A model generated the notes under the pieces. That model was not told where the DNA came from. It was given only the letters and a program-made list of their open reading frames with translations, and ran no database searches. A program made the position numbers and the translations under genes. DNA of 64,000 nucleotides from Rhodobacteraceae bacterium QY30. GTDB taxonomy: Bacteria; Pseudomonadota; Alphaproteobacteria; Rhodobacterales; Rhodobacteraceae. Of this stretch, positions 1 to 64,000 are shown in pieces (position 1 is the stretch's first letter; each line of letters starts with the position of its first letter). The DNA lies in assembly GCA_002356635.1 (NCBI GenBank), contig CP023454.1, positions 744,001-808,000 on the forward strand, written 5' to 3'.

Positions 1-549
1 ACCATCGCCCGGGCCGTGGCCAGCCGGTTCGGGTTCGCGCATCTGGATACCGGCCTGCTGTATCGTGCCGTGGGGGCGAAGGGCGGCGATCCGGTTCAGG
101 CCGCGCAGTCCCTGACCGAAGCCGATCTGGCACGCGACGACCTGCGCACCCTTGCCGCCGGTCAGGCCGCATCAAAGGTGGCCGCGATCCCCGAAGTGCG
201 CGCCGCGCTGGCGGACTTCCAGCGCCGGTTCGCGCGGCGCGAGGGGGGCGCTGTGCTGGACGGCCGCGACATCTGCACCGTGATCTGCCCCGAGGCCGAG
301 GTGAAGCTTTATGTCACCGCCAGCGCCGAGACGCGGGCCCATCGCCGCTGGCTGGAAGTGGGCGGGGACGAGGCGCAGGTGCTGGCCGAGGTGCGCGAAC
401 GCGATGCCCGCGACATGGCCCGCCGGGATGCGCCGCTCCGGGCGGCAGAGGACGCCCTGGTGCTGGACACCACCGCGCTGTCGGTCGAGGCGGCAGTGGC
501 GCGGGCGCTGGCGGTGGTCGAGGCGCGATTGGGCCGCCCGGGCGGCTGA
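1..549 (+). CDS. cmk: Cytidylate kinase, 5' end cut by window edge
   Basis: Phosphorylates CMP and dCMP with ATP in pyrimidine salvage, in the cytoplasm. The frame is open from the first base; the visible 182 residues begin just after the P-loop and run into the CMP-binding stretch [14 protein letters not shown], which is typical of Cmk. [21 protein letters not shown] and the RARD-type lid ([12 protein letters not shown]) are also present. The GTG at 16 is an internal valine, not the start. Cmk directly upstream of rpsA is the common proteobacterial arrangement. About 20 N-terminal residues lie outside the window. Confidence 0.93.
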
Positions 550-568
550 CCCCACCGTGCGGTTTTCC

Positions 569-596
569 TTGCCCGCAAGGGGGAATCCCACTATAG
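569..596 (+). promoter_or_regulatory. Candidate promoter for rpsA
   Basis: TTGCCC at 569-574 and CTATAG at 591-596 are separated by 16 bases in the cmk-rpsA gap. This resembles the housekeeping sigma consensus of alphaproteobacteria, where -10 elements often read CTATAN. It is a pattern match only; no transcript data are available. Confidence 0.4.
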
Positions 597-719
597 CGCG
601 CCCATCCCTCAAGACAGGCTTGGTGGCCGGATGATCCGGACCAGAGCGGTTTTGCGGGGCAAAAGACCGGCGGAGCCAACCGCATGGCCAGTGAAACACA
701 CGAAAGGAACTCAAGACGC

Positions 720-2405
720 ATGTGCGCTAAAGCGACTATGGAAGAATTCGAAGCCCTTCTGAACGAAAGCTTCGAGATCGACACCCCCTCAGAGGGTTCG
801 GTCGTCAAGGGCAAGGTCATCGCCATCGAGGCGGGCCAGGCCATCATCGACGTCGGCTACAAGATGGAAGGCCGCGTTGATCTGAAGGAATTCGCAAATC
901 CCGGCGAACAGCCCGACATTTCTGTGGGCGATGAGGTCGAGGTCTATCTGGACCGCGTGGAAAACGCGCGCGGCGAAGCGGTCATCAGCCGCGAGAAGGC
1001 CCGCCGCGAGGAAGCCTGGGATCGTCTGGAAAAAGCCTACGCTTCGGAAACCCGCGTCGACGGCGCGATCTTCGGCCGCGTCAAGGGTGGCTTCACTGTC
1101 GATCTGGGCGGCGCTGTCGCGTTCCTGCCCGGTTCGCAAGTCGACGTGCGCCCCGTGCGCGATGCCGGCCCGCTGATGGGAATCAAGCAGCCCTTCCAGA
1201 TCCTGAAAATGGATCGTCGCCGTGGCAACATCGTCGTGTCGCGCCGCGCCATCCTGGAAGAAAGCCGCGCCGAACAGCGCGCCGAAGTCATCGGCAAGCT
1301 GGCCGAGGGCGATGTGGTCGATGGCGTCGTCAAGAACGTCACCGAATACGGTGCCTTCGTCGATCTGGGCGGTGTTGACGGCCTGCTCCATGTCACCGAC
1401 ATGGCCTGGCGCCGCGTCAACCACCCGAGCGAGATCCTGAACATCGGCGAGACCGTCAAGGTCCAGGTGATCAAGATCAACAAGGAAACCCACCGCATCA
1501 GCCTGGGCATGAAGCAGCTTCAGTCCGATCCGTGGGATTCGGTCGAAAAGGCCTATCCGCTGGGTTCGGTCCACAAGGGCCGCGTCACCAACATCACCGA
1601 CTACGGCGCCTTCGTCGAACTGGAGCCGGGCGTCGAAGGTCTGGTGCACGTTTCGGAAATGTCCTGGACCAAGAAGAACGTCCATCCGGGCAAGATCGTC
1701 TCGACCTCGCAAGAGGTGGACGTCATGGTCCTGGAAATCGACAGCGCCAAGCGCCGCGTCAGCCTGGGCCTGAAGCAGACCCAGCGCAACCCGTGGGAAG
1801 TCTTTGCCGAAACCCACCCGGTGGGCACGGTCATCGAAGGCGAAGTCAAGAACATCACCGAATTCGGTCTGTTCGTCGGCCTCGACAACGACATCGACGG
1901 CATGGTTCACCTGTCGGACCTGTCGTGGGACCAGCGTGGCGAAGACGCGATCCAGAGCTTCCGCAAGGGCGACACGGTCAAGGCCGCCGTCACCGAAGTG
2001 GATGTCGAAAAGGAACGCATCTCGCTGTCGATCAAGGCGCTCGACGCCGACACCTTCTCGGACGCCGTTGATGGTGTGAAGCGTGGCTCGGTCGTCACCG
2101 TGACCGTCACCGCGATCGAGGAAGGCGGCATCGAGGTCGAGTACAACGGCATGAAAGCCTTCATCCGCCGTTCGGACCTGTCGCGCGACCGCGCCGACCA
2201 GCGCCCCGAACGCTTCCAGGTGGGCGATCACGTCGATGTCCGCGTGACCAACATCGACAGCAAGACCCGCAAGCTGGGCGTGTCGATCAAGGCGCGCGAG
2301 ATCGCGGAAGAGAAGGAAGCCGTGGAACAGTACGGTTCGTCGGACTCGGGCGCCAGCCTGGGCGACATCCTGGGCGCCGCTCTGAAGGGCTCGGGCGACC
2401 GCTAA
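720..2405 (+). CDS. rpsA: 30S ribosomal protein S1
   Basis: Binds mRNA on the small ribosomal subunit and helps start translation. The 561-residue product begins [20 protein letters not shown], the usual start of rhodobacteral S1. Six S1 (OB-fold) domains follow, starting near residues 18, 105, 196, 281, 368 and 453; the repeated core reads like [17 protein letters not shown]. The start at 720 was chosen over an in-frame ATG at 684 because it matches the family and has AAAGGA about 10 bases upstream. A strong hairpin terminator follows the stop codon. Confidence 0.97.
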
Positions 2406-2425
2406 GCGATCCCAAGGTCAAGCGA

Positions 2426-2453
2426 AGGCCCCGCTTCGGCGGGGCCTTTTCCT
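2426..2453 (+). terminator. Intrinsic terminator of rpsA
   Basis: AGGCCCCGC, a short TTCG-type loop and GCGGGGCCT form a GC-rich stem followed by TTTTCC, starting 21 bases after the rpsA stop codon. Confidence 0.85.
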
Positions 2454-2617
2454 TTTCCGGGCCGCGCGAATCGCACCCTCGGGCTGCGGCCCCGGCCCGC
2501 GGGTCCGGTGTTCCCCGGCCGCCGATGCCGCGTTGCAGCACCTGTTTCACACCCGGGAAAGCGGTGCGGAAGGCCCAGCCTTACCGGCAAGTGCCCCGAT
2601 TTCCACGGCTTTCCTGT

Positions 2618-2645
2618 TTGAGCGCCGAAATTTTCCCCCTATAGT
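2618..2645 (+). promoter_or_regulatory. Candidate promoter for ihfB
   Basis: TTGAGC at 2618-2623 and TATAGT at 2640-2645 are 16 bases apart and end about 58 bases before the ihfB start codon. The segment is AT-richer than its surroundings. Pattern match only. Confidence 0.4.
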
Positions 2646-2703
2646 CAGAGCAGAAAACAAAGTCCGACGGCCCTTGGACCCGACGACGCCACGGGGGATG
2701 ACC

Positions 2704-2985
2704 ATGATCCGGTCTGAGTTGATCCAGAAGATTTCCGACGACAACCCGCACCTGTTTCAGCGCGACGTGGAAAAGATCGTGAACACGATCTTCGAAGAGA
2801 TCATCGAGGCCATGGCCCGCGGCGACCGGGTCGAGCTGCGGGGCTTTGGCGCCTTCTCGGTCAAGCAGCGCGATGCACGCACGGGCCGGAACCCGCGGAC
2901 CGGCGAGGCCGTTGAGGTGGATCAGAAGCATGTGCCCTTCTTCAAGACCGGCAAGCTTCTCAGGGACCGCCTGAACGGGGAATAA
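2704..2985 (+). CDS. ihfB: Integration host factor subunit beta
   Basis: Forms the DNA-bending IHF heterodimer with IhfA; it acts on the nucleoid in transcription, replication and recombination. The 93-residue product [18 protein letters not shown]... has the normal family length. It carries the HU/IHF DNA-binding arm motif [12 protein letters not shown] and the C-terminal [17 protein letters not shown] second ATG at 2698 is in frame, but 2704 gives the family start and a better distance from the upstream GGGGG. Genome order rpsA-ihfB-lapA is common in this group. Confidence 0.96.
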
Positions 2986-2992
2986 GACTGTC

Positions 2993-3355
2993 ATGCTGCG
3001 CTTCATCCGGACCGTGCTTCTGGCCGCCATTACGGCCGCGCTTCTGATCTTTGCCTTCGCCAACCTTCAGGTCGTGACGCTGCGCTTCATTCCCGAAGGT
3101 CTGGGAACCGCGCTGAATTACGAACGTGCGTTCGAGGTTCCGTTGTTCCTGGTGATCCTGGGGTCGATGCTGGCGGGCGTGGGATTGGGTCTGGTCTGGG
3201 AATGGGCCCGCAACGCCAAGCACCGCAGCGCTGCGACGCAAAATCGCCGCCAGGCTGCCCGGCTGGAGCGGGAGGTAAACCGCCTGCGTCAGACACAGCC
3301 CACCGATCAGGATGAGGTGCTGGCCCTTCTTGAGGGTTCCGAGCGTCCGCGTTAG
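2993..3355 (+). CDS. LapA-domain (DUF1049) inner-membrane protein
   Basis: A 120-residue protein with two hydrophobic segments, residues about 8-26 and 48-72, then a basic, Arg-rich cytoplasmic tail predicted to be helical (RQAARLEREVNRLRQ). This is the LapA/YciS layout; in E. coli LapA acts with LapB in controlling LPS synthesis through FtsH and LpxC. It starts 7 bases after ihfB and is probably co-transcribed. The tail is shortened and no LapB gene is nearby, so a role in LPS control is family inference only. Confidence 0.75.
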   Translation: MLRFIRTVLLAAITAALLIFAFANLQVVTLRFIPEGLGTALNYERAFEVPLFLVILGSMLAGVGLGLVWEWARNAKHRSAATQNRRQAARLEREVNRLRQTQPTDQDEVLALLEGSERPR

Positions 3356-3364
3356 ACCGGGCGC

Positions 3365-4006
3365 ATGGATACTCGCATCAAGATCTGCGGGCTTCGCACC
3401 GAAGCCGATGTTGCCGTCGCGGCCGAGGCGGGTGCTGCCTATGTCGGCCTGGTGTTCTTTCCCCGTTCCCCCCGTCATGTCACGATCGAGGCCGCGCGAT
3501 CGCTGGCGTTGTCCGTGCCGCCGGGGGTGGCGAAGGTGGCGCTGACCGTCGACGCCGACGATGCCCTGCTGGATGCGATCTGCGAAGCGGTGCCTTTGGA
3601 CATGTTGCAACTGCACGGGCATGAAAGCCCCGAGCGGGTGGCCGAAGTGCGCAATCGCTACGGCCTGCCGGTGATGAAGGCCGTGGGCCTGTCGGGTCCG
3701 GACGATCTGGCGGCGCTGGATCTTTACCAGACGGTGGCCGACCAGATCCTGGTGGACGCCAAGCCGCCGAAAGGCGCGGCGCTGCCGGGGGGCAACGGGC
3801 TTGCCTTCGACTGGCGGCTGCTTCTGGGCCGGACCTGGCGGCGCCCCTGGATGCTGGCCGGCGGTCTGACGCCCGGAAACGTGGCGCTTGCGGTGCGGTC
3901 CACCAACGCGCGGCAGGTGGATGTGTCCTCGGGCGTGGAAAGCGCACCGGGGGTCAAGGATCCGGCGCTGATCCGGGCCTTTGTCGCGGCGGCAAACGCA
4001 GGCTGA
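3365..4006 (+). CDS. trpF: Phosphoribosylanthranilate isomerase
   Basis: Converts N-(5-phosphoribosyl)anthranilate to CdRP, the third step of tryptophan synthesis. The 213-residue TIM barrel begins [16 protein letters not shown], with the catalytic Cys in KICGL. The phosphate-binding end reads [10 protein letters not shown] and [15 protein letters not shown], with the catalytic Asp. It starts 9 bases after the LapA-domain gene. trpF is normally followed directly by trpB; here a small unrelated gene separates them. Confidence 0.95.
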
Positions 4007-4116
4007 GATATTGCTATTGTCCGGTAGACGAAATGAACCGCAATCTCTGACTGCGATGCTTTACCCGATGGAGCTTACGTCTTAAATGCGTTCCAAGCCT
4101 TCAGAGGAGAACGGCC

Positions 4117-4359
4117 ATGGCTTTTGTCAGATCAATCGAGAAGGATGATCGGAGCCTTCGATCTGCTCATCCGACCGAACTCGTCTGCAAATATATCGTT
4201 GGGGAGCGGGACGGGATGAAAGTCCTGCAATTGAACAGCTATGGTTCGGGTGGCCGAGAGATACCTGACAAACTCAGCCAAACCCTCCAATTTGGCGAGG
4301 AGTCTGCGAGGCAACTCTTCTTGGTGTTGAAGACAGAATTTGGTTTTGAGGAACATTGA
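4117..4359 (+). CDS. Small hypothetical protein inserted between trpF and trpB
   Basis: An 80-residue soluble protein, [21 protein letters not shown]..., with good spacing from AGAGGAGA upstream. It resembles a widespread family of short proteins with a conserved DxYGS-like centre and a QFxxExAxxL end that is sometimes misnamed as methionyl-tRNA formyltransferase-like; that likeness is from memory. Its base composition is near half G+C, clearly lower than its neighbours, and its codons include many AT-rich choices (AAATATATC, CAATTG). This suggests recent acquisition. Its stop lies one base before the trpB start, so the trpB ribosome binding site is inside it. Function unknown. Confidence 0.7.
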
Positions 4360-4360
4360 A

Positions 4361-5587
<1,227 letters not shown>

Positions 5588-5632
5588 TTCGGCATCCTCG
5601 GAACCGTCCGCCTAAACCAATCGCCTAGGCGC

Positions 5633-5664
5633 AAACCCCGCAGGATCCCCTGCGGGGTTTTTCG
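5633..5664 (+). terminator. Intrinsic terminator of trpB
   Basis: AACCCCGCAGG, a TCC loop and CCTGCGGGGTT form an 11-bp stem followed by TTTTTC. It starts 45 bases after the trpB stop. Confidence 0.9.
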
Positions 5665-5910
5665 CTGCCTGGTCCGATGTCGATAAGCCATTGGAAATCA
5701 TTGACAATCAACATAAACTTTCGTTTAGCGCCATGAACGGCGGGCCTAAGGCCCAGCGATAAACCCTTGCGCCATGGTGTCGCCGCGAAAACGCCCCCTA
5801 GCTGGCGGCATCCGGTTTCACACCATTCACCCGGATCACGCACACTGCCCATGGGTGCACACACCCCGCATCCATGGGCAGCCCAACGAACAGCAAATGG
5901 GAACGAGCTT
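5665..5910. other. Intergenic region before the PepSY-like gene
   Basis: With the terminator before it, this makes a gene-free stretch of 323 bases after trpB. It contains an AT-rich patch around 5690-5730 (GGAAATCATTGACAATCAAC, then CATAAACTTTCG) that could hold the promoter of the next gene: TTGACA is at 5700-5705. No further structure is evident. Confidence 0.35.
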
Positions 5911-6366
5911 ATGAAAAAGACTCTCTTTCTGACGACGGCCCTGATTTTCTCGGGCCACATGGCAATTTCCGCGACCGTCGCCGAGCAGGTTGTCGAAAAG
6001 CTCCAGGCCGATGGATTTGAAAAGATTGAAGTGGCTGAACGCGACGGCACCGTGAAGGTGGAAGGCGTGCGTGGTGACCTGAAGGTCGAGGCGGTTTACG
6101 ACACCAACACCGGCGAGAAGCTGAAGGAAGAACTGGGTCGCGCCGACGACGAGGACAAGATCTCGGACGACGATGGCACCGATGACCAGGGCAAGATCGA
6201 CCGCGAGGACCGCAACGACGACAATGACGACGACGGCGACGACGATCGCGGCGACGACAACGGCGGCGACCGCGGCGATGACGGCGGCGACCGCGGCGAT
6301 GACGGCGGCGACCGTGGTGGCGACGGTGGCGGCGACAACGGCGGCGGCGATCGCGGCGAAGACTGA
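5911..6366 (+). CDS. Secreted PepSY-like protein with Asp/Gly-rich tail
   Basis: A 151-residue protein with a signal peptide (MKKTLFLTTALIFSGHMAIS, cut near residue 21), then about 60 residues resembling a PepSY domain (VVEKLQADGFEKIEV ... AVYDTNTGEKL). From about residue 75 the rest is nearly all Asp, Gly, Asn and Arg (GDDGGDRGDDGGDRGG). The tail is very acidic and may bind divalent cations; that is inference. The start at 5911 is chosen for the signal peptide; the frame is open further upstream. A second protein of the same design follows at 6500, pointing to duplication. Confidence 0.8.
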   Translation: MKKTLFLTTALIFSGHMAISATVAEQVVEKLQADGFEKIEVAERDGTVKVEGVRGDLKVEAVYDTNTGEKLKEELGRADDEDKISDDDGTDDQGKIDREDRNDDNDDDGDDDRGDDNGGDRGDDGGDRGDDGGDRGGDGGGDNGGGDRGED

Positions 6367-6407
6367 TCGCATGTCTCCGGCCCCCTGGGGGCACGGGACC
6401 TGAACGT

Positions 6408-6440
6408 GCCGATCCGCCTTGTCTGGCGGGTCGGCTTTTG
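6408..6440 (+). terminator. Intrinsic terminator after the first PepSY-like gene
   Basis: GCCGATCCGCC, loop TTGTCT and GGCGGGTCGGC form an 11-position stem with one G-T pair or mismatch, followed by TTTTG. It separates the two PepSY-like genes. Confidence 0.7.
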
Positions 6441-6499
6441 CTTGCGGGCGTCGGGTCCGCGGGCAAGAATGACGATGGGAAAGCGGAAGGGGCGGAAAG

Positions 6500-6883
6500 A
6501 TGCGGTTTCGGGGTGGTTCATGTCTGGCGGTTGTGGTCCTGCTGACCTGTGCCGGGCCTCTCCATGCCGAAGCGGGAGGGGTCGATCAGATCACCGCCCG
6601 TCTGCGCGGTCTGGGCTTTCGTGACATAGAAGTGACCCGCACGCTGCTGGGACGCGTGCAGATTGTCGCCGATGGCGCCCGCGGACACCGCGAAATCGTG
6701 CTTGATCCGCGAACCGGGGAAATCCTGCGCGACATTTCCCGCGAAGACGATGATAAAGGATCAGGCTCAGGCGGCCGTTCCGGGTCGGACGACAAGGGTG
6801 ATGATGGTCACGGCGATGATCACGATGACGGAGGCGATGACGGCGGCAAGGATGGTTCCGGCCGCGGCGGTGGCGATGACTGA
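6500..6883 (+). CDS. Second secreted PepSY-like protein with acidic Gly/Asp/His tail
   Basis: A 127-residue protein built like the one at 5911. A signal peptide (residues 1-23, ending GPLHAEA) is followed by a PepSY-like core (ITARLRGLGFRDIEV ... EIVLDPRTGEILRDI). The tail of about 45 residues is Asp, Gly and Ser with some His (DDGHGDDHDDGGDDGG). The sequence identity to the first protein is low outside the core pattern, so the duplication is old. It probably shares a transcript with the regulator gene 62 bases downstream. Confidence 0.78.
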   Translation: MRFRGGSCLAVVVLLTCAGPLHAEAGGVDQITARLRGLGFRDIEVTRTLLGRVQIVADGARGHREIVLDPRTGEILRDISREDDDKGSGSGGRSGSDDKGDDGHGDDHDDGGDDGGKDGSGRGGGDD

Positions 6884-6945
6884 TCCTGCGGCGGCGGGGT
6901 GCGGCAGCGCGTCCCGTGGCGCGGCCACTTGCGGGGTGATCCGCG

Positions 6946-7464
6946 GTGCGTAGCTGGATCGTCGTCTGTGCCATCCTGCTGATTCAGGCGCTGTGTGCCT
7001 TCTTCTTCGTATCCGACATCATTCTTGGGATTTTGGGGATCTACATCCGCCCCTTGGCCTGGCAGACGCGTGAGTATCTTGAGATCGGGGCCGCGATCGG
7101 GCTACTGCTGGGGTTGTTCCTGGGCGGGGTTGCGTTCTACCGCACCATGCGGGACCGCCACATCGCCGAGGAGAAGCTGCGCCGCGCTTCGGGCGTGTTC
7201 ATGGAGCTGCTGGAGGAGCGGTTCGCCGACTGGGGCCTGACGGCGGCCGAACGGGACGTGGCGCTTTTTGCGATCAAGGGCATGAGCACCCAGGAAATCG
7301 CGGCGCTACGGTCCACATCGGAAGGCACGGTCAAGGCGCAGACCAATGCGATCTATCGCAAGGCCGGGGTGTCGGGCCGCCCCCAGTTGCTGAGCCTGTT
7401 CATCGAGGATCTGATCGACGGGCAATTGCAGCGGCCCCATCCCTCGGTCGCCAAGGCATCCTGA
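6946..7464 (+). CDS. Membrane-anchored LuxR-type transcriptional regulator
   Basis: A 172-residue protein starting with GTG. Two hydrophobic segments at residues about 5-32 and 45-66 are followed by a short helix and a LuxR/GerE helix-turn-helix at about 97-155 (LTAAERDVALFAIKGMSTQE; STSEGTVKAQTNAIYRKAGV). There is no receiver or autoinducer domain. The membrane anchor suggests it binds DNA from the inner membrane in response to an envelope signal. Its position after two secreted PepSY-like proteins suggests they are partners or targets, which is inference. Confidence 0.82.
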   Translation: MRSWIVVCAILLIQALCAFFFVSDIILGILGIYIRPLAWQTREYLEIGAAIGLLLGLFLGGVAFYRTMRDRHIAEEKLRRASGVFMELLEERFADWGLTAAERDVALFAIKGMSTQEIAALRSTSEGTVKAQTNAIYRKAGVSGRPQLLSLFIEDLIDGQLQRPHPSVAKAS

Positions 7465-7484
7465 CGGCGGGGGGAGGGCGCGCC

Positions 7485-7859
7485 TCAGGCGTCGGCGTCG
7501 TAGGCGCGCAGCAACTCGATCGGAACGATGTCCAGTGCGCGTTGATGGGTGGAACGCAGGTGGACCTGCGGCGCGGCGCCTTCTTCGCAGGCCTGAAGGA
7601 AGCGACCGGCGCAAAGGCACCATCGGTCGCCGGGTTTCAGGCCGGGAAAGCGCAGTTCCTCGCGCGGGGTGGTCAGGTCGTTGCCCAGGTATTTCGACAG
7701 CGCCAGGAATTCGGCCGTCAGGGTGACGCAGACGGTGTGGCTGCCCTGATCCTCGGCGCAGGTGTTGCAGTGGCCATCGCGGAACCAGCCGGTGACCGGC
7801 GCGGTCGAACAGGGCTCAAGCGCGGTTCCAAGGACGTTGATCGAAGGCAGGCGCTGCAT
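7485..7859 (-). CDS. DUF2237 family protein
   Basis: A 124-residue cytoplasmic protein, MQRLPSINVLGTALEPCSTA... The family pattern is clear: NVLG-x-LEPCS, TGWFRDGHCNTCAEDQGSHT and FPGLKPGDRWCLCAGR, with several conserved Cys residues that may bind a metal. The family's function is unknown. Two adjacent ATGs exist; the inner one (7859) sits 6 bases from GGAG and was chosen. It lies tail to tail with the LuxR-type gene. Confidence 0.85.
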   Translation of the reverse strand: MQRLPSINVLGTALEPCSTAPVTGWFRDGHCNTCAEDQGSHTVCVTLTAEFLALSKYLGNDLTTPREELRFPGLKPGDRWCLCAGRFLQACEEGAAPQVHLRSTHQRALDIVPIELLRAYDADA

Positions 7860-7922
7860 CATCGACTCCGGCGTGACTGAACGGCATGACCCTAGGACCG
7901 TTCGCGCATCCCGGCAAGGCAG

Positions 7923-8624
7923 TCAGTCGCGGCGGAAGCGGTCAAGCAGCTGGTCAAGCTTCGATGGGGCAGGGGCCGGAGGTTGGGCAGCGGCAGGCGC
8001 TACGGGTGGTGCGGCCTTTGGCGCTTTGGCCGCCGGGGTCGCGCCCGATGATCTTGGTGGGGCGGTGCGCAACGCGACCGCGTTCATGAATCGCTGCGGA
8101 TCGCCCGCGGCCAGAGCCGCGGCGCCGTCGGAAATGCCGCGCAGCAGGTCGTCCAGCCAGTCCTGATCGGCCTTGGCGAAATCCGACAGGACATAACCGG
8201 CCACCCGGTCCTTGTCGCCGGGGTGGCCGATGCCCAGCCGCACCCGGTCATACGCCTCACCGATATGGGCGTGGATCGACCGCAGGCCATTGTGTCCGGC
8301 ATGTCCGCCGCCGGTCTTGGTGCGGCAACGTCCCGGGGAAAGATCCAGTTCATCATGGAACACCGTCACGTGCGCAGGGGCCAGCTTGTAGAAGCGCATT
8401 GCCTCGCCCACGGATTGGCCGGACAGGTTCATGAAGGTGCCGGGTTTCAGCAGCACGACCTTTTCGCCGCCCAGAGTGCCTTCGCTGGCCAGACCCTGAA
8501 ACCGCGCGCGCCAGGGGGCAAAGCCGTGGTCGGCCGCGATCCGGTCCACCGCCATGAAGCCGATGTTGTGCCGGTTGCCCTGGTATTTCGTGCCGGGATT
8601 GCCCAGCCCCACGAAAAGCCGCAT
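7923..8624 (-). CDS. pth: Peptidyl-tRNA hydrolase
   Basis: Cleaves peptidyl-tRNA released from stalled ribosomes. The 233-residue protein begins [20 protein letters not shown], with the catalytic His in NRHNIG, then [20 protein letters not shown] and [13 protein letters not shown]. Residues after about 190 form an Ala/Pro-rich extension ending [12 protein letters not shown], common in Rhodobacteraceae and absent from E. coli Pth. It lies downstream of rplY on the same strand, with a terminator between them. Confidence 0.96.
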
Positions 8625-8697
8625 CGACGCCTCTCTTTCCAGCCATCCGGGTTTAGGTGGCGCAAAAGCGCGCGCTCTACAACCGGTCCTTTCAACG

Positions 8698-8728
8698 TAA
8701 AAAGGCCCCCGGATGTCCGAGGGCCTTC
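8698..8728 (-). terminator. Intrinsic terminator of rplY
   Basis: On the minus strand GAAGGCCCTCGGA, a two-base loop and TCCGGGGGCCTT form a 12-position stem with one wobble pair, followed by TTTAC. It lies just after the rplY stop. Confidence 0.8.
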
Positions 8729-8751
8729 AAACTTGGACCAAAAGGCCTGGA

Positions 8752-9357
8752 TCAGGCTTCGGCTTCTTCCTCGCCGGCCGCCATCAGGCCCGAAGGCGCG
8801 GCGATGTTGGCGATGACGAAGTTCCGCTCGATCGTCGGCTTGGCGCCTTTCGGCAGGACCACGTCGTTGATGTGGATGACGTCGCCGATTTCCTTGCCCG
8901 TCAGGTCGACGGTGATGTGATCGGGGATGTCACCCGCCATGACTTCCAGTTCGACTTCGGCGCGGACCACCGTCAGGGTGCCGCCACGCTTCAGGCCGGG
9001 GGCCTTGTCGTGGTTCTCGAAGGTCACGTGGATGAACAGGTTGATGCGGCTGTCATCGTGGATGCGCATGAAGTCGACATGCGTCGGCAGATCCTTGACC
9101 ACGTCGCGCTGAACGCCACGGCAGATCACATGCACGTCGTCCTGCCCCTCGACCTTGAGGTTGATGAGCGACTGCAGGAAGCGGCCCGCGCGCAGGCGCT
9201 TCAGGAGGTAGTTGTAGTTCACGTTGATCGGCGTCGGCTCCTTGCCGTCGCCGTAAACGATGCCTGGTACGTTGCCCTCACGACGAGCTTGACGAGCGGC
9301 CCCCTTGCCTGTCCCCGTCCGTACCGTGGCGTTAAGATCCATGATCTGACCGGCCAT
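8752..9357 (-). CDS. rplY: 50S ribosomal protein L25/general stress protein Ctc
   Basis: Binds 5S rRNA in the large subunit. The 201-residue form (L25 domain at the N-terminus plus a beta-rich TL5/Ctc C-terminal domain) is typical of alphaproteobacteria. Recognisable parts are [32 protein letters not shown], the [12 protein letters not shown] segment and the acidic end EEEAEA. The start at 9357 ([10 protein letters not shown]) has GGAG 6 bases upstream on the minus strand; longer in-frame starts lack this. Confidence 0.95.
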
Positions 9358-9552
9358 TGGTAATCTCCATAGGTTGCGAATGGCCATCCTCCAAGGGTGC
9401 ATGGCCACGAAGCGTTGCCTATAGGCGGGAACCGGACGAAAGGAAAGCCCTTTTGCGCCACCCGCGACATGGGCGGTGTCGGGGACAAACGCGCGTCATC
9501 GGGGCGCGGTATGACAGGACGGAACCTCTGGCTGCAATGGCGTTCGGTGCAC

Positions 9553-10731
9553 ATGGCGTCCCTTTCCTTTTCCGCTTCCGTCCGCCTCGCGCGTGCGCCG
9601 CTGGTTGCCTTTGCGTCGATGGGCATCCTGTGGGGCGCGTATGCCGCGCTGGTGCCCGATACCAAGGCGATGCTGGGCGCGTCGGATGCCCAGTTCGGCT
9701 CGCTGATGCTGGCGACGCCGATTGCGGCTGTCGTATCGATGCTGCTTGCGCCGCGCCTGGCGCGGCACGTCGGGCGGCATGTGCTGGCGGTGGCGGTGGC
9801 GGCGATGGGGCTGGCCTTTGTCACGCCCGGGTGGGTGCACCAGCCGATGTTCTTTGCGCTGGCCATGGTCCTGGCGGGGGCGAGCACCGGCTTTCTGGAC
9901 GTGACCATGACGGCGCGGGTCAGCGCGATCGAGACGCGGCATGGTCTGCACCTGATGAACCTGAACCACGCCGCCTATTCCTTCGGTTATGCCGGCGCGG
10001 CCATCGGCACCGGCTGGGCGCGCAGCCTGGGGGCCTCGCCGGCGGCGGTGTTGACGGTGGCGGGGCTGGCGGTCGTTCTGCTGGCGCTGCTGACGGTCGA
10101 GAAGGACGACGACGCCAATGCCTTCAGCGAAAAGCGCCCTCGGGGCCATTCGGCGGGCATGGTGCCCGTTTGGGGGGGCTTGATCGTGCTGATCGCCTTC
10201 CTGACGGAAAACGCGGCCGAGAACTGGTCGGCGCTGCATATCGAGCGCACCTTGGGCGGGTCGAAGGCGGAAGGCAGCTTCGGACCGGCGGTTCTGGCGC
10301 TGACCATGGGCATGGGCCGGATCGCGGGGCAGGCGCTGATTGTCCGCCTGTCCGAACGCACCCTTTTGCGCGGCGGAGCCATGATTGCGGCGCTGGGGCT
10401 GGCGGGGGCGGCCCTGGCCCCCACGCCGGCCGTGGCCTATCTGGGCCTGATCGTTCTGGGCATGGGCTGTTCGGTTCTGGCACCAACCGGCTTTGCCCTC
10501 ATCGGCCGTCTGTCGCCTGCCACCATGCGCACCCAGATCCTCGCCCGGGCGACCGCTCTGGGATACATGGGCTATTTCTTTGGCCCGCCAGTGCTGGGCC
10601 TGGTGTCACAGGCATTGGGCCTGCCGGTCGCCTTCCTGGGGGTCGCGGCGGTGGTTCTTCTGGTGCTGGTTCTGGTGCCGCTGTTGACCGCCGCCGGCAT
10701 GAAGGAGCGATTCGGTCTTGAAACGCCCTAG
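9553..10731 (+). CDS. MFS transporter, YbjJ-like
   Basis: A membrane carrier of 392 residues with about 12 hydrophobic segments, for example LVAFASMGILWGAYAALVP at the N-terminus and VVLLVLVLVPLL at the end. The pattern NHAAYSFGYAGAAIG-x-GWA is seen in the MFS subfamily that includes E. coli YbjJ and fucose permease-like proteins. The substrate cannot be told. The frame is open back to 9397; 9553 was chosen because the hydrophobic core begins just after it, but 9511 is also possible. Its stop codon overlaps that of pabC (CTAG). Confidence 0.8.
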   Translation: MASLSFSASVRLARAPLVAFASMGILWGAYAALVPDTKAMLGASDAQFGSLMLATPIAAVVSMLLAPRLARHVGRHVLAVAVAAMGLAFVTPGWVHQPMFFALAMVLAGASTGFLDVTMTARVSAIETRHGLHLMNLNHAAYSFGYAGAAIGTGWARSLGASPAAVLTVAGLAVVLLALLTVEKDDDANAFSEKRPRGHSAGMVPVWGGLIVLIAFLTENAAENWSALHIERTLGGSKAEGSFGPAVLALTMGMGRIAGQALIVRLSERTLLRGGAMIAALGLAGAALAPTPAVAYLGLIVLGMGCSVLAPTGFALIGRLSPATMRTQILARATALGYMGYFFGPPVLGLVSQALGLPVAFLGVAAVVLLVLVLVPLLTAAGMKERFGLETP

Positions 10732-11360
10732 GGCGCCGGGACCAGCCGCGCCGGAATCATGCTTCGCAGCGAATTTCCCAGGACAAGACGTGCCTTTGGC
10801 AAATCGCCCAGGGTCAGGACGGCTTCACCGCACAGGCCCGCGTCCAGCCGTTCCCGGCGCAGCACGCCCGGCAGGCAACCGCAGGCGACAGGCGGCGTCG
10901 ATTCGCCCTGGCCCAGGTCGAAGAACAGGGTCGTGATCGTGCCTTCGCACAACTCATCCCGTTCGTTGGCGAAGATCCATTCGTCGATGCCCTGGGGAAG
11001 GGCCGCCCGGGCCGTATCGTAAAGCGCGCGCCGGGTGGTCTTGTGGCGCAGCCACGGATCCGCCGAGGCAAGCCGCACCGGATGAAGCGCGACTCGCCAT
11101 TCGGCCGGGGGGGCGCCAAGCGGCATGGTGGTCACGTCGCTGTCCCCCGCCTGACCCAGCGTCAGGCGGACCCGCAGCGGTTCCGGCCCCGTGACGCGCG
11201 CCAGCGTCCGGTCTATGTCGCGGGCGTCGTGCCGAAACCCCAACGCGGCGGCGCTTCGTTCCAGCCGCGCCAGGTGCAGGTCGAGTCGGATAAAACCCGC
11301 GCCATCCCAGCGCAGGGTTTCGATCAGGCGGGTGTCAGGCGGGCAAAGCGGGCTTTCCAC
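10728..11360 (-). CDS. pabC: Aminodeoxychorismate lyase (class IV aminotransferase fold)
   Basis: Releases p-aminobenzoate and pyruvate from 4-amino-4-deoxychorismate in folate synthesis, using PLP. The 210-residue protein has the PLP lysine in LRHKTTRRALYD and the class IV end pattern GTITTLFFDL ... LPGVLRRERLDAG ... VLGNSLRSMIPARL. It overlaps the 3' end of pabB by 37 bases, so translation is probably coupled. The family also contains branched-chain and D-amino acid aminotransferases, but the link to pabB settles the choice. Confidence 0.9.
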   Translation of the reverse strand: MESPLCPPDTRLIETLRWDGAGFIRLDLHLARLERSAAALGFRHDARDIDRTLARVTGPEPLRVRLTLGQAGDSDVTTMPLGAPPAEWRVALHPVRLASADPWLRHKTTRRALYDTARAALPQGIDEWIFANERDELCEGTITTLFFDLGQGESTPPVACGCLPGVLRRERLDAGLCGEAVLTLGDLPKARLVLGNSLRSMIPARLVPAP

Positions 11361-12457
11361 AGGGCTTCCTCATATTCCGACGCAGCGGTCGAATCCTGCA
11401 CGATGCCGCCGCCGACGCCGAATTCGACCGCGCCGTCCCGCTGCATCATCAGGGTGCGGATGGCGACGTTGAACACCGACCGGCCGTCCGGCGCCAGCCA
11501 GCCGATCGCGCCGCAGTAGATGCCGCGCGGGGTGGGTTCCAGTTCGCGAAGGATTTCCATCGCGCGGATCTTCGGCGCGCCCGTGATCGAGCCGCAGGGG
11601 AAAAGCGCCCGGAAGATCGCCGAGGGCGCGGTTCCTTCATGCAGCTGCCCGACCACGCGCGACACCATCTGGTGCACCGTGGCATAGCTTTCCACCCGGA
11701 ACAGGTCCGGCACCCGAACGCTGCCCACCTTGCAGATCCGCGAGATGTCGTTGCGCAGCAGGTCGACGATCATCAGGTTTTCGGCGCGGTTCTTAACGCT
11801 GGATTGCAGCGCGCGGCGCAGGCTGGCATCGCGGACGGGGTCGGCGTCGCGCGGCGCGGTGCCCTTCATGGGCCGCGTCTCGATGCGGCCGTCGGCTTCG
11901 GTCGCGAAGAACAGCTCTGGCGAACGCGACAGCAGCGCGGGCGTGTCGGGCAGGTCGACGAAGGCGGCGTAGCGCACCCGCTGGCGCTGGCGCAGGGCGC
12001 TGTATAGCCCCTCGGGGGTTCCGGTGGCGGTGGCGTGCATCCGGAAGGTCAGGTTGGCCTGATAGATGTCGCCCGCCGCGATATAGTCCAGCACACGCCG
12101 GATGGCGGCTTCATGGTCCGCGGCATTCCAGTCGGGGCAGGGCTCGGACAGGGCGGCGCCGTCGATTCCGGCGCGGGCGCGGGCCAGGAACGTCTCGCCC
12201 CGCGCGGGGGCGTCGTAGACGCCGAACAGGATCAGCGGCAGTGGACGGCGGTCGGGCATCAGCGCGGCCAGCTTCGGTTCCAGCGCATAGCCCAGTTCGT
12301 ACGAGGCAAAGCCCGCCAGCCACAGGCCCTCGGTCCGTGCGGCATCCATGGCCTCCAGCGCGGCGTCGACCTCGGCCGGAGTGTCGGCGCGGATCAGCCG
12401 GCGCGGCCGCTCGAAGCGGGCTGCGCGCGCGTCGGGTCCATGTTCGAAGAAGATCAT
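11324..12457 (-). CDS. pabB: Aminodeoxychorismate synthase component I
   Basis: Converts chorismate and ammonia to 4-amino-4-deoxychorismate for folate. The 377-residue chorismate-binding protein has GDIYQANLTFR, TRPMKGTAPRD, RAENLMIVDLLRND and PCGSITGAPKIRAMEI. The Lys in PMKGT separates PabB from anthranilate synthase TrpE, which has Ala there. The start at 12457 (MIFFEHGPDA) has GGAGGG upstream. The glutaminase subunit PabA is not in the neighbourhood. Confidence 0.94.
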   Translation of the reverse strand: MIFFEHGPDARAARFERPRRLIRADTPAEVDAALEAMDAARTEGLWLAGFASYELGYALEPKLAALMPDRRPLPLILFGVYDAPARGETFLARARAGIDGAALSEPCPDWNAADHEAAIRRVLDYIAAGDIYQANLTFRMHATATGTPEGLYSALRQRQRVRYAAFVDLPDTPALLSRSPELFFATEADGRIETRPMKGTAPRDADPVRDASLRRALQSSVKNRAENLMIVDLLRNDISRICKVGSVRVPDLFRVESYATVHQMVSRVVGQLHEGTAPSAIFRALFPCGSITGAPKIRAMEILRELEPTPRGIYCGAIGWLAPDGRSVFNVAIRTLMMQRDGAVEFGVGGGIVQDSTAASEYEEALWKARFARLTPA

Positions 12458-12600
12458 TCCAGCGCTTCCCTCCGGTACGGGCGCCAGATTCCACGCAAGG
12501 GGTCTGTTCCGCAAGGCCAGAACCGGCGCTGGCCGCAATGTTCCCGTCACGCCGATGAGCGTGCTTGCCCGGCCGCGCGGGCCGGGGTAGAGGCGGGGAC

Positions 12601-13113
12601 ATGTTAAGGATTTGTTCACTTTTTGGTCTGGTCGCTGCAGTGGCGTTCCTTGCGGCCTGCCAGCCCGAGGCCGGCGATGGCGCGCCGGACCGCGTGTCGG
12701 TCGCATTGCCGTCGGCGGATCAGCGTGCGGTGGACGGCGATACCCTGGTCATCGGCGGCGAACGGCTGCGCCTTGCGGCCATCGACGCGCCCGAACTGAA
12801 GCAGACCTGCGGGGATGCAGACGGACGCGCCTGGCCCTGCGGGCGCTGGGCGCAAAAGCGGCTGGCGGCGCTTCTGACCGGTCCGGCGGATTGCCGGGGC
12901 GACCGGCACGACCGTTACGGCCGCCGCGTGGTGCACTGCCGCGTCGACGGAATCGACCTGGGGGCGGCGATGGTGATCCAGGGGGCGGCGCGCGCCTATC
13001 TGCGTTATGGCGACGATTATGCCCCGCATGAGGAGCGCGCCCGGTCGGAACGGCGCGGAATCTGGATCGGCGCCTTCACCGACCCGGAACGGGTGCGCCA
13101 TCCGCGCGGATGA
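12601..13113 (+). CDS. Thermonuclease (SNase)-like lipoprotein
   Basis: A 170-residue protein with a lipoprotein signal (VAFLAAC, Cys at about residue 20) and a staphylococcal nuclease-type OB fold. Its core reads VDGDTLVIGGERLRLAAIDAPE, then DRYGRRVVHCRVDG and GAARAYLRYGDDY. The Arg/Asp/Glu residues of the SNase active site are plausibly present (RLAAIDAPE, DRYGR). It is probably exported and tethered to the membrane. GAGGCGGGG precedes the ATG. The pattern CGDADGRAWPCGRWAQ is usual in alphaproteobacterial members. Confidence 0.85.
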   Translation: MLRICSLFGLVAAVAFLAACQPEAGDGAPDRVSVALPSADQRAVDGDTLVIGGERLRLAAIDAPELKQTCGDADGRAWPCGRWAQKRLAALLTGPADCRGDRHDRYGRRVVHCRVDGIDLGAAMVIQGAARAYLRYGDDYAPHEERARSERRGIWIGAFTDPERVRHPRG

Positions 13114-13156
13114 CTCCGGGCACCTGTTGCGCAGAAGGCACATGGCGGCTGCGCAA

Positions 13157-13170
13157 TTGATTGAGGTCAA
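13157..13170 (+). promoter_or_regulatory. Candidate FnrL/FNR box
   Basis: TTGATTGAGGTCAA matches the FNR consensus TTGAT-N4-ATCAA with one change. It sits about 62 bases upstream of the YdcH-family gene start, where an activator could bind. Prediction by pattern only. Confidence 0.45.
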
Positions 13171-13231
13171 TGTCTATCAGGACACGGGCCGCTAGTGTCT
13201 GGGTTCGAATTCAAACGGAAAGGGATCCGAC

Positions 13232-13471
13232 ATGGGCCATACGCCGCATGAGCTGAACGAAGACTTCCCCGGACAGGCGGACAAGATCCATGCGCTGAAG
13301 ATGTCCGATGCGCATTTCGCCAAGCTGGTGGAAGAATACCACGAAGTGAACGGTGTGGTTCACCGTGCCGAAACCAACGTCGAGCCGATGGATCAACTGG
13401 CTGAAACCAACGTTCGCAAGCAGCGCGCCGCGCTGAAGGACGAAATCGCGCGGCTTCTGGCCCAGGCGTGA
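13232..13471 (+). CDS. YdcH (DUF465) family small protein
   Basis: A 79-residue highly charged helical protein: HTPHELNEDFPGQADKIHAL, then AKLVEEYHEVNGVVHRAETN and LKDEIARLLAQA. This matches the DUF465/YdcH family, whose role is unknown. AAAGGGA lies upstream. A probable FNR box precedes it and a hairpin terminator follows, so it looks like a single-gene unit. Confidence 0.88.
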   Translation: MGHTPHELNEDFPGQADKIHALKMSDAHFAKLVEEYHEVNGVVHRAETNVEPMDQLAETNVRKQRAALKDEIARLLAQA

Positions 13472-13479
13472 TCCGCGAA

Positions 13480-13508
13480 CCGCAGGCCGGGCGCCTGCGG
13501 CATTTTCG
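13480..13508 (+). terminator. Intrinsic terminator of the YdcH-family gene
   Basis: CCGCAGGC, loop CGGGC and GCCTGCGG form an 8-bp stem followed by CATTTTCG. It starts 8 bases after the stop codon. Confidence 0.65.
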
Positions 13509-13985
13509 TCAGGCCGTGGGGCGGTCCGCGCCCCCGGCATCCGGCCCGGCTTCCACAGCGGCCTTGAACCGACGAAAGAAGCTGTCGGCCAGCCCGCGCG
13601 CGAAGGCGCGGATGATCCAGCCCCCCAGTTTCGCCAGACGCTCACCCACATCCGCCCTGACGCTGTAGTCGAGCCGCGTCCCTTCCGGGTCGGGTTCCAG
13701 CCGGACATGCGCCGCCCCCTTTGCCGCCTTGGCATGGCCACCCACTCCTTCGCCCAAAATCGTCCAGGAACGGTCCGGCACCGCATCCTGCAGGCTGAGG
13801 CGTCCGTGGAAGCGCGCGTGAAGCGGGCCGATCTTCTGGTCGACCACTGCGTCGAAACCCGACACAGACGTGCCGGTCAGCGACGAACAGCCCGGAATGC
13901 TGGCGCAAAGCACCCCCGGATCGTTCAGTGCCGTCCAGATCTGCGCGGGTGTGGCCTGGATGACGATGGAGCCGGTGATCTCCAT
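13509..13985 (-). CDS. CoxG-like SRPBCC family protein
   Basis: A 158-residue protein beginning MEITGSIVIQATPAQIWTAL, then VLCASIPGCSSLTG, GPLHARFHGRLSL and TRLDYSVRADVGERLAKLGG. This is the CoxG/carbon monoxide dehydrogenase subunit G group of the SRPBCC (START-like) fold. Most members outside CO-oxidation clusters have unknown roles. The start has GAGGAG just upstream. It begins 13 bases after the stop of the ScfR-type regulator and is probably in the same transcript. Confidence 0.85.
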   Translation of the reverse strand: MEITGSIVIQATPAQIWTALNDPGVLCASIPGCSSLTGTSVSGFDAVVDQKIGPLHARFHGRLSLQDAVPDRSWTILGEGVGGHAKAAKGAAHVRLEPDPEGTRLDYSVRADVGERLAKLGGWIIRAFARGLADSFFRRFKAAVEAGPDAGGADRPTA

Positions 13986-13998
13986 GAACTCTCCTCGG

Positions 13999-15390
13999 TC
14001 AGGCAATTTCATAGGGGATCTGCCCTCGCTGGTCGGGGTTGACGCGCAGCCGCCGTTCCAGCGGCGGCACCGAACGCTGGGCGCAATCGCGCCGCTCGCA
14101 GATCCGGCACGAAATGCCGATGGGCGCGAAGGCGCGCGCCCTGCCAAGGTCCAGATCATCGGCATAGACCAGATCCCGCGCCTGGCCGATTTCGCAGCCA
14201 AGGCAGATCGCGTAGCGGCGCACGGGTGCGTGGAACGACCCGCCGGGCTTCGTCACTTCGCGCGCAAGGCACAGGTAACGCACCCCGTCGGGTGTTTCGG
14301 CCAGCTGGCGCAGGAACTGGCCCGGCGTCTCGAAGGCCTGGTAGACGATCCACTGCGGGCAGGCGCCCCCGAACCGCGCGAATTGCAGGCGGGTGGCCGA
14401 GTGGCGCTTGGTGATGGTGCCGGCGCGGTCCACGCGGACGAAGAAGAACGGAATGCCCTTGTCCCCCGGACGCTGCAGGGTGGACAGCCGGTGCGCGACC
14501 TGTTCGACCGAGGCGCCGAAGCGGTCCGACAGCCGTTCCAGATCGTGGCGGGTTTCCAGGGTCGCCGTGCGGAAGGCGCGGTAGGGCAGCAGGGCCGCCC
14601 CGGCAAAGTAGTTGGCCAGCCCGATCTTGGCGATCGACCGCGCCGCCTCGGACTGGAAGCGCGCCAGGTCGAGGGTGGCTTCCAGAAGGTCGTTCTGGGT
14701 CAGAAGCGCCACCTGATGCAGCAACTGGAAGCGCTGCGTGGCCGTGGGGGTCCGCGTCGACAGCCGCAGGGTGCGGCCGGAAAAGTCCCGCATTGCCTCC
14801 ATGTCGGACATCTGGACCTCGATCCCGCGGGCGCGCAGCAGGTCGGCGGCCCGGACTGCGGGATCGGTGGTTCCGGCCTGCGTGGCGAAATGCTCGGCCG
14901 CGCGGTCCACCGCGTCGATATAGTTGTCGCAGTAGTGGAAGAAGTCCCGCACCTCTTCCCAGGGCGAGGCGGCGCTGGTCGAATCGTCGCGGCCCAGCGC
15001 CTCGTCCAGCGAGGCAAGGCGTTCGTGTGTCTGGCGGTAGGCGCGGTGCAGTTCCAGGAATGCCCGCGCCAGCGCCGGGGCGTTCGACGCGGCCAGCCGC
15101 AGGTCGGCCAGTGGTGGGGCGCTATCGGCAAAGACCGGGTCGGCCAGCGCCTCGCGCATGTCCGACACCACGCGTTCGCTGTCCGATGTGGTCAGGGCGG
15201 TGACATCCATCCCGAATTCCCCCGCCAGCCGCAGGACCACGGTCGCCGAGATCGGGCGGTGGTTGTTCTCCATCTGGTTCAGGTAGGGCAGCGACACGCC
15301 CAGCTTTTCCGCGAAGGCCTTCTGGGTCAGGCCCATCCGGGCGCGCGTCTCGCGCAGGGCAACCCCGGCATAAAGCTTCTGCGTGGCCAT
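13999..15390 (-). CDS. ScfR-family (PccR-like) transcriptional regulator
   Basis: A 463-residue regulator with an N-terminal XRE helix-turn-helix (residues about 8-62, GLTQKAFAEKLGVSLPYLNQMENN) and a long C-terminal short-chain fatty acyl-CoA regulator domain that includes a Cys-rich end (CLGCEIG, ISCRICERRDCAQR). In Rhodobacter sphaeroides the related PccR controls propionyl-CoA assimilation. Two TTTGCAAA boxes lie directly upstream, one touching the ribosome binding site, which suggests autoregulation. No pccB or mcm gene is in the window, so the target pathway is inferred. AAGGAGG precedes the ATG. Confidence 0.85.
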   Translation of the reverse strand: MATQKLYAGVALRETRARMGLTQKAFAEKLGVSLPYLNQMENNHRPISATVVLRLAGEFGMDVTALTTSDSERVVSDMREALADPVFADSAPPLADLRLAASNAPALARAFLELHRAYRQTHERLASLDEALGRDDSTSAASPWEEVRDFFHYCDNYIDAVDRAAEHFATQAGTTDPAVRAADLLRARGIEVQMSDMEAMRDFSGRTLRLSTRTPTATQRFQLLHQVALLTQNDLLEATLDLARFQSEAARSIAKIGLANYFAGAALLPYRAFRTATLETRHDLERLSDRFGASVEQVAHRLSTLQRPGDKGIPFFFVRVDRAGTITKRHSATRLQFARFGGACPQWIVYQAFETPGQFLRQLAETPDGVRYLCLAREVTKPGGSFHAPVRRYAICLGCEIGQARDLVYADDLDLGRARAFAPIGISCRICERRDCAQRSVPPLERRLRVNPDQRGQIPYEIA

Positions 15391-15401
15391 CCGTGCCTCC
15401 T

Positions 15402-15444
15402 TTTGCAAAGGATGTTCTAGCCTTTGCAAACTCAGGCTTGCAAG
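15402..15444 (-). promoter_or_regulatory. Probable ScfR/PccR operator (TTTGCAAA repeats)
   Basis: Two perfect TTTGCAAA palindromes at 15402-15409 and 15423-15430 have centres 21 bases apart. A weaker copy, CTTGCAAG, is centred near 15440. TTTGCAAA is the half-site described for PccR, where I recall a 4-base spacer; here the spacer is 13 bases. The first box abuts the regulator's ribosome binding site. Confidence 0.6.
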
Positions 15445-16646
15445 CCCCCGCGGCGATCGGCCCGCGCCCTGACCCACAAAATGGCCAGAACCGACAGTGC
15501 CGAGGTGACGAACATCAGGGCGACAAGCGGTGTCGCGCCGCTGTCGGGCCCAAGAAGCGCCCCGGCAAGCGACGCCAGCGCGGCACCGAAAGCCACCATG
15601 ATCGTCGAGCCCAGGCCCGAGGCGGTTCCGGCAAGCTCGGGCCGGACCGACATCATTCCGGCATTCGCGGACGGAAGTGCCAGGCCGTTGCCGATGCCGG
15701 TGATGCCGACGCAGCCGAAGAAGATGGCCGGATGGCTTAGCCCCAGAAGATCGAAGGCCAGCGCGACCGCGAGGGCCGCCGTCGCCAGAAGCGTTCCGGC
15801 CAGCACCATGGTGTTCAGGCCATGCCGCATCGTGTAGCGCCCCGACAGGAAGTTGCCGATGGCGTAGCCCACAGCGGGAATGGCAAAGAAATAGCCGATC
15901 TGCACCGGGCTGAGGTGATAGACATTCGCGCCCACGAAGGGCGCGCCGCCCAGATAGGCATAGAACAGCCCCGCCGCCGCGCTGCCCGAAAGGCAGTAAC
16001 CCCAGAACCCGACCGAGGCCAGAAGCTTCGGATACTGGCGCAACTGGGCGCGAAACCCGGTGCCGCCCCTGGCGACCGTTTCGCCAAGGTCGAACCAGAT
16101 CAGGCCCGCGACCAGCAGGCCCGAGACCAGAAGCAACACGAAACTGGCCTGCCAGCCGTAGATTTCATCCAGCGCCCCGCCGATGGCCGGTCCGACCATC
16201 GGCACCAGCGACATGCCCATGGTCACGTAGCCGATCATCGAGGCCGCCTGTTCGGCCGGCACCATGTCGCGCACAATGGCGCGCGCCAGCACGAAGCAGG
16301 CGGCGACCATGGCCTGGATCATCCGGCAGATCAGGAAGATCGTGACATTGGGCGCGATCATCGTCCCCACCGTGGCCAGAATGAACACCGTCATCACCAA
16401 CAGCATGACCTTGCGGCGTCCAAAGCGGTCGGAGATCGGACCCACCACGAACTGCATCAGCCCCGACATCGCCAGATAGGCCGACACCGACAATTGCATC
16501 ACCCCGTAATCGACGCCGAAATGGCGGGCCATGGCGGGCAGCGAGGGCAGGAAGATGTTCAGGCTCAGCGCCGCGGCGCCCGTCGCAAGGACAAGCGTCA
16601 CGATATGCGGCGGGGTGCTGCGATCCAGGAATCTGGGGACTGGCAT
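15432..16646 (-). CDS. Bcr/CflA-type multidrug efflux MFS transporter
   Basis: A 404-residue drug:proton antiporter with about 12 membrane segments. The N-terminal half has the family patterns LNIFLPSLPAMARHFG, QFVVGPISDRFGRRKVML (MFS motif A), CRMIQAMVAACFVLARAIVRD and GPAIGGALDEIYGWQASF (antiporter motif C region). Substrates cannot be told from sequence. Its 3' end holds the weakest of the three TTGCAA-centred sites upstream of the ScfR-type gene. Confidence 0.9.
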   Translation of the reverse strand: MPVPRFLDRSTPPHIVTLVLATGAAALSLNIFLPSLPAMARHFGVDYGVMQLSVSAYLAMSGLMQFVVGPISDRFGRRKVMLLVMTVFILATVGTMIAPNVTIFLICRMIQAMVAACFVLARAIVRDMVPAEQAASMIGYVTMGMSLVPMVGPAIGGALDEIYGWQASFVLLLVSGLLVAGLIWFDLGETVARGGTGFRAQLRQYPKLLASVGFWGYCLSGSAAAGLFYAYLGGAPFVGANVYHLSPVQIGYFFAIPAVGYAIGNFLSGRYTMRHGLNTMVLAGTLLATAALAVALAFDLLGLSHPAIFFGCVGITGIGNGLALPSANAGMMSVRPELAGTASGLGSTIMVAFGAALASLAGALLGPDSGATPLVALMFVTSALSVLAILWVRARADRRGGLQA

Positions 16647-16707
16647 GGAGGAGATCCGAGCGCCGCCATGGCGCCGGGCGCGTTTGTCGCCCGCAGGGCC
16701 GGGAAGG

Positions 16708-17286
16708 TCAACCTTCGCGCTTGCCGACGCGGGTCAGGGCTTCATCCATCTTGGCCTCCAGCCGCTCCATCATCCTCTGCAGGTGCCGGTCGCGCAGTGC
16801 GTCGATCTTTTCATGCAGCCGCAGGATTTCCAGTTCGGCCTTCAGGTTCACCTCATAGTCGTTGGCGGCCGCCTGCCGGTCCTTCTGGGCCTGCCGGTTC
16901 TGCGACATCATGATGACAGGGGCCTGAAAGGCCGCGAGCATCGACAAAAGCAGGTTCAGCAGAATGAAGGGGTAGGGGTCCGGGACCGGATCGTGGACGA
17001 CGAAGACCGTGTTGATCAGCACCCAGACGGTGATGGTCAGCGCAAAGATGATGATGAAGGTCCAGGACCCGCCAAAGGCCGCGACCCGATCAGCGACGCG
17101 CTGTCCGAAGGTCGCTTCCTTGGTCCAGGTATCGACCAGGTCGCGAGACACCGCATGCCGCTTGGCGATCCGCTCCAGCACGCGGCGCTCGCCCTCGTCC
17201 ATTTCGTCATAGACCAGTTCCAGCAGTTCTTCCGCCATCGTCTGAACGTTGATGTCGGTCTGGACCTTGGCGTCTTCGTCTTCCAT
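16708..17286 (-). CDS. DUF1003 domain membrane protein
   Basis: A 192-residue inner-membrane protein. An acidic N-terminal region (residues 1-60) precedes two hydrophobic segments, about 74-95 (FIIIFALTITVWVLINTVFV) and 107-127, and a C-terminal helical region predicted to coil (LKAELEILRLHEKIDALRDR). PVPDPYPFILLNLLLSMLAA and APVIMMSQNRQ are the DUF1003 signature. The role is unknown; it is not obviously linked to the choline genes next to it. Confidence 0.87.
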   Translation of the reverse strand: MEDEDAKVQTDINVQTMAEELLELVYDEMDEGERRVLERIAKRHAVSRDLVDTWTKEATFGQRVADRVAAFGGSWTFIIIFALTITVWVLINTVFVVHDPVPDPYPFILLNLLLSMLAAFQAPVIMMSQNRQAQKDRQAAANDYEVNLKAELEILRLHEKIDALRDRHLQRMMERLEAKMDEALTRVGKREG

Positions 17287-17350
17287 CGCCTGTTCCCGCC
17301 TGTCTGTTGCGCCGCCACCAAGGGCGGCGGTTTCCAGACGCGATCATGGA

Positions 17351-19012
17351 CTAGCGCTGGGCGGTCTTCCAGCGCGGGCTGATCCAGGGCTCCAGATTGG
17401 CGCGGGGCAGCATGCCTTTCCCAAGGATGTGATCGGCAGCCTTTTCGCCGACCATGATCGACGGGCCGTTCAGGTTGCCGTTCGTCACCCGCGGGAAGAT
17501 CGAACTGTCGGCCACCCGCAACCCGTCGACGCCGATCACCCGGCATTCGGGATCGACCACCGCCAGTGGATCGTCGCGGCGGCCCATGCGGGCGGTGCCG
17601 CAGGGGTGGTAGGCGCTTTCGGCATGTTCGCGGATGAAGCTGTCGATCTCGTCATCGCTTTGCAGGCGCATGCCGGGCTGGATCTCGTGCTTGACGAAGG
17701 GCGCGAAGGCGTCCTGGGCGAAGATTTCGCGCGTCAGGCGCACGCATTTGCGGAAATCCGACCAGTCGTCGGGATGTGACATGTAGTTGAAGCGGATGCG
17801 CGGGCTGTCCTTGGGGTTGGCCGACCGCAGCGTGATGTCGCCGCGAGACTTGGCGCGCATCGGGCCGACATGAGCCTGAAACCCGTGTCCTTCGGCCGAG
17901 GCCTTGCCATCGTAGCGCACCGCGATGGGCAGGAAGTGATACTGGATGTCGGGGTAATCCACGCCCTTGTCCGACCGGATGAAGGCGCAGCTTTCGAACT
18001 GGTTCGACGCGCCCAGCCCCTTGCCGGTGAACAGCCATTGCGCTCCGATGACCGCCTTGCCCCAGAGGTTCCAGTATTTGTACAGCGTGATCGGCAGTTT
18101 GGAGGCGAACTGCATGTAGATCTCCATGTGATCCTGCAGATTCGCGCCCACGCCGGGGCGGTCCGCCACGACCGGGACGCCATGTTCCGCCAGGTGCGCC
18201 GCGCTGCCGATCCCCGACAGCATCAGGATCTTCGGCGTGTTGATCGACGAGGCCGCAAGGATCACTTCGGCGCGGGCCCCGATCACCTCGGTCGCGCCGC
18301 CGCGTTCGATTTCCACCCCCACGGCGCGGCCGTCGCGGATCACGACTTTGCGCGCAAGGCCACGCACCAGGGTGCAGTTCGGGCGTTTCAGGGCCGGGTT
18401 CAGGTAGGCCTTGGCCGCCGACCAGCGCTGTCCCTTCCAGATCGTCGCCTCCATCGGGCCGAAGCCTTCCTGCTTTTGCCCGTTGTAATCGCCTGTCACC
18501 TCGTAACCCGCCTGTCGTCCGGCCTCGACGAAGGCGTCGAACAGCGGATTGCTGCGCGGCCCGCGCGTGACATGCAGGGGGCCGTCGTGGCCGCGGAACT
18601 GCCGGTCCTCGTCCGAGCCATTGCCCCCGTGCCAGGTTTCCATCCGCTTGAAGTAGGGCAGGACGTCGGCATAGGACCAGCCGGTGGCGCCCTGTTCGTC
18701 CCAATGGTCGAAGTCGCGGGCATGGCCACGCACGAAGACCATGCCGTTCACCGATGACGACCCGCCGATCACCTTGCCGCGCGGTGTGGCAAGGGTGCGG
18801 CCGCCCAGATGCGGTTCGGGTTCGGACCGGAAGCCCCAGTCGTAGCGCGACATGTTCATCGGATAGGACAGTGCGGCCGGCATCTGGATGAAGGGTCCGG
18901 CATCGGTGCCGCCATGTTCGATGACGATCACCGACCGCCCCGCCTCGGACAGCCGGTAGGCCATCGCGCAACCGGCGCTGCCCGCGCCGACGATCACATA
19001 ATCCGCTTCCAT
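17351..19012 (-). CDS. betA: Choline dehydrogenase
   Basis: FAD-dependent GMC oxidoreductase that oxidises choline to betaine aldehyde at the membrane. The 553-residue protein starts [20 protein letters not shown] (dinucleotide-binding loop). GMC signature 1 ([20 protein letters not shown]), signature 2 ([16 protein letters not shown]) and the catalytic HPCGTARMG follow. A longer in-frame start at 19120 has no ribosome site and would bury the FAD loop. It is the last gene of betI-betB-betA. Confidence 0.95.
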
Positions 19013-19094
19013 GCCGATCCCCTTCGCGCCGCCCGTGGGGCGCGTCCTCATCGTTGGTTTCGCGGGGCGCGAAGGCGCTGCCTCCGTCCCCTGT

Positions 19095-20549
19095 TCAGTA
19101 GGGCGCTTCGACGGGGCCAAGGCCCACGTAGACCGATTTGACCTGCGTGTAGTGTTCGACCGCCGCGCGCGAATTTTCGCGCCCCACGCCCGACATCTTC
19201 ACGCCACCGAAGGGCGCCTCGACCGGTGTCAGGTTGTAGGCGTTGATCCAGCAGGTCCCGGCCTGAAGCCCCGCCACCACCCGATGCGCGCGCGTCAGGT
19301 CAGCAGTGAAGACCCCCGCCGCCAGACCGAATTCGCTGGCATTGGCGCGGGCGATCACCTCATCTTCCGTTTCGAAATCCAGAACCGCCATCACCGGGCC
19401 GAAGACCTCTTCCCGCGCCAGCGTCATGTCGTCAGTCACGTCGGCAAAGACCGTGGGCTGGACGAAGAAGCCGTCGTTCGCGCCGGTCCGCGCGCCGCCG
19501 GTGATCAGGCGCGCGCCTTCGGCCCGCGCCCGTTCGACATAGCCCAGAACCTTGTCCAACTGCGCGGCGGACACCAGCGGCCCCATCTGCGTCGCCTCGT
19601 CCAGCGGATCCCCCAGCACGATCCGCTCGGTCCGTTCCTTCAGGCGCTGAAGGAAGCGGTCCTTGATGCCTTTCTGAACAAACACCCGCGTGCCGTTTGA
19701 ACAGATCTGCCCCGAGGAATAGAAGTTCCCCAGCATCGCGCCGCCGATCGCGCTGTCGACATCAGCGTCGTCGAAGACGATCAGGGGCGACTTGCCGCCC
19801 AGCTCCATCGTCACATGGCGCACCCCTTCGGCCGCCAGCGCATAGACCTTGCGGCCCGTGGGCACCGATCCGGTCAGCGAAACCTTGTCCACCCGCGGAT
19901 CGCTGACCAGTGCCGCACCGACCGCGCCGCGGCCCTGCACGACGTTGTAAAGTCCGGCGGGCAGGCCCGCCTCGTGCAGGATCTCGGCCAGTTTCAGCGC
20001 CGAAAGCGGCGTGGTTTCCGACGGTTTGAACACCATCGCATTGCCCAGGGCGAGGGCAGGGGCGGCCTTCCAGCAGGCGATCTGGATCGGGTAGTTCCAG
20101 GCGCCGATGCCCACGCAGACACCCAGCGGTTCGCGAATCGTGTAGACGAAATCGCGGCCCAGGGGGACGGTTTCGCCCGTCACGGTCGGGGCAAGACCCG
20201 CGAAATATTCCAGGCTGTCCGCGCCGGATGCGGCATCGGCCACCAGCGTTTCCTGCAACGGCTTGCCGGTATCAAGCGTTTCCAGAACCGAAAGATCGTG
20301 GTTCCGTTCGCGCAGGATGTCGGCGGCGCGGCGCAGGATGCGCGCCCGTTCGACCGGCTTCACCCGCGCCCAATCGGCCTGTGCGCGGCGGGCCGAAGCC
20401 AGTGCGCGGTCGATGATGGCGGGCGTCGCCTCGTGCAGGCGGGCGATCACTTCGCCGGTGGCGGGGTGGATCACCTCGACCTCGGCGCCGGCGGTGTCCT
20501 CGACATGGGCGCCATCGACGAAATGGCTGGCTTGGGGCTGGGCCCTCAT
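19095..20549 (-). CDS. betB: Betaine aldehyde dehydrogenase
   Basis: NAD(P)-dependent oxidation of betaine aldehyde to glycine betaine. The 484-residue ALDH has [20 protein letters not shown], the catalytic Glu in [11 protein letters not shown] and the catalytic Cys in [27 protein letters not shown] and [14 protein letters not shown] follow near the end. The start codon overlaps the betI stop by 4 bases (ATGA), so the two are translationally coupled. betA follows after 82 bases. Confidence 0.95.
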
Positions 20550-21127
20550 CCGTGTCTCTCCAGTTCGTTGTTCAGGAAATCCAGCACCATCTCGGCGGCG
20601 CGGTTGCGGTCGGGCGTGCCGGATTTCAGCGCCTCGCGCAGATAGGCCCCGTCGATCATCGCGCCCACGCCTTCGGCAACCACGGCGGCGCGCTTGCCCA
20701 CCAGGGGGCGCAGGTCATGGATCAGGTTCGACCGCAACCGGGCCTGGTAGACCTGCAACAGCCGCATCGCTTCTGGCTTGATCTGGGCCATGACGTAGAA
20801 GTTCAGCCAGGCGCTGATGGCTTCGCGCCGGAAGCTGCCGCCCGAGAACGAGGCCCGGATCACCGCCGCCAGCCGCCCCCGCGGGCCTTCCGCCGCCGCC
20901 AGCGCGCCCCGCACCTCGGCGCCATAAAGCGTCAGGATGTGGCGCATCGCGGCCAGGAAGATCTGTTCTTTCGATCCGAAGTAGTGATGCGCCAGCGCCG
21001 AGGACATGCCCGCCCGCTTGGCGATCTGGCTGACGGTCACGTCCAGCGACCCGGTATTGCCGATCTCGGCGATGGTGGCACGCACCAGCGCCGCCTTGCG
21101 GATCGGTTCCATCCCCACTTTCGGCAT
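20546..21127 (-). CDS. betI: TetR-family repressor of choline genes
   Basis: A 193-residue repressor beginning [20 protein letters not shown], the classic BetI start. The TetR helix-turn-helix is [20 protein letters not shown] followed by YFGSKEQIF. BetI represses choline uptake and oxidation genes until choline is present. It is first in betIBA and faces choXWV across a 271-base region holding two matching operators. An ATG at 21130 adds one residue and cannot be excluded. Confidence 0.95.
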
Positions 21128-21171
21128 CATGCCCTTCCTGTCGCTTCGGGTTGTGAGGCATAGTGAAAAGG

Positions 21172-21195
21172 TTATTGACTCGTCAATCAAGAAAA
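21172..21195. promoter_or_regulatory. BetI-type operator, copy 1
   Basis: A 24-base block at 21172-21195 with core TTGACTCGTCAA. On the minus strand it reads CTTGATTGACGAGTCAATAA, close to BetI boxes of other proteobacteria. It lies 45 bases before the betI start. The same block with one changed base recurs at 21362. Confidence 0.7.
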
Positions 21196-21361
21196 ATCTT
21201 GTGATGCGTCGCGAAGATGGGGCAAGGCGACGCAAATCCTTATGGCCAATGGACTTTGCGCCGCATCCGACCTGCGATATTGTGGCCCGGAGCCGGGTTC
21301 CGGCCGATCGACGCCGGGCGGAGGCAGAAAAAATTCTTGCCAGACCCCGGCGAATGGAAGT

Positions 21362-21385
21362 TTATTGACTCATCAATCAAGAAAA
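21362..21385. promoter_or_regulatory. BetI-type operator, copy 2
   Basis: The same 24-base block as at 21172 in the same orientation, with one change (core TTGACTCATCAA). It ends 13 bases before the choX start codon, so a bound repressor would block transcription or ribosome access. The two copies start 190 bases apart. Confidence 0.7.
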
Positions 21386-21398
21386 CAGGGAGAGAGAA

Positions 21399-22325
21399 AT
21401 GGCACTTCGTTCCGTCCTCTTGGGGACTGCCGTTGCGCTTTTGACCACGCCGGTCCTTGGCGCGGGCTGCGACAAGATCGTCTTTTCGGATGTGGGCTGG
21501 ACCGACATCACCGCAACAACGGCCGCCACAACCCTTGTGCTTGAGGCACTGGGATATGAGACGGAGACCAAGGTTCTGTCCGTTCCCGTGACCTACGAAG
21601 GCCTCGCCTCGGGCGATGTGGATGTGTTCCTGGGCAACTGGATGCCGACGATGGAATCAAACATCGCCCCCTATCGGGACGCAAAGACCGTCGATACCGT
21701 CCGCGTGAACCTGGAAGGCGCGAAATACACCCTGGCCACCAACGCCAAGGGCGCCGAGCTGGGCATCGCCGATTTCAAGGACATCGCGCCGCACGCCAAG
21801 GAACTGGATGGCAAGATCTACGGGATCGAAGCCGGCAATGACGGCAACAAGGTGATCCTGGACATGATCGGCAAGGATGCCTTCGGGCTGAAGGATGTCG
21901 AACTGGTCGAAAGCTCGGAACAGGGGATGCTGGCCGAGGTGCAGCGCGCCGACAAGGACGGCAAGCCGATCGTCTTCCTGGGCTGGGAACCCCACCCGAT
22001 GAACGCCAACTTCAAGATGACCTATCTGTCCGGCGGGGATGAATTCTTCGGTCCGAACTACGGCGGTGCGACGGTGTCCACCAATACCCGTGCGGGCTAT
22101 GTCACCGAATGCCCGAACACCGGCAAGCTGCTCCAGAACCTGGTCTTCACGCTGCCCATGGAGAACGAGATCATGGGTGCGATCCTCAACGACGGAAAAG
22201 ACCCGCGCGACGCCGCAAAGACCTGGCTGGCCGCGCATCCCGATGTCGTCGGTCCCTGGCTGGAAGGCGTGACCACCAAGGATGGTGGAGACGCGAAGGC
22301 GGCCGTGGAAGCGGCGCTGAAGTAA
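21399..22325 (+). CDS. choX: Choline ABC transporter, periplasmic binding protein
   Basis: A 308-residue OpuAC-type binding protein for choline. The signal peptide MALRSVLLGTAVALLTTPVLG is followed by CDKIVFSDVGWTDITATTAA, with an aromatic residue (GW) of the cation-pi binding box; VDVFLGNWMPTM and IVFLGWEPHPMN carry more Trp residues. A GAGAGAG site precedes the ATG. It is the first gene of choXWV and is probably repressed by BetI. Confidence 0.95.
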   Translation: MALRSVLLGTAVALLTTPVLGAGCDKIVFSDVGWTDITATTAATTLVLEALGYETETKVLSVPVTYEGLASGDVDVFLGNWMPTMESNIAPYRDAKTVDTVRVNLEGAKYTLATNAKGAELGIADFKDIAPHAKELDGKIYGIEAGNDGNKVILDMIGKDAFGLKDVELVESSEQGMLAEVQRADKDGKPIVFLGWEPHPMNANFKMTYLSGGDEFFGPNYGGATVSTNTRAGYVTECPNTGKLLQNLVFTLPMENEIMGAILNDGKDPRDAAKTWLAAHPDVVGPWLEGVTTKDGGDAKAAVEAALK

Positions 22326-22388
22326 TCGGGTCAATGGGGTCCCGGGCGATGTCCGGGGCCCCATTCTATCGGGGGCGCAGGGGGAGCG

Positions 22389-23246
22389 ATGGACGGGCTG
22401 AAATACGCGGGGATGGACTGGCTGACGACCTACAAGGTTCCGGTCGGCGCTTGGGCGAAGTGGATTTTCGACTGGATGAAGGGCAACCTCAGTCCGCTGT
22501 TCGATGCGATTTCCGCCGTCATGGAGGGGCTGATCGGCGGGATCCTCTGGCTGTTGCAGGCGCCGCCCGCCCTGGCCGTGGTGGCCGTCTTTGTCATCCT
22601 GACCTGGCTTTTGCAGCGCGACTGGAAGATCGCGCTGGGGGTGCTGGTCGGGTTCCTGTTCGTCATCAACCAGGGCTACTGGAAGGAAACGACTGAAAGC
22701 CTGACGCTGATCCTGGCGTCCTGCGTTGTCTGCATGGCCGCTGGGGTGCCGATCGGCATCGCCTGCGCGCACCGGCCAAGGCTTTACACCGCCGTTTCGC
22801 CGATCCTTGACCTGATGCAGACGCTGCCCACCTTCGTCTACTTGATCCCGGCCATCGTCTTTTTCGGCCTGGGTATGGTGCCGGGCCTTCTGGCCACGGT
22901 GATCTTCGTCCTGCCGGCGCCGATCCGGCTGACGCAGCTCGGCGTCGCCTCGACTCCGGTCGCGCTTCTGGAAGCGGCAACGGCCTTCGGGGCGACACCG
23001 CGCCAGCGCCTCTGGAAGGTGGAACTGCCCTGGGCGCTGCCGCAGATCATGACCGGGCTGAACCAGACGATCATGCTGTCTTTGTCGATGGTGGTGATTT
23101 CGGCGATGGTGGGCGCGAATGGCCTGGGCATCCCGGTGATGCGGGCGCTGCAATCCGTGAACGCCGCTAAGGGTTTTGAATCGGGCTTCGTCATCGTTGT
23201 CGTGGCCATCATCCTGGACCGCATGCTTCGGCGCGAGGTGAAATGA
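22389..23246 (+). CDS. choW: Choline ABC transporter, permease
   Basis: A 285-residue inner-membrane subunit with about six membrane segments and the BPD transporter loop EAATAFGATPRQRLWKVELP, which docks to the ATPase. The N-terminal WAKWIFDWMKGNLSPLFDAI is usual for proline/betaine permeases of the ProW family. The GGGGAG before the ATG is a good ribosome site. Its stop overlaps the choV start by 4 bases. Confidence 0.95.
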   Translation: MDGLKYAGMDWLTTYKVPVGAWAKWIFDWMKGNLSPLFDAISAVMEGLIGGILWLLQAPPALAVVAVFVILTWLLQRDWKIALGVLVGFLFVINQGYWKETTESLTLILASCVVCMAAGVPIGIACAHRPRLYTAVSPILDLMQTLPTFVYLIPAIVFFGLGMVPGLLATVIFVLPAPIRLTQLGVASTPVALLEAATAFGATPRQRLWKVELPWALPQIMTGLNQTIMLSLSMVVISAMVGANGLGIPVMRALQSVNAAKGFESGFVIVVVAIILDRMLRREVK

Positions 23247-24268
23247 TGACGACCGCAGTCGAATTCGACCGGGTTTCGATCGTGTTCGGGGATCATCCCG
23301 AACGGGCGCTGCCCCTGATGGACGAGGGCCTTTCGCGGGCCGAGATCCAGACCCGGACCGGGCAGGTGCTGGGCGTCCATGATTGCACGCTTTCGGTGGC
23401 CGAGGGAGAGATCCTGGTGCTGATGGGATTGTCCGGTTCGGGCAAGTCCACACTTCTGCGCGGGGTCAATGCGCTGAACCCGGTGGTCCGGGGTGAGGTG
23501 CGGGTCTGGGACGGCACAAAGATGCAGTCGGTCACCAAGGCCGATCCCGCAACGCTGCGCAAGATCAGGCTCGGCGGGATCGCGATGGTGTTCCAGCAGT
23601 TCGGACTGCTGCCTTGGCGGACGGTGCGCGACAACGTCGGGCTGGGGCTGGAACTGGCCGGACAGACGCCGGAACAGCGCCGCGCCAAGGTGGATCAGCA
23701 ACTGGAACTGGTGAACCTGACGCAGTGGGCCGAACGCAAGGTGGGCGAGTTGTCGGGCGGGATGCAGCAGCGGGTGGGGCTGGCCCGCGCCTTCGCCACC
23801 GATGCCCCGATCCTGTTGATGGACGAGCCGTTCAGCGCGCTCGACCCTCTGATCCGGGCGCGGCTTCAGGATGAGCTTCTGGAACTGCAATCCAAGCTGA
23901 AGCGCACCATCATCTTCGTCAGCCATGATCTGGACGAAGCCTTCAAGCTGGGCAACCGCATCGCGCTGATGGAGGGCGGACGGATCGTGCAATGCGGCAC
24001 CGCGCGCGACATCATCGCCCGGCCGGCTTCGGGCTATGTCGCGGATTTCGTCGAACACATGAACCCGCTGGGCGTCCTGAAGGCGAATGATATCGTCCTG
24101 CCGGGGCCGCTGAACGGCGCGCCGGTGATCGAAGGCGAAACCCCGGTCCGTCAGGTCATGACGCGGCTGATGGAGGTTCCGGCGCTGACCGTCACCGAAC
24201 AGGGGGCGGCGGTCGGACATGTGACTCGGGAAAGCGTCTTTGCCCGCCTTCTGAACCCACGGGGCTAG
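23243..24268 (+). CDS. choV: Choline ABC transporter, ATP-binding protein
   Basis: A 341-residue ATPase that powers choline import. It has Walker A GLSGSGKST, the signature LSGGMQQRVGLARA, Walker B ILLMDEPFSALDP and the switch His in FVSHDLDEA. The protein ends with a short region after residue 280 rather than a full CBS pair. Its stop codon lies 2 bases from the end of the convergent lldD gene. Confidence 0.95.
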   Translation: MMTTAVEFDRVSIVFGDHPERALPLMDEGLSRAEIQTRTGQVLGVHDCTLSVAEGEILVLMGLSGSGKSTLLRGVNALNPVVRGEVRVWDGTKMQSVTKADPATLRKIRLGGIAMVFQQFGLLPWRTVRDNVGLGLELAGQTPEQRRAKVDQQLELVNLTQWAERKVGELSGGMQQRVGLARAFATDAPILLMDEPFSALDPLIRARLQDELLELQSKLKRTIIFVSHDLDEAFKLGNRIALMEGGRIVQCGTARDIIARPASGYVADFVEHMNPLGVLKANDIVLPGPLNGAPVIEGETPVRQVMTRLMEVPALTVTEQGAAVGHVTRESVFARLLNPRG

Positions 24269-24270
24269 GA

Positions 24271-25434
24271 TCAATCGTAGGCGTCGAAGAACCCCTTCGG
24301 CACCAGGAGGTTGTGGCGACCCAGCGCGCGCACGTCGCGTTCGCCGCACAGCGCCATGGTCACATCAAGTTCCTTGCGGATGATCTCCAGCGCCCGGGTC
24401 ACGCCCGGGCCGCCCATCGCGCCCAGGCCGTAGATATAGGCGCGCCCGATCATCGTGCCTTTGGCCCCCAGCGCCAGCGCCTTCAGCACGTCCTGGCCGG
24501 ACCGGATGCCGCTGTCCAGCCAGACTTCGGTCCGGTCGCCAACGGCGGCGACGATCTCGGGCAGCACCCGGATCGTGGAAAGCGCGCCGTCCAGCTGCCG
24601 GCCGCCATGGTTCGAGACGATGATCGCGTCGGCGCCGAAATCGGCGGCGCGGCGGGCGTCCTCGGCATCGAGGATGCCCTTCAGGATCAGCTTGCCGCCC
24701 CACATGTCGCGGATGGATGCGATCTTTGACCAGTCGAGCTTAGGGTCGAACTGCTCGGACGTCCAGTCCATGAGCGAGGCGGCGTCGCTGACGCCCTTCG
24801 CGTGGCCGACGATATTGCCGAAGAACCGCCGCCGGGTGCCCAGCATCCGCAGCCCCCAGCCCCATTTCGTGGCCAGGTTCATCATCGTGGGCAAGGTCAG
24901 TTTCGGCGGTGCGGACAGCCCGTTCTTCAGATCCTTGTGGCGCTGGCCCAGGATTTGAAGGTCCAGGGTCAGCACCAGGGCCGAGCAGCGGGCCGCACGG
25001 GCACGCTCGATGATCGCGTCGACGAAGTCCTGGTCGTTCATCACGTAAAGCTGGAACCAGAACGGGCGCGCGACATGCGCGGCCACGTCCTCGATCGAAC
25101 AGATCGACATGGTGGACAGGGTATAGGGCACACCGAAGGCTTCGGCCGCGCGGGCGGCGTGAATCTCTCCGTCGGCCCAGTTCATGCCGCCCATCCCGAC
25201 CGGAGCCAGCGCCACCGGCATCGACACCGCTTCCCCGATCATCGTACTGGCGGTGGACCGGCCCTCCATGTCGACGGCGACCTTCTGGCGCAGCCGGATC
25301 CGGGCGAAATCGGCGCTGTTGTCGCGGAAGGTCTGTTCGGTCCAGCTGCCGCTTTCGCAATAGTCGTAGAACATCCGTGGCGCGCGGCGGCGATAGATCT
25401 GTCGCAGGTCGTCGATGCAGGTGATGACGGTCAT
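24271..25434 (-). CDS. lldD: FMN-dependent L-lactate dehydrogenase
   Basis: An alpha-hydroxyacid oxidising flavoenzyme of 387 residues. Signatures are YYDYCESGSW-like (MFYDYCESGSW), PVALAPVGMGGMNWADGEI, FQLYVMND and the active-site loop IVSNHGGRQLDGA, whose His is the catalytic base. LldD passes electrons from lactate to the quinone pool. Other 2-hydroxyacid oxidases share the fold, so the substrate is probable rather than certain. No lactate permease or regulator is adjacent. The start at 25434 gives the standard family N-terminus. Confidence 0.9.
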   Translation of the reverse strand: MTVITCIDDLRQIYRRRAPRMFYDYCESGSWTEQTFRDNSADFARIRLRQKVAVDMEGRSTASTMIGEAVSMPVALAPVGMGGMNWADGEIHAARAAEAFGVPYTLSTMSICSIEDVAAHVARPFWFQLYVMNDQDFVDAIIERARAARCSALVLTLDLQILGQRHKDLKNGLSAPPKLTLPTMMNLATKWGWGLRMLGTRRRFFGNIVGHAKGVSDAASLMDWTSEQFDPKLDWSKIASIRDMWGGKLILKGILDAEDARRAADFGADAIIVSNHGGRQLDGALSTIRVLPEIVAAVGDRTEVWLDSGIRSGQDVLKALALGAKGTMIGRAYIYGLGAMGGPGVTRALEIIRKELDVTMALCGERDVRALGRHNLLVPKGFFDAYD

Positions 25435-25593
25435 GTCTTTGCCCCCGGTCCTGCCCCCTTGGTACGCGCAGGCCGGATGCGACGCAACGCCGCCCATGGG
25501 CGACTTCGGGCCCGGCGTGCGGCTTTCGTCTTGCGCTTGCGGCCCGTGTTCTCTATCGGCGCGCCAGATTGCGGCGATCCCGGGGGACAAGCC

Positions 25594-26490
25594 ATGCCGA
25601 CCTATTCCGCCTTCACCACGCTCGAGTCCCGCGAACCCGCCGAGGCGCTGGCCGAGGCGCTGGAGGATTTCCTGCCCGAACCGGTCGGCGTCGGCGTATT
25701 CGAGATCGAGGATGGCTCGGGCCGGTATGAGGTGGGCGTCTACTTCGAGGATGAGCCGGGCGACACAGAACTGGCACTGATGGCGGCGATCTATGGCGCC
25801 GCGCCTTTCGTCGTGTCCGAGGTGCCGGAAACCGACTGGGTGGCGCATGTGAAGCGCGAACTGCGCCCGGTCGAGGCGGGGCGCTTCTTCGTCTACGGCG
25901 CCCATGATGCCGACAAGGTTCCCCAAGACAGCATCTCGCTCTTGATCGAGGCGGCGATGGCCTTTGGCACCGGGCACCACGCGACGACGCTGGGGTGCCT
26001 TCTGGCGCTGGACCGGCTGGACCGGGCCGGTTTCCGCGGTCGGCGGGTTGCAGACATCGGTTGCGGGACGGCGGTGCTGGCAATGGCGGCGGCGCGGCTT
26101 TGGCCGAACGCGCCCGAAGGTTCGGTGGAACAGCCGATCATCGCGTCGGACATCGATCCCGTTGCGGTCGACGTGGCGCAGGTCAATGTGGAAAGCAATG
26201 GCCTGGCCGGCCGGATCATCTGTCTGGAAGCGGCCGGTTTCGACAATCCCGCGATCACGGCCGCGGCGCCCTTCGATCTGGTCTTTGCCAATATCCTCAA
26301 GGGGCCGCTGATCGAGCTGGCCCCCGAGATGGCGCGCCACGTCGCGCCGCAGGGCTACGCGATTCTTTCGGGTCTGCTGGTCACTCAATCCGCGGATGTG
26401 ACGGCTGCCTATCAGTCTGCCGGGTTTTCACTGGTTTCCCGCAACGAAATCGCCGAGTGGTCGATACTGGTCATGAAGCGGTGCCAATAG
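25594..26490 (+). CDS. prmA: Ribosomal protein L11 methyltransferase
   Basis: SAM-dependent trimethylation of ribosomal protein L11. The 298-residue protein has the SAM site VADIGCGTAVLAMAAARLWP, the acidic loop IASDIDPVAVDVA and the catalytic-region pattern DLVFANILKGPLIELAP. AFGTGHHATT precedes the methyltransferase core. It diverges from lldD across 159 bases. Confidence 0.94.
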   Translation: MPTYSAFTTLESREPAEALAEALEDFLPEPVGVGVFEIEDGSGRYEVGVYFEDEPGDTELALMAAIYGAAPFVVSEVPETDWVAHVKRELRPVEAGRFFVYGAHDADKVPQDSISLLIEAAMAFGTGHHATTLGCLLALDRLDRAGFRGRRVADIGCGTAVLAMAAARLWPNAPEGSVEQPIIASDIDPVAVDVAQVNVESNGLAGRIICLEAAGFDNPAITAAAPFDLVFANILKGPLIELAPEMARHVAPQGYAILSGLLVTQSADVTAAYQSAGFSLVSRNEIAEWSILVMKRCQ

Positions 26491-26577
26491 TCCCGATCGG
26501 GGCCCCAAATCACATTTGTGCCGCATTTTAAACGCTTGTTGGGCGACACCCGATCTGAAGTGTAACGAGAGTGTGCC

Positions 26578-26925
26578 ATGCTTGATCCCAACCTGCGCGA
26601 TTTTCAGGGCCGTGTGGCCCGTATCGAAAAGACCCACGCCGCAGGCGGCGGTTTCGAGGCCGAAGGCACCCTGGGCATGTTTTACTACAACAGCCTGAAG
26701 ATCCAGCGCCGTCGCGGTACCTGGATCTTCCCCGTCGCGCTGGTCTTCGCCACCATCCTGGCGATGAAGGCCGCGGTGCTGGCCAGCATCGGAGGGGACG
26801 CCTACGCCGCGCGGATCGCATCGCTGCGCTCGGGCGGCATGGTGGACGTGCTGGGTTCCTGGGTGCTTCAGGCCGATCCGGTCACCGTCAAGCTTGCGGC
26901 GCTGATGCACGGGTTGGGAATCTGA
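26578..26925 (+). CDS. Conserved hypothetical single-pass membrane protein
   Basis: A 115-residue protein with one hydrophobic segment at about residues 49-68 (IFPVALVFATILAMKAAVLA) preceded by basic KIQRRRGTW, placing the N-terminus in the cytoplasm. It looks like a short protein common in Rhodobacteraceae; no domain is recognised. AACGAGAG lies upstream. A terminator-like hairpin follows, so it is probably a single-gene unit. Confidence 0.7.
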   Translation: MLDPNLRDFQGRVARIEKTHAAGGGFEAEGTLGMFYYNSLKIQRRRGTWIFPVALVFATILAMKAAVLASIGGDAYAARIASLRSGGMVDVLGSWVLQADPVTVKLAALMHGLGI

Positions 26926-26956
26926 CCGGGCGGGGTGCCGGATCACCTATCAGGGC

Positions 26957-26985
26957 AGGGGCGCTTCGGCGCCCCTCTTGCTGTT
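26957..26985 (+). terminator. Terminator-like hairpin
   Basis: AGGGGCGC, TTCG tetraloop and GCGCCCCT form a perfect 8-bp stem, followed by a weak T-rich tail (CTTGCTGTT). It lies 31 bases after the preceding stop codon. Confidence 0.6.
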
Positions 26986-27033
26986 GGCACCCGGAACTCC
27001 CCCGGGGTTGAAGCTGCGCTTTCCCGAAACAGG

Positions 27034-27111
27034 AAAGGCCGCGGCGGGGTTGTCCCGGCACGGCCTTTGGCGATCCTTGATCGCATGGCCGGATTGCAGC
27101 TTCAATCCGGC
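27034..27111 (-). other. Array of three hairpins downstream of the DUF1127 gene
   Basis: Read on the minus strand from the DUF1127 stop there are three hairpins. The first is GCCGGATTG with CAATCCGGC (27088-27111). The second is GCGATC with GATCGC (27070-27084). The third has a closing stem AAAGGCCG with CGGCCTTT (27034-27068). The last could be a terminator, although its tail (TTTCCTG) is weak. The layout could be a 3' UTR-derived small RNA. Confidence 0.4.
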
Positions 27112-27149
27112 TATCCTTCCCTCCGCGTCCGGCAGAGGGCCGTCAGTTC

Positions 27150-27344
27150 TCAGGCGCGGGCGCCGATGAAGTCGATGTCGCCGCGCGACAGGCCGATATC
27201 GTCAAGTTCACGGTCGGTCAGTTTGGCAAGTGCATTGCGGGTGACGCGGGCGTCGTTCCAGGCCACGATGGCGCTGGCGATCCGGCTGACAATCCCCGAT
27301 GCAGCGCCGTTGGCGGAAGCACGGTTGGTGGCGTAGACTGACAT
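27150..27344 (-). CDS. DUF1127 small protein
   Basis: A 64-residue basic protein ending NALAKLTDRELDDIGLSRGDIDFIG, the DUF1127 signature. Members in Rhodobacteraceae are short, Arg-rich and often stress-induced; some bind RNA or affect sRNA maturation. The 45 N-terminal residues here are non-conserved and alanine-rich. ACGAGGA precedes the start on the minus strand. Hairpins follow the stop, and a 368-base gene-free stretch precedes it. Confidence 0.9.
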   Translation of the reverse strand: MSVYATNRASANGAASGIVSRIASAIVAWNDARVTRNALAKLTDRELDDIGLSRGDIDFIGARA

Positions 27345-27712
27345 TCTGGGTTCCTCGTTCGATCAGGTTACTGGGGCGTCTGGCCCTGAAGTGCGGCGCT
27401 TGGATTAACCTGTGTGCCGCTGACGAGGGTGATTTAGGAGCGGCCCGATCATTCAGCAAGCGCAGCAAAATCAGCCCGGCCATGCGCCGCGCGCATAGGT
27501 CGGTAACAGCGTCGTGTGGTGTTCATCTGCCTTAAATCATTGGGGTTGCTGCGGTCGCAAAATGTCGTTTCTGCGCCTGCATACGGCGCTTTCCGACCTT
27601 GTGTTCGCGCTTTCCTGCCCGTTTGGCGCATGGCTTTCGCGCTTCCGAATGTTCGCGCTTCGTGCTAGTGCTGCGAAAAAGCAACAGTCATCGGGCGACA
27701 GGCAGGACAATC
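27345..27712. other. Gene-free stretch between the DUF1127 gene and ruvC
   Basis: No convincing gene is seen in these 368 bases; two short open frames here lack ribosome sites and family likeness. The left part should hold the DUF1127 promoter (minus strand) and the right part the ruvC promoter. A degenerate SOS-like site lies at 27651-27665. The segment 27590-27660 repeats the words TTCGCGCTT and TTTCGCGCTT. Confidence 0.4.
27651..27665 (+). promoter_or_regulatory. Possible degenerate LexA (SOS) box before ruvC
   Basis: GTTCGCGCTTCGTGC fits the alphaproteobacterial LexA pattern GTTC-N7-GTTC except for one base in the second half. It ends 47 bases before the ruvC start. The match is weak and rests on the pattern and the gene's role only. 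Confidence 0.25.
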
Positions 27713-28216
27713 ATGCGCGTTCTCGGCATTGATCCGGGTCTTCGAAACCTTGGCTGGGGCGTAATCCAGATCTCGGGATCGCGACTCACCCATGTTGCGA
27801 ATGGAATCATCCACTCCGAAGGGGAAGACCTGGCGCCGCGCCTGGTGTCGCTTTACCGCGCCTTGAAGGAGGTTCTGCGGACCTATGCCCCAGACACCGC
27901 CGCGGTGGAGCAGACCTTCGTCAACAAGGATGCGGTGGCGACGCTGAAGCTGGGGCAGGCGCGCGGGATCGCGCTTCTGGTGCCGGCCGAGGCGGGGTTG
28001 ACCATCGGGGAATATGCGCCGAACGCGGTCAAGAAGGCGGTCGTGGGCGTGGGACATGCCGACAAGGCGCAGGTCGCGCATATGGTCCGCTATCAGCTTC
28101 CGGGGGTCGAACTGGCCGGCCCGGATGCCGCCGATGCACTGGCCATCGCGATCTGCCACGCCCATCACAGCCAAAGCGCCAGCCGCATGCTGGCCGCGCA
28201 AAGGGGTGTCGCATGA
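27713..28216 (+). CDS. ruvC: Holliday junction resolvase RuvC
   Basis: An endonuclease that cuts Holliday junctions held by RuvAB. The 167-residue protein begins [18 protein letters not shown], with the first catalytic Asp; the others are in [12 protein letters not shown] (Glu) and [15 protein letters not shown] (Asp pair). The start gives the usual N-terminus although the frame is open upstream. Its stop overlaps the ruvA start by 4 bases. Confidence 0.96.
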
Positions 28217-28878
28217 TCGGCCGGCTTGCCGGGGTGATCCTTCACCGTGCTGCCGATCACGTCCTGCTGGATGTGCGGGGCGTGGGGTATATCGTCCATG
28301 TCTCGCCCCGGACGGCGGCCGGGCTTCCCGCGGCCGGGGAGGCCTGCGCGCTTTATACCGAACTTCTGGTGCGTGAGGACTTGCTTCAGCTTTTCGGCTT
28401 TCCGACGCTGCTGGAAAAGGAATGGCACCGGCTGCTGATCACCGTGCAAGGGGTAGGGGCCAAGGCGGCGATGGCGATCCTTGGCACGCTGGGCGCCGAA
28501 GGCGTGGGCCGGGCGATCGCGCTGGGCGACTGGACGGCGATCAAGGCCGCGCCCGGGGTGGGGCCGAAGCTCGCGCAGCGTGTGGTGATGGAGCTGAAGG
28601 ACAAGGCGCCCACCGTCATGGCGCTGGGCGGGTCGCTGACCGTCGATCTTGCGCAGGTGGATGACGCGCCGCTGATCGAGGCGCCGCGCCCGGCGCGGGC
28701 CAGGGCCGCCGCACCGCAGGCCAGCGCCACGGCCGATGCGCTGTCGGCGCTGCTGAACCTGGGCTACGGCCAGTCCGAAGCCGCCGCCGCCGTGGCGCAA
28801 GCCTCGGGCGATGACGGGGCCGCTGCGACCCCGGCGCTGATCCGGGCGGCGCTACGCCTTCTGGCCCCGAAGGAGTGA
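28213..28878 (+). CDS. ruvA: Holliday junction branch migration protein RuvA
   Basis: Binds four-way junctions as a tetramer and loads RuvB. The 221-residue protein has domain I ([20 protein letters not shown]), two helix-hairpin-helix motifs ([32 protein letters not shown]) and, after an Ala-rich linker at about residues 155-175, the RuvB-binding domain III ([19 protein letters not shown]). It lies between ruvC and ruvB in one operon. Confidence 0.96.
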
Positions 28879-28882
28879 TGCG

Positions 28883-29914
28883 GTGACCGGGCCAGACCCA
28901 ACCCTTCGCCCCGCGCCGCTGCCCGAGGATGGGGACCGCGCCTTGCGTCCGCAGGCGCTGGAAGAATTCATCGGGCAGCAGGAAGCGCGCGCCAACCTGC
29001 GTGTCTTCATCGAAAGCGCCAAGATGCGCGGCGTGGCGATGGACCACACGCTGTTTCACGGGCCGCCGGGCCTGGGCAAGACGACGCTGGCGCAGATCAT
29101 GGCGCGCGAACTGGGCGTGAACTTCCGCATGACATCCGGGCCGGTGCTGGCGCGGCCCGGCGATCTGGCCGCGATCCTGACCAACCTGGAAGCGCGCGAT
29201 GTGCTGTTCATCGACGAGATCCACCGCCTGAACCCGGTCGTCGAAGAGGTGCTTTACCCGGCGATGGAGGATTTCGAGCTGGATCTGGTGATCGGCGAAG
29301 GCCCCGCCGCCCGGACCGTTCGGATCGAGCTTCAGCCCTTTACCCTGGTCGGCGCCACCACGCGGATGGGCCTTTTGACCACGCCGCTGCGCGACCGCTT
29401 CGGCATCCCCACGCGGCTGCAATTCTACACGACCGAGGAACTGCACCAGATCGTCGCGCGCGGCGCGCGGCTTCTGGGGATCGATGCCGACCCGGAGGGC
29501 GTGCGGGAAATCGCAACCCGCGCGCGGGGAACGCCGCGCATTGCCGGGCGGCTTTTGCGGCGGGTCGTTGATTTTGCGCTGGTCGAGGGTGACGGACGGC
29601 TGACCCGCGCGATCGCCGATGGGGCGTTGACGCGGCTGGGGGTCGATCACCTGGGTCTGGACGGGGCCGACCGGCGCTATCTGCGGCTGATCGCCGAAAA
29701 CTACGGCGGCGGGCCGGTGGGGGTGGAAACCCTGTCTGCCGCGCTGTCCGAAAGCCGCGATTCCATCGAGGAGGTGATCGAGCCCTTCCTCTTGCAGCAG
29801 GGTCTGATCCAGCGCACGCCGCGCGGCCGGATGCTGGCGCGGAAGGCCTGGACACACCTTGGCCTTGCCGCACCGAAGGAACCGGGGCAGCTGGGGCTTT
29901 TCGACGAAGGATGA
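28883..29914 (+). CDS. ruvB: Holliday junction branch migration ATPase RuvB
   Basis: Hexameric AAA+ motor that drives branch migration. The 343-residue protein starts with GTG behind AGGAG, which lies inside the ruvA end. Motifs are [12 protein letters not shown], Walker [12 protein letters not shown], Walker [11 protein letters not shown], sensor 1 VGATTRMG, arginine finger region LRDRFGI and the winged-helix end [10 protein letters not shown]. Its stop overlaps the next start (ATGA). Confidence 0.97.
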
Positions 29915-30576
29915 CGATGCAGGACCTTGACGCCCAGAAGATCGCCCGGCTGTTTACCGACCGGGCGGGGGACTACTACGCCGCACGGTGGCGCCGCCCG
30001 ATCGCGCCGGTGGTCTTCGGCGTTGATGACGCGACGCTTTCGGTGGTGAAGGGTGCGGTCGAGGCGGCGGTGGCGTTGGCCGGGCATCGGATGGCGGAAA
30101 CCGACCCGGAGATGGGCGCGAACCTTTGGGTCTTTTTCTTTCGCGACTGGGACGACCTGCTGGCGGTGCCGGATCTGGAAAACCTGGTGGGTGGGCTTTC
30201 GGGGCTGGTGAAGCGCGCCGTGGCGGCAGGGGCCGATCAGGCACGGCTGTTCCGGCACGAAGCGGATGGCGCGATCCGGGCGGCCTTCGTCTTTCTGCGG
30301 ATGGCCGGGCCGCTGGCCGATCAGCCCGCCGATGCGCTGGCGCTGGATCAGGCGGTTCGGGTGCTGGCGACCTTCGCCGAAGGGGGGCTGCCGGTCGGCG
30401 CGGTCACGGTCGACACCGGCGAAGGCGCGGTCATTGCCCCGCCCGTCGGCCGGATGCTGCGCGCGCTTTACGATCCGCTGATGCCGGATGTAGCCCGCGA
30501 CGCCAGCCACGCCCTGCGGCTGGCGGCGCGGCTGTCGCGTCTTGTCGATCTTGCCCCCGGGACCGGCTCCGCCTAG
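29911..30576 (+). CDS. Conserved hypothetical protein between ruvB and ybgC
   Basis: A 221-residue cytoplasmic protein, [20 protein letters not shown]..., with no signal peptide or membrane segment. The pattern [21 protein letters not shown] is distinctive. It seems to be conserved at this place in related genomes, but I recognise no domain. It overlaps ruvB by 4 bases and lies 21 bases before ybgC, so it belongs to the transcript joining ruvCAB to ybgC. Function unknown. Confidence 0.75.
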
Positions 30577-30597
30577 GGTCGCCCGCGCGAGGCAGAC

Positions 30598-30999
30598 ATG
30601 ACCCATGAACATCCCATCCGCATCTATTACGAAGACACCGATCTGGCGGGGATCGTCTATTACGCCAATTATCTGAAGTTCATCGAACGCGGCCGCAGCG
30701 AATGGATCGCGTCGCTGGGGCTCGACCAGATGGACATCCGGACGCGGCACGGCGTGGTCTTTGCCGTTCGCCGGGTCGAGGCGGATTACCTGCGTCCGGC
30801 GCGCTTTGCCGATGACCTGACCGTCACCACGCGACTGATTGCCGTGATGGGGGCGCGCATCCTGCTGGAACAGCAGGTTCTGCGCGCCGGAGAACGGCTG
30901 TTCACCGCACAGGTGACACTGGTCTGCCTGACGGAAACCGGATCACCCGGGCGGGTTCCGGCAGAGATCCGCCAGAAGATGGCCCCCGTCATGCATTAG
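30598..30999 (+). CDS. ybgC: Tol-Pal-associated acyl-CoA thioesterase
   Basis: A 133-residue hotdog-fold thioesterase. The 4-hydroxybenzoyl-CoA thioesterase pattern is clear: RIYYEDTDLAGIVYYANYLKF holds the catalytic Asp, and FIERGRSEWI follows. YbgC hydrolyses acyl-CoA or acyl-ACP thioesters and is linked to phospholipid metabolism. It opens the tol-pal cluster, with tolQ 143 bases downstream. Confidence 0.93.
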   Translation: MTHEHPIRIYYEDTDLAGIVYYANYLKFIERGRSEWIASLGLDQMDIRTRHGVVFAVRRVEADYLRPARFADDLTVTTRLIAVMGARILLEQQVLRAGERLFTAQVTLVCLTETGSPGRVPAEIRQKMAPVMH

Positions 31000-31142
31000 G
31001 CTGCCGGTGGACGGCACCCGCATGTCAGACTTGACACATGCCCTGACGCAGATGTGTTGGCATTCCCCTTCAAACAACGCTAGATGTCGCGGTAATGAGA
31101 GCCACGCGAACAGGTCGTGGCCCAACCGGCGAGCAGAGACTG

Positions 31143-31838
31143 ATGGACACCAATACCCTTGCCATGGCGCAGGAGATCGATTTCTCCTTGCTGGCGCTCT
31201 TCATGCGCGCCTCTTTCATCGTCAAGATCGTGATGTTGCTGTTGATCGCGGCATCGTTCTGGTCCTGGACGATCATCGTGCAGAAAATCATCGCCTACCG
31301 CACCGCGCGGGCCGAAGCGGCGATCTTTGACCGGTCGTTCTGGTCGGGCGAACCGCTGGATGAGCTGTTTGAAAAGATCGGCACCCAGCCCGATGGCGCA
31401 AGCGAGAAGATTTTTGCCAGCGGCATGATCGAATGGCGGCGCAGCCACCGGCAGGATGGCGGGCTGATTGCCGGCGCGCAGGCGCGGATCGACCGGTCGA
31501 TGGACGTGGCGATCGTCAAGGAAAGCGAACAGTTGTCGCGGGGCCTTCCGTTCCTGGCCACCGTGGGATCGACCGCGCCCTTCGTCGGGCTGTTCGGCAC
31601 GGTCTGGGGGATCAAGGTCGCCTTCGAGGAAATCGCGATGACGCAGAACACCTCGCTTGCCGTCGTGGCCCCCGGCATCGCCGAGGCGCTGATGGCGACG
31701 GCGCTGGGTCTTGTGGCGGCGATCCCGGCGGTTGTCGCCTACAACAAGCTGTCGTCGGACAGTGACCGCATCATCGGCGGATACGAGGCGTTTGCCGACG
31801 AATTCGCCACGATCCTGTCGCGCCAGCTGGACGCCTGA
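31143..31838 (+). CDS. tolQ: Tol-Pal system proton channel subunit TolQ
   Basis: Inner-membrane subunit that with TolR uses the proton gradient to energise TolA during outer-membrane constriction. The 231-residue protein has three membrane segments, near residues 16-40 (FIVKIVMLLLIAASFWSWTI), 135-155 and 168-190. The conserved LATVGSTAPFVGLFGTVWGI and VVAPGIAEALMATALGLVAAIPA are present. The start at 31143 follows a weak GAGCAGAG. Confidence 0.96.
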   Translation: MDTNTLAMAQEIDFSLLALFMRASFIVKIVMLLLIAASFWSWTIIVQKIIAYRTARAEAAIFDRSFWSGEPLDELFEKIGTQPDGASEKIFASGMIEWRRSHRQDGGLIAGAQARIDRSMDVAIVKESEQLSRGLPFLATVGSTAPFVGLFGTVWGIKVAFEEIAMTQNTSLAVVAPGIAEALMATALGLVAAIPAVVAYNKLSSDSDRIIGGYEAFADEFATILSRQLDA

Positions 31839-31841
31839 TCC

Positions 31842-32339
31842 ATGGGCGCCGGGGTCATGAAGAAGGGCGGGGGTGGCAACCGCCGCCGCCGTGGGTCGCG
31901 GGGCAAGGCCGGGGTGATGGCCGAAATCAACGTGACGCCGTTCGTCGACGTCATGCTGGTTCTGCTGATCATCTTCATGGTCGCGGCCCCCCTGATGACC
32001 GTGGGTGTGCCGCTGGAGTTGCCCAAGACCGCCGCGCAGGCGGTGCCCACCGAACAGGAAGAGCCGCTGACCATCTCGCTTCAGGCCGATGGCAAGATCT
32101 CGATCCAGAACACCGAAACGCCCGAGGGCGAGCTGATCGCCAAGCTGTCGGCCATCGCGTCTGAACGGCAGGACAAGAAGCTGTTCCTGCGCGCCGATGG
32201 CGCCATTCCCTATGAACGGGTGGTGCAGGTGATGGGCGCGCTGAATTCCGGCGGGTTCACCAACATCGTCCTTGTGACCGACACGGGCGGACCTTCGTTC
32301 AACGGGGCCGCCTCCGACCAGGCTCCGGCGGGGAACTGA
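31842..32339 (+). CDS. tolR: Tol-Pal system subunit TolR
   Basis: ExbD/TolR protein of 165 residues. A basic N-terminus (GGGGNRRRRGSRGKAG) precedes MAEINVTPFVDVMLVLLIIF, which carries the proton-conducting Asp in the single membrane segment. A periplasmic domain ends the protein (FLRADGAIPYERVVQVMGAL). It starts 3 bases after tolQ. An inner ATG at 31857 is an alternative start. Confidence 0.95.
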   Translation: MGAGVMKKGGGGNRRRRGSRGKAGVMAEINVTPFVDVMLVLLIIFMVAAPLMTVGVPLELPKTAAQAVPTEQEEPLTISLQADGKISIQNTETPEGELIAKLSAIASERQDKKLFLRADGAIPYERVVQVMGALNSGGFTNIVLVTDTGGPSFNGAASDQAPAGN

Positions 32340-32344
32340 CCCCG

Positions 32345-33550
32345 ATGGACGTGGCGAACGAACAGCGCACCGGCATGATCGTCTCGGCCGTCGGCCACGG
32401 CGGTTTCCTGCTGTGGGCGCTGGTCGGCGGGTTCTTCAATGCGCCCGATACGCGGACGACGGTGATGACTTCGGAAGTCTCTCTGATGTCGTCCGAACAG
32501 TTCGCCGCGCTGCAGGCCGCCGCGCCCAAGGCCACGACAGCGGCGCCGGATGCGCCGTCGATGCCGAAGGCAGGATCGGAAACTCCACCCGAACCGCCCA
32601 AGCCAGAGCCGCAGGCAAAGCCCGAGCCGAAGCCCACGCCAGAGCCGGAACCGCAGCCAGAGCCCGACCCCGCGCCGGAGGTGACCGAAATCACGCCGCC
32701 AGAGGCGCAGGTCAGCGATACGCCGCCGCCGCCGATCACATCGCCCGCGACTGAACCTGCGGCGATGGTGTCGCCCACCATTTCGCAAAAACCCAAACCG
32801 AAACCTGCGCCCCGCGTGGCACCCGAACCGACCGAAGCCCCGCCGCCCGATGCGGTGGTCGCCGAGGATACGAAGCCCCAGCAGGCCCCGGATGAGGCCG
32901 CCAAGCCCGACCAGCCGGTCGAGGAGCCGAAAGCCGCGACCGCCCCGCCGGAATCGGGGGAAGTGCTGAAGACCGAAGAAAACAAGGACAACGAACCGGC
33001 GTCTTCGGCCCCGGTCGCCTCGTCGCGTCCCAAACAGAAACCCGCAAAGCCCGCGCCCGCGAAGGAACCCGCAGAGGAACCGGCAGCGCCGACCGAAACC
33101 GAGGTCGCGCAGACCACCGAACAGACCGGCGCCGATCAGGCCGGAATCGACAGCGCCCTTGCCGATGCCATGGCAGGCGAGCAGGCCGAGGAAGCAAGCC
33201 CTGGCACCGGCGTGGCCGACAACGGCCCGCCGATGACCAGCGGCGAAAAGGACGCGCTGGTTCTGGCGGTGAAGGCCTGCTGGAACGTCGGCGCATTGTC
33301 GACCGATGCGCTTCGCACTGTGGTCACGGTGGGCGTGACCATGGGGCAGGACGGGCGGCCTGATGCCGGTTCGATCCGGCTGATCGAAGCTTCGGGCGGG
33401 GACGATACGTCCACCCGACAGGCGTTCGAGGCCGGGCGCCGTGCGATCATCCGCTGCACCAAGGATGGCTACCCGCTGCCGGCCGAGAAATACGGCCAGT
33501 GGCGCGAACTTGAGGTCGTCTTCGACCCCTCGCAAATGAGGATGAAGTGA
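32345..33550 (+). CDS. tolA: Tol-Pal system linker protein TolA
   Basis: Spans the periplasm between TolQR and TolB/Pal. The 401-residue protein has one N-terminal membrane segment (about residues 12-34) and a long region to about 290 rich in Pro, Glu, Lys and Ala ([20 protein letters not shown]). The C-terminal TolA domain reads [13 protein letters not shown] ... [15 protein letters not shown]. The Pro/Glu composition replaces the Ala/Lys helix of E. coli TolA and is usual in this group. It starts 5 bases after tolR. Confidence 0.93.
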
Positions 33551-33642
33551 TGCCGCGCCCTGACTGCTTTCCGTATTTCCTTGCCCCAGCGCCGCTTGCG
33601 GCCTTGCCCCGATACCTTGTTCCGACGAAGGGAATTTCCGCC

Positions 33643-34965
33643 ATGCTCCGCACCCTGTGCCTTGCCGCCGCCCTGATGGGCAGCGCCGCCCTTTCCGCGA
33701 TGCCTGCGCTGGCGCAGGGTGGCCCCTTGCGCATCACCATCACCGATGGCGTGATCGAGCCCTTGCCCTTCGCCGCGCCGGTCTTCACCGATGAAGGCGG
33801 CGCAGGGGAACTTGCGGCGGCGATTACCCAGCTTGTCGCGGCAGATCTGGAAGGAACGGGCCTTTTCCGGCAGATCGACCCTTCGGCCTATATCGGCGGT
33901 ACCAGCTTTGACGCGCCGGTGGCCTATGAGAACTGGAAAGCCATCAACGCGCAGGCGCTGATCACCGGGGCGGTCACGGCCTCGGGCGGGCGGGTGCAGG
34001 TCAAGTTCCGGCTTTACGACGTGTTCTCGGGCCAGCCGCTGGGCGAGGGCCTGCAATTCGCCGGAACCGAGGCCGACTGGCGGCGGATGGCGCACAAGGT
34101 GGCCGATCAGATCTATGGCCGGATCACCGGCGAAGGCCCCTATTTCGACAGCCGGGTGGTCTACGTCTCGGAAAGCGGGCCGAAGAACGCCCGGCAGAAG
34201 CGGCTGGCGATCAGCGATTACGATGGCGCCAATGTCCAATACCTGACCGACAGCTCGACCATTGTTCTGGCGCCGCGATTCTCGCCTGACGGGAACCGCA
34301 TCCTCTACACCTCGTTCGAGACGGGTTTCCCGCGCATCAAGCTGATGGACATCGGCGCGATGGCATCGAAGTCTCTGGCGGACCTGCAGGGCAACATGAC
34401 ATTCGCGCCGCGCTTTTCGCCCGATGGATCTTCGGTGATCTTCTCTCTGGAACAGGGCGGCAACACCGATCTGTACGGGATGAGCCTGAGGGGTGGGGGC
34501 ATCAACCAGCTGACCAATTCGCCGGCCATCGAAACCGCGCCCTCCTATTCGCCCGACGGCAGTCAGATCGTGTTTGAAAGCGATCGTTCGGGGACGCAGC
34601 AGATCTACGTCATGCCGGCCGGCGGCGGCGAACCCACCCGCATCAGCTTTGGCGAAGGACGCTATTCCACCCCGGTCTGGAGCCCGCGCGGCGACATGAT
34701 CGCGTTTACCAAGCAGAACAAGGGCCGTTTCCACATTGGCGTCATGCGCACCGACGGGTCCGAGGAGCGGCTGCTGACCTCGTCCTTCCTGGACGAAGGC
34801 CCGACCTGGGCGCCGAACGGCCGGGTGATCATGTTCACCCGCGAAAGCGCCGGATCGGCGGGGGGCGCACAGCTGTATTCGGTCGACATCTCGGGTCGGG
34901 CGCTTCGGGCAGTGCCGATGAAGGGCGCGGCATCGGATCCCTCCTGGTCGCCGCTTTTGCCGTGA
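33643..34965 (+). CDS. tolB: Tol-Pal system translocation protein TolB
   Basis: Periplasmic protein that links TolA and Pal. The 440-residue precursor has a signal peptide ([20 protein letters not shown], cut after ALA), a TolB N-terminal domain (about 25-160) and a beta-propeller with repeats such as [42 protein letters not shown] and [13 protein letters not shown]. The frame is open from 33547, overlapping tolA, but 33643 has GAAGGG upstream and a proper signal peptide. Confidence 0.95.
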
Positions 34966-35063
34966 CCCGCGCAACAGGTGGCGGGGCAAGGATTCCCAAA
35001 GCCAATCGGTAGTGTTAAGGTGGCCGCCGAACGGGGCCAGAACAAAAAGGCGGAATTATCGTG

Positions 35064-35597
35064 ATGGGCAAGATCACCACTTCTCTTCTTCTGATCGGGG
35101 CGCTGGCAGTGTCGGCGTGCAACAACCCGAACAAGTACGGCAAGGGCGCCGGAGCGGCCGGGATGAACGGCGCGGGCATGGGTGCGGGCGGCATCGGCGT
35201 GGGCGGTCTGGGCGACCCCAACGACCCGAACTCGCCGGCCTATTTCGCCCAGACCATCGGGGACAAGGTGCTGTTCATGGTCGACCAGTCGACCATCTCG
35301 CCCGAGGCGCGGGGCATCCTCACCTCGCAGGCCAACTGGCTGAACCAGCATCCGGGCTACACCGCCATCATCGAAGGCCATGCCGACGAACAGGGCACCC
35401 GCGAATACAACCTGGCCCTGGGCGCGCGCCGCGCCACCGCCGTGCAGGAATTCCTGATCGCCAACGGCGTTGCGGGGAACCGCCTGCGCACCGTGTCCTA
35501 TGGCAAGGAACGCCCGCTCGCGGTCTGTTCGGACGAGCAGTGCTATTCGCAGAACCGCCGCGCGGTCACGGTCATTTCGGCCGGCGCCGGCGTCTGA
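35064..35597 (+). CDS. pal: Peptidoglycan-associated lipoprotein Pal
   Basis: Outer-membrane lipoprotein that binds peptidoglycan and TolB. The 177-residue precursor has a lipobox (LAVSAC, Cys near residue 19) and a Gly/Met/Asn-rich linker (residues about 28-52). The OmpA-like domain reads ILTSQANWLNQHPGYTAIIE, then GHADEQGTREYNLALGARRA. A GTG at 35061 would add one residue. The gap from tolB is 98 bases. Confidence 0.95.
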   Translation: MGKITTSLLLIGALAVSACNNPNKYGKGAGAAGMNGAGMGAGGIGVGGLGDPNDPNSPAYFAQTIGDKVLFMVDQSTISPEARGILTSQANWLNQHPGYTAIIEGHADEQGTREYNLALGARRATAVQEFLIANGVAGNRLRTVSYGKERPLAVCSDEQCYSQNRRAVTVISAGAGV

Positions 35598-35626
35598 CGG
35601 ACAGATCGGGAAAGGACAGGCGCGGG

Positions 35627-36523
35627 ATGAACCGGCCGTTCAGATTGATGCTGGCACTGGTGGCGGCGCTTGCCGCCCCCGGTCTGGCCCCGCAGGCGAT
35701 GGCGGCGGGCGAAAGCTCGAAGCAGTCGCTTGCCGATGTGCGCAAGGAACTGGAAACGCTGGCTGGCAGCCTGCAGAAGCTCCGGTCGGAACTGGTTGCC
35801 GGGGGCGCGGGCGGTTTTCAGGCTGCGGGCGGTGCGGCCGCGCTGGACCGCATGAACGCGATCGAGGCGGAACTGACTCGCCTGACGCAGCGCACCGAGG
35901 AATTGCAGAACCAGATCAACCGGGTCGTCGCCGATGGCACCAACCGGATCGGGGATCTGGAATTCCGCCTGTGCGAACTGGAAGAAGGCTGTGACCCGTC
36001 GAAATTGCCGGTCACGGAATCCCTTGGGGGCGCGCCCGCCGGCGGCTCTGCGGGGGCGGCGGCGCCGGTCGTGACGACCGCGCCGGCAGCGACGGTGGGT
36101 GCCGCATCGGGCGGCGCGGCCACGGGCGCGCCGGAAATGGCCATCAACGAACAGGCGGACTTTGATCGGGCGAAGGCGGCGCTCGATAAAGGTGACTTTC
36201 GCGGCGCCGCGGACCTCTTTGCGGCCTATGCGGAAGCCTACCCGGGCGGCGCCCTGACAGGCGACGCGCAGTTCTTCCGGGGCGAGGCGTTGGGCAAGGC
36301 AGGGGATACGCCCGGATCGGCGCGGGCCTACCTGGAAAGCTTTTCCGGGGCACCCACCGGCCCGCGCGCGGCGGCCTCGCTCTTGAAGCTGGGGACGGCG
36401 CTGGGGACGCTGGGTCAGAAGCAGGAAGCCTGCGTGACCCTGGCCGAGGTGGGCAACCGGTTCCCGACCGCCCCCGAAGCGACTGAGGCGCGAACCACGA
36501 TGGGCACGCTTGGCTGCCAGTGA
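35627..36523 (+). CDS. cpoB: Cell division coordinator CpoB (YbgF)
   Basis: Periplasmic TPR protein that in E. coli links Tol-Pal to peptidoglycan synthesis at the septum. The 298-residue protein has a signal peptide ending AMAA (residues 1-27), a coiled-coil segment (about 30-105, LTRLTQRTEELQNQINRVV), an Ala/Gly/Pro linker (about 135-165) and C-terminal TPR units (FDRAKAALDKGDFRGAADLF). It lies in the usual place after pal. The ATG at 35627 sits behind AAAGGA. Confidence 0.9.
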   Translation: MNRPFRLMLALVAALAAPGLAPQAMAAGESSKQSLADVRKELETLAGSLQKLRSELVAGGAGGFQAAGGAAALDRMNAIEAELTRLTQRTEELQNQINRVVADGTNRIGDLEFRLCELEEGCDPSKLPVTESLGGAPAGGSAGAAAPVVTTAPAATVGAASGGAATGAPEMAINEQADFDRAKAALDKGDFRGAADLFAAYAEAYPGGALTGDAQFFRGEALGKAGDTPGSARAYLESFSGAPTGPRAAASLLKLGTALGTLGQKQEACVTLAEVGNRFPTAPEATEARTTMGTLGCQ

Positions 36524-37778
36524 TCTCTGCGCCCCCGTGACGCCCGAAGCGGCGCTTCGCGAGTGCCTGCAACGACATTGCGCGCCCAGAGGGGAAACTC
36601 CTCTGGGTGTTGCCGTTTCGGGCGGTTCGGATTCCATGGCGCTTCTGCATCTGCTGGCGGGACAGGGGCTGCCGCTGTCGGTGGCGACGGTCGACCACGG
36701 ATTGCGGCCCGAATCCGCCGCCGAAGCCGAGACGGTGGCCGCCGTCTGCGCGGGACTGGGGCTGCCGCACAAGACGCTTCGCTGGACCGATCCGTCTGGC
36801 CCGGGGAACCTGTCGGCGCGGGCGCGGACGGCGCGCTATCGCCTGCTGGGGGACTGGGCCCGAGGGCAGGGCATCGGTGCGGTGGCGCTGGGCCACACGC
36901 TGGACGATCAGGCAGAAACCGTGCTGATGCGGCTGGCGCGCGGGTCGGGTGTCGACGGCCTGTCGGGAATGGCCGAAGCGCGAACGGCCGAGGGGATCCT
37001 CTGGCTGCGGCCGCTGTTGACGCAGGGGCGGGGCACGCTGCGGGACTGGCTGCTGGGGCGCGGTATCCGCTGGGCCGAGGATCCGACGAATGATGATCCC
37101 GCCTATGACCGGGTGAAGGCCCGCCACGCGCTGACGCTGCTGGAGCCGCTGGGAATTCGCCGCGAGGGGCTGGCGGAAACCGCGTTCTGGATGACGCGTG
37201 CGCGGACGGTGCTGGCGGCGGCGGCGGCCCGGTTGGCTGAAGCGGCCGCCCGTGACGACGGCGCCGAGATCGTAATTGCAGTCGATCCCTATCGCGGTGC
37301 CCCGGATGAAACCCGGCTGCGCCTGCTCTCGGCGGCGATCTGCTGGGTCGGCGGCACCACCTATCGGCCGCGACTGGCCACATTGACCGAGGTCGAGACA
37401 GCGGTTCTGTCGGGCAAGATGCGCACGCTGGCGGGGTGCCTTCTGTCCTTGCAGCGCGACCTTCTGCGGATCGGACGAGAGCCGCGGGCGGTGCAGGATC
37501 TGGCCGCCGCGCCCGACCAGGTGTGGGACCGTCGCTGGCGGCTTATGGGTCCGCCCCCGCCACGGGGCGCCGAGCTGCGGGCCCTTGGCGCGGCGGGAAT
37601 TGCCCTTTGCCCGGACTGGCGCAGCGCCGGCCTGCCGCGCCAGACGGTCATCGCGGCGCCGGCGCTGTGGCAAGGAAACACCTTGCTGGCCGCGCCCTTG
37701 GCCGGGAATGCGGGGGATTGGCGGCTGGAACCGGCCCGCACCCTTTCCGATTTCACCCGATTGCTATTCGCGCATTGA
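36510..37778 (+). CDS. tilS: tRNA(Ile)-lysidine synthase
   Basis: Modifies C34 of tRNA-Ile(CAU) to lysidine so that it reads AUA. The 422-residue form has the PP-loop VAVSGGSDSMALL (residues about 34-46), VDHGLRPESAAEA, ALGHTLDDQAETVLMRLARG and DPTNDDPAYDR. The C-terminal part is short and diverged. The start is uncertain: TTG at 36510 overlaps cpoB by 14 bases, and GTG at 36537 is the other choice. Placement between cpoB and ftsH is conserved in alphaproteobacteria. Confidence 0.92.
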   Translation: MAASDLCAPVTPEAALRECLQRHCAPRGETPLGVAVSGGSDSMALLHLLAGQGLPLSVATVDHGLRPESAAEAETVAAVCAGLGLPHKTLRWTDPSGPGNLSARARTARYRLLGDWARGQGIGAVALGHTLDDQAETVLMRLARGSGVDGLSGMAEARTAEGILWLRPLLTQGRGTLRDWLLGRGIRWAEDPTNDDPAYDRVKARHALTLLEPLGIRREGLAETAFWMTRARTVLAAAAARLAEAAARDDGAEIVIAVDPYRGAPDETRLRLLSAAICWVGGTTYRPRLATLTEVETAVLSGKMRTLAGCLLSLQRDLLRIGREPRAVQDLAAAPDQVWDRRWRLMGPPPPRGAELRALGAAGIALCPDWRSAGLPRQTVIAAPALWQGNTLLAAPLAGNAGDWRLEPARTLSDFTRLLFAH

Positions 37779-37856
37779 ACCTGCCGGTCCAATCTCTATT
37801 TTAAGGAACAATCGGCCCGGGCTTTTCCGCCATGGGCATGTCTGGAGGACTTCCCC

Positions 37857-39755
37857 TTGGGTAATGCGAGAAACATCGCTTTCTGGGTCGTGCTGTTCGT
37901 GCTGATCCTGGCGCTGTTCCAGCTGTTCGGCAACAATCAGTCCACGATGAACAGCCGCACATGGAGCTATTCCGAATTCATCAGCGCGGTGAACAGCGAC
38001 AAGGTGTCCAGCGTCAAGATCGACGGCGAAAACCTGACGATCCGTGGCAAGGACGGCAACCAGTATGTCTCGACCGCGCCGCGCGACGACAGCCTGACCC
38101 AGCGATTGATCGACAAGGGTGTCGAAGTCAGCGCCGTGCGCCAGCAGCAGTCGGGCTTCATGTCGCTTCTGTCGCTCTGGCTGCCGTTCGTCCTTCTGAT
38201 CGGCGTGTGGTTCTTCTTCATGAACCGGATGCAGGGCGGCGGCAAAGGCGGCGCGATGGGCTTTGGCAAGAGCCGCGCGAAGCTGCTGACCGAAAAGCAC
38301 GGCCGCGTGACCTTCGACGACGTGGCCGGCATCGACGAGGCCAAGGAAGAACTGGAAGAGATCGTCGAGTTCCTGCGCAACCCGCAGAAATTCAGCCGTC
38401 TGGGCGGCAAGATCCCGAAAGGCGCGCTACTGGTCGGCCCGCCGGGCACCGGTAAAACGCTGCTGGCCCGCGCCATCGCGGGTGAGGCGGGCGTGCCGTT
38501 CTTCACCATCTCGGGCTCGGACTTCGTCGAGATGTTCGTGGGTGTTGGCGCAAGCCGCGTCCGCGACATGTTCGAACAGGCCAAGAAGAACGCCCCCTGC
38601 ATCGTGTTCATCGACGAGATCGACGCCGTGGGCCGGTCGCGCGGTGTGGGCATCGGCGGCGGCAATGACGAACGCGAACAGACGCTGAACCAGCTTCTGG
38701 TGGAAATGGACGGGTTCGAAGCCAACGAAGGCATCATCATCGTCGCCGCGACCAACCGCCGCGACGTGCTGGACCCGGCGCTGCTGCGCCCCGGCCGGTT
38801 CGACCGGCAGATCCATGTGCCGAACCCCGATATCAAGGGGCGCGAAAAGATCCTGTCGGTTCACGCCCGCAAGGTGCCGCTGGGCCCCGATGTCGATCTG
38901 CGTCTGATCGCGCGCGGCAGCCCCGGTTTTTCCGGCGCCGATCTGGCCAACCTGGTGAACGAAGCCGCTCTGATGGCCGCCCGTGTGGGTCGGCGGTTCG
39001 TGACGATGGACGATTTCGAGAACGCCAAGGACAAGGTCATGATGGGCGTCGAACGCCGCAGCATGGTCCTGACGCCCGAGCAAAAGGAAATGACGGCCTA
39101 TCACGAAGCGGGCCACGCCATCGTGGGTCTGGCCCTGCCGAAATGCGACCCTGTCTACAAGGCCACCATCATTCCGCGTGGCAGCGCACTGGGCATGGTG
39201 GTCAGCCTGCCGGAAATGGACCGGCTGAACTACCACAAGGACGAGGCCAAGGAAAAGATCGCCATGACCATGGCGGGCAAGGCGGCCGAGATCATCAAAT
39301 GGGGCGAAGAACGCGTCTCGAACGGCCCGGCGGGGGATATCCAGCAAGCCTCGGCCATTGCCCGGGCGATGGTCATGCGGTGGGGCATGTCGGATCGCGT
39401 CGGCAACATCGACTATTCCGAAGCGCATGAGGGTTATCAGGGCAACACGGGCGGCTTCTCGGTCTCGACGAAGACCAAGGAAATGATCGAGGACGAAGTC
39501 CGCGAGCTGATCGAGGAAGGCTACCAACGCGCCCGCGCCATCCTTCTGGAGAAGGCCGAGGATTTCGAACGCCTGGCAAAGGGCCTGCTGGAATATGAAA
39601 CCCTGACGGGTGACGAAATCCGCAAGGTGATCGCAGGAGAGCCGATGGATGGCGACGATGCCGGAACGCAGCCAGACACGCCCTCGCTGACGGCGATCCC
39701 GAAGGCCGGGCGCGCCCGGTCGAAACCGGACCTGGGCGCCGAACCCAGCGCCTGA
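37857..39755 (+). CDS. ftsH: ATP-dependent zinc metalloprotease FtsH
   Basis: Membrane AAA+ protease for membrane and regulatory proteins. The 632-residue protein has two N-terminal membrane segments (about 7-23 and 101-121), Walker A GPPGTGKT, Walker [13 protein letters not shown], the second-region-of-homology pattern [14 protein letters not shown] and the zinc site HEAGHAIVG. It begins with TTG behind GGAGGA, as in related genomes. A terminator follows. Confidence 0.97.
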
Positions 39756-39778
39756 GCCGATCTCGGATGCGGAAACCC

Positions 39779-39806
39779 ACAAGGCGGTCCCTCGGGGCCG
39801 CCTTTG
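39779..39806 (+). terminator. Intrinsic terminator of ftsH
   Basis: AAGGCGG and CCGCCTT pair around TCCCTCGGGG, followed by TTGCG. The stem lies about 25 bases after the ftsH stop codon; the T tract is short. Confidence 0.65.
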
Positions 39807-39889
39807 CGTTTGGTGACGCCGTCGCAGCCCAGGCGTTTTGCGTGTCGGAATGCTTTAGCAGGCGCCGCTCCGGCGAGCTGGTCACACTT

Positions 39890-39912
39890 CCGGTCGGCCG
39901 GCGGCCGACCGG
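39890..39912 (+). other. Perfect GC hairpin in the leader region of fhs
   Basis: CCGGTCGGCC, loop GGC and GGCCGACCGG give a perfect 10-bp stem 135 bases before the fhs start codon. It has no T tail, so it is not a normal terminator. A smaller stem, TCACC-TT-GGTGA, lies at 39969-39980. The rest of 39807-40047 shows no gene. A role in the C1 operon leader is possible but unproven. Confidence 0.5.
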
Positions 39913-40047
39913 ACGCGGGTTCGCGAGGAACGGGCTTGCCGAATCTGCGATGCCACAGGTCGGAAATGTCACCTTGGTGATCCCGCCGCAAGGTAGAACC
40001 GTGGGGAAACCGGGCCTTCGGCGCCGGTCGCCACAGGGGAGACTACC

Positions 40048-41724
40048 ATGGCCGTCAAGACGGACATCGAGATTGCGCGGGAAGCGAAGAAGCGTCCGAT
40101 TCAGGAGATTGGGGCGCGGCTTGGGATCGAGGCGGAGCATCTTCTGCCTTACGGTCATGACAAGGCGAAGGTGAGCCAGGAGTTCATCAAGTCGCTTTCG
40201 GGTCGGCCGGATGGCAAGCTGGTGCTGGTGACGGCGATCAACCCGACGCCGGCGGGGGAGGGCAAGACGACGACGACGGTGGGTCTGGGCGACGGGCTGA
40301 ACCGGATCGGCAAGAAGGCGGTGATCTGCATCCGCGAGGCGAGCCTGGGGCCGAACTTCGGGATGAAGGGCGGGGCGGCGGGCGGCGGCTATGCCCAGGT
40401 CGTGCCGATGGAAGAGATGAACCTGCACTTCACCGGCGACTTCCACGCGATCACCTCGGCGCACAATCTTCTGTCGGCGATGATCGACAACCACATCTAC
40501 TGGGGCAACCAGTTGGACATCGACGCGCGCCGGGTGGTGTGGCGTCGGGTGATGGACATGAACGACCGGGCGCTGCGCGACATCGTGGTGAACCTGGGCG
40601 GGGTGGCGAATGGTTTCCCGCGCCAGACCGGGTTCGACATCACCGTGGCATCGGAAGTGATGGCGATCCTGTGTCTGTCCAATGACCTCGATGACCTGCA
40701 AAAGCGCCTGGGCGACATCGTCGTGGCCTATACGCGGTCGAAGGCGCCGGTCTATGCCCGCGACCTGAAGGCCGACGGGGCGATGACCGTGCTTCTGAAG
40801 GACGCGATGCAGCCGAACCTGGTGCAGACGCTGGAGAACAACCCGGCCTTCGTGCATGGCGGGCCCTTTGCCAACATCGCGCATGGCTGCAACTCGGTCA
40901 TCGCGACGAAGACGGCGCTGAAGCTGGGCGAGTATGTCGTGACGGAAGCGGGCTTCGGGGCTGATCTGGGCGCCGAGAAGTTCTTCGACATCAAGTGCCG
41001 CAAGGCCGGGCTGAAGCCTTCGGCGGCGGTGATCGTCGCCACGGTGCGGGCGATGAAGATGAACGGCGGCGTGGCCAAGGCCGATCTGGGCGCCGAGAAC
41101 GTGGAAGCGGTGCAGAAGGGCTGCCCGAACCTGGGCCGGCACATCGCCAACGTCAAATCCTTTGGCGTGCCGGTGGTTGTGGCGATCAACCACTTCTATT
41201 CCGACACGGATGCCGAGATCGCGGCAGTGAAGGCCTATGTGGCCGAGCAGGGTGCGGAAGCGATCCTGTGCAAGCACTGGGCGCAGGGCTCGGCCGGGAT
41301 CGAGGATCTGGCCCGCAAGGTGGTGCAGCTGGCGGAATCGGGCGTATCGGAATTCGCGCCGCTTTATCCCGATGACATGGGTCTGTTCCAGAAGGTCGAG
41401 ACCATCGCCAAGCGGATCTACCACGCCGATGCGGTGATCGCCGACAAGTCGATCCGCGACCAGCTGAAGGCCTGGGAAGCGGCGGGCTATGGCCATCTGC
41501 CGATCTGCATGGCCAAGACCCAGTACAGCTTCACCACCGATCCGAACGTCCGCGGCGCGCCGACGGGCCACACGGTTCCGGTGCGCGAGGTGCGGCTGTC
41601 GGCGGGGGCCGGGTTCATCGTGGTGATCTGCGGTGAGATCATGACGATGCCGGGCCTGCCGAAGGTGCCCTCGGCCGAGGTGATCCGCCTGAACGAAGCG
41701 GGCCACGTCGAGGGCCTGTTCTGA
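40048..41724 (+). CDS. fhs: Formate-tetrahydrofolate ligase
   Basis: Makes 10-formyl-THF from formate, THF and ATP, or runs backwards to conserve ATP during C1 oxidation. The 558-residue protein has the ATP loop [38 protein letters not shown], the long [10 protein letters not shown] region and [20 protein letters not shown]. It starts the block with chorismate mutase and two folD genes. With the methylamine genes downstream, it probably handles methyl carbons as THF derivatives. Confidence 0.97.
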
Positions 41725-41734
41725 GCTGACGGAG

Positions 41735-41785
41735 GCGGGGGGCCAGCCCCCCGCACCCCCCGGGATATTTGTGCCAAGCTGAAAG
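41735..41785 (+). repeat. Hairpin plus GGGATATTTG element after fhs
   Basis: GCGGGGGG and CCCCCCGC pair around CCAG at 41735-41754, just after the fhs stop. They are followed by ACCCCCCGGGATATTTGTGCC and AAGCTGAAA. I recall similar GC hairpin plus GATATTT/GAGTATTT tails after many genes in Rhodobacteraceae, where they probably act as terminators or dispersed extragenic repeats. Only one copy was noticed in this window. Confidence 0.5.
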
Positions 41786-41851
41786 GGCCGGGGCGTTTCC
41801 AAGGGGAGGCGCATCGGCTAGAGAGGCGGCGCGGATTTTTCGGAGAGAGAC

Positions 41852-42178
41852 ATGCGTTTGCCCGGCGATTGCACGACCATGGCGGAGCTTCGGGCCGAGA
41901 TCGACCGGGTCGATGCGGCGCTGGTGGCGCTTCTGGCCGAGCGGGCGGGCTATATCGACCGGGCGGCCGAGCTGAAGGCGGCGCTCGGCTGGCCGGCGCG
42001 GATCGGCCCGCGGGTCGAGGAAGTGGTGGCGCATGTGCGGGCGGAGGCCGAGGCGCGCGGCCTGCCGGCGGAGTTGCTGGCGGGGTTCTGGCGGCAACTG
42101 GTCGACTGGTCGATCGCGCGCGAGGAGGCGATCCTGGGGCCGGATCCGGCGGCGGATCCGGGCCCGGGGCCAGGCTAG
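41852..42178 (+). CDS. Chorismate mutase, AroQ type
   Basis: A 108-residue all-helical protein with the AroQ pattern: CTTMAELRAEIDRVDAALVA, LLAERAGYIDRAAELKAAL and WRQLVDWSIAREEAI. It would convert chorismate to prephenate for Phe and Tyr, or it could be a PchB-type isochorismate-pyruvate lyase, which shares the fold. A GGAGAGAG site precedes the ATG. It sits inside the C1 block between fhs and folD, where it has no obvious metabolic link. Confidence 0.85.
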   Translation: MRLPGDCTTMAELRAEIDRVDAALVALLAERAGYIDRAAELKAALGWPARIGPRVEEVVAHVRAEAEARGLPAELLAGFWRQLVDWSIAREEAILGPDPAADPGPGPG

Positions 42179-42213
42179 GCCCTGCGGGGGCCAGAGACGG
42201 CGGAAGGACGGCG

Positions 42214-43107
42214 ATGGCTGCGACCCTGATTGACGGCAAGGCGATCGCCGCGGCGATGCAGGCCCGCACCCGGGCCGAGGCGGCGGCGCTGGCGGCCGAG
42301 GGCTGGGGGCCGCGGCTGGTCTCGGTTTCGGTGGGGGATGTGGCGGCGGCGGAGCTTTACGTCCGCAACCAGAGCCGCCAGGCGAGCGCCGCCGGGGTCG
42401 AGTTCGAGGCCCGCAACTATCCCGCCTCGACCAGCCTTGAACAGCTGACCGGCATCCTGCAGGGGCTGAATGCCGATCCGCGGGTGCATGGAATCATCAT
42501 CCAGCGGCCGCTGCCGGTGCATATCCCCGTGAAGGCGCTGCAGACCGCCATCCATCCGCTGAAGGATGTCGAGGGCATGCATCCGGCCTCGATCGGGCGG
42601 ATCGTCTACAATGACCTGGGGCTTGGTCCCTGCACCGCCGTGGCGGCGGTCGAGATCCTGAAGTCGCTGCCGCTGATCATCGAGGGGCTGGATGTCTGCG
42701 TCATCGGCCACAGCGAGATCGTCGGCAAGCCGATCGCCTTCCTGATGATGGGACTGGGGGCGACCGTGACGGTCTGCCACCACATGACCCGGCAGGTGGC
42801 GGTGCACAGCCGCGCGGCCGATGCGGTCTTTGTCGCGGTCGGGCGGCCGGGGCTGGTGACCGGGGCGATGCTGAAGCCGGGCGCGGCGCTGATCGACATC
42901 GGCATCAACCGGGTGGCGGGGCCGGACGGCACGACGCGGGTCGTGGGGGATGCGGAGTTCGACAGCTGCGCCGCGACCGCGGGCTGGATCACGCCGGTCC
43001 CGGGCGGGGTCGGGCCGGTGACGGTGGCGGTGCTGATGCAGAACGCCGTCAGCGCGGCCGCCGCGCAGCGCAACCAGTATCGCGCCGCCTTCGCGGCGGC
43101 GGAATAA
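42214..43107 (+). CDS. folD: Divergent FolD paralog lacking the catalytic lysine
   Basis: Methylene-THF dehydrogenase/methenyl-THF cyclohydrolase fold, 297 residues, with [11 protein letters not shown], the NADP site [16 protein letters not shown] and the end [18 protein letters not shown]. The catalytic positions differ from ordinary FolD. The motif Y-V-x-x-K reads Y49-V-R-N-Q53, so the key Lys is Gln. KDVDG reads KDVEG (E120), and QLPLP reads QRPLP. Family knowledge says the Lys is needed for cyclohydrolase activity, so this enzyme may be a dehydrogenase only. A canonical folD follows at 43131. Confidence 0.88.
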
Positions 43108-43130
43108 CCATGAGGATGGGGAGAGACCAG

Positions 43131-44024
43131 ATGACGGCACGGGTGATCGACGGCAAGGCCTTTGCGGCACGGATCCGCGAAGAGGTGGCAGGCCATGTGG
43201 CGCGGCTGAAGGCCGAGCACGGGCTGCAGCCCGGTCTGGCGGTGGTGCTGGTGGGCGAGGATCCGGCAAGCCAGGTCTATGTCGGGTCGAAGGGCAAGCA
43301 GACGGTCGAGGCGGGAATGGCCTCTTTCGAACACAAGCTGCCGGCCGAGACCTCCGAGAAGGACCTGCTGGCGGTGATCGACCGGCTGAACGCCGATCCG
43401 AAAGTTCACGGCATTCTCGTGCAGTTGCCGCTGCCGTCTCATCTGAACTCGGATCTGGTGATCAACCGCATCGACCCGGCGAAGGACGTCGACGGGTTTC
43501 ACATTTCGAACGTCGGGCTGCTGGGAACGGGACAGAAGTCGATGGTGCCCTGCACGCCCCTGGGCTGCCTGATGCTGCTGCGTGACCTGCACGGCAGCCT
43601 CTCGGGGCTGAATGCCGTGGTGGTGGGGCGGTCGAACATCGTCGGCAAGCCGATGGCGCAGCTTCTGCTGGGCGACAGCGCCACGGTGACCATCGCGCAC
43701 AGCCGCACGAAGAACCTGGCCGAGGTCTGCCGCGGCGCCGATATCCTGGTCGCCGCCGTGGGCCGTCCCGAGATGATCCCCGGCGACTGGGTGAAGCCGG
43801 GCGCCACCGTGATCGACGTCGGCATCAACCGCATCACCACGCCCGAGGGCAAGACCCGGCTGGTGGGCGACGTCGACTACGAAAGCGCCGCCCGGGTCGC
43901 CGGCGCCATCACCCCCGTCCCCGGCGGCGTCGGCCCGATGACCATCGCCTGTCTCCTGGCCAATACCCTCACCGCCGCCTGCCGCGCCAATGGCCTGCCA
44001 GAGCCAAAAGGGCTGACGGCCTAA
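43131..44024 (+). CDS. folD: Bifunctional methylene-THF dehydrogenase/methenyl-THF cyclohydrolase
   Basis: Interconverts 5,10-methylene-THF and 10-formyl-THF with NADP. The 297-residue protein keeps all catalytic residues: Y50 and K54 in [11 protein letters not shown]98 in VQLPLP and D121 in KDVDGF. NADP and C-terminal motifs are [17 protein letters not shown] and [17 protein letters not shown]. The start at 43131 is behind GGGGAGAG. It shares length and gene order with the divergent copy just upstream. Its stop overlaps that of the convergent transporter gene. Confidence 0.96.
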
Positions 44025-44872
44025 AGCCCCAGGGAGGCAATGGCGGCGAAGATCGCGGCGATCGCCAGCCATTGCGCCGGGCGCACCGCTTCGGACAGGA
44101 AGACGCGCGCCAGCAAGATCGTGACGGCGCCGAAAACCGACGCCACCACCGCCGCGAATTCCGGTCGCGGCAGGGCGGCGGCCAGTGTCACGGCGGCCAT
44201 GGCGGTGGCGTCCAGAAGTCCCATCGCAATGAGCAGCCGCCAGGGAAGCGGCCCGCGGACGGGCGTACGCGGCAAGGCGGCGATGACCAGAACAGTGGTG
44301 GCCAGGGCTGCCGCGCGGGTGATGGCCATCTTCGGCCATTCGGCTTCTGTGACGCCGATCCGTGCGGCTGTCTGGGCAAGGGCAAAGGTGGTGGCGAAGC
44401 CCAGCGCCGAGGCCACGGACCACAGGATCGCCTGCCTTCGGCTGCCGCCCGGGCCGTCATGATCAGGAGAGAAAAGCGCGACGATACCGACGCCCGCGAC
44501 GATGGCGCCGGCGGCCAGCGTCTGGCCGGGTGTCGGCAGGTGGCCCGACAGGGCGGAGATGAGAACCGTGAGGATCGGATAGGCACCGATAATCGGGGCG
44601 ACCAGGGCGACCGGGCCGATGGCAAAGGCGCTGTACAGCCCGTATCCCGCCACGGTGAACGCGATCCCCGCAGCGATCGCCAGAAAAACGCCTGGCAGAT
44701 CAAGGGTTTCCGGGTCTCCCAATGTCAGCGCCAGTACAGCGACCGGCAGGAAGCCCGCGGCCAGGACCGTGCCCATCAGGTGCAGGACCGGCCGACCCGG
44801 CGCGGCAAAGCGCGCGCAAAGGTCATGGATTCCCCAGGCCAGCGCCGCGATCAGTCCAAGAAGCACGGACAT
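44021..44872 (-). CDS. EamA/DMT-superfamily transporter
   Basis: A 283-residue protein with about ten hydrophobic segments in two repeats, the usual drug/metabolite transporter form (EamA). It starts [20 protein letters not shown]; the first-repeat pattern [20 protein letters not shown] and the second-repeat pattern [20 protein letters not shown] are clear. The substrate is unknown. It lies on the opposite strand between folD and tdm; its 3' end overlaps folD by 4 bases, and its start lies 103 bases from the tdm start. Confidence 0.82.
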
Positions 44873-44975
44873 CAGAAAAACCCTCCGGGGATCATGAGAC
44901 TTGCGACAGCGACCATTTGGTGCATATTCTTCCCATTAAATAAATATTCCAATGGTTCAATCCATCGAGGCCCCC

Positions 44976-47360
44976 ATGTCCCTTTCACCTGACAGCCTCT
45001 ATCGTTCGGTCATAGCAGGCCCGCCCAGGCCCAGTGGCCTGATCCTGCCGCGCGGTCTGACCTTGCCGGGCAATGTGGAACGCTATGGCGTGCCCGGCGC
45101 GGGGGCAATCGTGATTCCCGTCGAGGAAGGCGATCGCCTGACCATCCGCAATGATGAAGGCGGGCAGCGCTGCGAAGTGGTTGCGGTTGCGGCAGACGGC
45201 ACCATCTCGGCGCGACTTCTGGGTCAGACCGGGCAGGGCGGGGCCGAAGGGCTGACGGCGCTGCTGGCCTCGGGCGAGGAGAGCCTGGCCCGACTGCGCG
45301 GCCGGCTGGAACAGCGCGGCCTGGACCTTTCGCGCGCGGGGCGCGAGGCGCTGCACCTGTTCGGAGCCGAAACGCCGGCCGGAACCGAGGAAACCCTGAC
45401 CGCAGCCGGAAGCGGCGATGTGATCATCGCGACGCCCGCGAGCCTGATGGATGTCTGGGGACAGGACACCGCGACGCCACTGACGGTGATCGTCACGCGC
45501 ACCCAGTCCCGCACGCAGATCACGCATGACCTGCCCGACCCCCTGGCGGATCCGATCCTGGACCTGCGCGTCAAGTCGGCGACGGCCGAGGCCTATTTCG
45601 TCAAGGCGGGGGATTATATCCAGATCCTGGATGTGGACGGCCGGCAATGCACGGATTTCCAGTGCTTTTCCGCGCGCAAGCTGGACAAGGGCCGCGAACT
45701 GGCGCTGGACGTGACGGCGACGCGCAGCCTGATGGGCCATGCTTATCCGATGCCGGGGCTGCATGCGAAATACTACGATCAGGATTTCACCCCTCTGATC
45801 GAGGTCGTGCAGGATACCTGCGGCCGCCACGATGCCTTCTCGCTGGCCTGCTACGCCAAGTATTACGACGACATCGGCTATCCCGGACACGCGAACTGCA
45901 CCGAGAACTTCAACGGCGCGCTGTCGCAATACGGCATCGGGCCGCGCGGCGGCTGGATGGCGGCGAACTTCTTCTTCAACACCGGGGTTGATGCGCATGG
46001 CGTGATGATCGCCGACGAACCCTGGTCGCGGCCCGGCGACTATGTGCTGATGCGCGCGCTGACCGATATCGTCTGCGTCTCCTCGGCCTGCCCCGATGAC
46101 ACGACAGCCGCCAATGGCTGGAACCCCACCGACATTCATGTGCGCAGCTATTCGGGCGCGCAGTCCTTCAAACGCGCCATCGCCATCCGCGCCACCCCAG
46201 ATTCGGAGCCGAAGATGACCAAGGAAACCGGCTTTCACGACCGGCTGTCGAAACTGACCCGCAACTTCGTCGAATACCGCGGCTATTGGCTGGCCAATTC
46301 CTACGCCGCCGCCGGCCCGGTCGAGGAATACTGGGCCTGCCGCGAGAAATGCGTGGTGCTGGACCTGTCGGCATTGCGGAAGTGGGAAGTGACCGGCCCG
46401 GATGCCGAGGCGCTGATGCAATATACGCTCACGCGGGACGTCAAGAAGCTGACGCCGGGCCAGATCGTCTATTCGGCGATGTGCTATCCGCATGGCGGGA
46501 TGATCGACGATGGAACGGTCTTCAAGCTGGGCGCGAACAACTTCCGCTGGATCGGTGGCGATGACTACAGCGGTGTCTGGCTGCGCGAGCAGGCCGAAAA
46601 GCTGGGGCTGAAGGTGCTGGTGCGGTCCTCGACCGACCAGATGCACAACCTGGCGGTTCAGGGCCCGGAAAGCCGCGAGCTGTTGAAGAAGGTGATCTGG
46701 ACCCCGCCGCACCAGCCGACGATGGCGGAACTGGGATGGTTCCGTTTCACCGTGGGGCGGATCGGCGATGCCGAAGGCGTGCCGGTCGTCGTGTCACGGA
46801 CGGGTTATACGGGCGAGCTGGGTTATGAAGTCTGGTGCCATCCGAAACACGCCGGTGAGGTCTTTGACGCGATCTGGGCGGCCGGGCAGGATCACGGCAT
46901 CCGGCCGATGGGGCTTCAGGCGCTGGACATGGTGCGGATCGAGGCCGGGCTGATCTTCGCCGGCTATGATTTCAGTGACCAGACCGATCCGTTCGAGGCG
47001 GGCATCGGCTTTACCGTGCCCTTGAAGACCAAGCCCGACGATTTCATCGGCCGCGAGGCGCTGATCCGGCGCAAGGAACACCCCAGCCGCAAGCTGGTCG
47101 GGCTGGACATCGACAGCGCGATCGAGGTCGGGCACGGCGATTGCGTCCATGTGGGGCGCGCGCAGGTGGGCGAGATCACCTCGGCCATGCGCTCGCCGCT
47201 GCTGGGCAAGCAGATCGCGCTGGCACGGATTGACGTGGCCCACGCCGATCTGGGCACGGCGGTCGAGATCGGCAAGCTGGACGGACAGCAGAAGCGTCTG
47301 CCGGCAACCATCGTCGGCTTTGCGCATTACGATCCCAAGAAGACCCGCCCACAAAAATGA
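44976..47360 (+). CDS. tdm: Trimethylamine N-oxide demethylase
   Basis: Splits TMAO to dimethylamine and formaldehyde, with the C1 unit captured on THF. The 794-residue protein joins two parts: an N-terminal half containing a DUF1989 domain (about residues 185-390, FVKAGDYIQILDVDGRQCTD, GYPGHANCTENFNGALSQYG) and a C-terminal aminomethyltransferase (GcvT) domain from about 410 (HDRLSKLTRNFVEYRG ... RTGYTGELGYEVW ... LGKQIALARI). This fusion is the Tdm design. The ATG at 44976 has CGAGG upstream; an ATG at 44952 has no such site. tmm and dmm genes lie nearby. Confidence 0.9.
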   Translation: MSLSPDSLYRSVIAGPPRPSGLILPRGLTLPGNVERYGVPGAGAIVIPVEEGDRLTIRNDEGGQRCEVVAVAADGTISARLLGQTGQGGAEGLTALLASGEESLARLRGRLEQRGLDLSRAGREALHLFGAETPAGTEETLTAAGSGDVIIATPASLMDVWGQDTATPLTVIVTRTQSRTQITHDLPDPLADPILDLRVKSATAEAYFVKAGDYIQILDVDGRQCTDFQCFSARKLDKGRELALDVTATRSLMGHAYPMPGLHAKYYDQDFTPLIEVVQDTCGRHDAFSLACYAKYYDDIGYPGHANCTENFNGALSQYGIGPRGGWMAANFFFNTGVDAHGVMIADEPWSRPGDYVLMRALTDIVCVSSACPDDTTAANGWNPTDIHVRSYSGAQSFKRAIAIRATPDSEPKMTKETGFHDRLSKLTRNFVEYRGYWLANSYAAAGPVEEYWACREKCVVLDLSALRKWEVTGPDAEALMQYTLTRDVKKLTPGQIVYSAMCYPHGGMIDDGTVFKLGANNFRWIGGDDYSGVWLREQAEKLGLKVLVRSSTDQMHNLAVQGPESRELLKKVIWTPPHQPTMAELGWFRFTVGRIGDAEGVPVVVSRTGYTGELGYEVWCHPKHAGEVFDAIWAAGQDHGIRPMGLQALDMVRIEAGLIFAGYDFSDQTDPFEAGIGFTVPLKTKPDDFIGREALIRRKEHPSRKLVGLDIDSAIEVGHGDCVHVGRAQVGEITSAMRSPLLGKQIALARIDVAHADLGTAVEIGKLDGQQKRLPATIVGFAHYDPKKTRPQK

Positions 47361-47367
47361 GGGAGCC

Positions 47368-47802
47368 ATGCAGTCCATTCTTGACCAGATCGGAGGCGAG
47401 GACGCGCTGAGGGCGCTCGTGAACCGGTTCTACGACCTTGTTGAAACCGATCCGCGCGGCGAAAGGTTGATGCGGCTTCATCTGCGCGGACATGGGTTGT
47501 CCCATGTCCGCGTCGAGCAGTTCGATTTTCTGAGCGGTTTCCTGGGCGGGCAGCGCTATTATGCCGAGCGCCACGGCGACATGGACCTGCGCCGCATCCA
47601 TGCCCATGTGCCGATCAGCGTGGTCGAGGCCGAGGACTGGCTGGCGCTGATGGACCGCGCGATCGAGGAAACGCTGGTTGCCGGTCCGGCGGTCGAACGG
47701 ATGCGCGCCACCTTCCGCCGCGTGTCGCTGATGCTGGTCAATGATCTGGGCGAATGGGGTATGCCTACACCAACGCCGAAGGCGCAAGCACAGCTGCAAT
47801 GA
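47368..47802 (+). CDS. Group II truncated hemoglobin
   Basis: A 144-residue globin: DQIGGEDALRALVNRFYDLV, FLSGFLGGQRYYAERHGDMD and LRRIHAHVPISVVEAEDWLALM, where the His of RRIHAH is the likely proximal heme ligand. The C-terminus is short and polar. It begins 7 bases after tdm behind GGGAG, so the two are probably co-transcribed. Group II globins bind O2, NO or peroxides; a part in protecting TMAO demethylation or sensing O2 is conjecture. Confidence 0.87.
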   Translation: MQSILDQIGGEDALRALVNRFYDLVETDPRGERLMRLHLRGHGLSHVRVEQFDFLSGFLGGQRYYAERHGDMDLRRIHAHVPISVVEAEDWLALMDRAIEETLVAGPAVERMRATFRRVSLMLVNDLGEWGMPTPTPKAQAQLQ

Positions 47803-47824
47803 CTGTCCGCCAGGGAATACAAGA

Positions 47825-47855
47825 AGGGCGCCGGAAGTTCCGGCGCCCTTTTCAG
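47825..47855. terminator. Two-way intrinsic terminator between the globin gene and tmm
   Basis: AAGGGCGCCGGAA and TTCCGGCGCCCTT form a long perfect stem, followed by TTCAG on the plus strand and TTC on the minus strand. It lies between the two convergent genes and could end both. Confidence 0.8.
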
Positions 47856-47877
47856 TTCTGATCCGGGGGGAATCGGA

Positions 47878-49221
47878 TCAGTTCCGAAGGTAGCTCTCCA
47901 TGCTGTCGTCCAGCGCATCCTTCCAAGGCGTGTGGTGCTTGGGCGCCATGGTGCCGGTGATGACCGACTTGTAGCAGTTGTTGCGGAAGCCCATGATGTC
48001 GGCCTTCTTGTGGTCCTTCCATTCGAAGAAGGCCTCGCAGGCGCCATCCACGTCGAAGGACGGATAGTCCGTCTCGGCGATCAGTTCCTTCACGTAGTCG
48101 CCCTGGTAGTGGATCGCGTCATGGGCGTCCTTGCCGGCATCCTCGCCCGCCACGCGGTCTTCCACGTCCTTCAGCAGCACGGCCTTGTCCGACGGGATCT
48201 GGATCTTGCCCATGATCGCGTCACGCACCCACCAGGCCTGGGCGTCGAACATGTTGAAGGTGAACCACTGGTCCTGCATGCCCAGGTAGAACATCCGCGG
48301 GTTATGGACCCAGACGACGCCCTTGTAGAGATCGGCGGTGGCGAGCCGGTTGGCCGTCTTCAGGCGCAGGTCGTCGGGCAGGAAGGGGAAGTGGTGCTTG
48401 TAGCCGGTGCACAGGATGATGGCGTCGAAGTCGGCCTTGCTGCCATCGCGGAAGGTCGCGGTGCGGCCCGAAACGCTTTCCAGCGCCGGGACTTCCTTCC
48501 AGTTGTCCGGCCATTTGAAGCCCATCGGCGCGTTGCGATAGGCGACGGTGATGGTCCTGGCGCCGTATTTCCAGCACTGCGAGCCGATGTCCTCGGCCGA
48601 GTAGGAGGAGCCGAGCAGCAGGATGTCCTTGCCCGCAAATTCGCGTGCATCGCGGAAATCATGGGCGTGCAGCACACGGCCGTTGAAGGTGTCGAAGCCC
48701 GGGTAGAAGGGAACGTTGGGGGTCGAGAAGTGGCCGGTGGCACAGACCACATGGTCGAAGACTTCGGAATAGACGTGATCGTTCGCCAGGTCGTGCACCG
48801 TGACGGTGAACTTGTTGGTGGCTTCATCGAAGGCGACATTGCGCACGGTGGTCGAGAAGCGGATCCATTTGCGCACGTCGGCCTTCTTCACGCGGCCTTC
48901 GATGTAGTCGAACAGCACCGCGCGCGGCGGGTAGCTGGCGATCTGCTTGCCGAAATGTTCCTCGAAGGAATAATCGGCGAATTCCAGCCCTTCCTTCGGG
49001 CCGTTCGACCACAGGTAGCGATACATCGACCCGTGGACCGGTTCGCCGTATTCGTCGACGCCCGTGCGCCAGGTGTAGTTCCACAGACCGCCCCAGTTGG
49101 ACTGCTTTTCAAAGCAGACGATTTCGGGGATGTCCTCTCCCTTCTGCGCGGCGGACTGGAAGGCCCGCAGCTGCGCCAGACCGGAGGGTCCTGCGCCCAG
49201 AACGGCGACTCGTTTCTTCAT
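47878..49221 (-). CDS. tmm: Trimethylamine monooxygenase
   Basis: Flavin-containing monooxygenase that oxidises trimethylamine to TMAO with NADPH and O2. The 447-residue length equals that of known bacterial Tmm. It has the FAD loop [20 protein letters not shown], the NADPH loop [12 protein letters not shown], the FMO fingerprint [11 protein letters not shown] and the Tmm-typical [20 protein letters not shown] and [16 protein letters not shown]. It is transcribed towards tdm and the globin gene. Confidence 0.96.
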
Positions 49222-49270
49222 GCTGATCTCCCTTGCGAAGGGCCCGTTTCGGACCCTGTTTTTTCATCAA

Positions 49271-49324
49271 TTCTTTGCGCCCGGTTGCATGTCTGTCAAA
49301 TTATTTTCATGTGAAGAATGCAAC
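49271..49324 (-). promoter_or_regulatory. Promoter and shared AT-rich motif upstream of tmm
   Basis: On the minus strand TTGACA (49299-49294) is 17 bases from AAAGAA (49276-49271), a weak promoter. Just upstream, at 49324-49297, the gene-sense strand reads GTTGCATTCTTCACATG followed by AAAATAATTTG. A similar word, GTGCATATTCTTCCCATT followed by AAATAAATATT, lies before tdm in the same orientation. Confidence 0.35.
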
Positions 49325-49352
49325 AAAAGCGGATTTTCCTCGTGGTTGCCCA

Positions 49353-49382
49353 ACAAAAAGGCCCCCGGAAGCGGGGGCCTGA
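49353..49382 (-). terminator. Intrinsic terminator of gmaS
   Basis: On the minus strand AGGCCCCCGC, loop TTCC and GGGGGCCT pair, followed by TTTTTG. It begins about 20 bases after the gmaS stop codon and closes mgsABC-gmaS. Confidence 0.85.
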
Positions 49383-49402
49383 TTGCTGCCTGGGGGCGTT
49401 GC

Positions 49403-50734
49403 TCAGATGTCGAGCGTGTTTTCGTGTTCCCAGCGCGAGAAGTGGGAAACGAAGCTGTTCCATTCCTTGTGCTTCAGCTTCAGATAGGCGCTCGAGAATT
49501 CCTCGCCCATCATCGCCTTCAGCGTCTTGTCCTTGTCGTATTCACGCAGCGCGTCCAGCAGGTTCAGCGGCAGCTTCGGGGCGCCCTTCACCTTGTGGCC
49601 GTCCTGGTACATGTCGATGTCCCAGCGGCGGCCGGGGTCGGCCTTGGTGCGCACACCATCCAGGCCGGCGGCCAGGATGACGGCTTGCAGCAGGTAGGGG
49701 TTCGCCGCACCGTCCGGCAGCCGCAGCTCGAACCGGCCGGGGCCGGGGACGCGCACCATGTGGGTGCGGTTGTTGCCGGTCCAGGTGACTGTGTTCGGCG
49801 CCCAGGTCGCGCCCGAGGAGGTGCGCGGCGCGTTGATGCGCTTGTAGCTGTTCACCGTCGGGTTGCAGATCGCCGCCAGCGCCGAGGCGTGCTTCATGAT
49901 GCCGCCCAGGAAGTGCCGGCCCTGGTCGGACAGCGACAGTTCCTTGGTGGCGTCGGCGAAGGCGTTCTTCTTGCCGTCCAGATCCCAGACCGAGATATGG
50001 GCGTGGCAGCCCGAACCGGTAAGGCCCTTGAAGGGTTTCGGCATGAAGGTGGCGCGCAGGCCATGCTTTTCGGCCACCGACTTCAGCATGAACTTGAAGA
50101 AGGACAGCTTGTCGGCGGTCTGAAGCACGTCATCGTATTTCCAGTTCATCTCGAACTGGCCGATCGCGTCTTCGTGGTCGCTTTGATAGGGCTCCCAGCC
50201 GAAGCCCATCATGTAGTCGCTGACTTCGGAAATCACGTCGTAGCGGCGCATGATCGCCTGCTGGTCGTAGCAGGGCTTCTCGGCCGTATCGAGTTCATCG
50301 GCGATGCTGGCGCCATCGGGCGACAGCAGGAAGAACTCGGGCTCGACGCCGGTCTTGACGCGCAGGCCTTCCTTCGCGCACTCGTCCACCAGCTTGCGCA
50401 GCACGTTGCGCGGCGCCTGGGCCAGCGGCTTGCCTTCCATCACGCAGTTGGCAGGAACCCAGGCAACCTCGGGTTTCCACGGCAGCTGGATGACACCGCT
50501 GGGATCGGGCACGGCCATCATGTCCGGATGCGCCGGCGTCAGATCGAGCCATGTCGCAAAACCGGCAAAACCCGCGCCGTCGACGGCCATGTCGTTGATG
50601 GCCTGGGTAGGGACCAGCTTTGCGCGCTGGCCCCCGAACAGGTCGGTGTAAGATACCATGAAGTACTTTACACCCTTGTCCTTTGCCCATTTCTCGAGGT
50701 CAGTGACCACGGATAGCTCCCTGTCGTGTTTCAT
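49403..50734 (-). CDS. gmaS: Gamma-glutamylmethylamide synthetase (glutamine synthetase family)
   Basis: Joins methylamine to glutamate with ATP. The 443-residue protein belongs to the glutamine synthetase fold, seen in GVEPEFFLL, the GCHAHISVW metal/ATP region, NSYKRIN and RVPGPGRFELRLPDGAANPY. The wide spread from ordinary GlnA and its place after mgsABC point to GmaS rather than housekeeping GlnA. It starts 5 bases after mgsC. A terminator follows. Confidence 0.9.
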   Translation of the reverse strand: MKHDRELSVVTDLEKWAKDKGVKYFMVSYTDLFGGQRAKLVPTQAINDMAVDGAGFAGFATWLDLTPAHPDMMAVPDPSGVIQLPWKPEVAWVPANCVMEGKPLAQAPRNVLRKLVDECAKEGLRVKTGVEPEFFLLSPDGASIADELDTAEKPCYDQQAIMRRYDVISEVSDYMMGFGWEPYQSDHEDAIGQFEMNWKYDDVLQTADKLSFFKFMLKSVAEKHGLRATFMPKPFKGLTGSGCHAHISVWDLDGKKNAFADATKELSLSDQGRHFLGGIMKHASALAAICNPTVNSYKRINAPRTSSGATWAPNTVTWTGNNRTHMVRVPGPGRFELRLPDGAANPYLLQAVILAAGLDGVRTKADPGRRWDIDMYQDGHKVKGAPKLPLNLLDALREYDKDKTLKAMMGEEFSSAYLKLKHKEWNSFVSHFSRWEHENTLDI

Positions 50735-50739
50735 TTTTA

Positions 50740-52068
50740 TTAAAATCCTCCGTTCCGGCCGGGGATCCAGGTCGTGCCTGCCAGGGGAACGCCCGCCATG
50801 GCGGCGGCTTCCACGTTCAGGGCAACCAGGTCTTCCGGCTCAAGGTTGTGCAGGTGATTCTTGCCACAGGCGCGGGCGATGGTCTGTGCTTCCAGCGTCA
50901 TCACCTTCAGGTAGTTCTTCAGACGACGGCCACCCAGGATCGGGTCGAACCGCTTGAACAGTTCCGGGTCCTGCGTGGTGATGCCGGCCGGATCCTTGCC
51001 TTCGTGCCAGTCGTCATAGGCATCGGCGGTGGTGTTCAGTTTCTGGTATTCGGATTCCAGTTTCGGGTCGTTGTCGCCCAGGGCCACCAGCGCCGCGGTG
51101 CCGATGGCGACCGCGTCGGCGCCCATCGCCATGGCCTTGGCCACGTCTGCGCCGGTGCGGATGCCGCCCGAGACGATCAGCTGCACCTTGCGATGCATGC
51201 CCAGGTCCTGCAGCGCCTTCACCGCCTGCGGGATACAGGCCAGGATCGGCATGCCGACGTGTTCGATGAAGACGTCCTGCGTTGCCGCGGTGCCGCCCTG
51301 CATCCCGTCCAGAACCACGACGTCGGCCCCGGCCTTCACCGCCAGCGCGGTGTCGTAGTAGGGGCGTGCGCCGCCGACCTTGACGTAGATCGGTTTTTCC
51401 CAGTCGGTGATCTCGCGGATTTCCAGGATCTTGATTTCCAGGTCGTCCGGGCCGGTCCAGTCAGGGTGACGGCAGGCCGAACGCTGGTCGATGCCCTTGG
51501 GCAGGTTGCGCATCATCGCCACGCGGTCGGAAATCTTCTGACCCAGAAGCATGCCGCCGCCGCCGGGCTTCGCGCCCTGGCCGACCACGACCTCGATGGC
51601 ATCCGCGCGGCGCAGGTCATCGGGGTTCATGCCGTAGCGCGACGGCAGGTATTGGTAGACCAGCGTTTTCGAATGGCCGCGCTCTTCCTCGGTCATGCCG
51701 CCGTCGCCGGTGGTGGTCGAGGTGCCGGCTTCCGACGCGCCGCGGCCCAGGGCTTCCTTGGCGGGGCCCGACAGGGCGCCGAAGCTCATGCCCGCGATGG
51801 TGATCGGGATGTCCAGGTGGATCGGCTTCTTGGCGTAGCGGGTGCCCAGCCAGACGTCGGTGGCGCATTTCTCGCGGTAGCCTTCCAGCGGATAGCGGCT
51901 GATCGAGGCGCCAAGGAACAGCAGGTCATCGAAGTGGGGCAGGTGGCGTTTCGTGCCGCCGCCGCGGATGTCGTAGATTCCGCTGGCGGCCGCGCGGCGG
52001 ATTTCCGCGTTGATCGCCGGGGTGAAGGTTGCCGAGTAGCGCGGCGGGGTATGGGGAAAATCGCTCAT
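50740..52068 (-). CDS. mgsC: N-methylglutamate synthase subunit C (FMN glutamate synthase domain)
   Basis: A 442-residue protein like the FMN-binding central domain of glutamate synthase. IAGMSFGALSGPAKEALGRG, TGDGGMTEEERGHSKTLVYQ, YLPSRYGMNPDDLRRADAIE, VGQGAKPGGGGMLLG and QLIVSGGIRTGADVAKAMAM-GADAV are clear. With MgsA and MgsB it converts gamma-glutamylmethylamide or methylamine plus glutamate to N-methylglutamate. It lies 12 bases after mgsB. Confidence 0.9.
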   Translation of the reverse strand: MSDFPHTPPRYSATFTPAINAEIRRAAASGIYDIRGGGTKRHLPHFDDLLFLGASISRYPLEGYREKCATDVWLGTRYAKKPIHLDIPITIAGMSFGALSGPAKEALGRGASEAGTSTTTGDGGMTEEERGHSKTLVYQYLPSRYGMNPDDLRRADAIEVVVGQGAKPGGGGMLLGQKISDRVAMMRNLPKGIDQRSACRHPDWTGPDDLEIKILEIREITDWEKPIYVKVGGARPYYDTALAVKAGADVVVLDGMQGGTAATQDVFIEHVGMPILACIPQAVKALQDLGMHRKVQLIVSGGIRTGADVAKAMAMGADAVAIGTAALVALGDNDPKLESEYQKLNTTADAYDDWHEGKDPAGITTQDPELFKRFDPILGGRRLKNYLKVMTLEAQTIARACGKNHLHNLEPEDLVALNVEAAAMAGVPLAGTTWIPGRNGGF

Positions 52069-52080
52069 GATCCTGATGCC

Positions 52081-52812
52081 TCAGTAGGCCGACGCATTGT
52101 CGATGTTGAAGTTGTAGAGCTTGCGGGCCGAGCCATAGCGGCGGAACTCTTCCGGGCGGGCCTTGCCGGTTGCTTCGCCACGGCGCAGCAGATCTTCCAG
52201 CGCCTCGTAATGTTCGGGGCGCATCTCCTTCTCGATGCAGTCCGCGCCCAGGGATTTCACCTTGCCGCGCACGAAGAGCTTGGCTTCGTAAAGCGAATCG
52301 CCCAGTGCGTCGCCCGCGTCGCCCAGAACGACCATGTGGCCCGACTGCGCCATGAAGCAGGACATGTGGCCGATGTTGCCGTGCACCACGATGTCGATGC
52401 CCTTCATCGAGATGCCGCAGCGCGAGGAGGCGTTGCCCTTGATGACCAGCAGGCCGCCGCGGCCGGTGGCGCCGGCATACTGGCTGGCGTCGCCTTCCAC
52501 GATGACGGTGCCCGACATCATGTTTTCCGCCACGCCCGGACCGGCCGAGCCGGTGATTCGGATGGTGGCCTGCTTGTTCATGCCGGCGCAGTAGTAGCCG
52601 GTGGTGCCGCGGACGGTGATGTCCAGAGGCGCGTCAACGCCCACCGCGATGGCGTGGCTGCCGCGGGTGTTGACGATTTCCCAGACGGTTTCGTTGGTCT
52701 GGACGCCGCGCAAAGCGTGCAGCGCCTGGTTCAGTTCGCGCAGGCCGCGGGCGGCGAGGTCGAAGGTGTGCATTTCGGATGCTCCGGCGGTAGGAAGACT
52801 CGGCTTGTTCAT
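52081..52812 (-). CDS. mgsB: N-methylglutamate synthase subunit B (GXGXG domain)
   Basis: A 243-residue protein with the GXGXG beta-helix of the glutamate synthase C-terminal domain: GSAGPGVAENMMSGTVIVEG, GATGRGGLLVIKGNASSRCG and KGIDIVVHGNIGHM. It supplies the structural arm that lies between the amidotransferase and FMN domains in the single-chain enzyme. The start lies 2 bases after the mgsA stop codon. Confidence 0.9.
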   Translation of the reverse strand: MNKPSLPTAGASEMHTFDLAARGLRELNQALHALRGVQTNETVWEIVNTRGSHAIAVGVDAPLDITVRGTTGYYCAGMNKQATIRITGSAGPGVAENMMSGTVIVEGDASQYAGATGRGGLLVIKGNASSRCGISMKGIDIVVHGNIGHMSCFMAQSGHMVVLGDAGDALGDSLYEAKLFVRGKVKSLGADCIEKEMRPEHYEALEDLLRRGEATGKARPEEFRRYGSARKLYNFNIDNASAY

Positions 52813-52814
52813 GG

Positions 52815-53711
52815 TCAGTGCTTCCAGAAATAGACGGTTGCGGGTTCCGGCTCCCAGACGCGGGCGTTCTCGATGCCCGGCAGGTTCACCAATGCGCGGT
52901 ATTCCGACCCGAAGGCGACGTACTGGTCGGTTTCAGCCATGACGGCCGGCTTGCAGGCGATCGGGTCGCGCACGACGCCGAAGCCGTCCTTTGTGCCGAC
53001 GACGAAGGTATAGAAACCGTCCAGGTCTTCCAGACCCGATTCCAGCGCCTGGCCCAGGTTCTGGCCTTCCTTCAGCTTCTGGCTGACGTAGGCGGCGGCC
53101 ACTTCGGTGTCGTTCTGAGTCTCGAACGTCATGCCCTGGCGAATCAGTTCCCGGCGCAGGCCGTTGTGATTCGAAAGCGAGCCGTTGTGGACCAGGCACT
53201 GGTCCGGGCCGGTCGAGAAGGGGTGCGCGCCCATCGTGGTGACGGCCGATTCGGTCGCCATCCGGGTGTGTCCGATCCCGTGCGAGCCCTTCATCTTCGA
53301 CACGTCGAAGCGGGCGGCCACGTCCTTGGGAAGTCCGACTTCCTTGTAGATTTCCAGGCTGTCGCCGACGCTCATGATCTTCATGCCGGGGCGCAGGTGG
53401 GCGAGCGCCGAGCGGGCGGCTTCGATCTGATCCATCGGCACTTCCAGAACGGCGTGGGTGCTTTTCACAAGCATCGCCACCGGCTGGCCCAGAGCTTCAT
53501 GCAGTTCGCCGTCCAGGCCGGCAAAGTCCTGGTCGGGATTGGCCGACTGGACGGTGATCTTGCCAAGACCGTCGTCGGGACGGCCGTAGATGGCGATTCC
53601 CGCGCTGTCCGGGCCCCGGTCGGTCATGGTGATCAGCATGTCCGTCAGCAGGGCGCCCAGCTGAGGTTCAAGCGATTTATCCTTTAAGAACAGTCCTACG
53701 ATCCCGCACAT
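52815..53711 (-). CDS. mgsA: N-methylglutamate synthase subunit A (class II amidotransferase)
   Basis: A 298-residue class II glutamine amidotransferase with the nucleophile Cys2 (MCGIVGLFLKDKSLEP) and AIYGRPDDGLGK. GIGHTRMATESAVT and PFSTGPDQCLVHNGSLSNHN line the active site. It corresponds to the glutaminase domain of glutamate synthase and is first in mgsABC-gmaS. The genes face the small membrane protein genes across a 277-base region rich in A and T near 53772-53800. Confidence 0.9.
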   Translation of the reverse strand: MCGIVGLFLKDKSLEPQLGALLTDMLITMTDRGPDSAGIAIYGRPDDGLGKITVQSANPDQDFAGLDGELHEALGQPVAMLVKSTHAVLEVPMDQIEAARSALAHLRPGMKIMSVGDSLEIYKEVGLPKDVAARFDVSKMKGSHGIGHTRMATESAVTTMGAHPFSTGPDQCLVHNGSLSNHNGLRRELIRQGMTFETQNDTEVAAAYVSQKLKEGQNLGQALESGLEDLDGFYTFVVGTKDGFGVVRDPIACKPAVMAETDQYVAFGSEYRALVNLPGIENARVWEPEPATVYFWKH

Positions 53712-53988
53712 GGGTCTCTCCTTCTCCTGTGTTCAGCTCCTGGCGGGGTGGGGTGGTGAGTTGCCCCGTCAGGAAATTTTTTTTCATACTAGGCAAATCC
53801 ATTTCCATAAGTCGAGAACTTTTCGCGGATCGTATTTTTCGTCGTCGTCGCGTTCAGTTTCCTTGACAGGAGCGGCGGCCCGGCGTTCTCTTTGAAGAAA
53901 AAAAATATCACGCAGGGAAAAGCGGAAGGGAGGCCCGCACCCCGAGCGTGCAAGCGCAAACCGCGCATCACATAAGGGAGGATTGAAG
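53712..53988. promoter_or_regulatory. Divergent control region between mgsA and the small membrane protein genes
   Basis: No gene is seen here. An AT-rich block at 53772-53800 reads GGAAATTTTTTTTCAT then ACTAGGCAAATCC. A block with GGGAAAATTATTTTA and TTTGCTAGGCAG lies before the second permease (57316-57355). A second AT patch, AAGAAAAAAAATATCACG, lies at about 53896. These could be shared control sites. Confidence 0.4.
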
Positions 53989-54303
53989 ATGGATGTGACA
54001 TCCACTCTCAACAACAATTCGAATCTGACATCCAGGATCGAAGCCATGCACCGCCGTGACATGGCCGTCGCCTGGGCTTTCGTGATCGGGCTGTGGCTGG
54101 CCGTGATCTTCGTGGCGATGGCGACATGGAACCTGGCACCGAACCCGACGGCGCGAATCGTGCTCCTTGTCAGCGGCAGCATCGTGCTTTTGTTCAACAC
54201 GGCCGCGATCGTTGCCATGCTGCGCCACTACCGCGAAGACCGCGACTTCATGTACGGGCTGGACATCAAGTTCCTTGATGCCGCACGCGCTGCGAAAGGA
54301 TAA
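53989..54303 (+). CDS. Small two-pass membrane protein, first of three before a permease
   Basis: A 104-residue protein with two hydrophobic segments, about 28-50 (AVAWAFVIGLWLAVIFVAMA) and 58-80 (RIVLLVSGSIVLLFNTAAIV). The N-terminus is polar and Asn/Ser-rich. GGGAGGA lies 6 bases before the ATG, an excellent ribosome site, so it is well expressed. It is followed after 5 bases by the next small gene. I recognise no family. Confidence 0.8.
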   Translation: MDVTSTLNNNSNLTSRIEAMHRRDMAVAWAFVIGLWLAVIFVAMATWNLAPNPTARIVLLVSGSIVLLFNTAAIVAMLRHYREDRDFMYGLDIKFLDAARAAKG

Positions 54304-54308
54304 CCCCC

Positions 54309-54698
54309 ATGGCACGCTATGTTCCCCCGAAGCAGGGCAAGATCGGCCAGGTCATCGACGTGATCGTGCTTCTGGTGCTGGCGATCGGCTCGCTTTACAT
54401 CCCGCTTTTCATGGGCATGGCCGGCAGCACCAAGACCCCGCAGGTCGTGGAAAACCCCACCTGGGAAAGCCTGGGTCAGAACGCGACGATGGTGCAGCGC
54501 TGGAACGAACTGGGCTACGCGGACCCGGCCTCGGCGGCCGATATCATCACCGCCCGGTTCGACTACACCTTCAGCTGGTTCAGCCTCGGGCTGATGGTCG
54601 TCATCCTTGTCGGCTACTTCGCGATGATGCTGATCCTTTCCGAAAAGGAATACCGCGAAATGATCTCCGAGAAATTCGGCAACGGCGGGAGGCACTGA
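54309..54698 (+). CDS. Small two-pass membrane protein, second of three before a permease
   Basis: A 129-residue protein with hydrophobic segments at about 14-38 (VIDVIVLLVLAIGSLYIPLF) and 88-110 (FSWFSLGLMVVILVGYFAMM). Between them is a loop of about 50 residues (TPQVVENPTWESLGQNATMV) expected in the periplasm. The C-terminal end is charged (EKEYREMISEKFG). No domain is recognised. It starts 5 bases after the previous gene and ends 1 base before the next. Confidence 0.8.
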   Translation: MARYVPPKQGKIGQVIDVIVLLVLAIGSLYIPLFMGMAGSTKTPQVVENPTWESLGQNATMVQRWNELGYADPASAADIITARFDYTFSWFSLGLMVVILVGYFAMMLILSEKEYREMISEKFGNGGRH

Positions 54699-54699
54699 C

Positions 54700-54867
54700 A
54701 TGGATCTGTGGACTTTCCTGGAATACGCCGCCTGGGCCCTGTCGGCCCTGTTCGGAATCCTGATCGCCATCGACTGGATCCGCACCGACACGACCTATGA
54801 CGAAGACTTCCTCACCTCGTCCCGCGAAGGCGAGCTGGAAGCGATGACCGAACAACATCATCACTAG
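54700..54867 (+). CDS. Very small one-pass membrane protein, third of three before a permease
   Basis: A 55-residue protein: MDLWTFLEYAAWALSALFGI, then LIAIDWIRTDTTYDEDFLTS, an acidic stretch and HHH at the end. One membrane segment covers about residues 6-25. GGGAGG lies 7-12 bases before the ATG, inside the end of the previous gene. The tight spacing and good ribosome site support a real gene despite its size. The permease gene starts 11 bases after it. Confidence 0.72.
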   Translation: MDLWTFLEYAAWALSALFGILIAIDWIRTDTTYDEDFLTSSREGELEAMTEQHHH

Positions 54868-54878
54868 GGGCGCGGGCA

Positions 54879-56267
54879 ATGGTTGAAACGACACATGAGC
54901 CGACCGAACGCGTCGGACTTCTACGGGTGCTGGGGCCGGCCCACGTCTGGGCGCTGGGCGTCGGCATCGTTCTTGTGGGCGAATACATGGGCTGGAACTT
55001 TGCCGTCGGCAAAGGCGGGGCCTATGCGGCGCTGATGGCCTGCTGGTTCGCGGGCATCCTTTACACCTGCGTGGCCATGATCGACAGCGAGGTGACATCG
55101 ACCGTCGCCGCCGCGGGCGGTCAGTACACGCAGGCCAAGCACATCATCGGGCCGCTGATGGCCTTCAACGTCGGCCTCTACCTCGTGTTCGCCTACACGA
55201 TGCTGGAGGCGGGGAATGCCATCACCGTGGGCTTCCTTGTCGATACCGTGTCCGCCATGACCGGCCACAGCGGCATCGACCAGCGGCCCTTCATCATCCT
55301 GGCCATCATGTTCCTGGCCTGGCTGAACTACCGGGGGGTTCTGGCGACGCTGACCTTCAACCTGGTCATCACCGCCTTTGCCTTCACCGCGATCATCCTG
55401 CTGTTCCTGTCGCTCAAACCCTGGAGCGGCGACAGCCTGCTGGCCCATGCGGATCTGATGACCGATCTGCCCTATGGCTGGCTGGGCGTTCTGGCTGCCA
55501 TGCACTTCGGCCTGTGGTTCTACCTGGGCATCGAAGGCACGACCCAGGCCGCCGAGGAAGTTCGTTCGCCCGCGCGGTCGCTGCCCTTCGGCACGCTTGC
55601 CGGGATCATGACGCTGCTGACCGCCGCCACGCTGACCTGGTACATCTGCGTGGGCCTGATGCCCTGGGAATACCTGGGCCAGTCCGGGGTGCCGCTGTTT
55701 GACGCCGCGCGCCTGTCGGAAAGCAACGTGCTGATGGTGATCCTGGGCTTCGGAACGCTGTTTGCGACGCTCGCTTCGGCCAACGGCTGCATCAACGACG
55801 CCAGCCGCGCCTGGTTCGCGATGGGACGGGACCACTACCTGCCGGCATGGTTCGGCGCCGTTCACCCGAAGTATCGCACGCCCTACCGCGCGATCATCTT
55901 CCTGGTGCCGATCGCGCTGATCTTCGCGCTGGGCGCGCCGCTGGACCAGGTGATCACCTTCTCGATCCTGTCGGGCCTGCTGGAATACACCTTCATGCCC
56001 TTCAACGTGATCCTGTTCCGCAAGAAATGGCCGCTCGAATCGATCAAGCGCGGCTATGAACACCCGTTCCACCCGCTGCCCGCGATCATGCTGCTGCTTC
56101 TGTGCAGCGTGGCCTACTTCGCGGTGTTCCTGGGCTACGGCACGCAGTTGATCGCCATGCTGATCTTCTACGTGCTGGTGTCCTTGTGGTTCCACTTCTG
56201 GCGCTACCGCTTCGTCTACCGCGCCGGGCAGTTCACCATGCCGTGGAACAAGCCGGCCGGTTACTGA
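54879..56267 (+). CDS. APC-family amine/amino acid permease
   Basis: A 462-residue carrier with about 12 membrane segments. It resembles ethanolamine permeases (Eat type): LLRVLGPAHVWALGVGIVLV-GEYMGWNF, then AAGGQYTQAKHIIGPLMAFN and GIEGTTQAAEEVRSPARSLP. The C-terminal half has RAWFAMGRDHYLPAWFGAVHPKY. Because it sits between mgsABC-gmaS and dmmDABC, it probably imports an amine such as methylamine, dimethylamine or trimethylamine; that is inference from position. It ends a four-gene unit with three tiny membrane proteins. Confidence 0.85.
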   Translation: MVETTHEPTERVGLLRVLGPAHVWALGVGIVLVGEYMGWNFAVGKGGAYAALMACWFAGILYTCVAMIDSEVTSTVAAAGGQYTQAKHIIGPLMAFNVGLYLVFAYTMLEAGNAITVGFLVDTVSAMTGHSGIDQRPFIILAIMFLAWLNYRGVLATLTFNLVITAFAFTAIILLFLSLKPWSGDSLLAHADLMTDLPYGWLGVLAAMHFGLWFYLGIEGTTQAAEEVRSPARSLPFGTLAGIMTLLTAATLTWYICVGLMPWEYLGQSGVPLFDAARLSESNVLMVILGFGTLFATLASANGCINDASRAWFAMGRDHYLPAWFGAVHPKYRTPYRAIIFLVPIALIFALGAPLDQVITFSILSGLLEYTFMPFNVILFRKKWPLESIKRGYEHPFHPLPAIMLLLLCSVAYFAVFLGYGTQLIAMLIFYVLVSLWFHFWRYRFVYRAGQFTMPWNKPAGY

Positions 56268-56321
56268 TACCAACTGCGCGTCCGGGGCACGCCCGGGCGC
56301 GCGGCAACTTCGGGGGCAAGC

Positions 56322-57008
56322 GTGGATCCTTTGACACTGACGGCCGGTGCGGCCGCAATGACCGCCGGGGCGGTCACGACCCTGGTCCGCCGCGCCTCGC
56401 TCGCCCGGGCACGGGACCGGGCCGCCATCTTCGACAACATCGCGCCGCATTTCGATGATGTGCGGCTGAGCCCGTCGCCGGACGGTTTTGCCCGGATGAC
56501 CGGCCGGCGGGACGGCAACCGATTCGATCTGCGCGTCATGCAGGACACGCTGACGATGCGGAAACTGCCCGCGCTGTGGCTGCTGGTGACGCTGACCGAA
56601 CGGCAGCCCATGGCCGCCACCACCGACATCCTTCTGCGCCCCTCGGGGGGCGAGCCGTTCAGCCCCTTCATGCGGCTGCCCGTCACGGTGACGCCACCGC
56701 CTGGCCTGCCGGCCGACGCCGGGGTGCGGAGCGACGGGAAGGGCACTCTGCCCGATCCCCAGGTATTGGCCCCGCATCTGGGGATCCTGCACGATACCGC
56801 CGCAAAAGAGCTTCTGTTGACCCCCGCGGGCCTGCGGCTGGTCTGGCTGACAGAGGAGGCCGACCGCACCCGCTATCTGCTTTACCGGGACGCCGAGATG
56901 GGGCGCAGGCCCTTGCCCGCCGCGACGGCGCTGCGCCTGACGTCGGCCCTGTCCGCGCTGGCCGCGGACCTTGCGGAAAGCGTTGCCGAGAAAAGGAAAT
57001 CTGCCTGA
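56322..57008 (+). CDS. Hypothetical protein, possibly membrane-anchored
   Basis: A 228-residue protein that begins with GTG. An Ala/Thr-rich stretch at residues 4-20 (LTLTAGAAAMTAGAVTTLVR) is the only hydrophobic part and may be an anchor. The remainder looks globular, with LRVMQDTLTMRKLPALWLLV and GILHDTAAKELLLTPAGLRL. No family is recognised. Its stop overlaps the start of the next gene (ATGA). It follows the permease after 54 bases and may belong to the same transcript. Confidence 0.68.
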   Translation: MDPLTLTAGAAAMTAGAVTTLVRRASLARARDRAAIFDNIAPHFDDVRLSPSPDGFARMTGRRDGNRFDLRVMQDTLTMRKLPALWLLVTLTERQPMAATTDILLRPSGGEPFSPFMRLPVTVTPPPGLPADAGVRSDGKGTLPDPQVLAPHLGILHDTAAKELLLTPAGLRLVWLTEEADRTRYLLYRDAEMGRRPLPAATALRLTSALSALAADLAESVAEKRKSA

Positions 57009-57304
57009 TGGCGCGTCCGTTGCCGCCGCTGCTGGTGCTGGCTGTCGCGATCCTGCTTCCGGGCGGGGGGCAGGTGATGAACCGCCAGCCCCTGCGCGGG
57101 ATGGTGTTCCTGTTCTTCGCCGTGCTTCTGGGCGGTTTCACCCTGAAGACGGCCGCGCCCGACGTGTCGATCATCGGCAAGCTGGCCGGCGGGCTGTTCG
57201 TCCATGCGATGGCGATCTTTGATGCCTACCGGATCGCGCGCATCCGGCACGAGGTCTGGGCCTATGGAAATCGTGCCGCAAAACCGGGCGAACGACCGGA
57301 CTAA
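57008..57304 (+). CDS. Small hypothetical membrane protein
   Basis: A 98-residue protein with a hydrophobic N-terminus (PLPPLLVLAVAILLPGGGQV) and two more apolar stretches at about 33-47 and 57-72, then a charged tail. The pattern PGGGQVMNRQPLRGMVFLFF followed by FDAYRIAR resembles TM2/DUF5683-like membrane proteins. It overlaps the preceding gene by one base pair set (ATGA). Function unknown. Confidence 0.68.
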   Translation: MARPLPPLLVLAVAILLPGGGQVMNRQPLRGMVFLFFAVLLGGFTLKTAAPDVSIIGKLAGGLFVHAMAIFDAYRIARIRHEVWAYGNRAAKPGERPD

Positions 57305-57567
57305 AACCTATCTCCGGGAAAATTATTTTAGCCACATTCAAAATTTGCTAGGCAGCCCGCCGTTCTTGCGACAAATTCATGACATCGGGCGCCGCTGGAC
57401 AGATCAGATCCCGAAGACCGGACATCGACCGGGGGCGGCTCCACCGACAGTGCGTCTGGGGAGTGCGCCATGTCTTGTGACGGATCACGACATCCTGTCG
57501 CTTCAGGCCCGTTTCGGGCCGGCCTTTCCCTGAGCGCGCCCAGAAAAAGCGAACAGGAGGGTATGGC
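57305..57567. promoter_or_regulatory. Intergenic region before the second permease
   Basis: No gene is seen in these 263 bases. An AT-rich block (57316-57355) contains GGGAAAATTATTTTA and TTTGCTAGGCAG, resembling the block upstream of the small membrane protein genes. A GGCCCGTTTCGGGCC hairpin lies around 57507-57521. A promoter for the permease at 57568 is expected here. Confidence 0.4.
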
Positions 57568-59349
57568 ATGACAGATGCCACGATTACGCAAGGCGAGGTC
57601 AGCGAGGGTTCGCTGCATCGCGCGCTGGACTGGAGGGGGGCATTCTGGGTTGCGGCCGGTGTGCCGCCCCTCGTGCTGTTCTCGATCGGCGGGATTGCCG
57701 GGATTACCGGGAAGCTGGCATTTGTGGTCTGGATCATCTCGATGGTGATGGGGTTCCTGCAATCCTTCACCTATGCCGAGATGGCAGGAATGTTCGGCAA
57801 CAAGTCGGGCGGTGCCTCGATCTATGGTGCAACGGCCTGGCTGCGCTATTCCAAGCTGATCGCGCCGCTGTCGGTGTGGTGCAACTGGTTCGCCTGGTCG
57901 CCGGTGCTGTCGCTGGGCTGCGCAATCGCCGCGGGCTACATCCTGAACGCGCTGGCGCCGATTCCGGCCGCCGATGCGGCAGCCGTCACGTCCTGGGTCG
58001 GGGCGCACCTGGCGGATTACACCGCGCAGTCCCAAACGGTCATCGACTATATTTCGGCCAATGCCGGAACCTCGGTCGAGGATGCGATCAAGGCCGTTGC
58101 GACCACCGATGCCATCGCGGCGCTGACCCCCACGGTCCGCACCTGGGAAGCGGCCTCGATCGCCATTCCGGGGCTGGGTACGCTGCACTTCAACTCGACC
58201 TTCGTGATCGGCGTGCTTCTGATGCTGGTCATCTTCGCGATCCAGCATCGTGGCATCCATTCGACCGCCCGCACGCAGAAGGTTCTGGCGATCGTCGTTC
58301 TGGTGCCGCTGCTGCTGGTGGGTCTGGTGCCGATCCTGACCGGCGCCATCGACAGCGCCAACGTGACGGCACTGGTGCCGCCGGCAGGGCTGTATTCCGC
58401 TTCGGAAGGTGTCTGGAACGTCGGCGGCTGGACGCTGTTCCTGGGCGGCCTCTACATCGCGGCCTGGTCGACCTACGGCTTCGAAACGGCGGTCTGCTAT
58501 ACTTCGGAACTCAAGAACCCCAAGACCGACACTTTCAAGGCGATCTTCTTCTCGGGCCTTCTGTGCGTGGTGTTCTTCTTCCTGATTCCCTTCTCGTTCC
58601 AGGGCGTCTTCGGCCACGCCGGGATGCTGGCGCCGGGAATCGTGGACGGAACGGGCGTGGCCGAGGCACTGGGCTCGATGGTCAGTTCGGCCAAGGTGGT
58701 GACGCAGCTGTTCGTGATTCTGATGATCCTGGCGCTGTTCCTGTCGATCATGACGGCGATGGCGGGATCGTCGCGGACGCTTTACCAGGGATCGCGCGAC
58801 GGCTGGCTGCCGAAATACCTGAGCCACGTGAACGAACATGGCGCGCCCACGAACGCGATGTGGACCGACCTTGGCTTCAACGTGATTCTGCTGGCGCTGG
58901 CCTCGGATCCGGGCGGCTACTTCTACGTTCTCGCCATCTCGAACGTCGGCTACATCACCTTCAACTTCCTCAACCTGAACGCCGGCTGGATCCACAGGGT
59001 TGATTCGGGCGACCGGCCGCGTGCCTGGCGCGCGCCCACCTTCCTGATCGGGGTCAACACGGTGCTGGCCTTCGTCAATGCGCTGTTCCTTGGCGCCGGC
59101 GCCAAGGTCTGGGGCTATGAGGGGGCGCTTTGGTCCGGTGTGGTCTTTGCGTCGCTGATCATCCCGGTGTTCCTGTTCCGGCACTACGTCCAGGACAAGG
59201 GCAAATTCCCGGCGGCGGTCTATGAAGACATGGGCCTGCCCTATGGATCGCTGGGAACGCGCCGCGCCGGCCTGTGGCCCTATCTGGCACTGATCGCCGG
59301 GGCTGCGGTGGTGCTATGGGCGAACTGGTTCTTCGTCCTCCCGACCTGA
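57568..59349 (+). CDS. APC-family permease with a large loop insertion
   Basis: A 593-residue carrier of the amino acid/polyamine/organocation superfamily. The start is MTDATITQGEVSEGSLHRAL, and the core shows SMVMGFLQSFTYAEMAGMFG, NKSGGASIYGATAWL and AWSTYGFETAVCYTSELKNP. Between about residues 125 and 210 there is a long, mostly polar insert (VGAHLADYTAQSQTVIDYIS ... TTDAIAALTPTV) that ordinary members lack; it would lie outside the membrane. Its place directly before dmmDABC suggests uptake of dimethylamine or another methylated amine, which is inference. AGGAGGG precedes the ATG. Confidence 0.85.
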   Translation: MTDATITQGEVSEGSLHRALDWRGAFWVAAGVPPLVLFSIGGIAGITGKLAFVVWIISMVMGFLQSFTYAEMAGMFGNKSGGASIYGATAWLRYSKLIAPLSVWCNWFAWSPVLSLGCAIAAGYILNALAPIPAADAAAVTSWVGAHLADYTAQSQTVIDYISANAGTSVEDAIKAVATTDAIAALTPTVRTWEAASIAIPGLGTLHFNSTFVIGVLLMLVIFAIQHRGIHSTARTQKVLAIVVLVPLLLVGLVPILTGAIDSANVTALVPPAGLYSASEGVWNVGGWTLFLGGLYIAAWSTYGFETAVCYTSELKNPKTDTFKAIFFSGLLCVVFFFLIPFSFQGVFGHAGMLAPGIVDGTGVAEALGSMVSSAKVVTQLFVILMILALFLSIMTAMAGSSRTLYQGSRDGWLPKYLSHVNEHGAPTNAMWTDLGFNVILLALASDPGGYFYVLAISNVGYITFNFLNLNAGWIHRVDSGDRPRAWRAPTFLIGVNTVLAFVNALFLGAGAKVWGYEGALWSGVVFASLIIPVFLFRHYVQDKGKFPAAVYEDMGLPYGSLGTRRAGLWPYLALIAGAAVVLWANWFFVLPT

Positions 59350-59370
59350 GGCGGGCCATCCGAAATGACA

Positions 59371-59402
59371 ACCGGGCGGCCCTTCGGGGCCGTCCTTTTC
59401 CA
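59371..59402 (+). terminator. Intrinsic terminator of the second permease
   Basis: GGGCGGCCC, loop TTC and GGGGCCGTCC form a stem with one or two G-T pairs, followed by TTTTCC, about 22 bases after the stop codon. Confidence 0.7.
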
Positions 59403-59522
59403 TCGGCAGGCATCCGCAGATTTTTTCTCTCAGGGGAAAAAAAGTTGCACATGGTTGTTGCTTTTTAAAAACGTTTGCCGCCAGACTGCATGTAGAAAAC
59501 AAGACGATCCCAAGGGGGGAAC

Positions 59523-60662
59523 ATGACCAATTCCTGGAGATTTTCGGCTCTCGCAGACCGTCACCGTGCGCTCGGCTCCAACCTGGAAGACTGGAGCGGC
59601 ATGGGCACCGCATGGTCCTATGAAAAGGGTGATCCGGATGCCGAATACATGGCGATCCGCACCAAAGCCGGTTTGATGGATGTCTCGGGCCTGAAGAAGG
59701 TGCATCTGACCGGTTCGGCCGCCAGCCACGTGATCGAACGCGCAACGACCCGCAACATCGAAAAGCTGATGCCGGGCCGTTCAGTCTACGCGACGATGCT
59801 GAATGACGCGGGCAAGTTCATCGACGACTGCGTCATCTATCGCATGGGGCCGAACAGCTTCATGGTCGTCCACGGTTCGGGCGGCGCCTACGAACAGCTG
59901 ACGATGGCGGCGACGGGCCGCGATGTGTCGATCCGCTTCGACGACAACCTGCATGACCTGTCGCTGCAAGGCCCGCTGGCCGTCGACTACCTGGAAAAGC
60001 ACGTCGAAGGCATCCGGCAACTGCCCTATTTCGCGCATATGCAGACCAGCCTGTTCGGCAAGCCGGTGATGATTTCGCGGACGGGCTATACCGGCGAACG
60101 CGGCTACGAGATCTTCGTGCGCGGTCAGGATGCGGTCATGGTCTGGGACCGGATTCTGGAAGAAGGCAAGTCGATGGGGATCATCCCCTGCCGCTTCACC
60201 ACGCTCGACATGCTGCGGACGGAAAGCTACCTGCTGTTCTTCCCCTACGACAACTCGGAAATGTATCCGTTCGAAAACGAAGGCCCCGGCGACACGCTGT
60301 GGGAACTGGGCCTCGATTTCACCGTCAGCCCTGGCAAGACCGGCTTCCGCGGCGCGGAAGAACATTACCGGCTGAAGGGCAAGGAACGCTTCAAGATCTG
60401 GGGCCTGAAGCTGGAAGGCAAGAACGTTCCGGGCAACGGCGCACCGGTCATGCGCGACGGCAAGCAGGTGGGTGTCGTCACCCAGGCCATGCGCTCGCCG
60501 CTGAACGAGTGGACCATCGCCATCGCGCGCCTGCCGGTGGATTGCGCCAATGACGGCACCAGGCTGACGGTGAACTGCGCCACGCATGGCGAGATTGCCG
60601 CGACGACGCACTCGATGCCGTTCTACGATGTCGAGAAAAAGCGCCGCACCGCCAAGGGCTAA
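59523..60662 (+). CDS. dmmD: THF-dependent aminomethyltransferase of the dimethylamine demethylation system
   Basis: A 379-residue GcvT/DmdA-like protein. It has GLMDVSGLKKVHLTGSAASH, SRTGYTGERGYEIFVRG and the C-terminal VVTQAMRSPLNEWTIAIARL. DmmD belongs to the dmmDABC system that removes a methyl from dimethylamine and is thought to transfer the C1 unit to THF. DMSP demethylase DmdA is a close relative, but the gene order dmmD-A-B-C and the neighbouring amine genes decide. AAGGGGGG precedes the ATG. A terminator-like hairpin follows before dmmA. Confidence 0.85.
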   Translation: MTNSWRFSALADRHRALGSNLEDWSGMGTAWSYEKGDPDAEYMAIRTKAGLMDVSGLKKVHLTGSAASHVIERATTRNIEKLMPGRSVYATMLNDAGKFIDDCVIYRMGPNSFMVVHGSGGAYEQLTMAATGRDVSIRFDDNLHDLSLQGPLAVDYLEKHVEGIRQLPYFAHMQTSLFGKPVMISRTGYTGERGYEIFVRGQDAVMVWDRILEEGKSMGIIPCRFTTLDMLRTESYLLFFPYDNSEMYPFENEGPGDTLWELGLDFTVSPGKTGFRGAEEHYRLKGKERFKIWGLKLEGKNVPGNGAPVMRDGKQVGVVTQAMRSPLNEWTIAIARLPVDCANDGTRLTVNCATHGEIAATTHSMPFYDVEKKRRTAKG

Positions 60663-60674
60663 GCCACTCTTCCT

Positions 60675-60707
60675 GACGCGCCGGGCCCCCGCCCGGCGCG
60701 ATTTTCC
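60675..60707 (+). terminator. Terminator-like hairpin between dmmD and dmmA
   Basis: CGCGCCGGGC, loop CCCC and GCCCGGCGCG form a perfect 10-bp GC stem, followed by ATTTTCC. It lies in the 61-base gap between two genes expected to be co-transcribed, so it may lower or adjust expression of dmmABC relative to dmmD. Confidence 0.65.
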
Positions 60708-60723
60708 ATATCGCAGGTGACGG

Positions 60724-61344
60724 ATGACGAATTCGGTTCTGGAAGGAACGATGCGGTCCCGCCCGGTCTACGGGGTCCTGGAACCCCGCCCCGGCAAGGC
60801 GCATCTGATCGTGGCCGACGGCGAGGGGGCCGGGGCCGTGGTCGATCTGGTGGCCCGCGCGGGCGAGACGGCGCCCGCCATGCTGGCCCGCACGCACATC
60901 ATCTACATGCCCGGGCCGAATGGCACGGACGCCTTCGAAAGTCTGAAGGCGCTGGGTGCGGCGCAGGCATTTCGCACGCATGATTATTCCACCGCACAGC
61001 CGCGCCTGAAGAAGGTGCTGGGCGATGCCCACATGGGCCTTCAGATCTACACCACGGGGACCGAGGGTCTGATGGGCCAGGTCCTGCGCGACGTGATGGA
61101 GGCGGGCCTGCCTGCCCAGGCGGTGCAGACCGAACATCGCGGGTCCACGGTGCGCCGCGTGCAATGCGTCCATTGCAAGGGCATCACGGAAAATGTCCGC
61201 ACCGATCCCTTCCAGTGCAGCCATTGCGGACTTCACCTGTTCGTGCGCGACCACTATTCGCGCCGTCTTGCCGCCTATCAGGGCGTCAACATCGATGCGG
61301 AAGACCCCGGTGAGGTTCCGCCAGCCGTGGAGCGGTTCAAATGA
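60724..61344 (+). CDS. dmmA: Dimethylamine monooxygenase subunit DmmA
   Basis: A 206-residue cytoplasmic protein. A zinc-ribbon-like pattern lies at about residues 148-172 (VQCVHCKGITENVRTDPFQC, then SHCGLHLFVRDHYSRRLAAY), with four Cys. The N-terminal part (RSRPVYGVLEPRPGKAHLIV) is unlike common domains. It corresponds to DmmA of the three-part dimethylamine monooxygenase. It overlaps dmmB by 4 bases. The name rests on the C-terminal pattern and the operon order. Confidence 0.8.
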   Translation: MTNSVLEGTMRSRPVYGVLEPRPGKAHLIVADGEGAGAVVDLVARAGETAPAMLARTHIIYMPGPNGTDAFESLKALGAAQAFRTHDYSTAQPRLKKVLGDAHMGLQIYTTGTEGLMGQVLRDVMEAGLPAQAVQTEHRGSTVRRVQCVHCKGITENVRTDPFQCSHCGLHLFVRDHYSRRLAAYQGVNIDAEDPGEVPPAVERFK

Positions 61345-62306
61345 GCGTCGGAGCCCCCAAGATCCCCGTTGTCGTGGCCGAGGTGGTCGAACTGAACCCG
61401 CTGATCAAGCGGTTCCGGTTCGTCCGCACCGATGGCAAGCCGATGCCGACCTTTTCCGGTGGCGCCCATATTGTCGTCGAGATGGACGACAACGGCACCC
61501 GCCGCATGAACCCCTATTCGCTGATGAGCGATCCGACCGATACCTCGGGCTTCGAAATCTCGGTCCGGCGCGACGATGCGGGGCGGGGCGGGTCGCTTTA
61601 CATGCACAACCATGTCCGGCCGGGCATGGCGATGCAGGTCAGCCATCCGGTCAACCTGTTCGGCCTGGACCTGCGCGCGAAGAAGCACCTGCTGATCGCG
61701 GGCGGCATCGGCATCACGCCGTTCATCGCCCAGATGACCCAGCTTGAACACCTGGGCCACCGGTTCGAGCTGCATTATTCCGTCCGAAGCCCGGAACTGG
61801 GCGCCTATGCCGACGACCTGAAGTCGCGCTACGGCGACCGGGTGCATATCTACTACGACAACCAGAAGCACATGATCCCGCTGGCCGAATTGCTGGAGGG
61901 GCAGCCGCTGGGCACCCATCTGTACGTCTGCGGCCCGAAGGGCATGATCGCCTGGGTGCTGGGCAGCGCCGAGGCGGCGGGCTGGCACCCGAGCACCCTT
62001 CATTCGGAGGAATTCCTGGCGCCCCCCGTCGGCCATGCCTTCGAGGTGGAGCTGGCGGCGTCGCGCAAGACCATTACCGTCGGCCCCGCGCAATCGCTGC
62101 TGGAGGCGATGGAGGCCGCCGGCGTCGATGCGCCCTATCTCTGCCGGGGCGGCGCCTGCGGGCAGTGCGAAACCGACGTGCACCGCTGCGACGGCTCCAT
62201 CGAACACAACGACCATTGGCTGACGCCAGAGCAGAAAGCCTCGAACACCAAGATCATGCCCTGTGTTTCGCGCTTCCACGGCGCGACGCTTGTCATCGAC
62301 CGCTAA
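61341..62306 (+). CDS. dmmB: Dimethylamine monooxygenase reductase subunit DmmB
   Basis: A 321-residue PDR/VanB-type reductase that passes electrons from NAD(P)H through flavin and a 2Fe-2S cluster to the oxygenase. The flavin site is RRMNPYSLMSDP, the nucleotide site LIAGGIGITPFIAQMTQ and YVCGPKGM. The C-terminal ferredoxin has CRGGACGQCETDV with a fourth Cys in MPCVSRF. It overlaps dmmA by 4 bases and lies 12 bases before dmmC. Confidence 0.9.
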   Translation: MSVGAPKIPVVVAEVVELNPLIKRFRFVRTDGKPMPTFSGGAHIVVEMDDNGTRRMNPYSLMSDPTDTSGFEISVRRDDAGRGGSLYMHNHVRPGMAMQVSHPVNLFGLDLRAKKHLLIAGGIGITPFIAQMTQLEHLGHRFELHYSVRSPELGAYADDLKSRYGDRVHIYYDNQKHMIPLAELLEGQPLGTHLYVCGPKGMIAWVLGSAEAAGWHPSTLHSEEFLAPPVGHAFEVELAASRKTITVGPAQSLLEAMEAAGVDAPYLCRGGACGQCETDVHRCDGSIEHNDHWLTPEQKASNTKIMPCVSRFHGATLVIDR

Positions 62307-62318
62307 AGGAGAAGCGCT

Positions 62319-63365
62319 ATGGGACTTGAATTCAACGAGGAAACCTTCCGCGGCGACTTCAGCTTCAAGAACTCGCCCAAGGCCATCAAACGGTTCCCGT
62401 TCCCGTTCCCGGAAGACAGCTACATGTATTCCGTGAACATGGAACCGCATGTGCCGGGGCCGAAGGGATCGGTCTTCGAACATACCTTTGACGTTGACGA
62501 ACACTACGTGTCCGAAATGCGCGACCGCGCCATGGTGCTGGCCGACGATCCGCTGCGCTGCCAGTCGCTGCCGCACATGACGCTTGCGGGCTGGGACCTT
62601 CTGGAACTGATCATGGAGTCGAAGGCCCGTGATTACCCCCACTGGTTCGAGCTGCACAAGAACGGCAACAAGTGGCACTGGATCAACCGGCCGCTGGAGA
62701 TCGAGCAGAAGTTCACCTTCCTCGATGAAACCACGCTGCCCTGCGGTCCCCTGGAATACATCACCCGCCAGACCCAGGGCGACTTCACGCTTCAGGACCA
62801 GCGGGACAACAACCTGTTCATCGAAGCCGGGATGGTGACGACGCAGGCGGACTGGTCGCTGGATTTCGACATCGGCATGTCCTTCCAGGAATGGCATGCG
62901 CCGGTGCCGATGGCGCATGAACTGGGTGTCTTCGACCGGGCGCTGAAATTCCTGCTGAAGCTGCAACTCGGTGCGCCGGTGCGGCGCTTCAACTGGACGA
63001 TGACCGTCGATCCGCTTCTGGACACCAGCCCGGAAAACTACCCGAAATGGGGCCCGACCAAGACCACCCTGACGATGGACAACATCGGCCGTCGCCAGCA
63101 TCTGCGCGTTGAATTGCAGACCCTGCACCGGCTGCCACGGTCGAACGCGATCGCCTTCCCGATCCGCGCCTACCTGATCAGTTTCCAGGATCTGGTGACG
63201 GTGCCGAAATGGGCCCGCCGTCTGCACCGCGTGATCCGCGACGTGCCCGAGCCGCTGGCGACCTACAAGGGCTTCCTGCGCAACCGTCCGCTGATGGTGG
63301 AATACCTGTCGCAATTCGACGATGGCAAACCGACCAGCCCCGGCTGGTGGCCCGAACCCGAGTAA
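62319..63365 (+). CDS. dmmC: Dimethylamine monooxygenase, heme-dependent oxidative N-demethylase DmmC
   Basis: A 348-residue DUF3445 protein, the family of heme-dependent oxidative N-demethylases. It should demethylate dimethylamine to methylamine and formaldehyde using O2 and electrons from DmmB. Family stretches seen: YMYSVNMEPHVPGPKGSVFE, CQSLPHMTLAGWDLLELIME, FLDETTLPCGPLEYITRQTQ and VELQTLHRLPRSNAIAFPIR. The start follows AAAGGAGA. A strong terminator closes the operon. Confidence 0.87.
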   Translation: MGLEFNEETFRGDFSFKNSPKAIKRFPFPFPEDSYMYSVNMEPHVPGPKGSVFEHTFDVDEHYVSEMRDRAMVLADDPLRCQSLPHMTLAGWDLLELIMESKARDYPHWFELHKNGNKWHWINRPLEIEQKFTFLDETTLPCGPLEYITRQTQGDFTLQDQRDNNLFIEAGMVTTQADWSLDFDIGMSFQEWHAPVPMAHELGVFDRALKFLLKLQLGAPVRRFNWTMTVDPLLDTSPENYPKWGPTKTTLTMDNIGRRQHLRVELQTLHRLPRSNAIAFPIRAYLISFQDLVTVPKWARRLHRVIRDVPEPLATYKGFLRNRPLMVEYLSQFDDGKPTSPGWWPEPE

Positions 63366-63384
63366 GGGGGACGGGATCCAGACC

Positions 63385-63417
63385 AGGGGCGGCCCGGCTT
63401 CCGGGCCGCCCTTTCGC
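63385..63417 (+). terminator. Intrinsic terminator of dmmDABC
   Basis: GGGCGGCCCGG, loop CTT and CCGGGCCGCCC form a perfect 11-bp stem followed by TTTCG, 22 bases after the dmmC stop. It also lies before the end of the convergent regulator gene. Confidence 0.85.
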
Positions 63418-63419
63418 AT

Positions 63420-64000
63420 TCAGTCCGATTGTGGATAGGCGATGATGGACAGGAAGCGGGCAGGCAGCTTGTTCAGCTTGTCCGGGCCATGCGGTGCATC
63501 GGCATCGAAGAACAGGCTGTCTCCGGGTTGCAGAAGGTAATTCGTGTCGCCGTGGCGGTATTCGACCTCGCCCTCCAGCATGTAGAGAAGTTCGATCCCG
63601 TCATGCTGGAAGGTGGGGAACACGTCCGATGTTTCAGACAGCGTGATCATGTAGGGCTCGACCACCACGCCCGAGGCGTTGACGCCGATATGGCCCAGAA
63701 GGTTGTACTGATGTCCCGCCCGTGTCCCGGCGCGTTCGATCTCGACATGCTGGCCGGCTTTCACATGCATCGCCTCGCGGTGTTCTTCGTAGCGGCGGAA
63801 GAACGAGGTGATCGGTGCGCTCAGCGCATGGGCGAGCGTCTGGAGGGTGGTCAGCGACGGCGATGTGATGCCGTTTTCGATCTTCGAGAGCATCCCGATC
63901 GACAGGCCGGTCTGTTTGGACAGATCCGCAACCGTCATGCCCTTGGTGCGGCGGAAGGCGCGGACGGCGCGGCCGATCGCCACTTCCAGGTTCTTTTCGC
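63420..64000 (-). CDS. XRE-family regulator with cupin domain, 5' end cut by window edge
   Basis: The visible 193 residues cover an N-terminal helix-turn-helix (GMTVADLSKQTGLSIGMLSK-IENG) and a C-terminal cupin (HDGIELLYMLEGEVEYRHGD, then NYLLQPGDSLFFDADAPHGP). The frame stays open past the GTG at 63983 to the window edge and encodes EKNLEVAIGRAVRAFR there, which is part of the conserved region, so the true start lies outside. Such regulators often sense small amines or amino acids. It converges on dmmDABC and may control methylated-amine genes; that is inference. Confidence 0.85.
   Translation of the reverse strand, partial: EKNLEVAIGRAVRAFRRTKGMTVADLSKQTGLSIGMLSKIENGITSPSLTTLQTLAHALSAPITSFFRRYEEHREAMHVKAGQHVEIERAGTRAGHQYNLLGHIGVNASGVVVEPYMITLSETSDVFPTFQHDGIELLYMLEGEVEYRHGDTNYLLQPGDSLFFDADAPHGPDKLNKLPARFLSIIAYPQSD

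Follow-up and report, generated by a model that had tools for sequence, protein, structure and literature searches.

A candidate multi-component methylammonium importer: an APC permease clade and its three operon-encoded small membrane proteins

In the stretch of DNA analysed here (the window, 64,000 nucleotides from Rhodobacteraceae bacterium QY30), genes for three small membrane proteins, s1, s2 and s3, directly precede a gene for a permease of the APC superfamily. We propose that these four proteins probably constitute an obligate multi-component importer of methylammonium for the N-methylglutamate pathway. The proposal is based on the exclusive co-occurrence of the small genes with the permease, on the surrounding genes for methylated-amine metabolism, and on the finding that in other genomes an Amt-like gene occupies the slot of the operon. 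The preliminary description of this DNA had suggested a composite amine transporter; these three lines of evidence speak for that suggestion, and from them we infer both the complex and its substrate.

A conserved operon and its distribution

The genes for s1 (53989-54303, 104 aa), s2 (54309-54698, 129 aa), s3 (54700-54867, 55 aa) and the permease (54879-56267, 462 aa) lie on the plus strand with intergenic gaps of 5, 1 and 11 bases, and Kyte-Doolittle peaks indicate two, two and one membrane segments in s1, s2 and s3, respectively. Sizes, segment counts and gaps all reproduce what had been noted earlier, namely three small membrane-protein genes ahead of an APC permease. That account of the operon holds for the four genes, and can be extended by two further conserved genes downstream: h228 (56322..57008, plus strand), encoding 228 aa with one N-terminal hydrophobic segment, and h88 (57008..57304, plus strand), encoding 98 aa with three hydrophobic segments, whose start codon shares one base with the h228 stop. 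Among loci with sufficient flank, nearly all have both genes behind the permease, and these loci span three classes. The h228 protein belongs to no Pfam family and has a predicted soluble domain behind its single hydrophobic segment. These two proteins may be further transporter components, making a six-gene unit. In an ortholog from another class (L168:7758-8192), a universal-stress-protein-like gene is found between the permease and h228. Promoter and terminator scans returned nothing exceeding chance.

Orthologs from other genera of the family are 70-76% identical to s1, 52-69% to s2 and 64-76% to s3; calculated against seven loci, pN/pS is 0.21-0.30 for s1, 0.37-0.49 for s2, 0.25-0.47 for s3 and 0.16-0.24 for the permease. 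Because ortholog identity is high and pN/pS is well below 1, we conclude that s1, s2, s3 and the permease are true protein-coding genes and not chance open reading frames. Their short spacing is conserved: across 82-96 loci, the median gaps are 2 (s1/s2), 9 (s2/s3) and about 0 bases (s3/permease), with frequent overlaps. The 55-residue gene had been described as easily missed by gene callers. Current plasmid records derived from RefSeq do annotate it, under out-of-series locus tags (JCM7686_RS24840, AA2016_RS34695) which suggest that it was a late addition to the annotation.

We determined the distribution of these genes in a set of 248 Rhodobacteraceae genomes in which each genus is represented once. 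Nine of them contain s2, and the same nine contain an orthologous permease (82-87% identity); no other permease match exceeds 33% identity. When GTDB genomes were scanned with s1, 80 loci were retrieved, and in 79 of them s1, s2, s3 and the permease occur in this order on one strand; in the remaining locus the contig stops just past s1. Searching 337 alphaproteobacterial and 398 phylum-wide genomes with a permease profile, which separates the clade (716 bits or more) from other proteins (163 bits or fewer), identified 16 more orthologs outside Rhodobacteraceae, one of them in another class, with s1-s2-s3 directly upstream in every case (16/16). A betaproteobacterial plasmid, from Paraburkholderia caribensis, also carries the triplet and the permease. 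HMM searches of 44 loci with Eat-like or other APC permeases found no triplet within about 1.5 kb. A search for small genes lacking the permease, proposed in the preliminary description, has thus been run: contig ends aside, the two were never apart in the sampled genomes.

The distribution of the small genes follows that of the permease rather than that of the methylamine pathway. The pathway gene mgsC is present in 76 of the 248 Rhodobacteraceae genomes, as against nine for the triplet. Across the 53 loci with all genes, distance correlation with the permease is 0.76 for s1, 0.90 for s2 and 0.74 for s3, compared with 0.57 for mgsC. Genes of one operon are inherited together and would be expected to correlate, and so these values, derived from sequence distances, support a single unit rather than contact. 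We also considered that the triplet might be part of the pathway and not of the permease system; the mgsC distribution, the gene content of mgs regions (below) and the distance correlations contradict this.

The permease clade and its small partners

The permease scores 101.6 bits against PF00324 (cut-off 24.6) and 99.6 bits against PF13520 (cut-off 27); the Pfam search matched these two AA_permease models only, with no match to Amt/Mep/Rh (PF00909). Its top-scoring NCBIfam model is that of the ethanolamine permease Eat (TIGR00908), at 184 bits, below half the equivalog cut-off of 381.75; hence, the "Eat-like" permease of the preliminary description should not be taken as Eat. Nor is it TmoP, since NF053774 (cut-off 690) gives no match; the neighbouring tmoP gene (57568..59349, plus strand), which encodes a separate APC permease for trimethylamine N-oxide, scores 826.8 bits with that model. 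The permease instead represents a distinct clade. D69, E110 and D307 are invariant within it and missing from Eat-like and other APC proteins. An acidic residue at the position of E35, in TM1, also occurs in 15 of 23 Eat-like sequences. We infer from the alignments that D69, E110 and D307, together with E35, would fit a small cation without a carboxylate. The C-terminus (QFTMPWPxPxGY) is nearly invariant across the clade up to the final residue.

In the predicted model, the permease part is an APC transporter fold, matching y+LAT1 (8xyj; Z 39.2, rmsd 2.8 over 433 residues), AdiC (5j4n_B; Z 38.2, rmsd 2.9, 416 aligned) and GkApcT (6f34_A; Z 37.7, rmsd 2.4, 417 aligned).

Each of the small proteins has a conserved motif near its end. 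s1, with two TM helices, has a conserved cytoplasmic C-terminal tail (NTAxIxAMxxHYxxDxxFxYxLDIxxLD). s2 also has two TM helices, joined by a loop of about 45 residues that the positive-inside rule predicts to be periplasmic, and is conserved at its C-terminus (SxxEYRxxIxEKF). s3 has one TM helix and a conserved tail (YSExxLTSSREGExEA). The conserved cytoplasmic tails of s1, s2 and s3 and the permease C-terminus are candidate docking surfaces. No Pfam or NCBIfam model reaches its cut-off with s1, s2 or s3, and ten diverse members of each likewise have no Pfam family. Comparison of the small proteins with the PDB gave no match; the best E-values for s1 and s2 profiles, 0.19 and 0.022, are not meaningful. 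In one genus (g285; L123, L124, L125), the s2 loop domain has an insertion of about 30 residues, giving an s2 of about 158 aa.

A locus from a Pseudorhodobacter MAG (L100:269-2518) carries all four genes in one frame, separated by single stops and 0-12 bases; hence, the four proteins could be folded as a single chain. We read the stops as glycine, which gave one covalent, natural-sequence chain of 749 residues with linkers of 1-5 residues. AlphaFold2 returned a pLDDT of 64 and a pTM of 0.67 with a 116-row alignment, and a pLDDT of 83.1 and a pTM of 0.83 with 129 rows that included distant APC proteins. In the co-fold, pLDDT is 82-94 for s1, 94-96 for the s3 helix, 83-90 for the s2 loop domain and mostly 85-97 for the permease; the s2 helices are low, at 38-54. 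The permease makes up 62% of the chain, and from the TM-score formula (d0 of about 9.4 Å, error of about 20 Å for unplaced residues) we estimate that a pTM of about 0.67 would be expected if the remainder were unplaced. Since 0.83 exceeds this value, the small proteins seem to be placed relative to the permease, as judged from pTM and pLDDT in two runs of a covalent chain. Prediction of a four-protein complex had been suggested earlier as a check; the co-fold is consistent with contacts, and is not proof of them, being judged from the pTM and pLDDT of a covalent chain.

GkApcT has been described as having an N-terminal lateral helix (PMC5803215). Alignments of GkApcT to the co-fold begin at model residues 268-270, inside the s3 tail. 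s3 may therefore take the place of that helix, or the overlap may be an artefact of the fusion. The s3 tail is too short for its sequence to be compared with the N-terminal helix of CAT proteins, and the N-termini of Eat-like proteins are variable.

Methylated-amine genes around the operon

The operon diverges from a gene for an mgsA-type glutamine amidotransferase subunit of N-methylglutamate synthase (52815..53711, minus strand). Beyond it on the same strand are genes for the mgsB-type GXGXG subunit (52081..52812), the mgsC-type glutamate-synthase subunit (50740..52068), gmaS (type III glutamine synthetase/gamma-glutamylmethylamide synthetase; 49403..50734; TIGR03105, 659 bits, cut-off 469.6) and tmm (trimethylamine monooxygenase; 47878..49221; NF058570, 835 bits, cut-off 675). 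On the plus strand, a dmm cluster consisting of a dmmD-like gene and three dimethylamine monooxygenase genes (59523..63365; Pfam DmmA-like, HODM_asu-like) follows tmoP. The adjacency of gmaS and mgsABC in the window (49403-53711) is shared by many other loci. In most loci, from three classes, mgsABC, gmaS, dmm, tmm or tmoP is found beside the operon, mgsABC and gmaS being the commonest neighbours. In a minority of loci the operon lies away from mgs and gmaS, for example in several Paracoccus, on Aminobacter pAA01 and at L110, hinting at a wider substrate range. At L105, L089, L110 and L176, the operon is near sarcosine-oxidase-type genes or has no amine genes nearby.

The Amt-like family is known for transport of NH4+ and CH3NH3+. 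We fetched 60 mgs regions, to which the window adds one further case of the permease operon. The permease operon alone is present in five, an Amt-like gene alone in 17, both in one and neither in 37. The Amt-like gene, near mgs in 18 of the 60 regions, is often in the slot divergent from mgsA, and at L214, L215 and L221 it occupies exactly the slot of the permease operon. A Pseudomonas operon, gmas-mgsABC-amt, has been described as encoding a methylamine transporter (PMC8292978). Replacement in the slot is suggestive only, because in 37 of 60 mgs regions no transporter of either kind lies next to the genes. The Amt-like genes found near mgsA in genomes that lack the permease operon (L214, L215, L220, L221, L226) fall into at least two subgroups, which share about 45% and 68-100% identity with the copy at L220. 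In one genome (G191, locus L211), the permease operon and an Amt-like gene share one methylated-amine island.

Proposed transporter, alternatives and known systems

In the transporter that we propose, the permease would be an APC-fold transport domain that brings methylammonium (monomethylamine) into the cell; the acidic residues specific to its clade would bind the small cation, which has no carboxylate, and the membrane potential or an ion gradient would power its import. The three small proteins would be bound accessory subunits, with s1 and s3 packing as additional helices with conserved cytoplasmic tails and s2 contributing a small periplasmic domain. They are probably required for stability or activity of this permease clade, and h228 and h88 are perhaps additional partners. 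A more specific but less probable arrangement, which we offer tentatively from the model, is an APC transporter that functions solely as a hetero-oligomer of four membrane proteins (possibly with h228 and h88), in which s3 supplies in trans the cytoplasmic lateral helix found at the N-terminus of CAT-type transporters, and s1 and s2 gate or stabilize the path of methylammonium.

Exclusive co-occurrence would also be accounted for if s1, s2 and s3 were dedicated factors for assembly, insertion or stability that are absent from the working transporter, and the small protein MgtS on GkApcT chiefly affects stability and sustained uptake, not the initial rate (PMC5803215). However, three assembly factors for a single permease would be unusual, and the invariant cytoplasmic tails of s1-s3 and the permease C-terminus fit lasting contacts better, as do the high pLDDT of s1 and s3 and the pTM of 0.83; we consider such a transient role rather unlikely. 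Somewhat less doubtful, though still unlikely, is a real complex with another substrate, such as dimethylamine, trimethylamine, a methylated amino acid (N-methylglutamate) or an ethanolamine-like amine. The closest named family of the permease is that of the ethanolamine permease, and some loci lie by sarcosine-oxidase-type genes, or by dmm or tmoP without mgs, or have no amine gene nearby; against this, the operon is most often flanked by mgsABC and gmaS, and elsewhere its slot is taken by an Amt-like gene.

Conserved cytoplasmic tails on all four proteins, and the predicted soluble domain that follows one hydrophobic segment in h228, would also suit a transceptor, in which the permease-like protein and its small partners detect methylamine outside the cell and pass on a signal, transport not being their main task. 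We regard this as improbable, since neither a signalling domain nor a regulator consistently accompanies these proteins and Amt-like genes fill the slot elsewhere. That the small genes sit in a gene-dense catabolic island would be expected of unrelated passengers of that island, but the triplet stays with the permease off the island and is missing where the island lacks the permease, leaving this reading a negligible chance.

To our knowledge, bacterial APC permeases usually act alone, as the preliminary description stated of APC permeases in general. APC transporters with partners are already known, and a single-helix partner has precedent in SLC7/SLC3 heterodimers and in the GkApcT-MgtS crystal. 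The SLC7/SLC3 pairs LAT1-4F2hc and b0,+AT-rBAT each join an APC-fold transport subunit to a partner that has one TM helix. The SLC3 partner, however, is one large ectodomain protein (glucosidase-like), whereas the partners here are three unrelated bacterial proteins of 55-129 aa; s1-s3 (104, 129 and 55 aa) have no Pfam domain, and so no SLC3-type glucosidase-like ectodomain. GkApcT, a bacterial CAT-type transporter and one of the permease's nearest relatives of known structure, was crystallized with the small single-helix protein MgtS on TM5 (5OQT, 6F34; PMC5803215); MgtS was derived from the E. coli expression host and is not an operon partner, in contrast to the three obligate neighbours described here. 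Eat (TIGR00908) and its kin are the nearest relatives outside the clade and have the acidic residue at TM1 position 35 in common with it, but lack adjacent small genes as well as D69, E110 and D307. TmoP of the Methylocella type (NF053774) is an APC permease of the same island and substrate class, yet a different protein. The Amt of gmas-mgsABC-amt operons likely performs the same task from the same position beside mgsABC-gmaS, but is of an unrelated protein family and has no small partners. The open-licence literature searched contains no description of a small-protein APC system or of this candidate methylamine permease. In the libraries and open-licence papers searched, we found no other bacterial APC clade whose operon encodes three small membrane proteins as obligate partners.

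Methylamine entry in bacteria with the N-methylglutamate pathway is largely unassigned beyond Amt-type genes; the operon offers a specific candidate for many bacteria of soil and water. A real complex would be a bacterial, obligately multi-subunit APC transporter and could inform why human SLC7 transporters need partners. The operon also adds three small membrane protein families, linked to one transporter clade, that have no Pfam or NCBIfam entry. The neighbourhood recurs on Paracoccus aminophilus pAMI6, where the small genes are all labelled "hypothetical protein".
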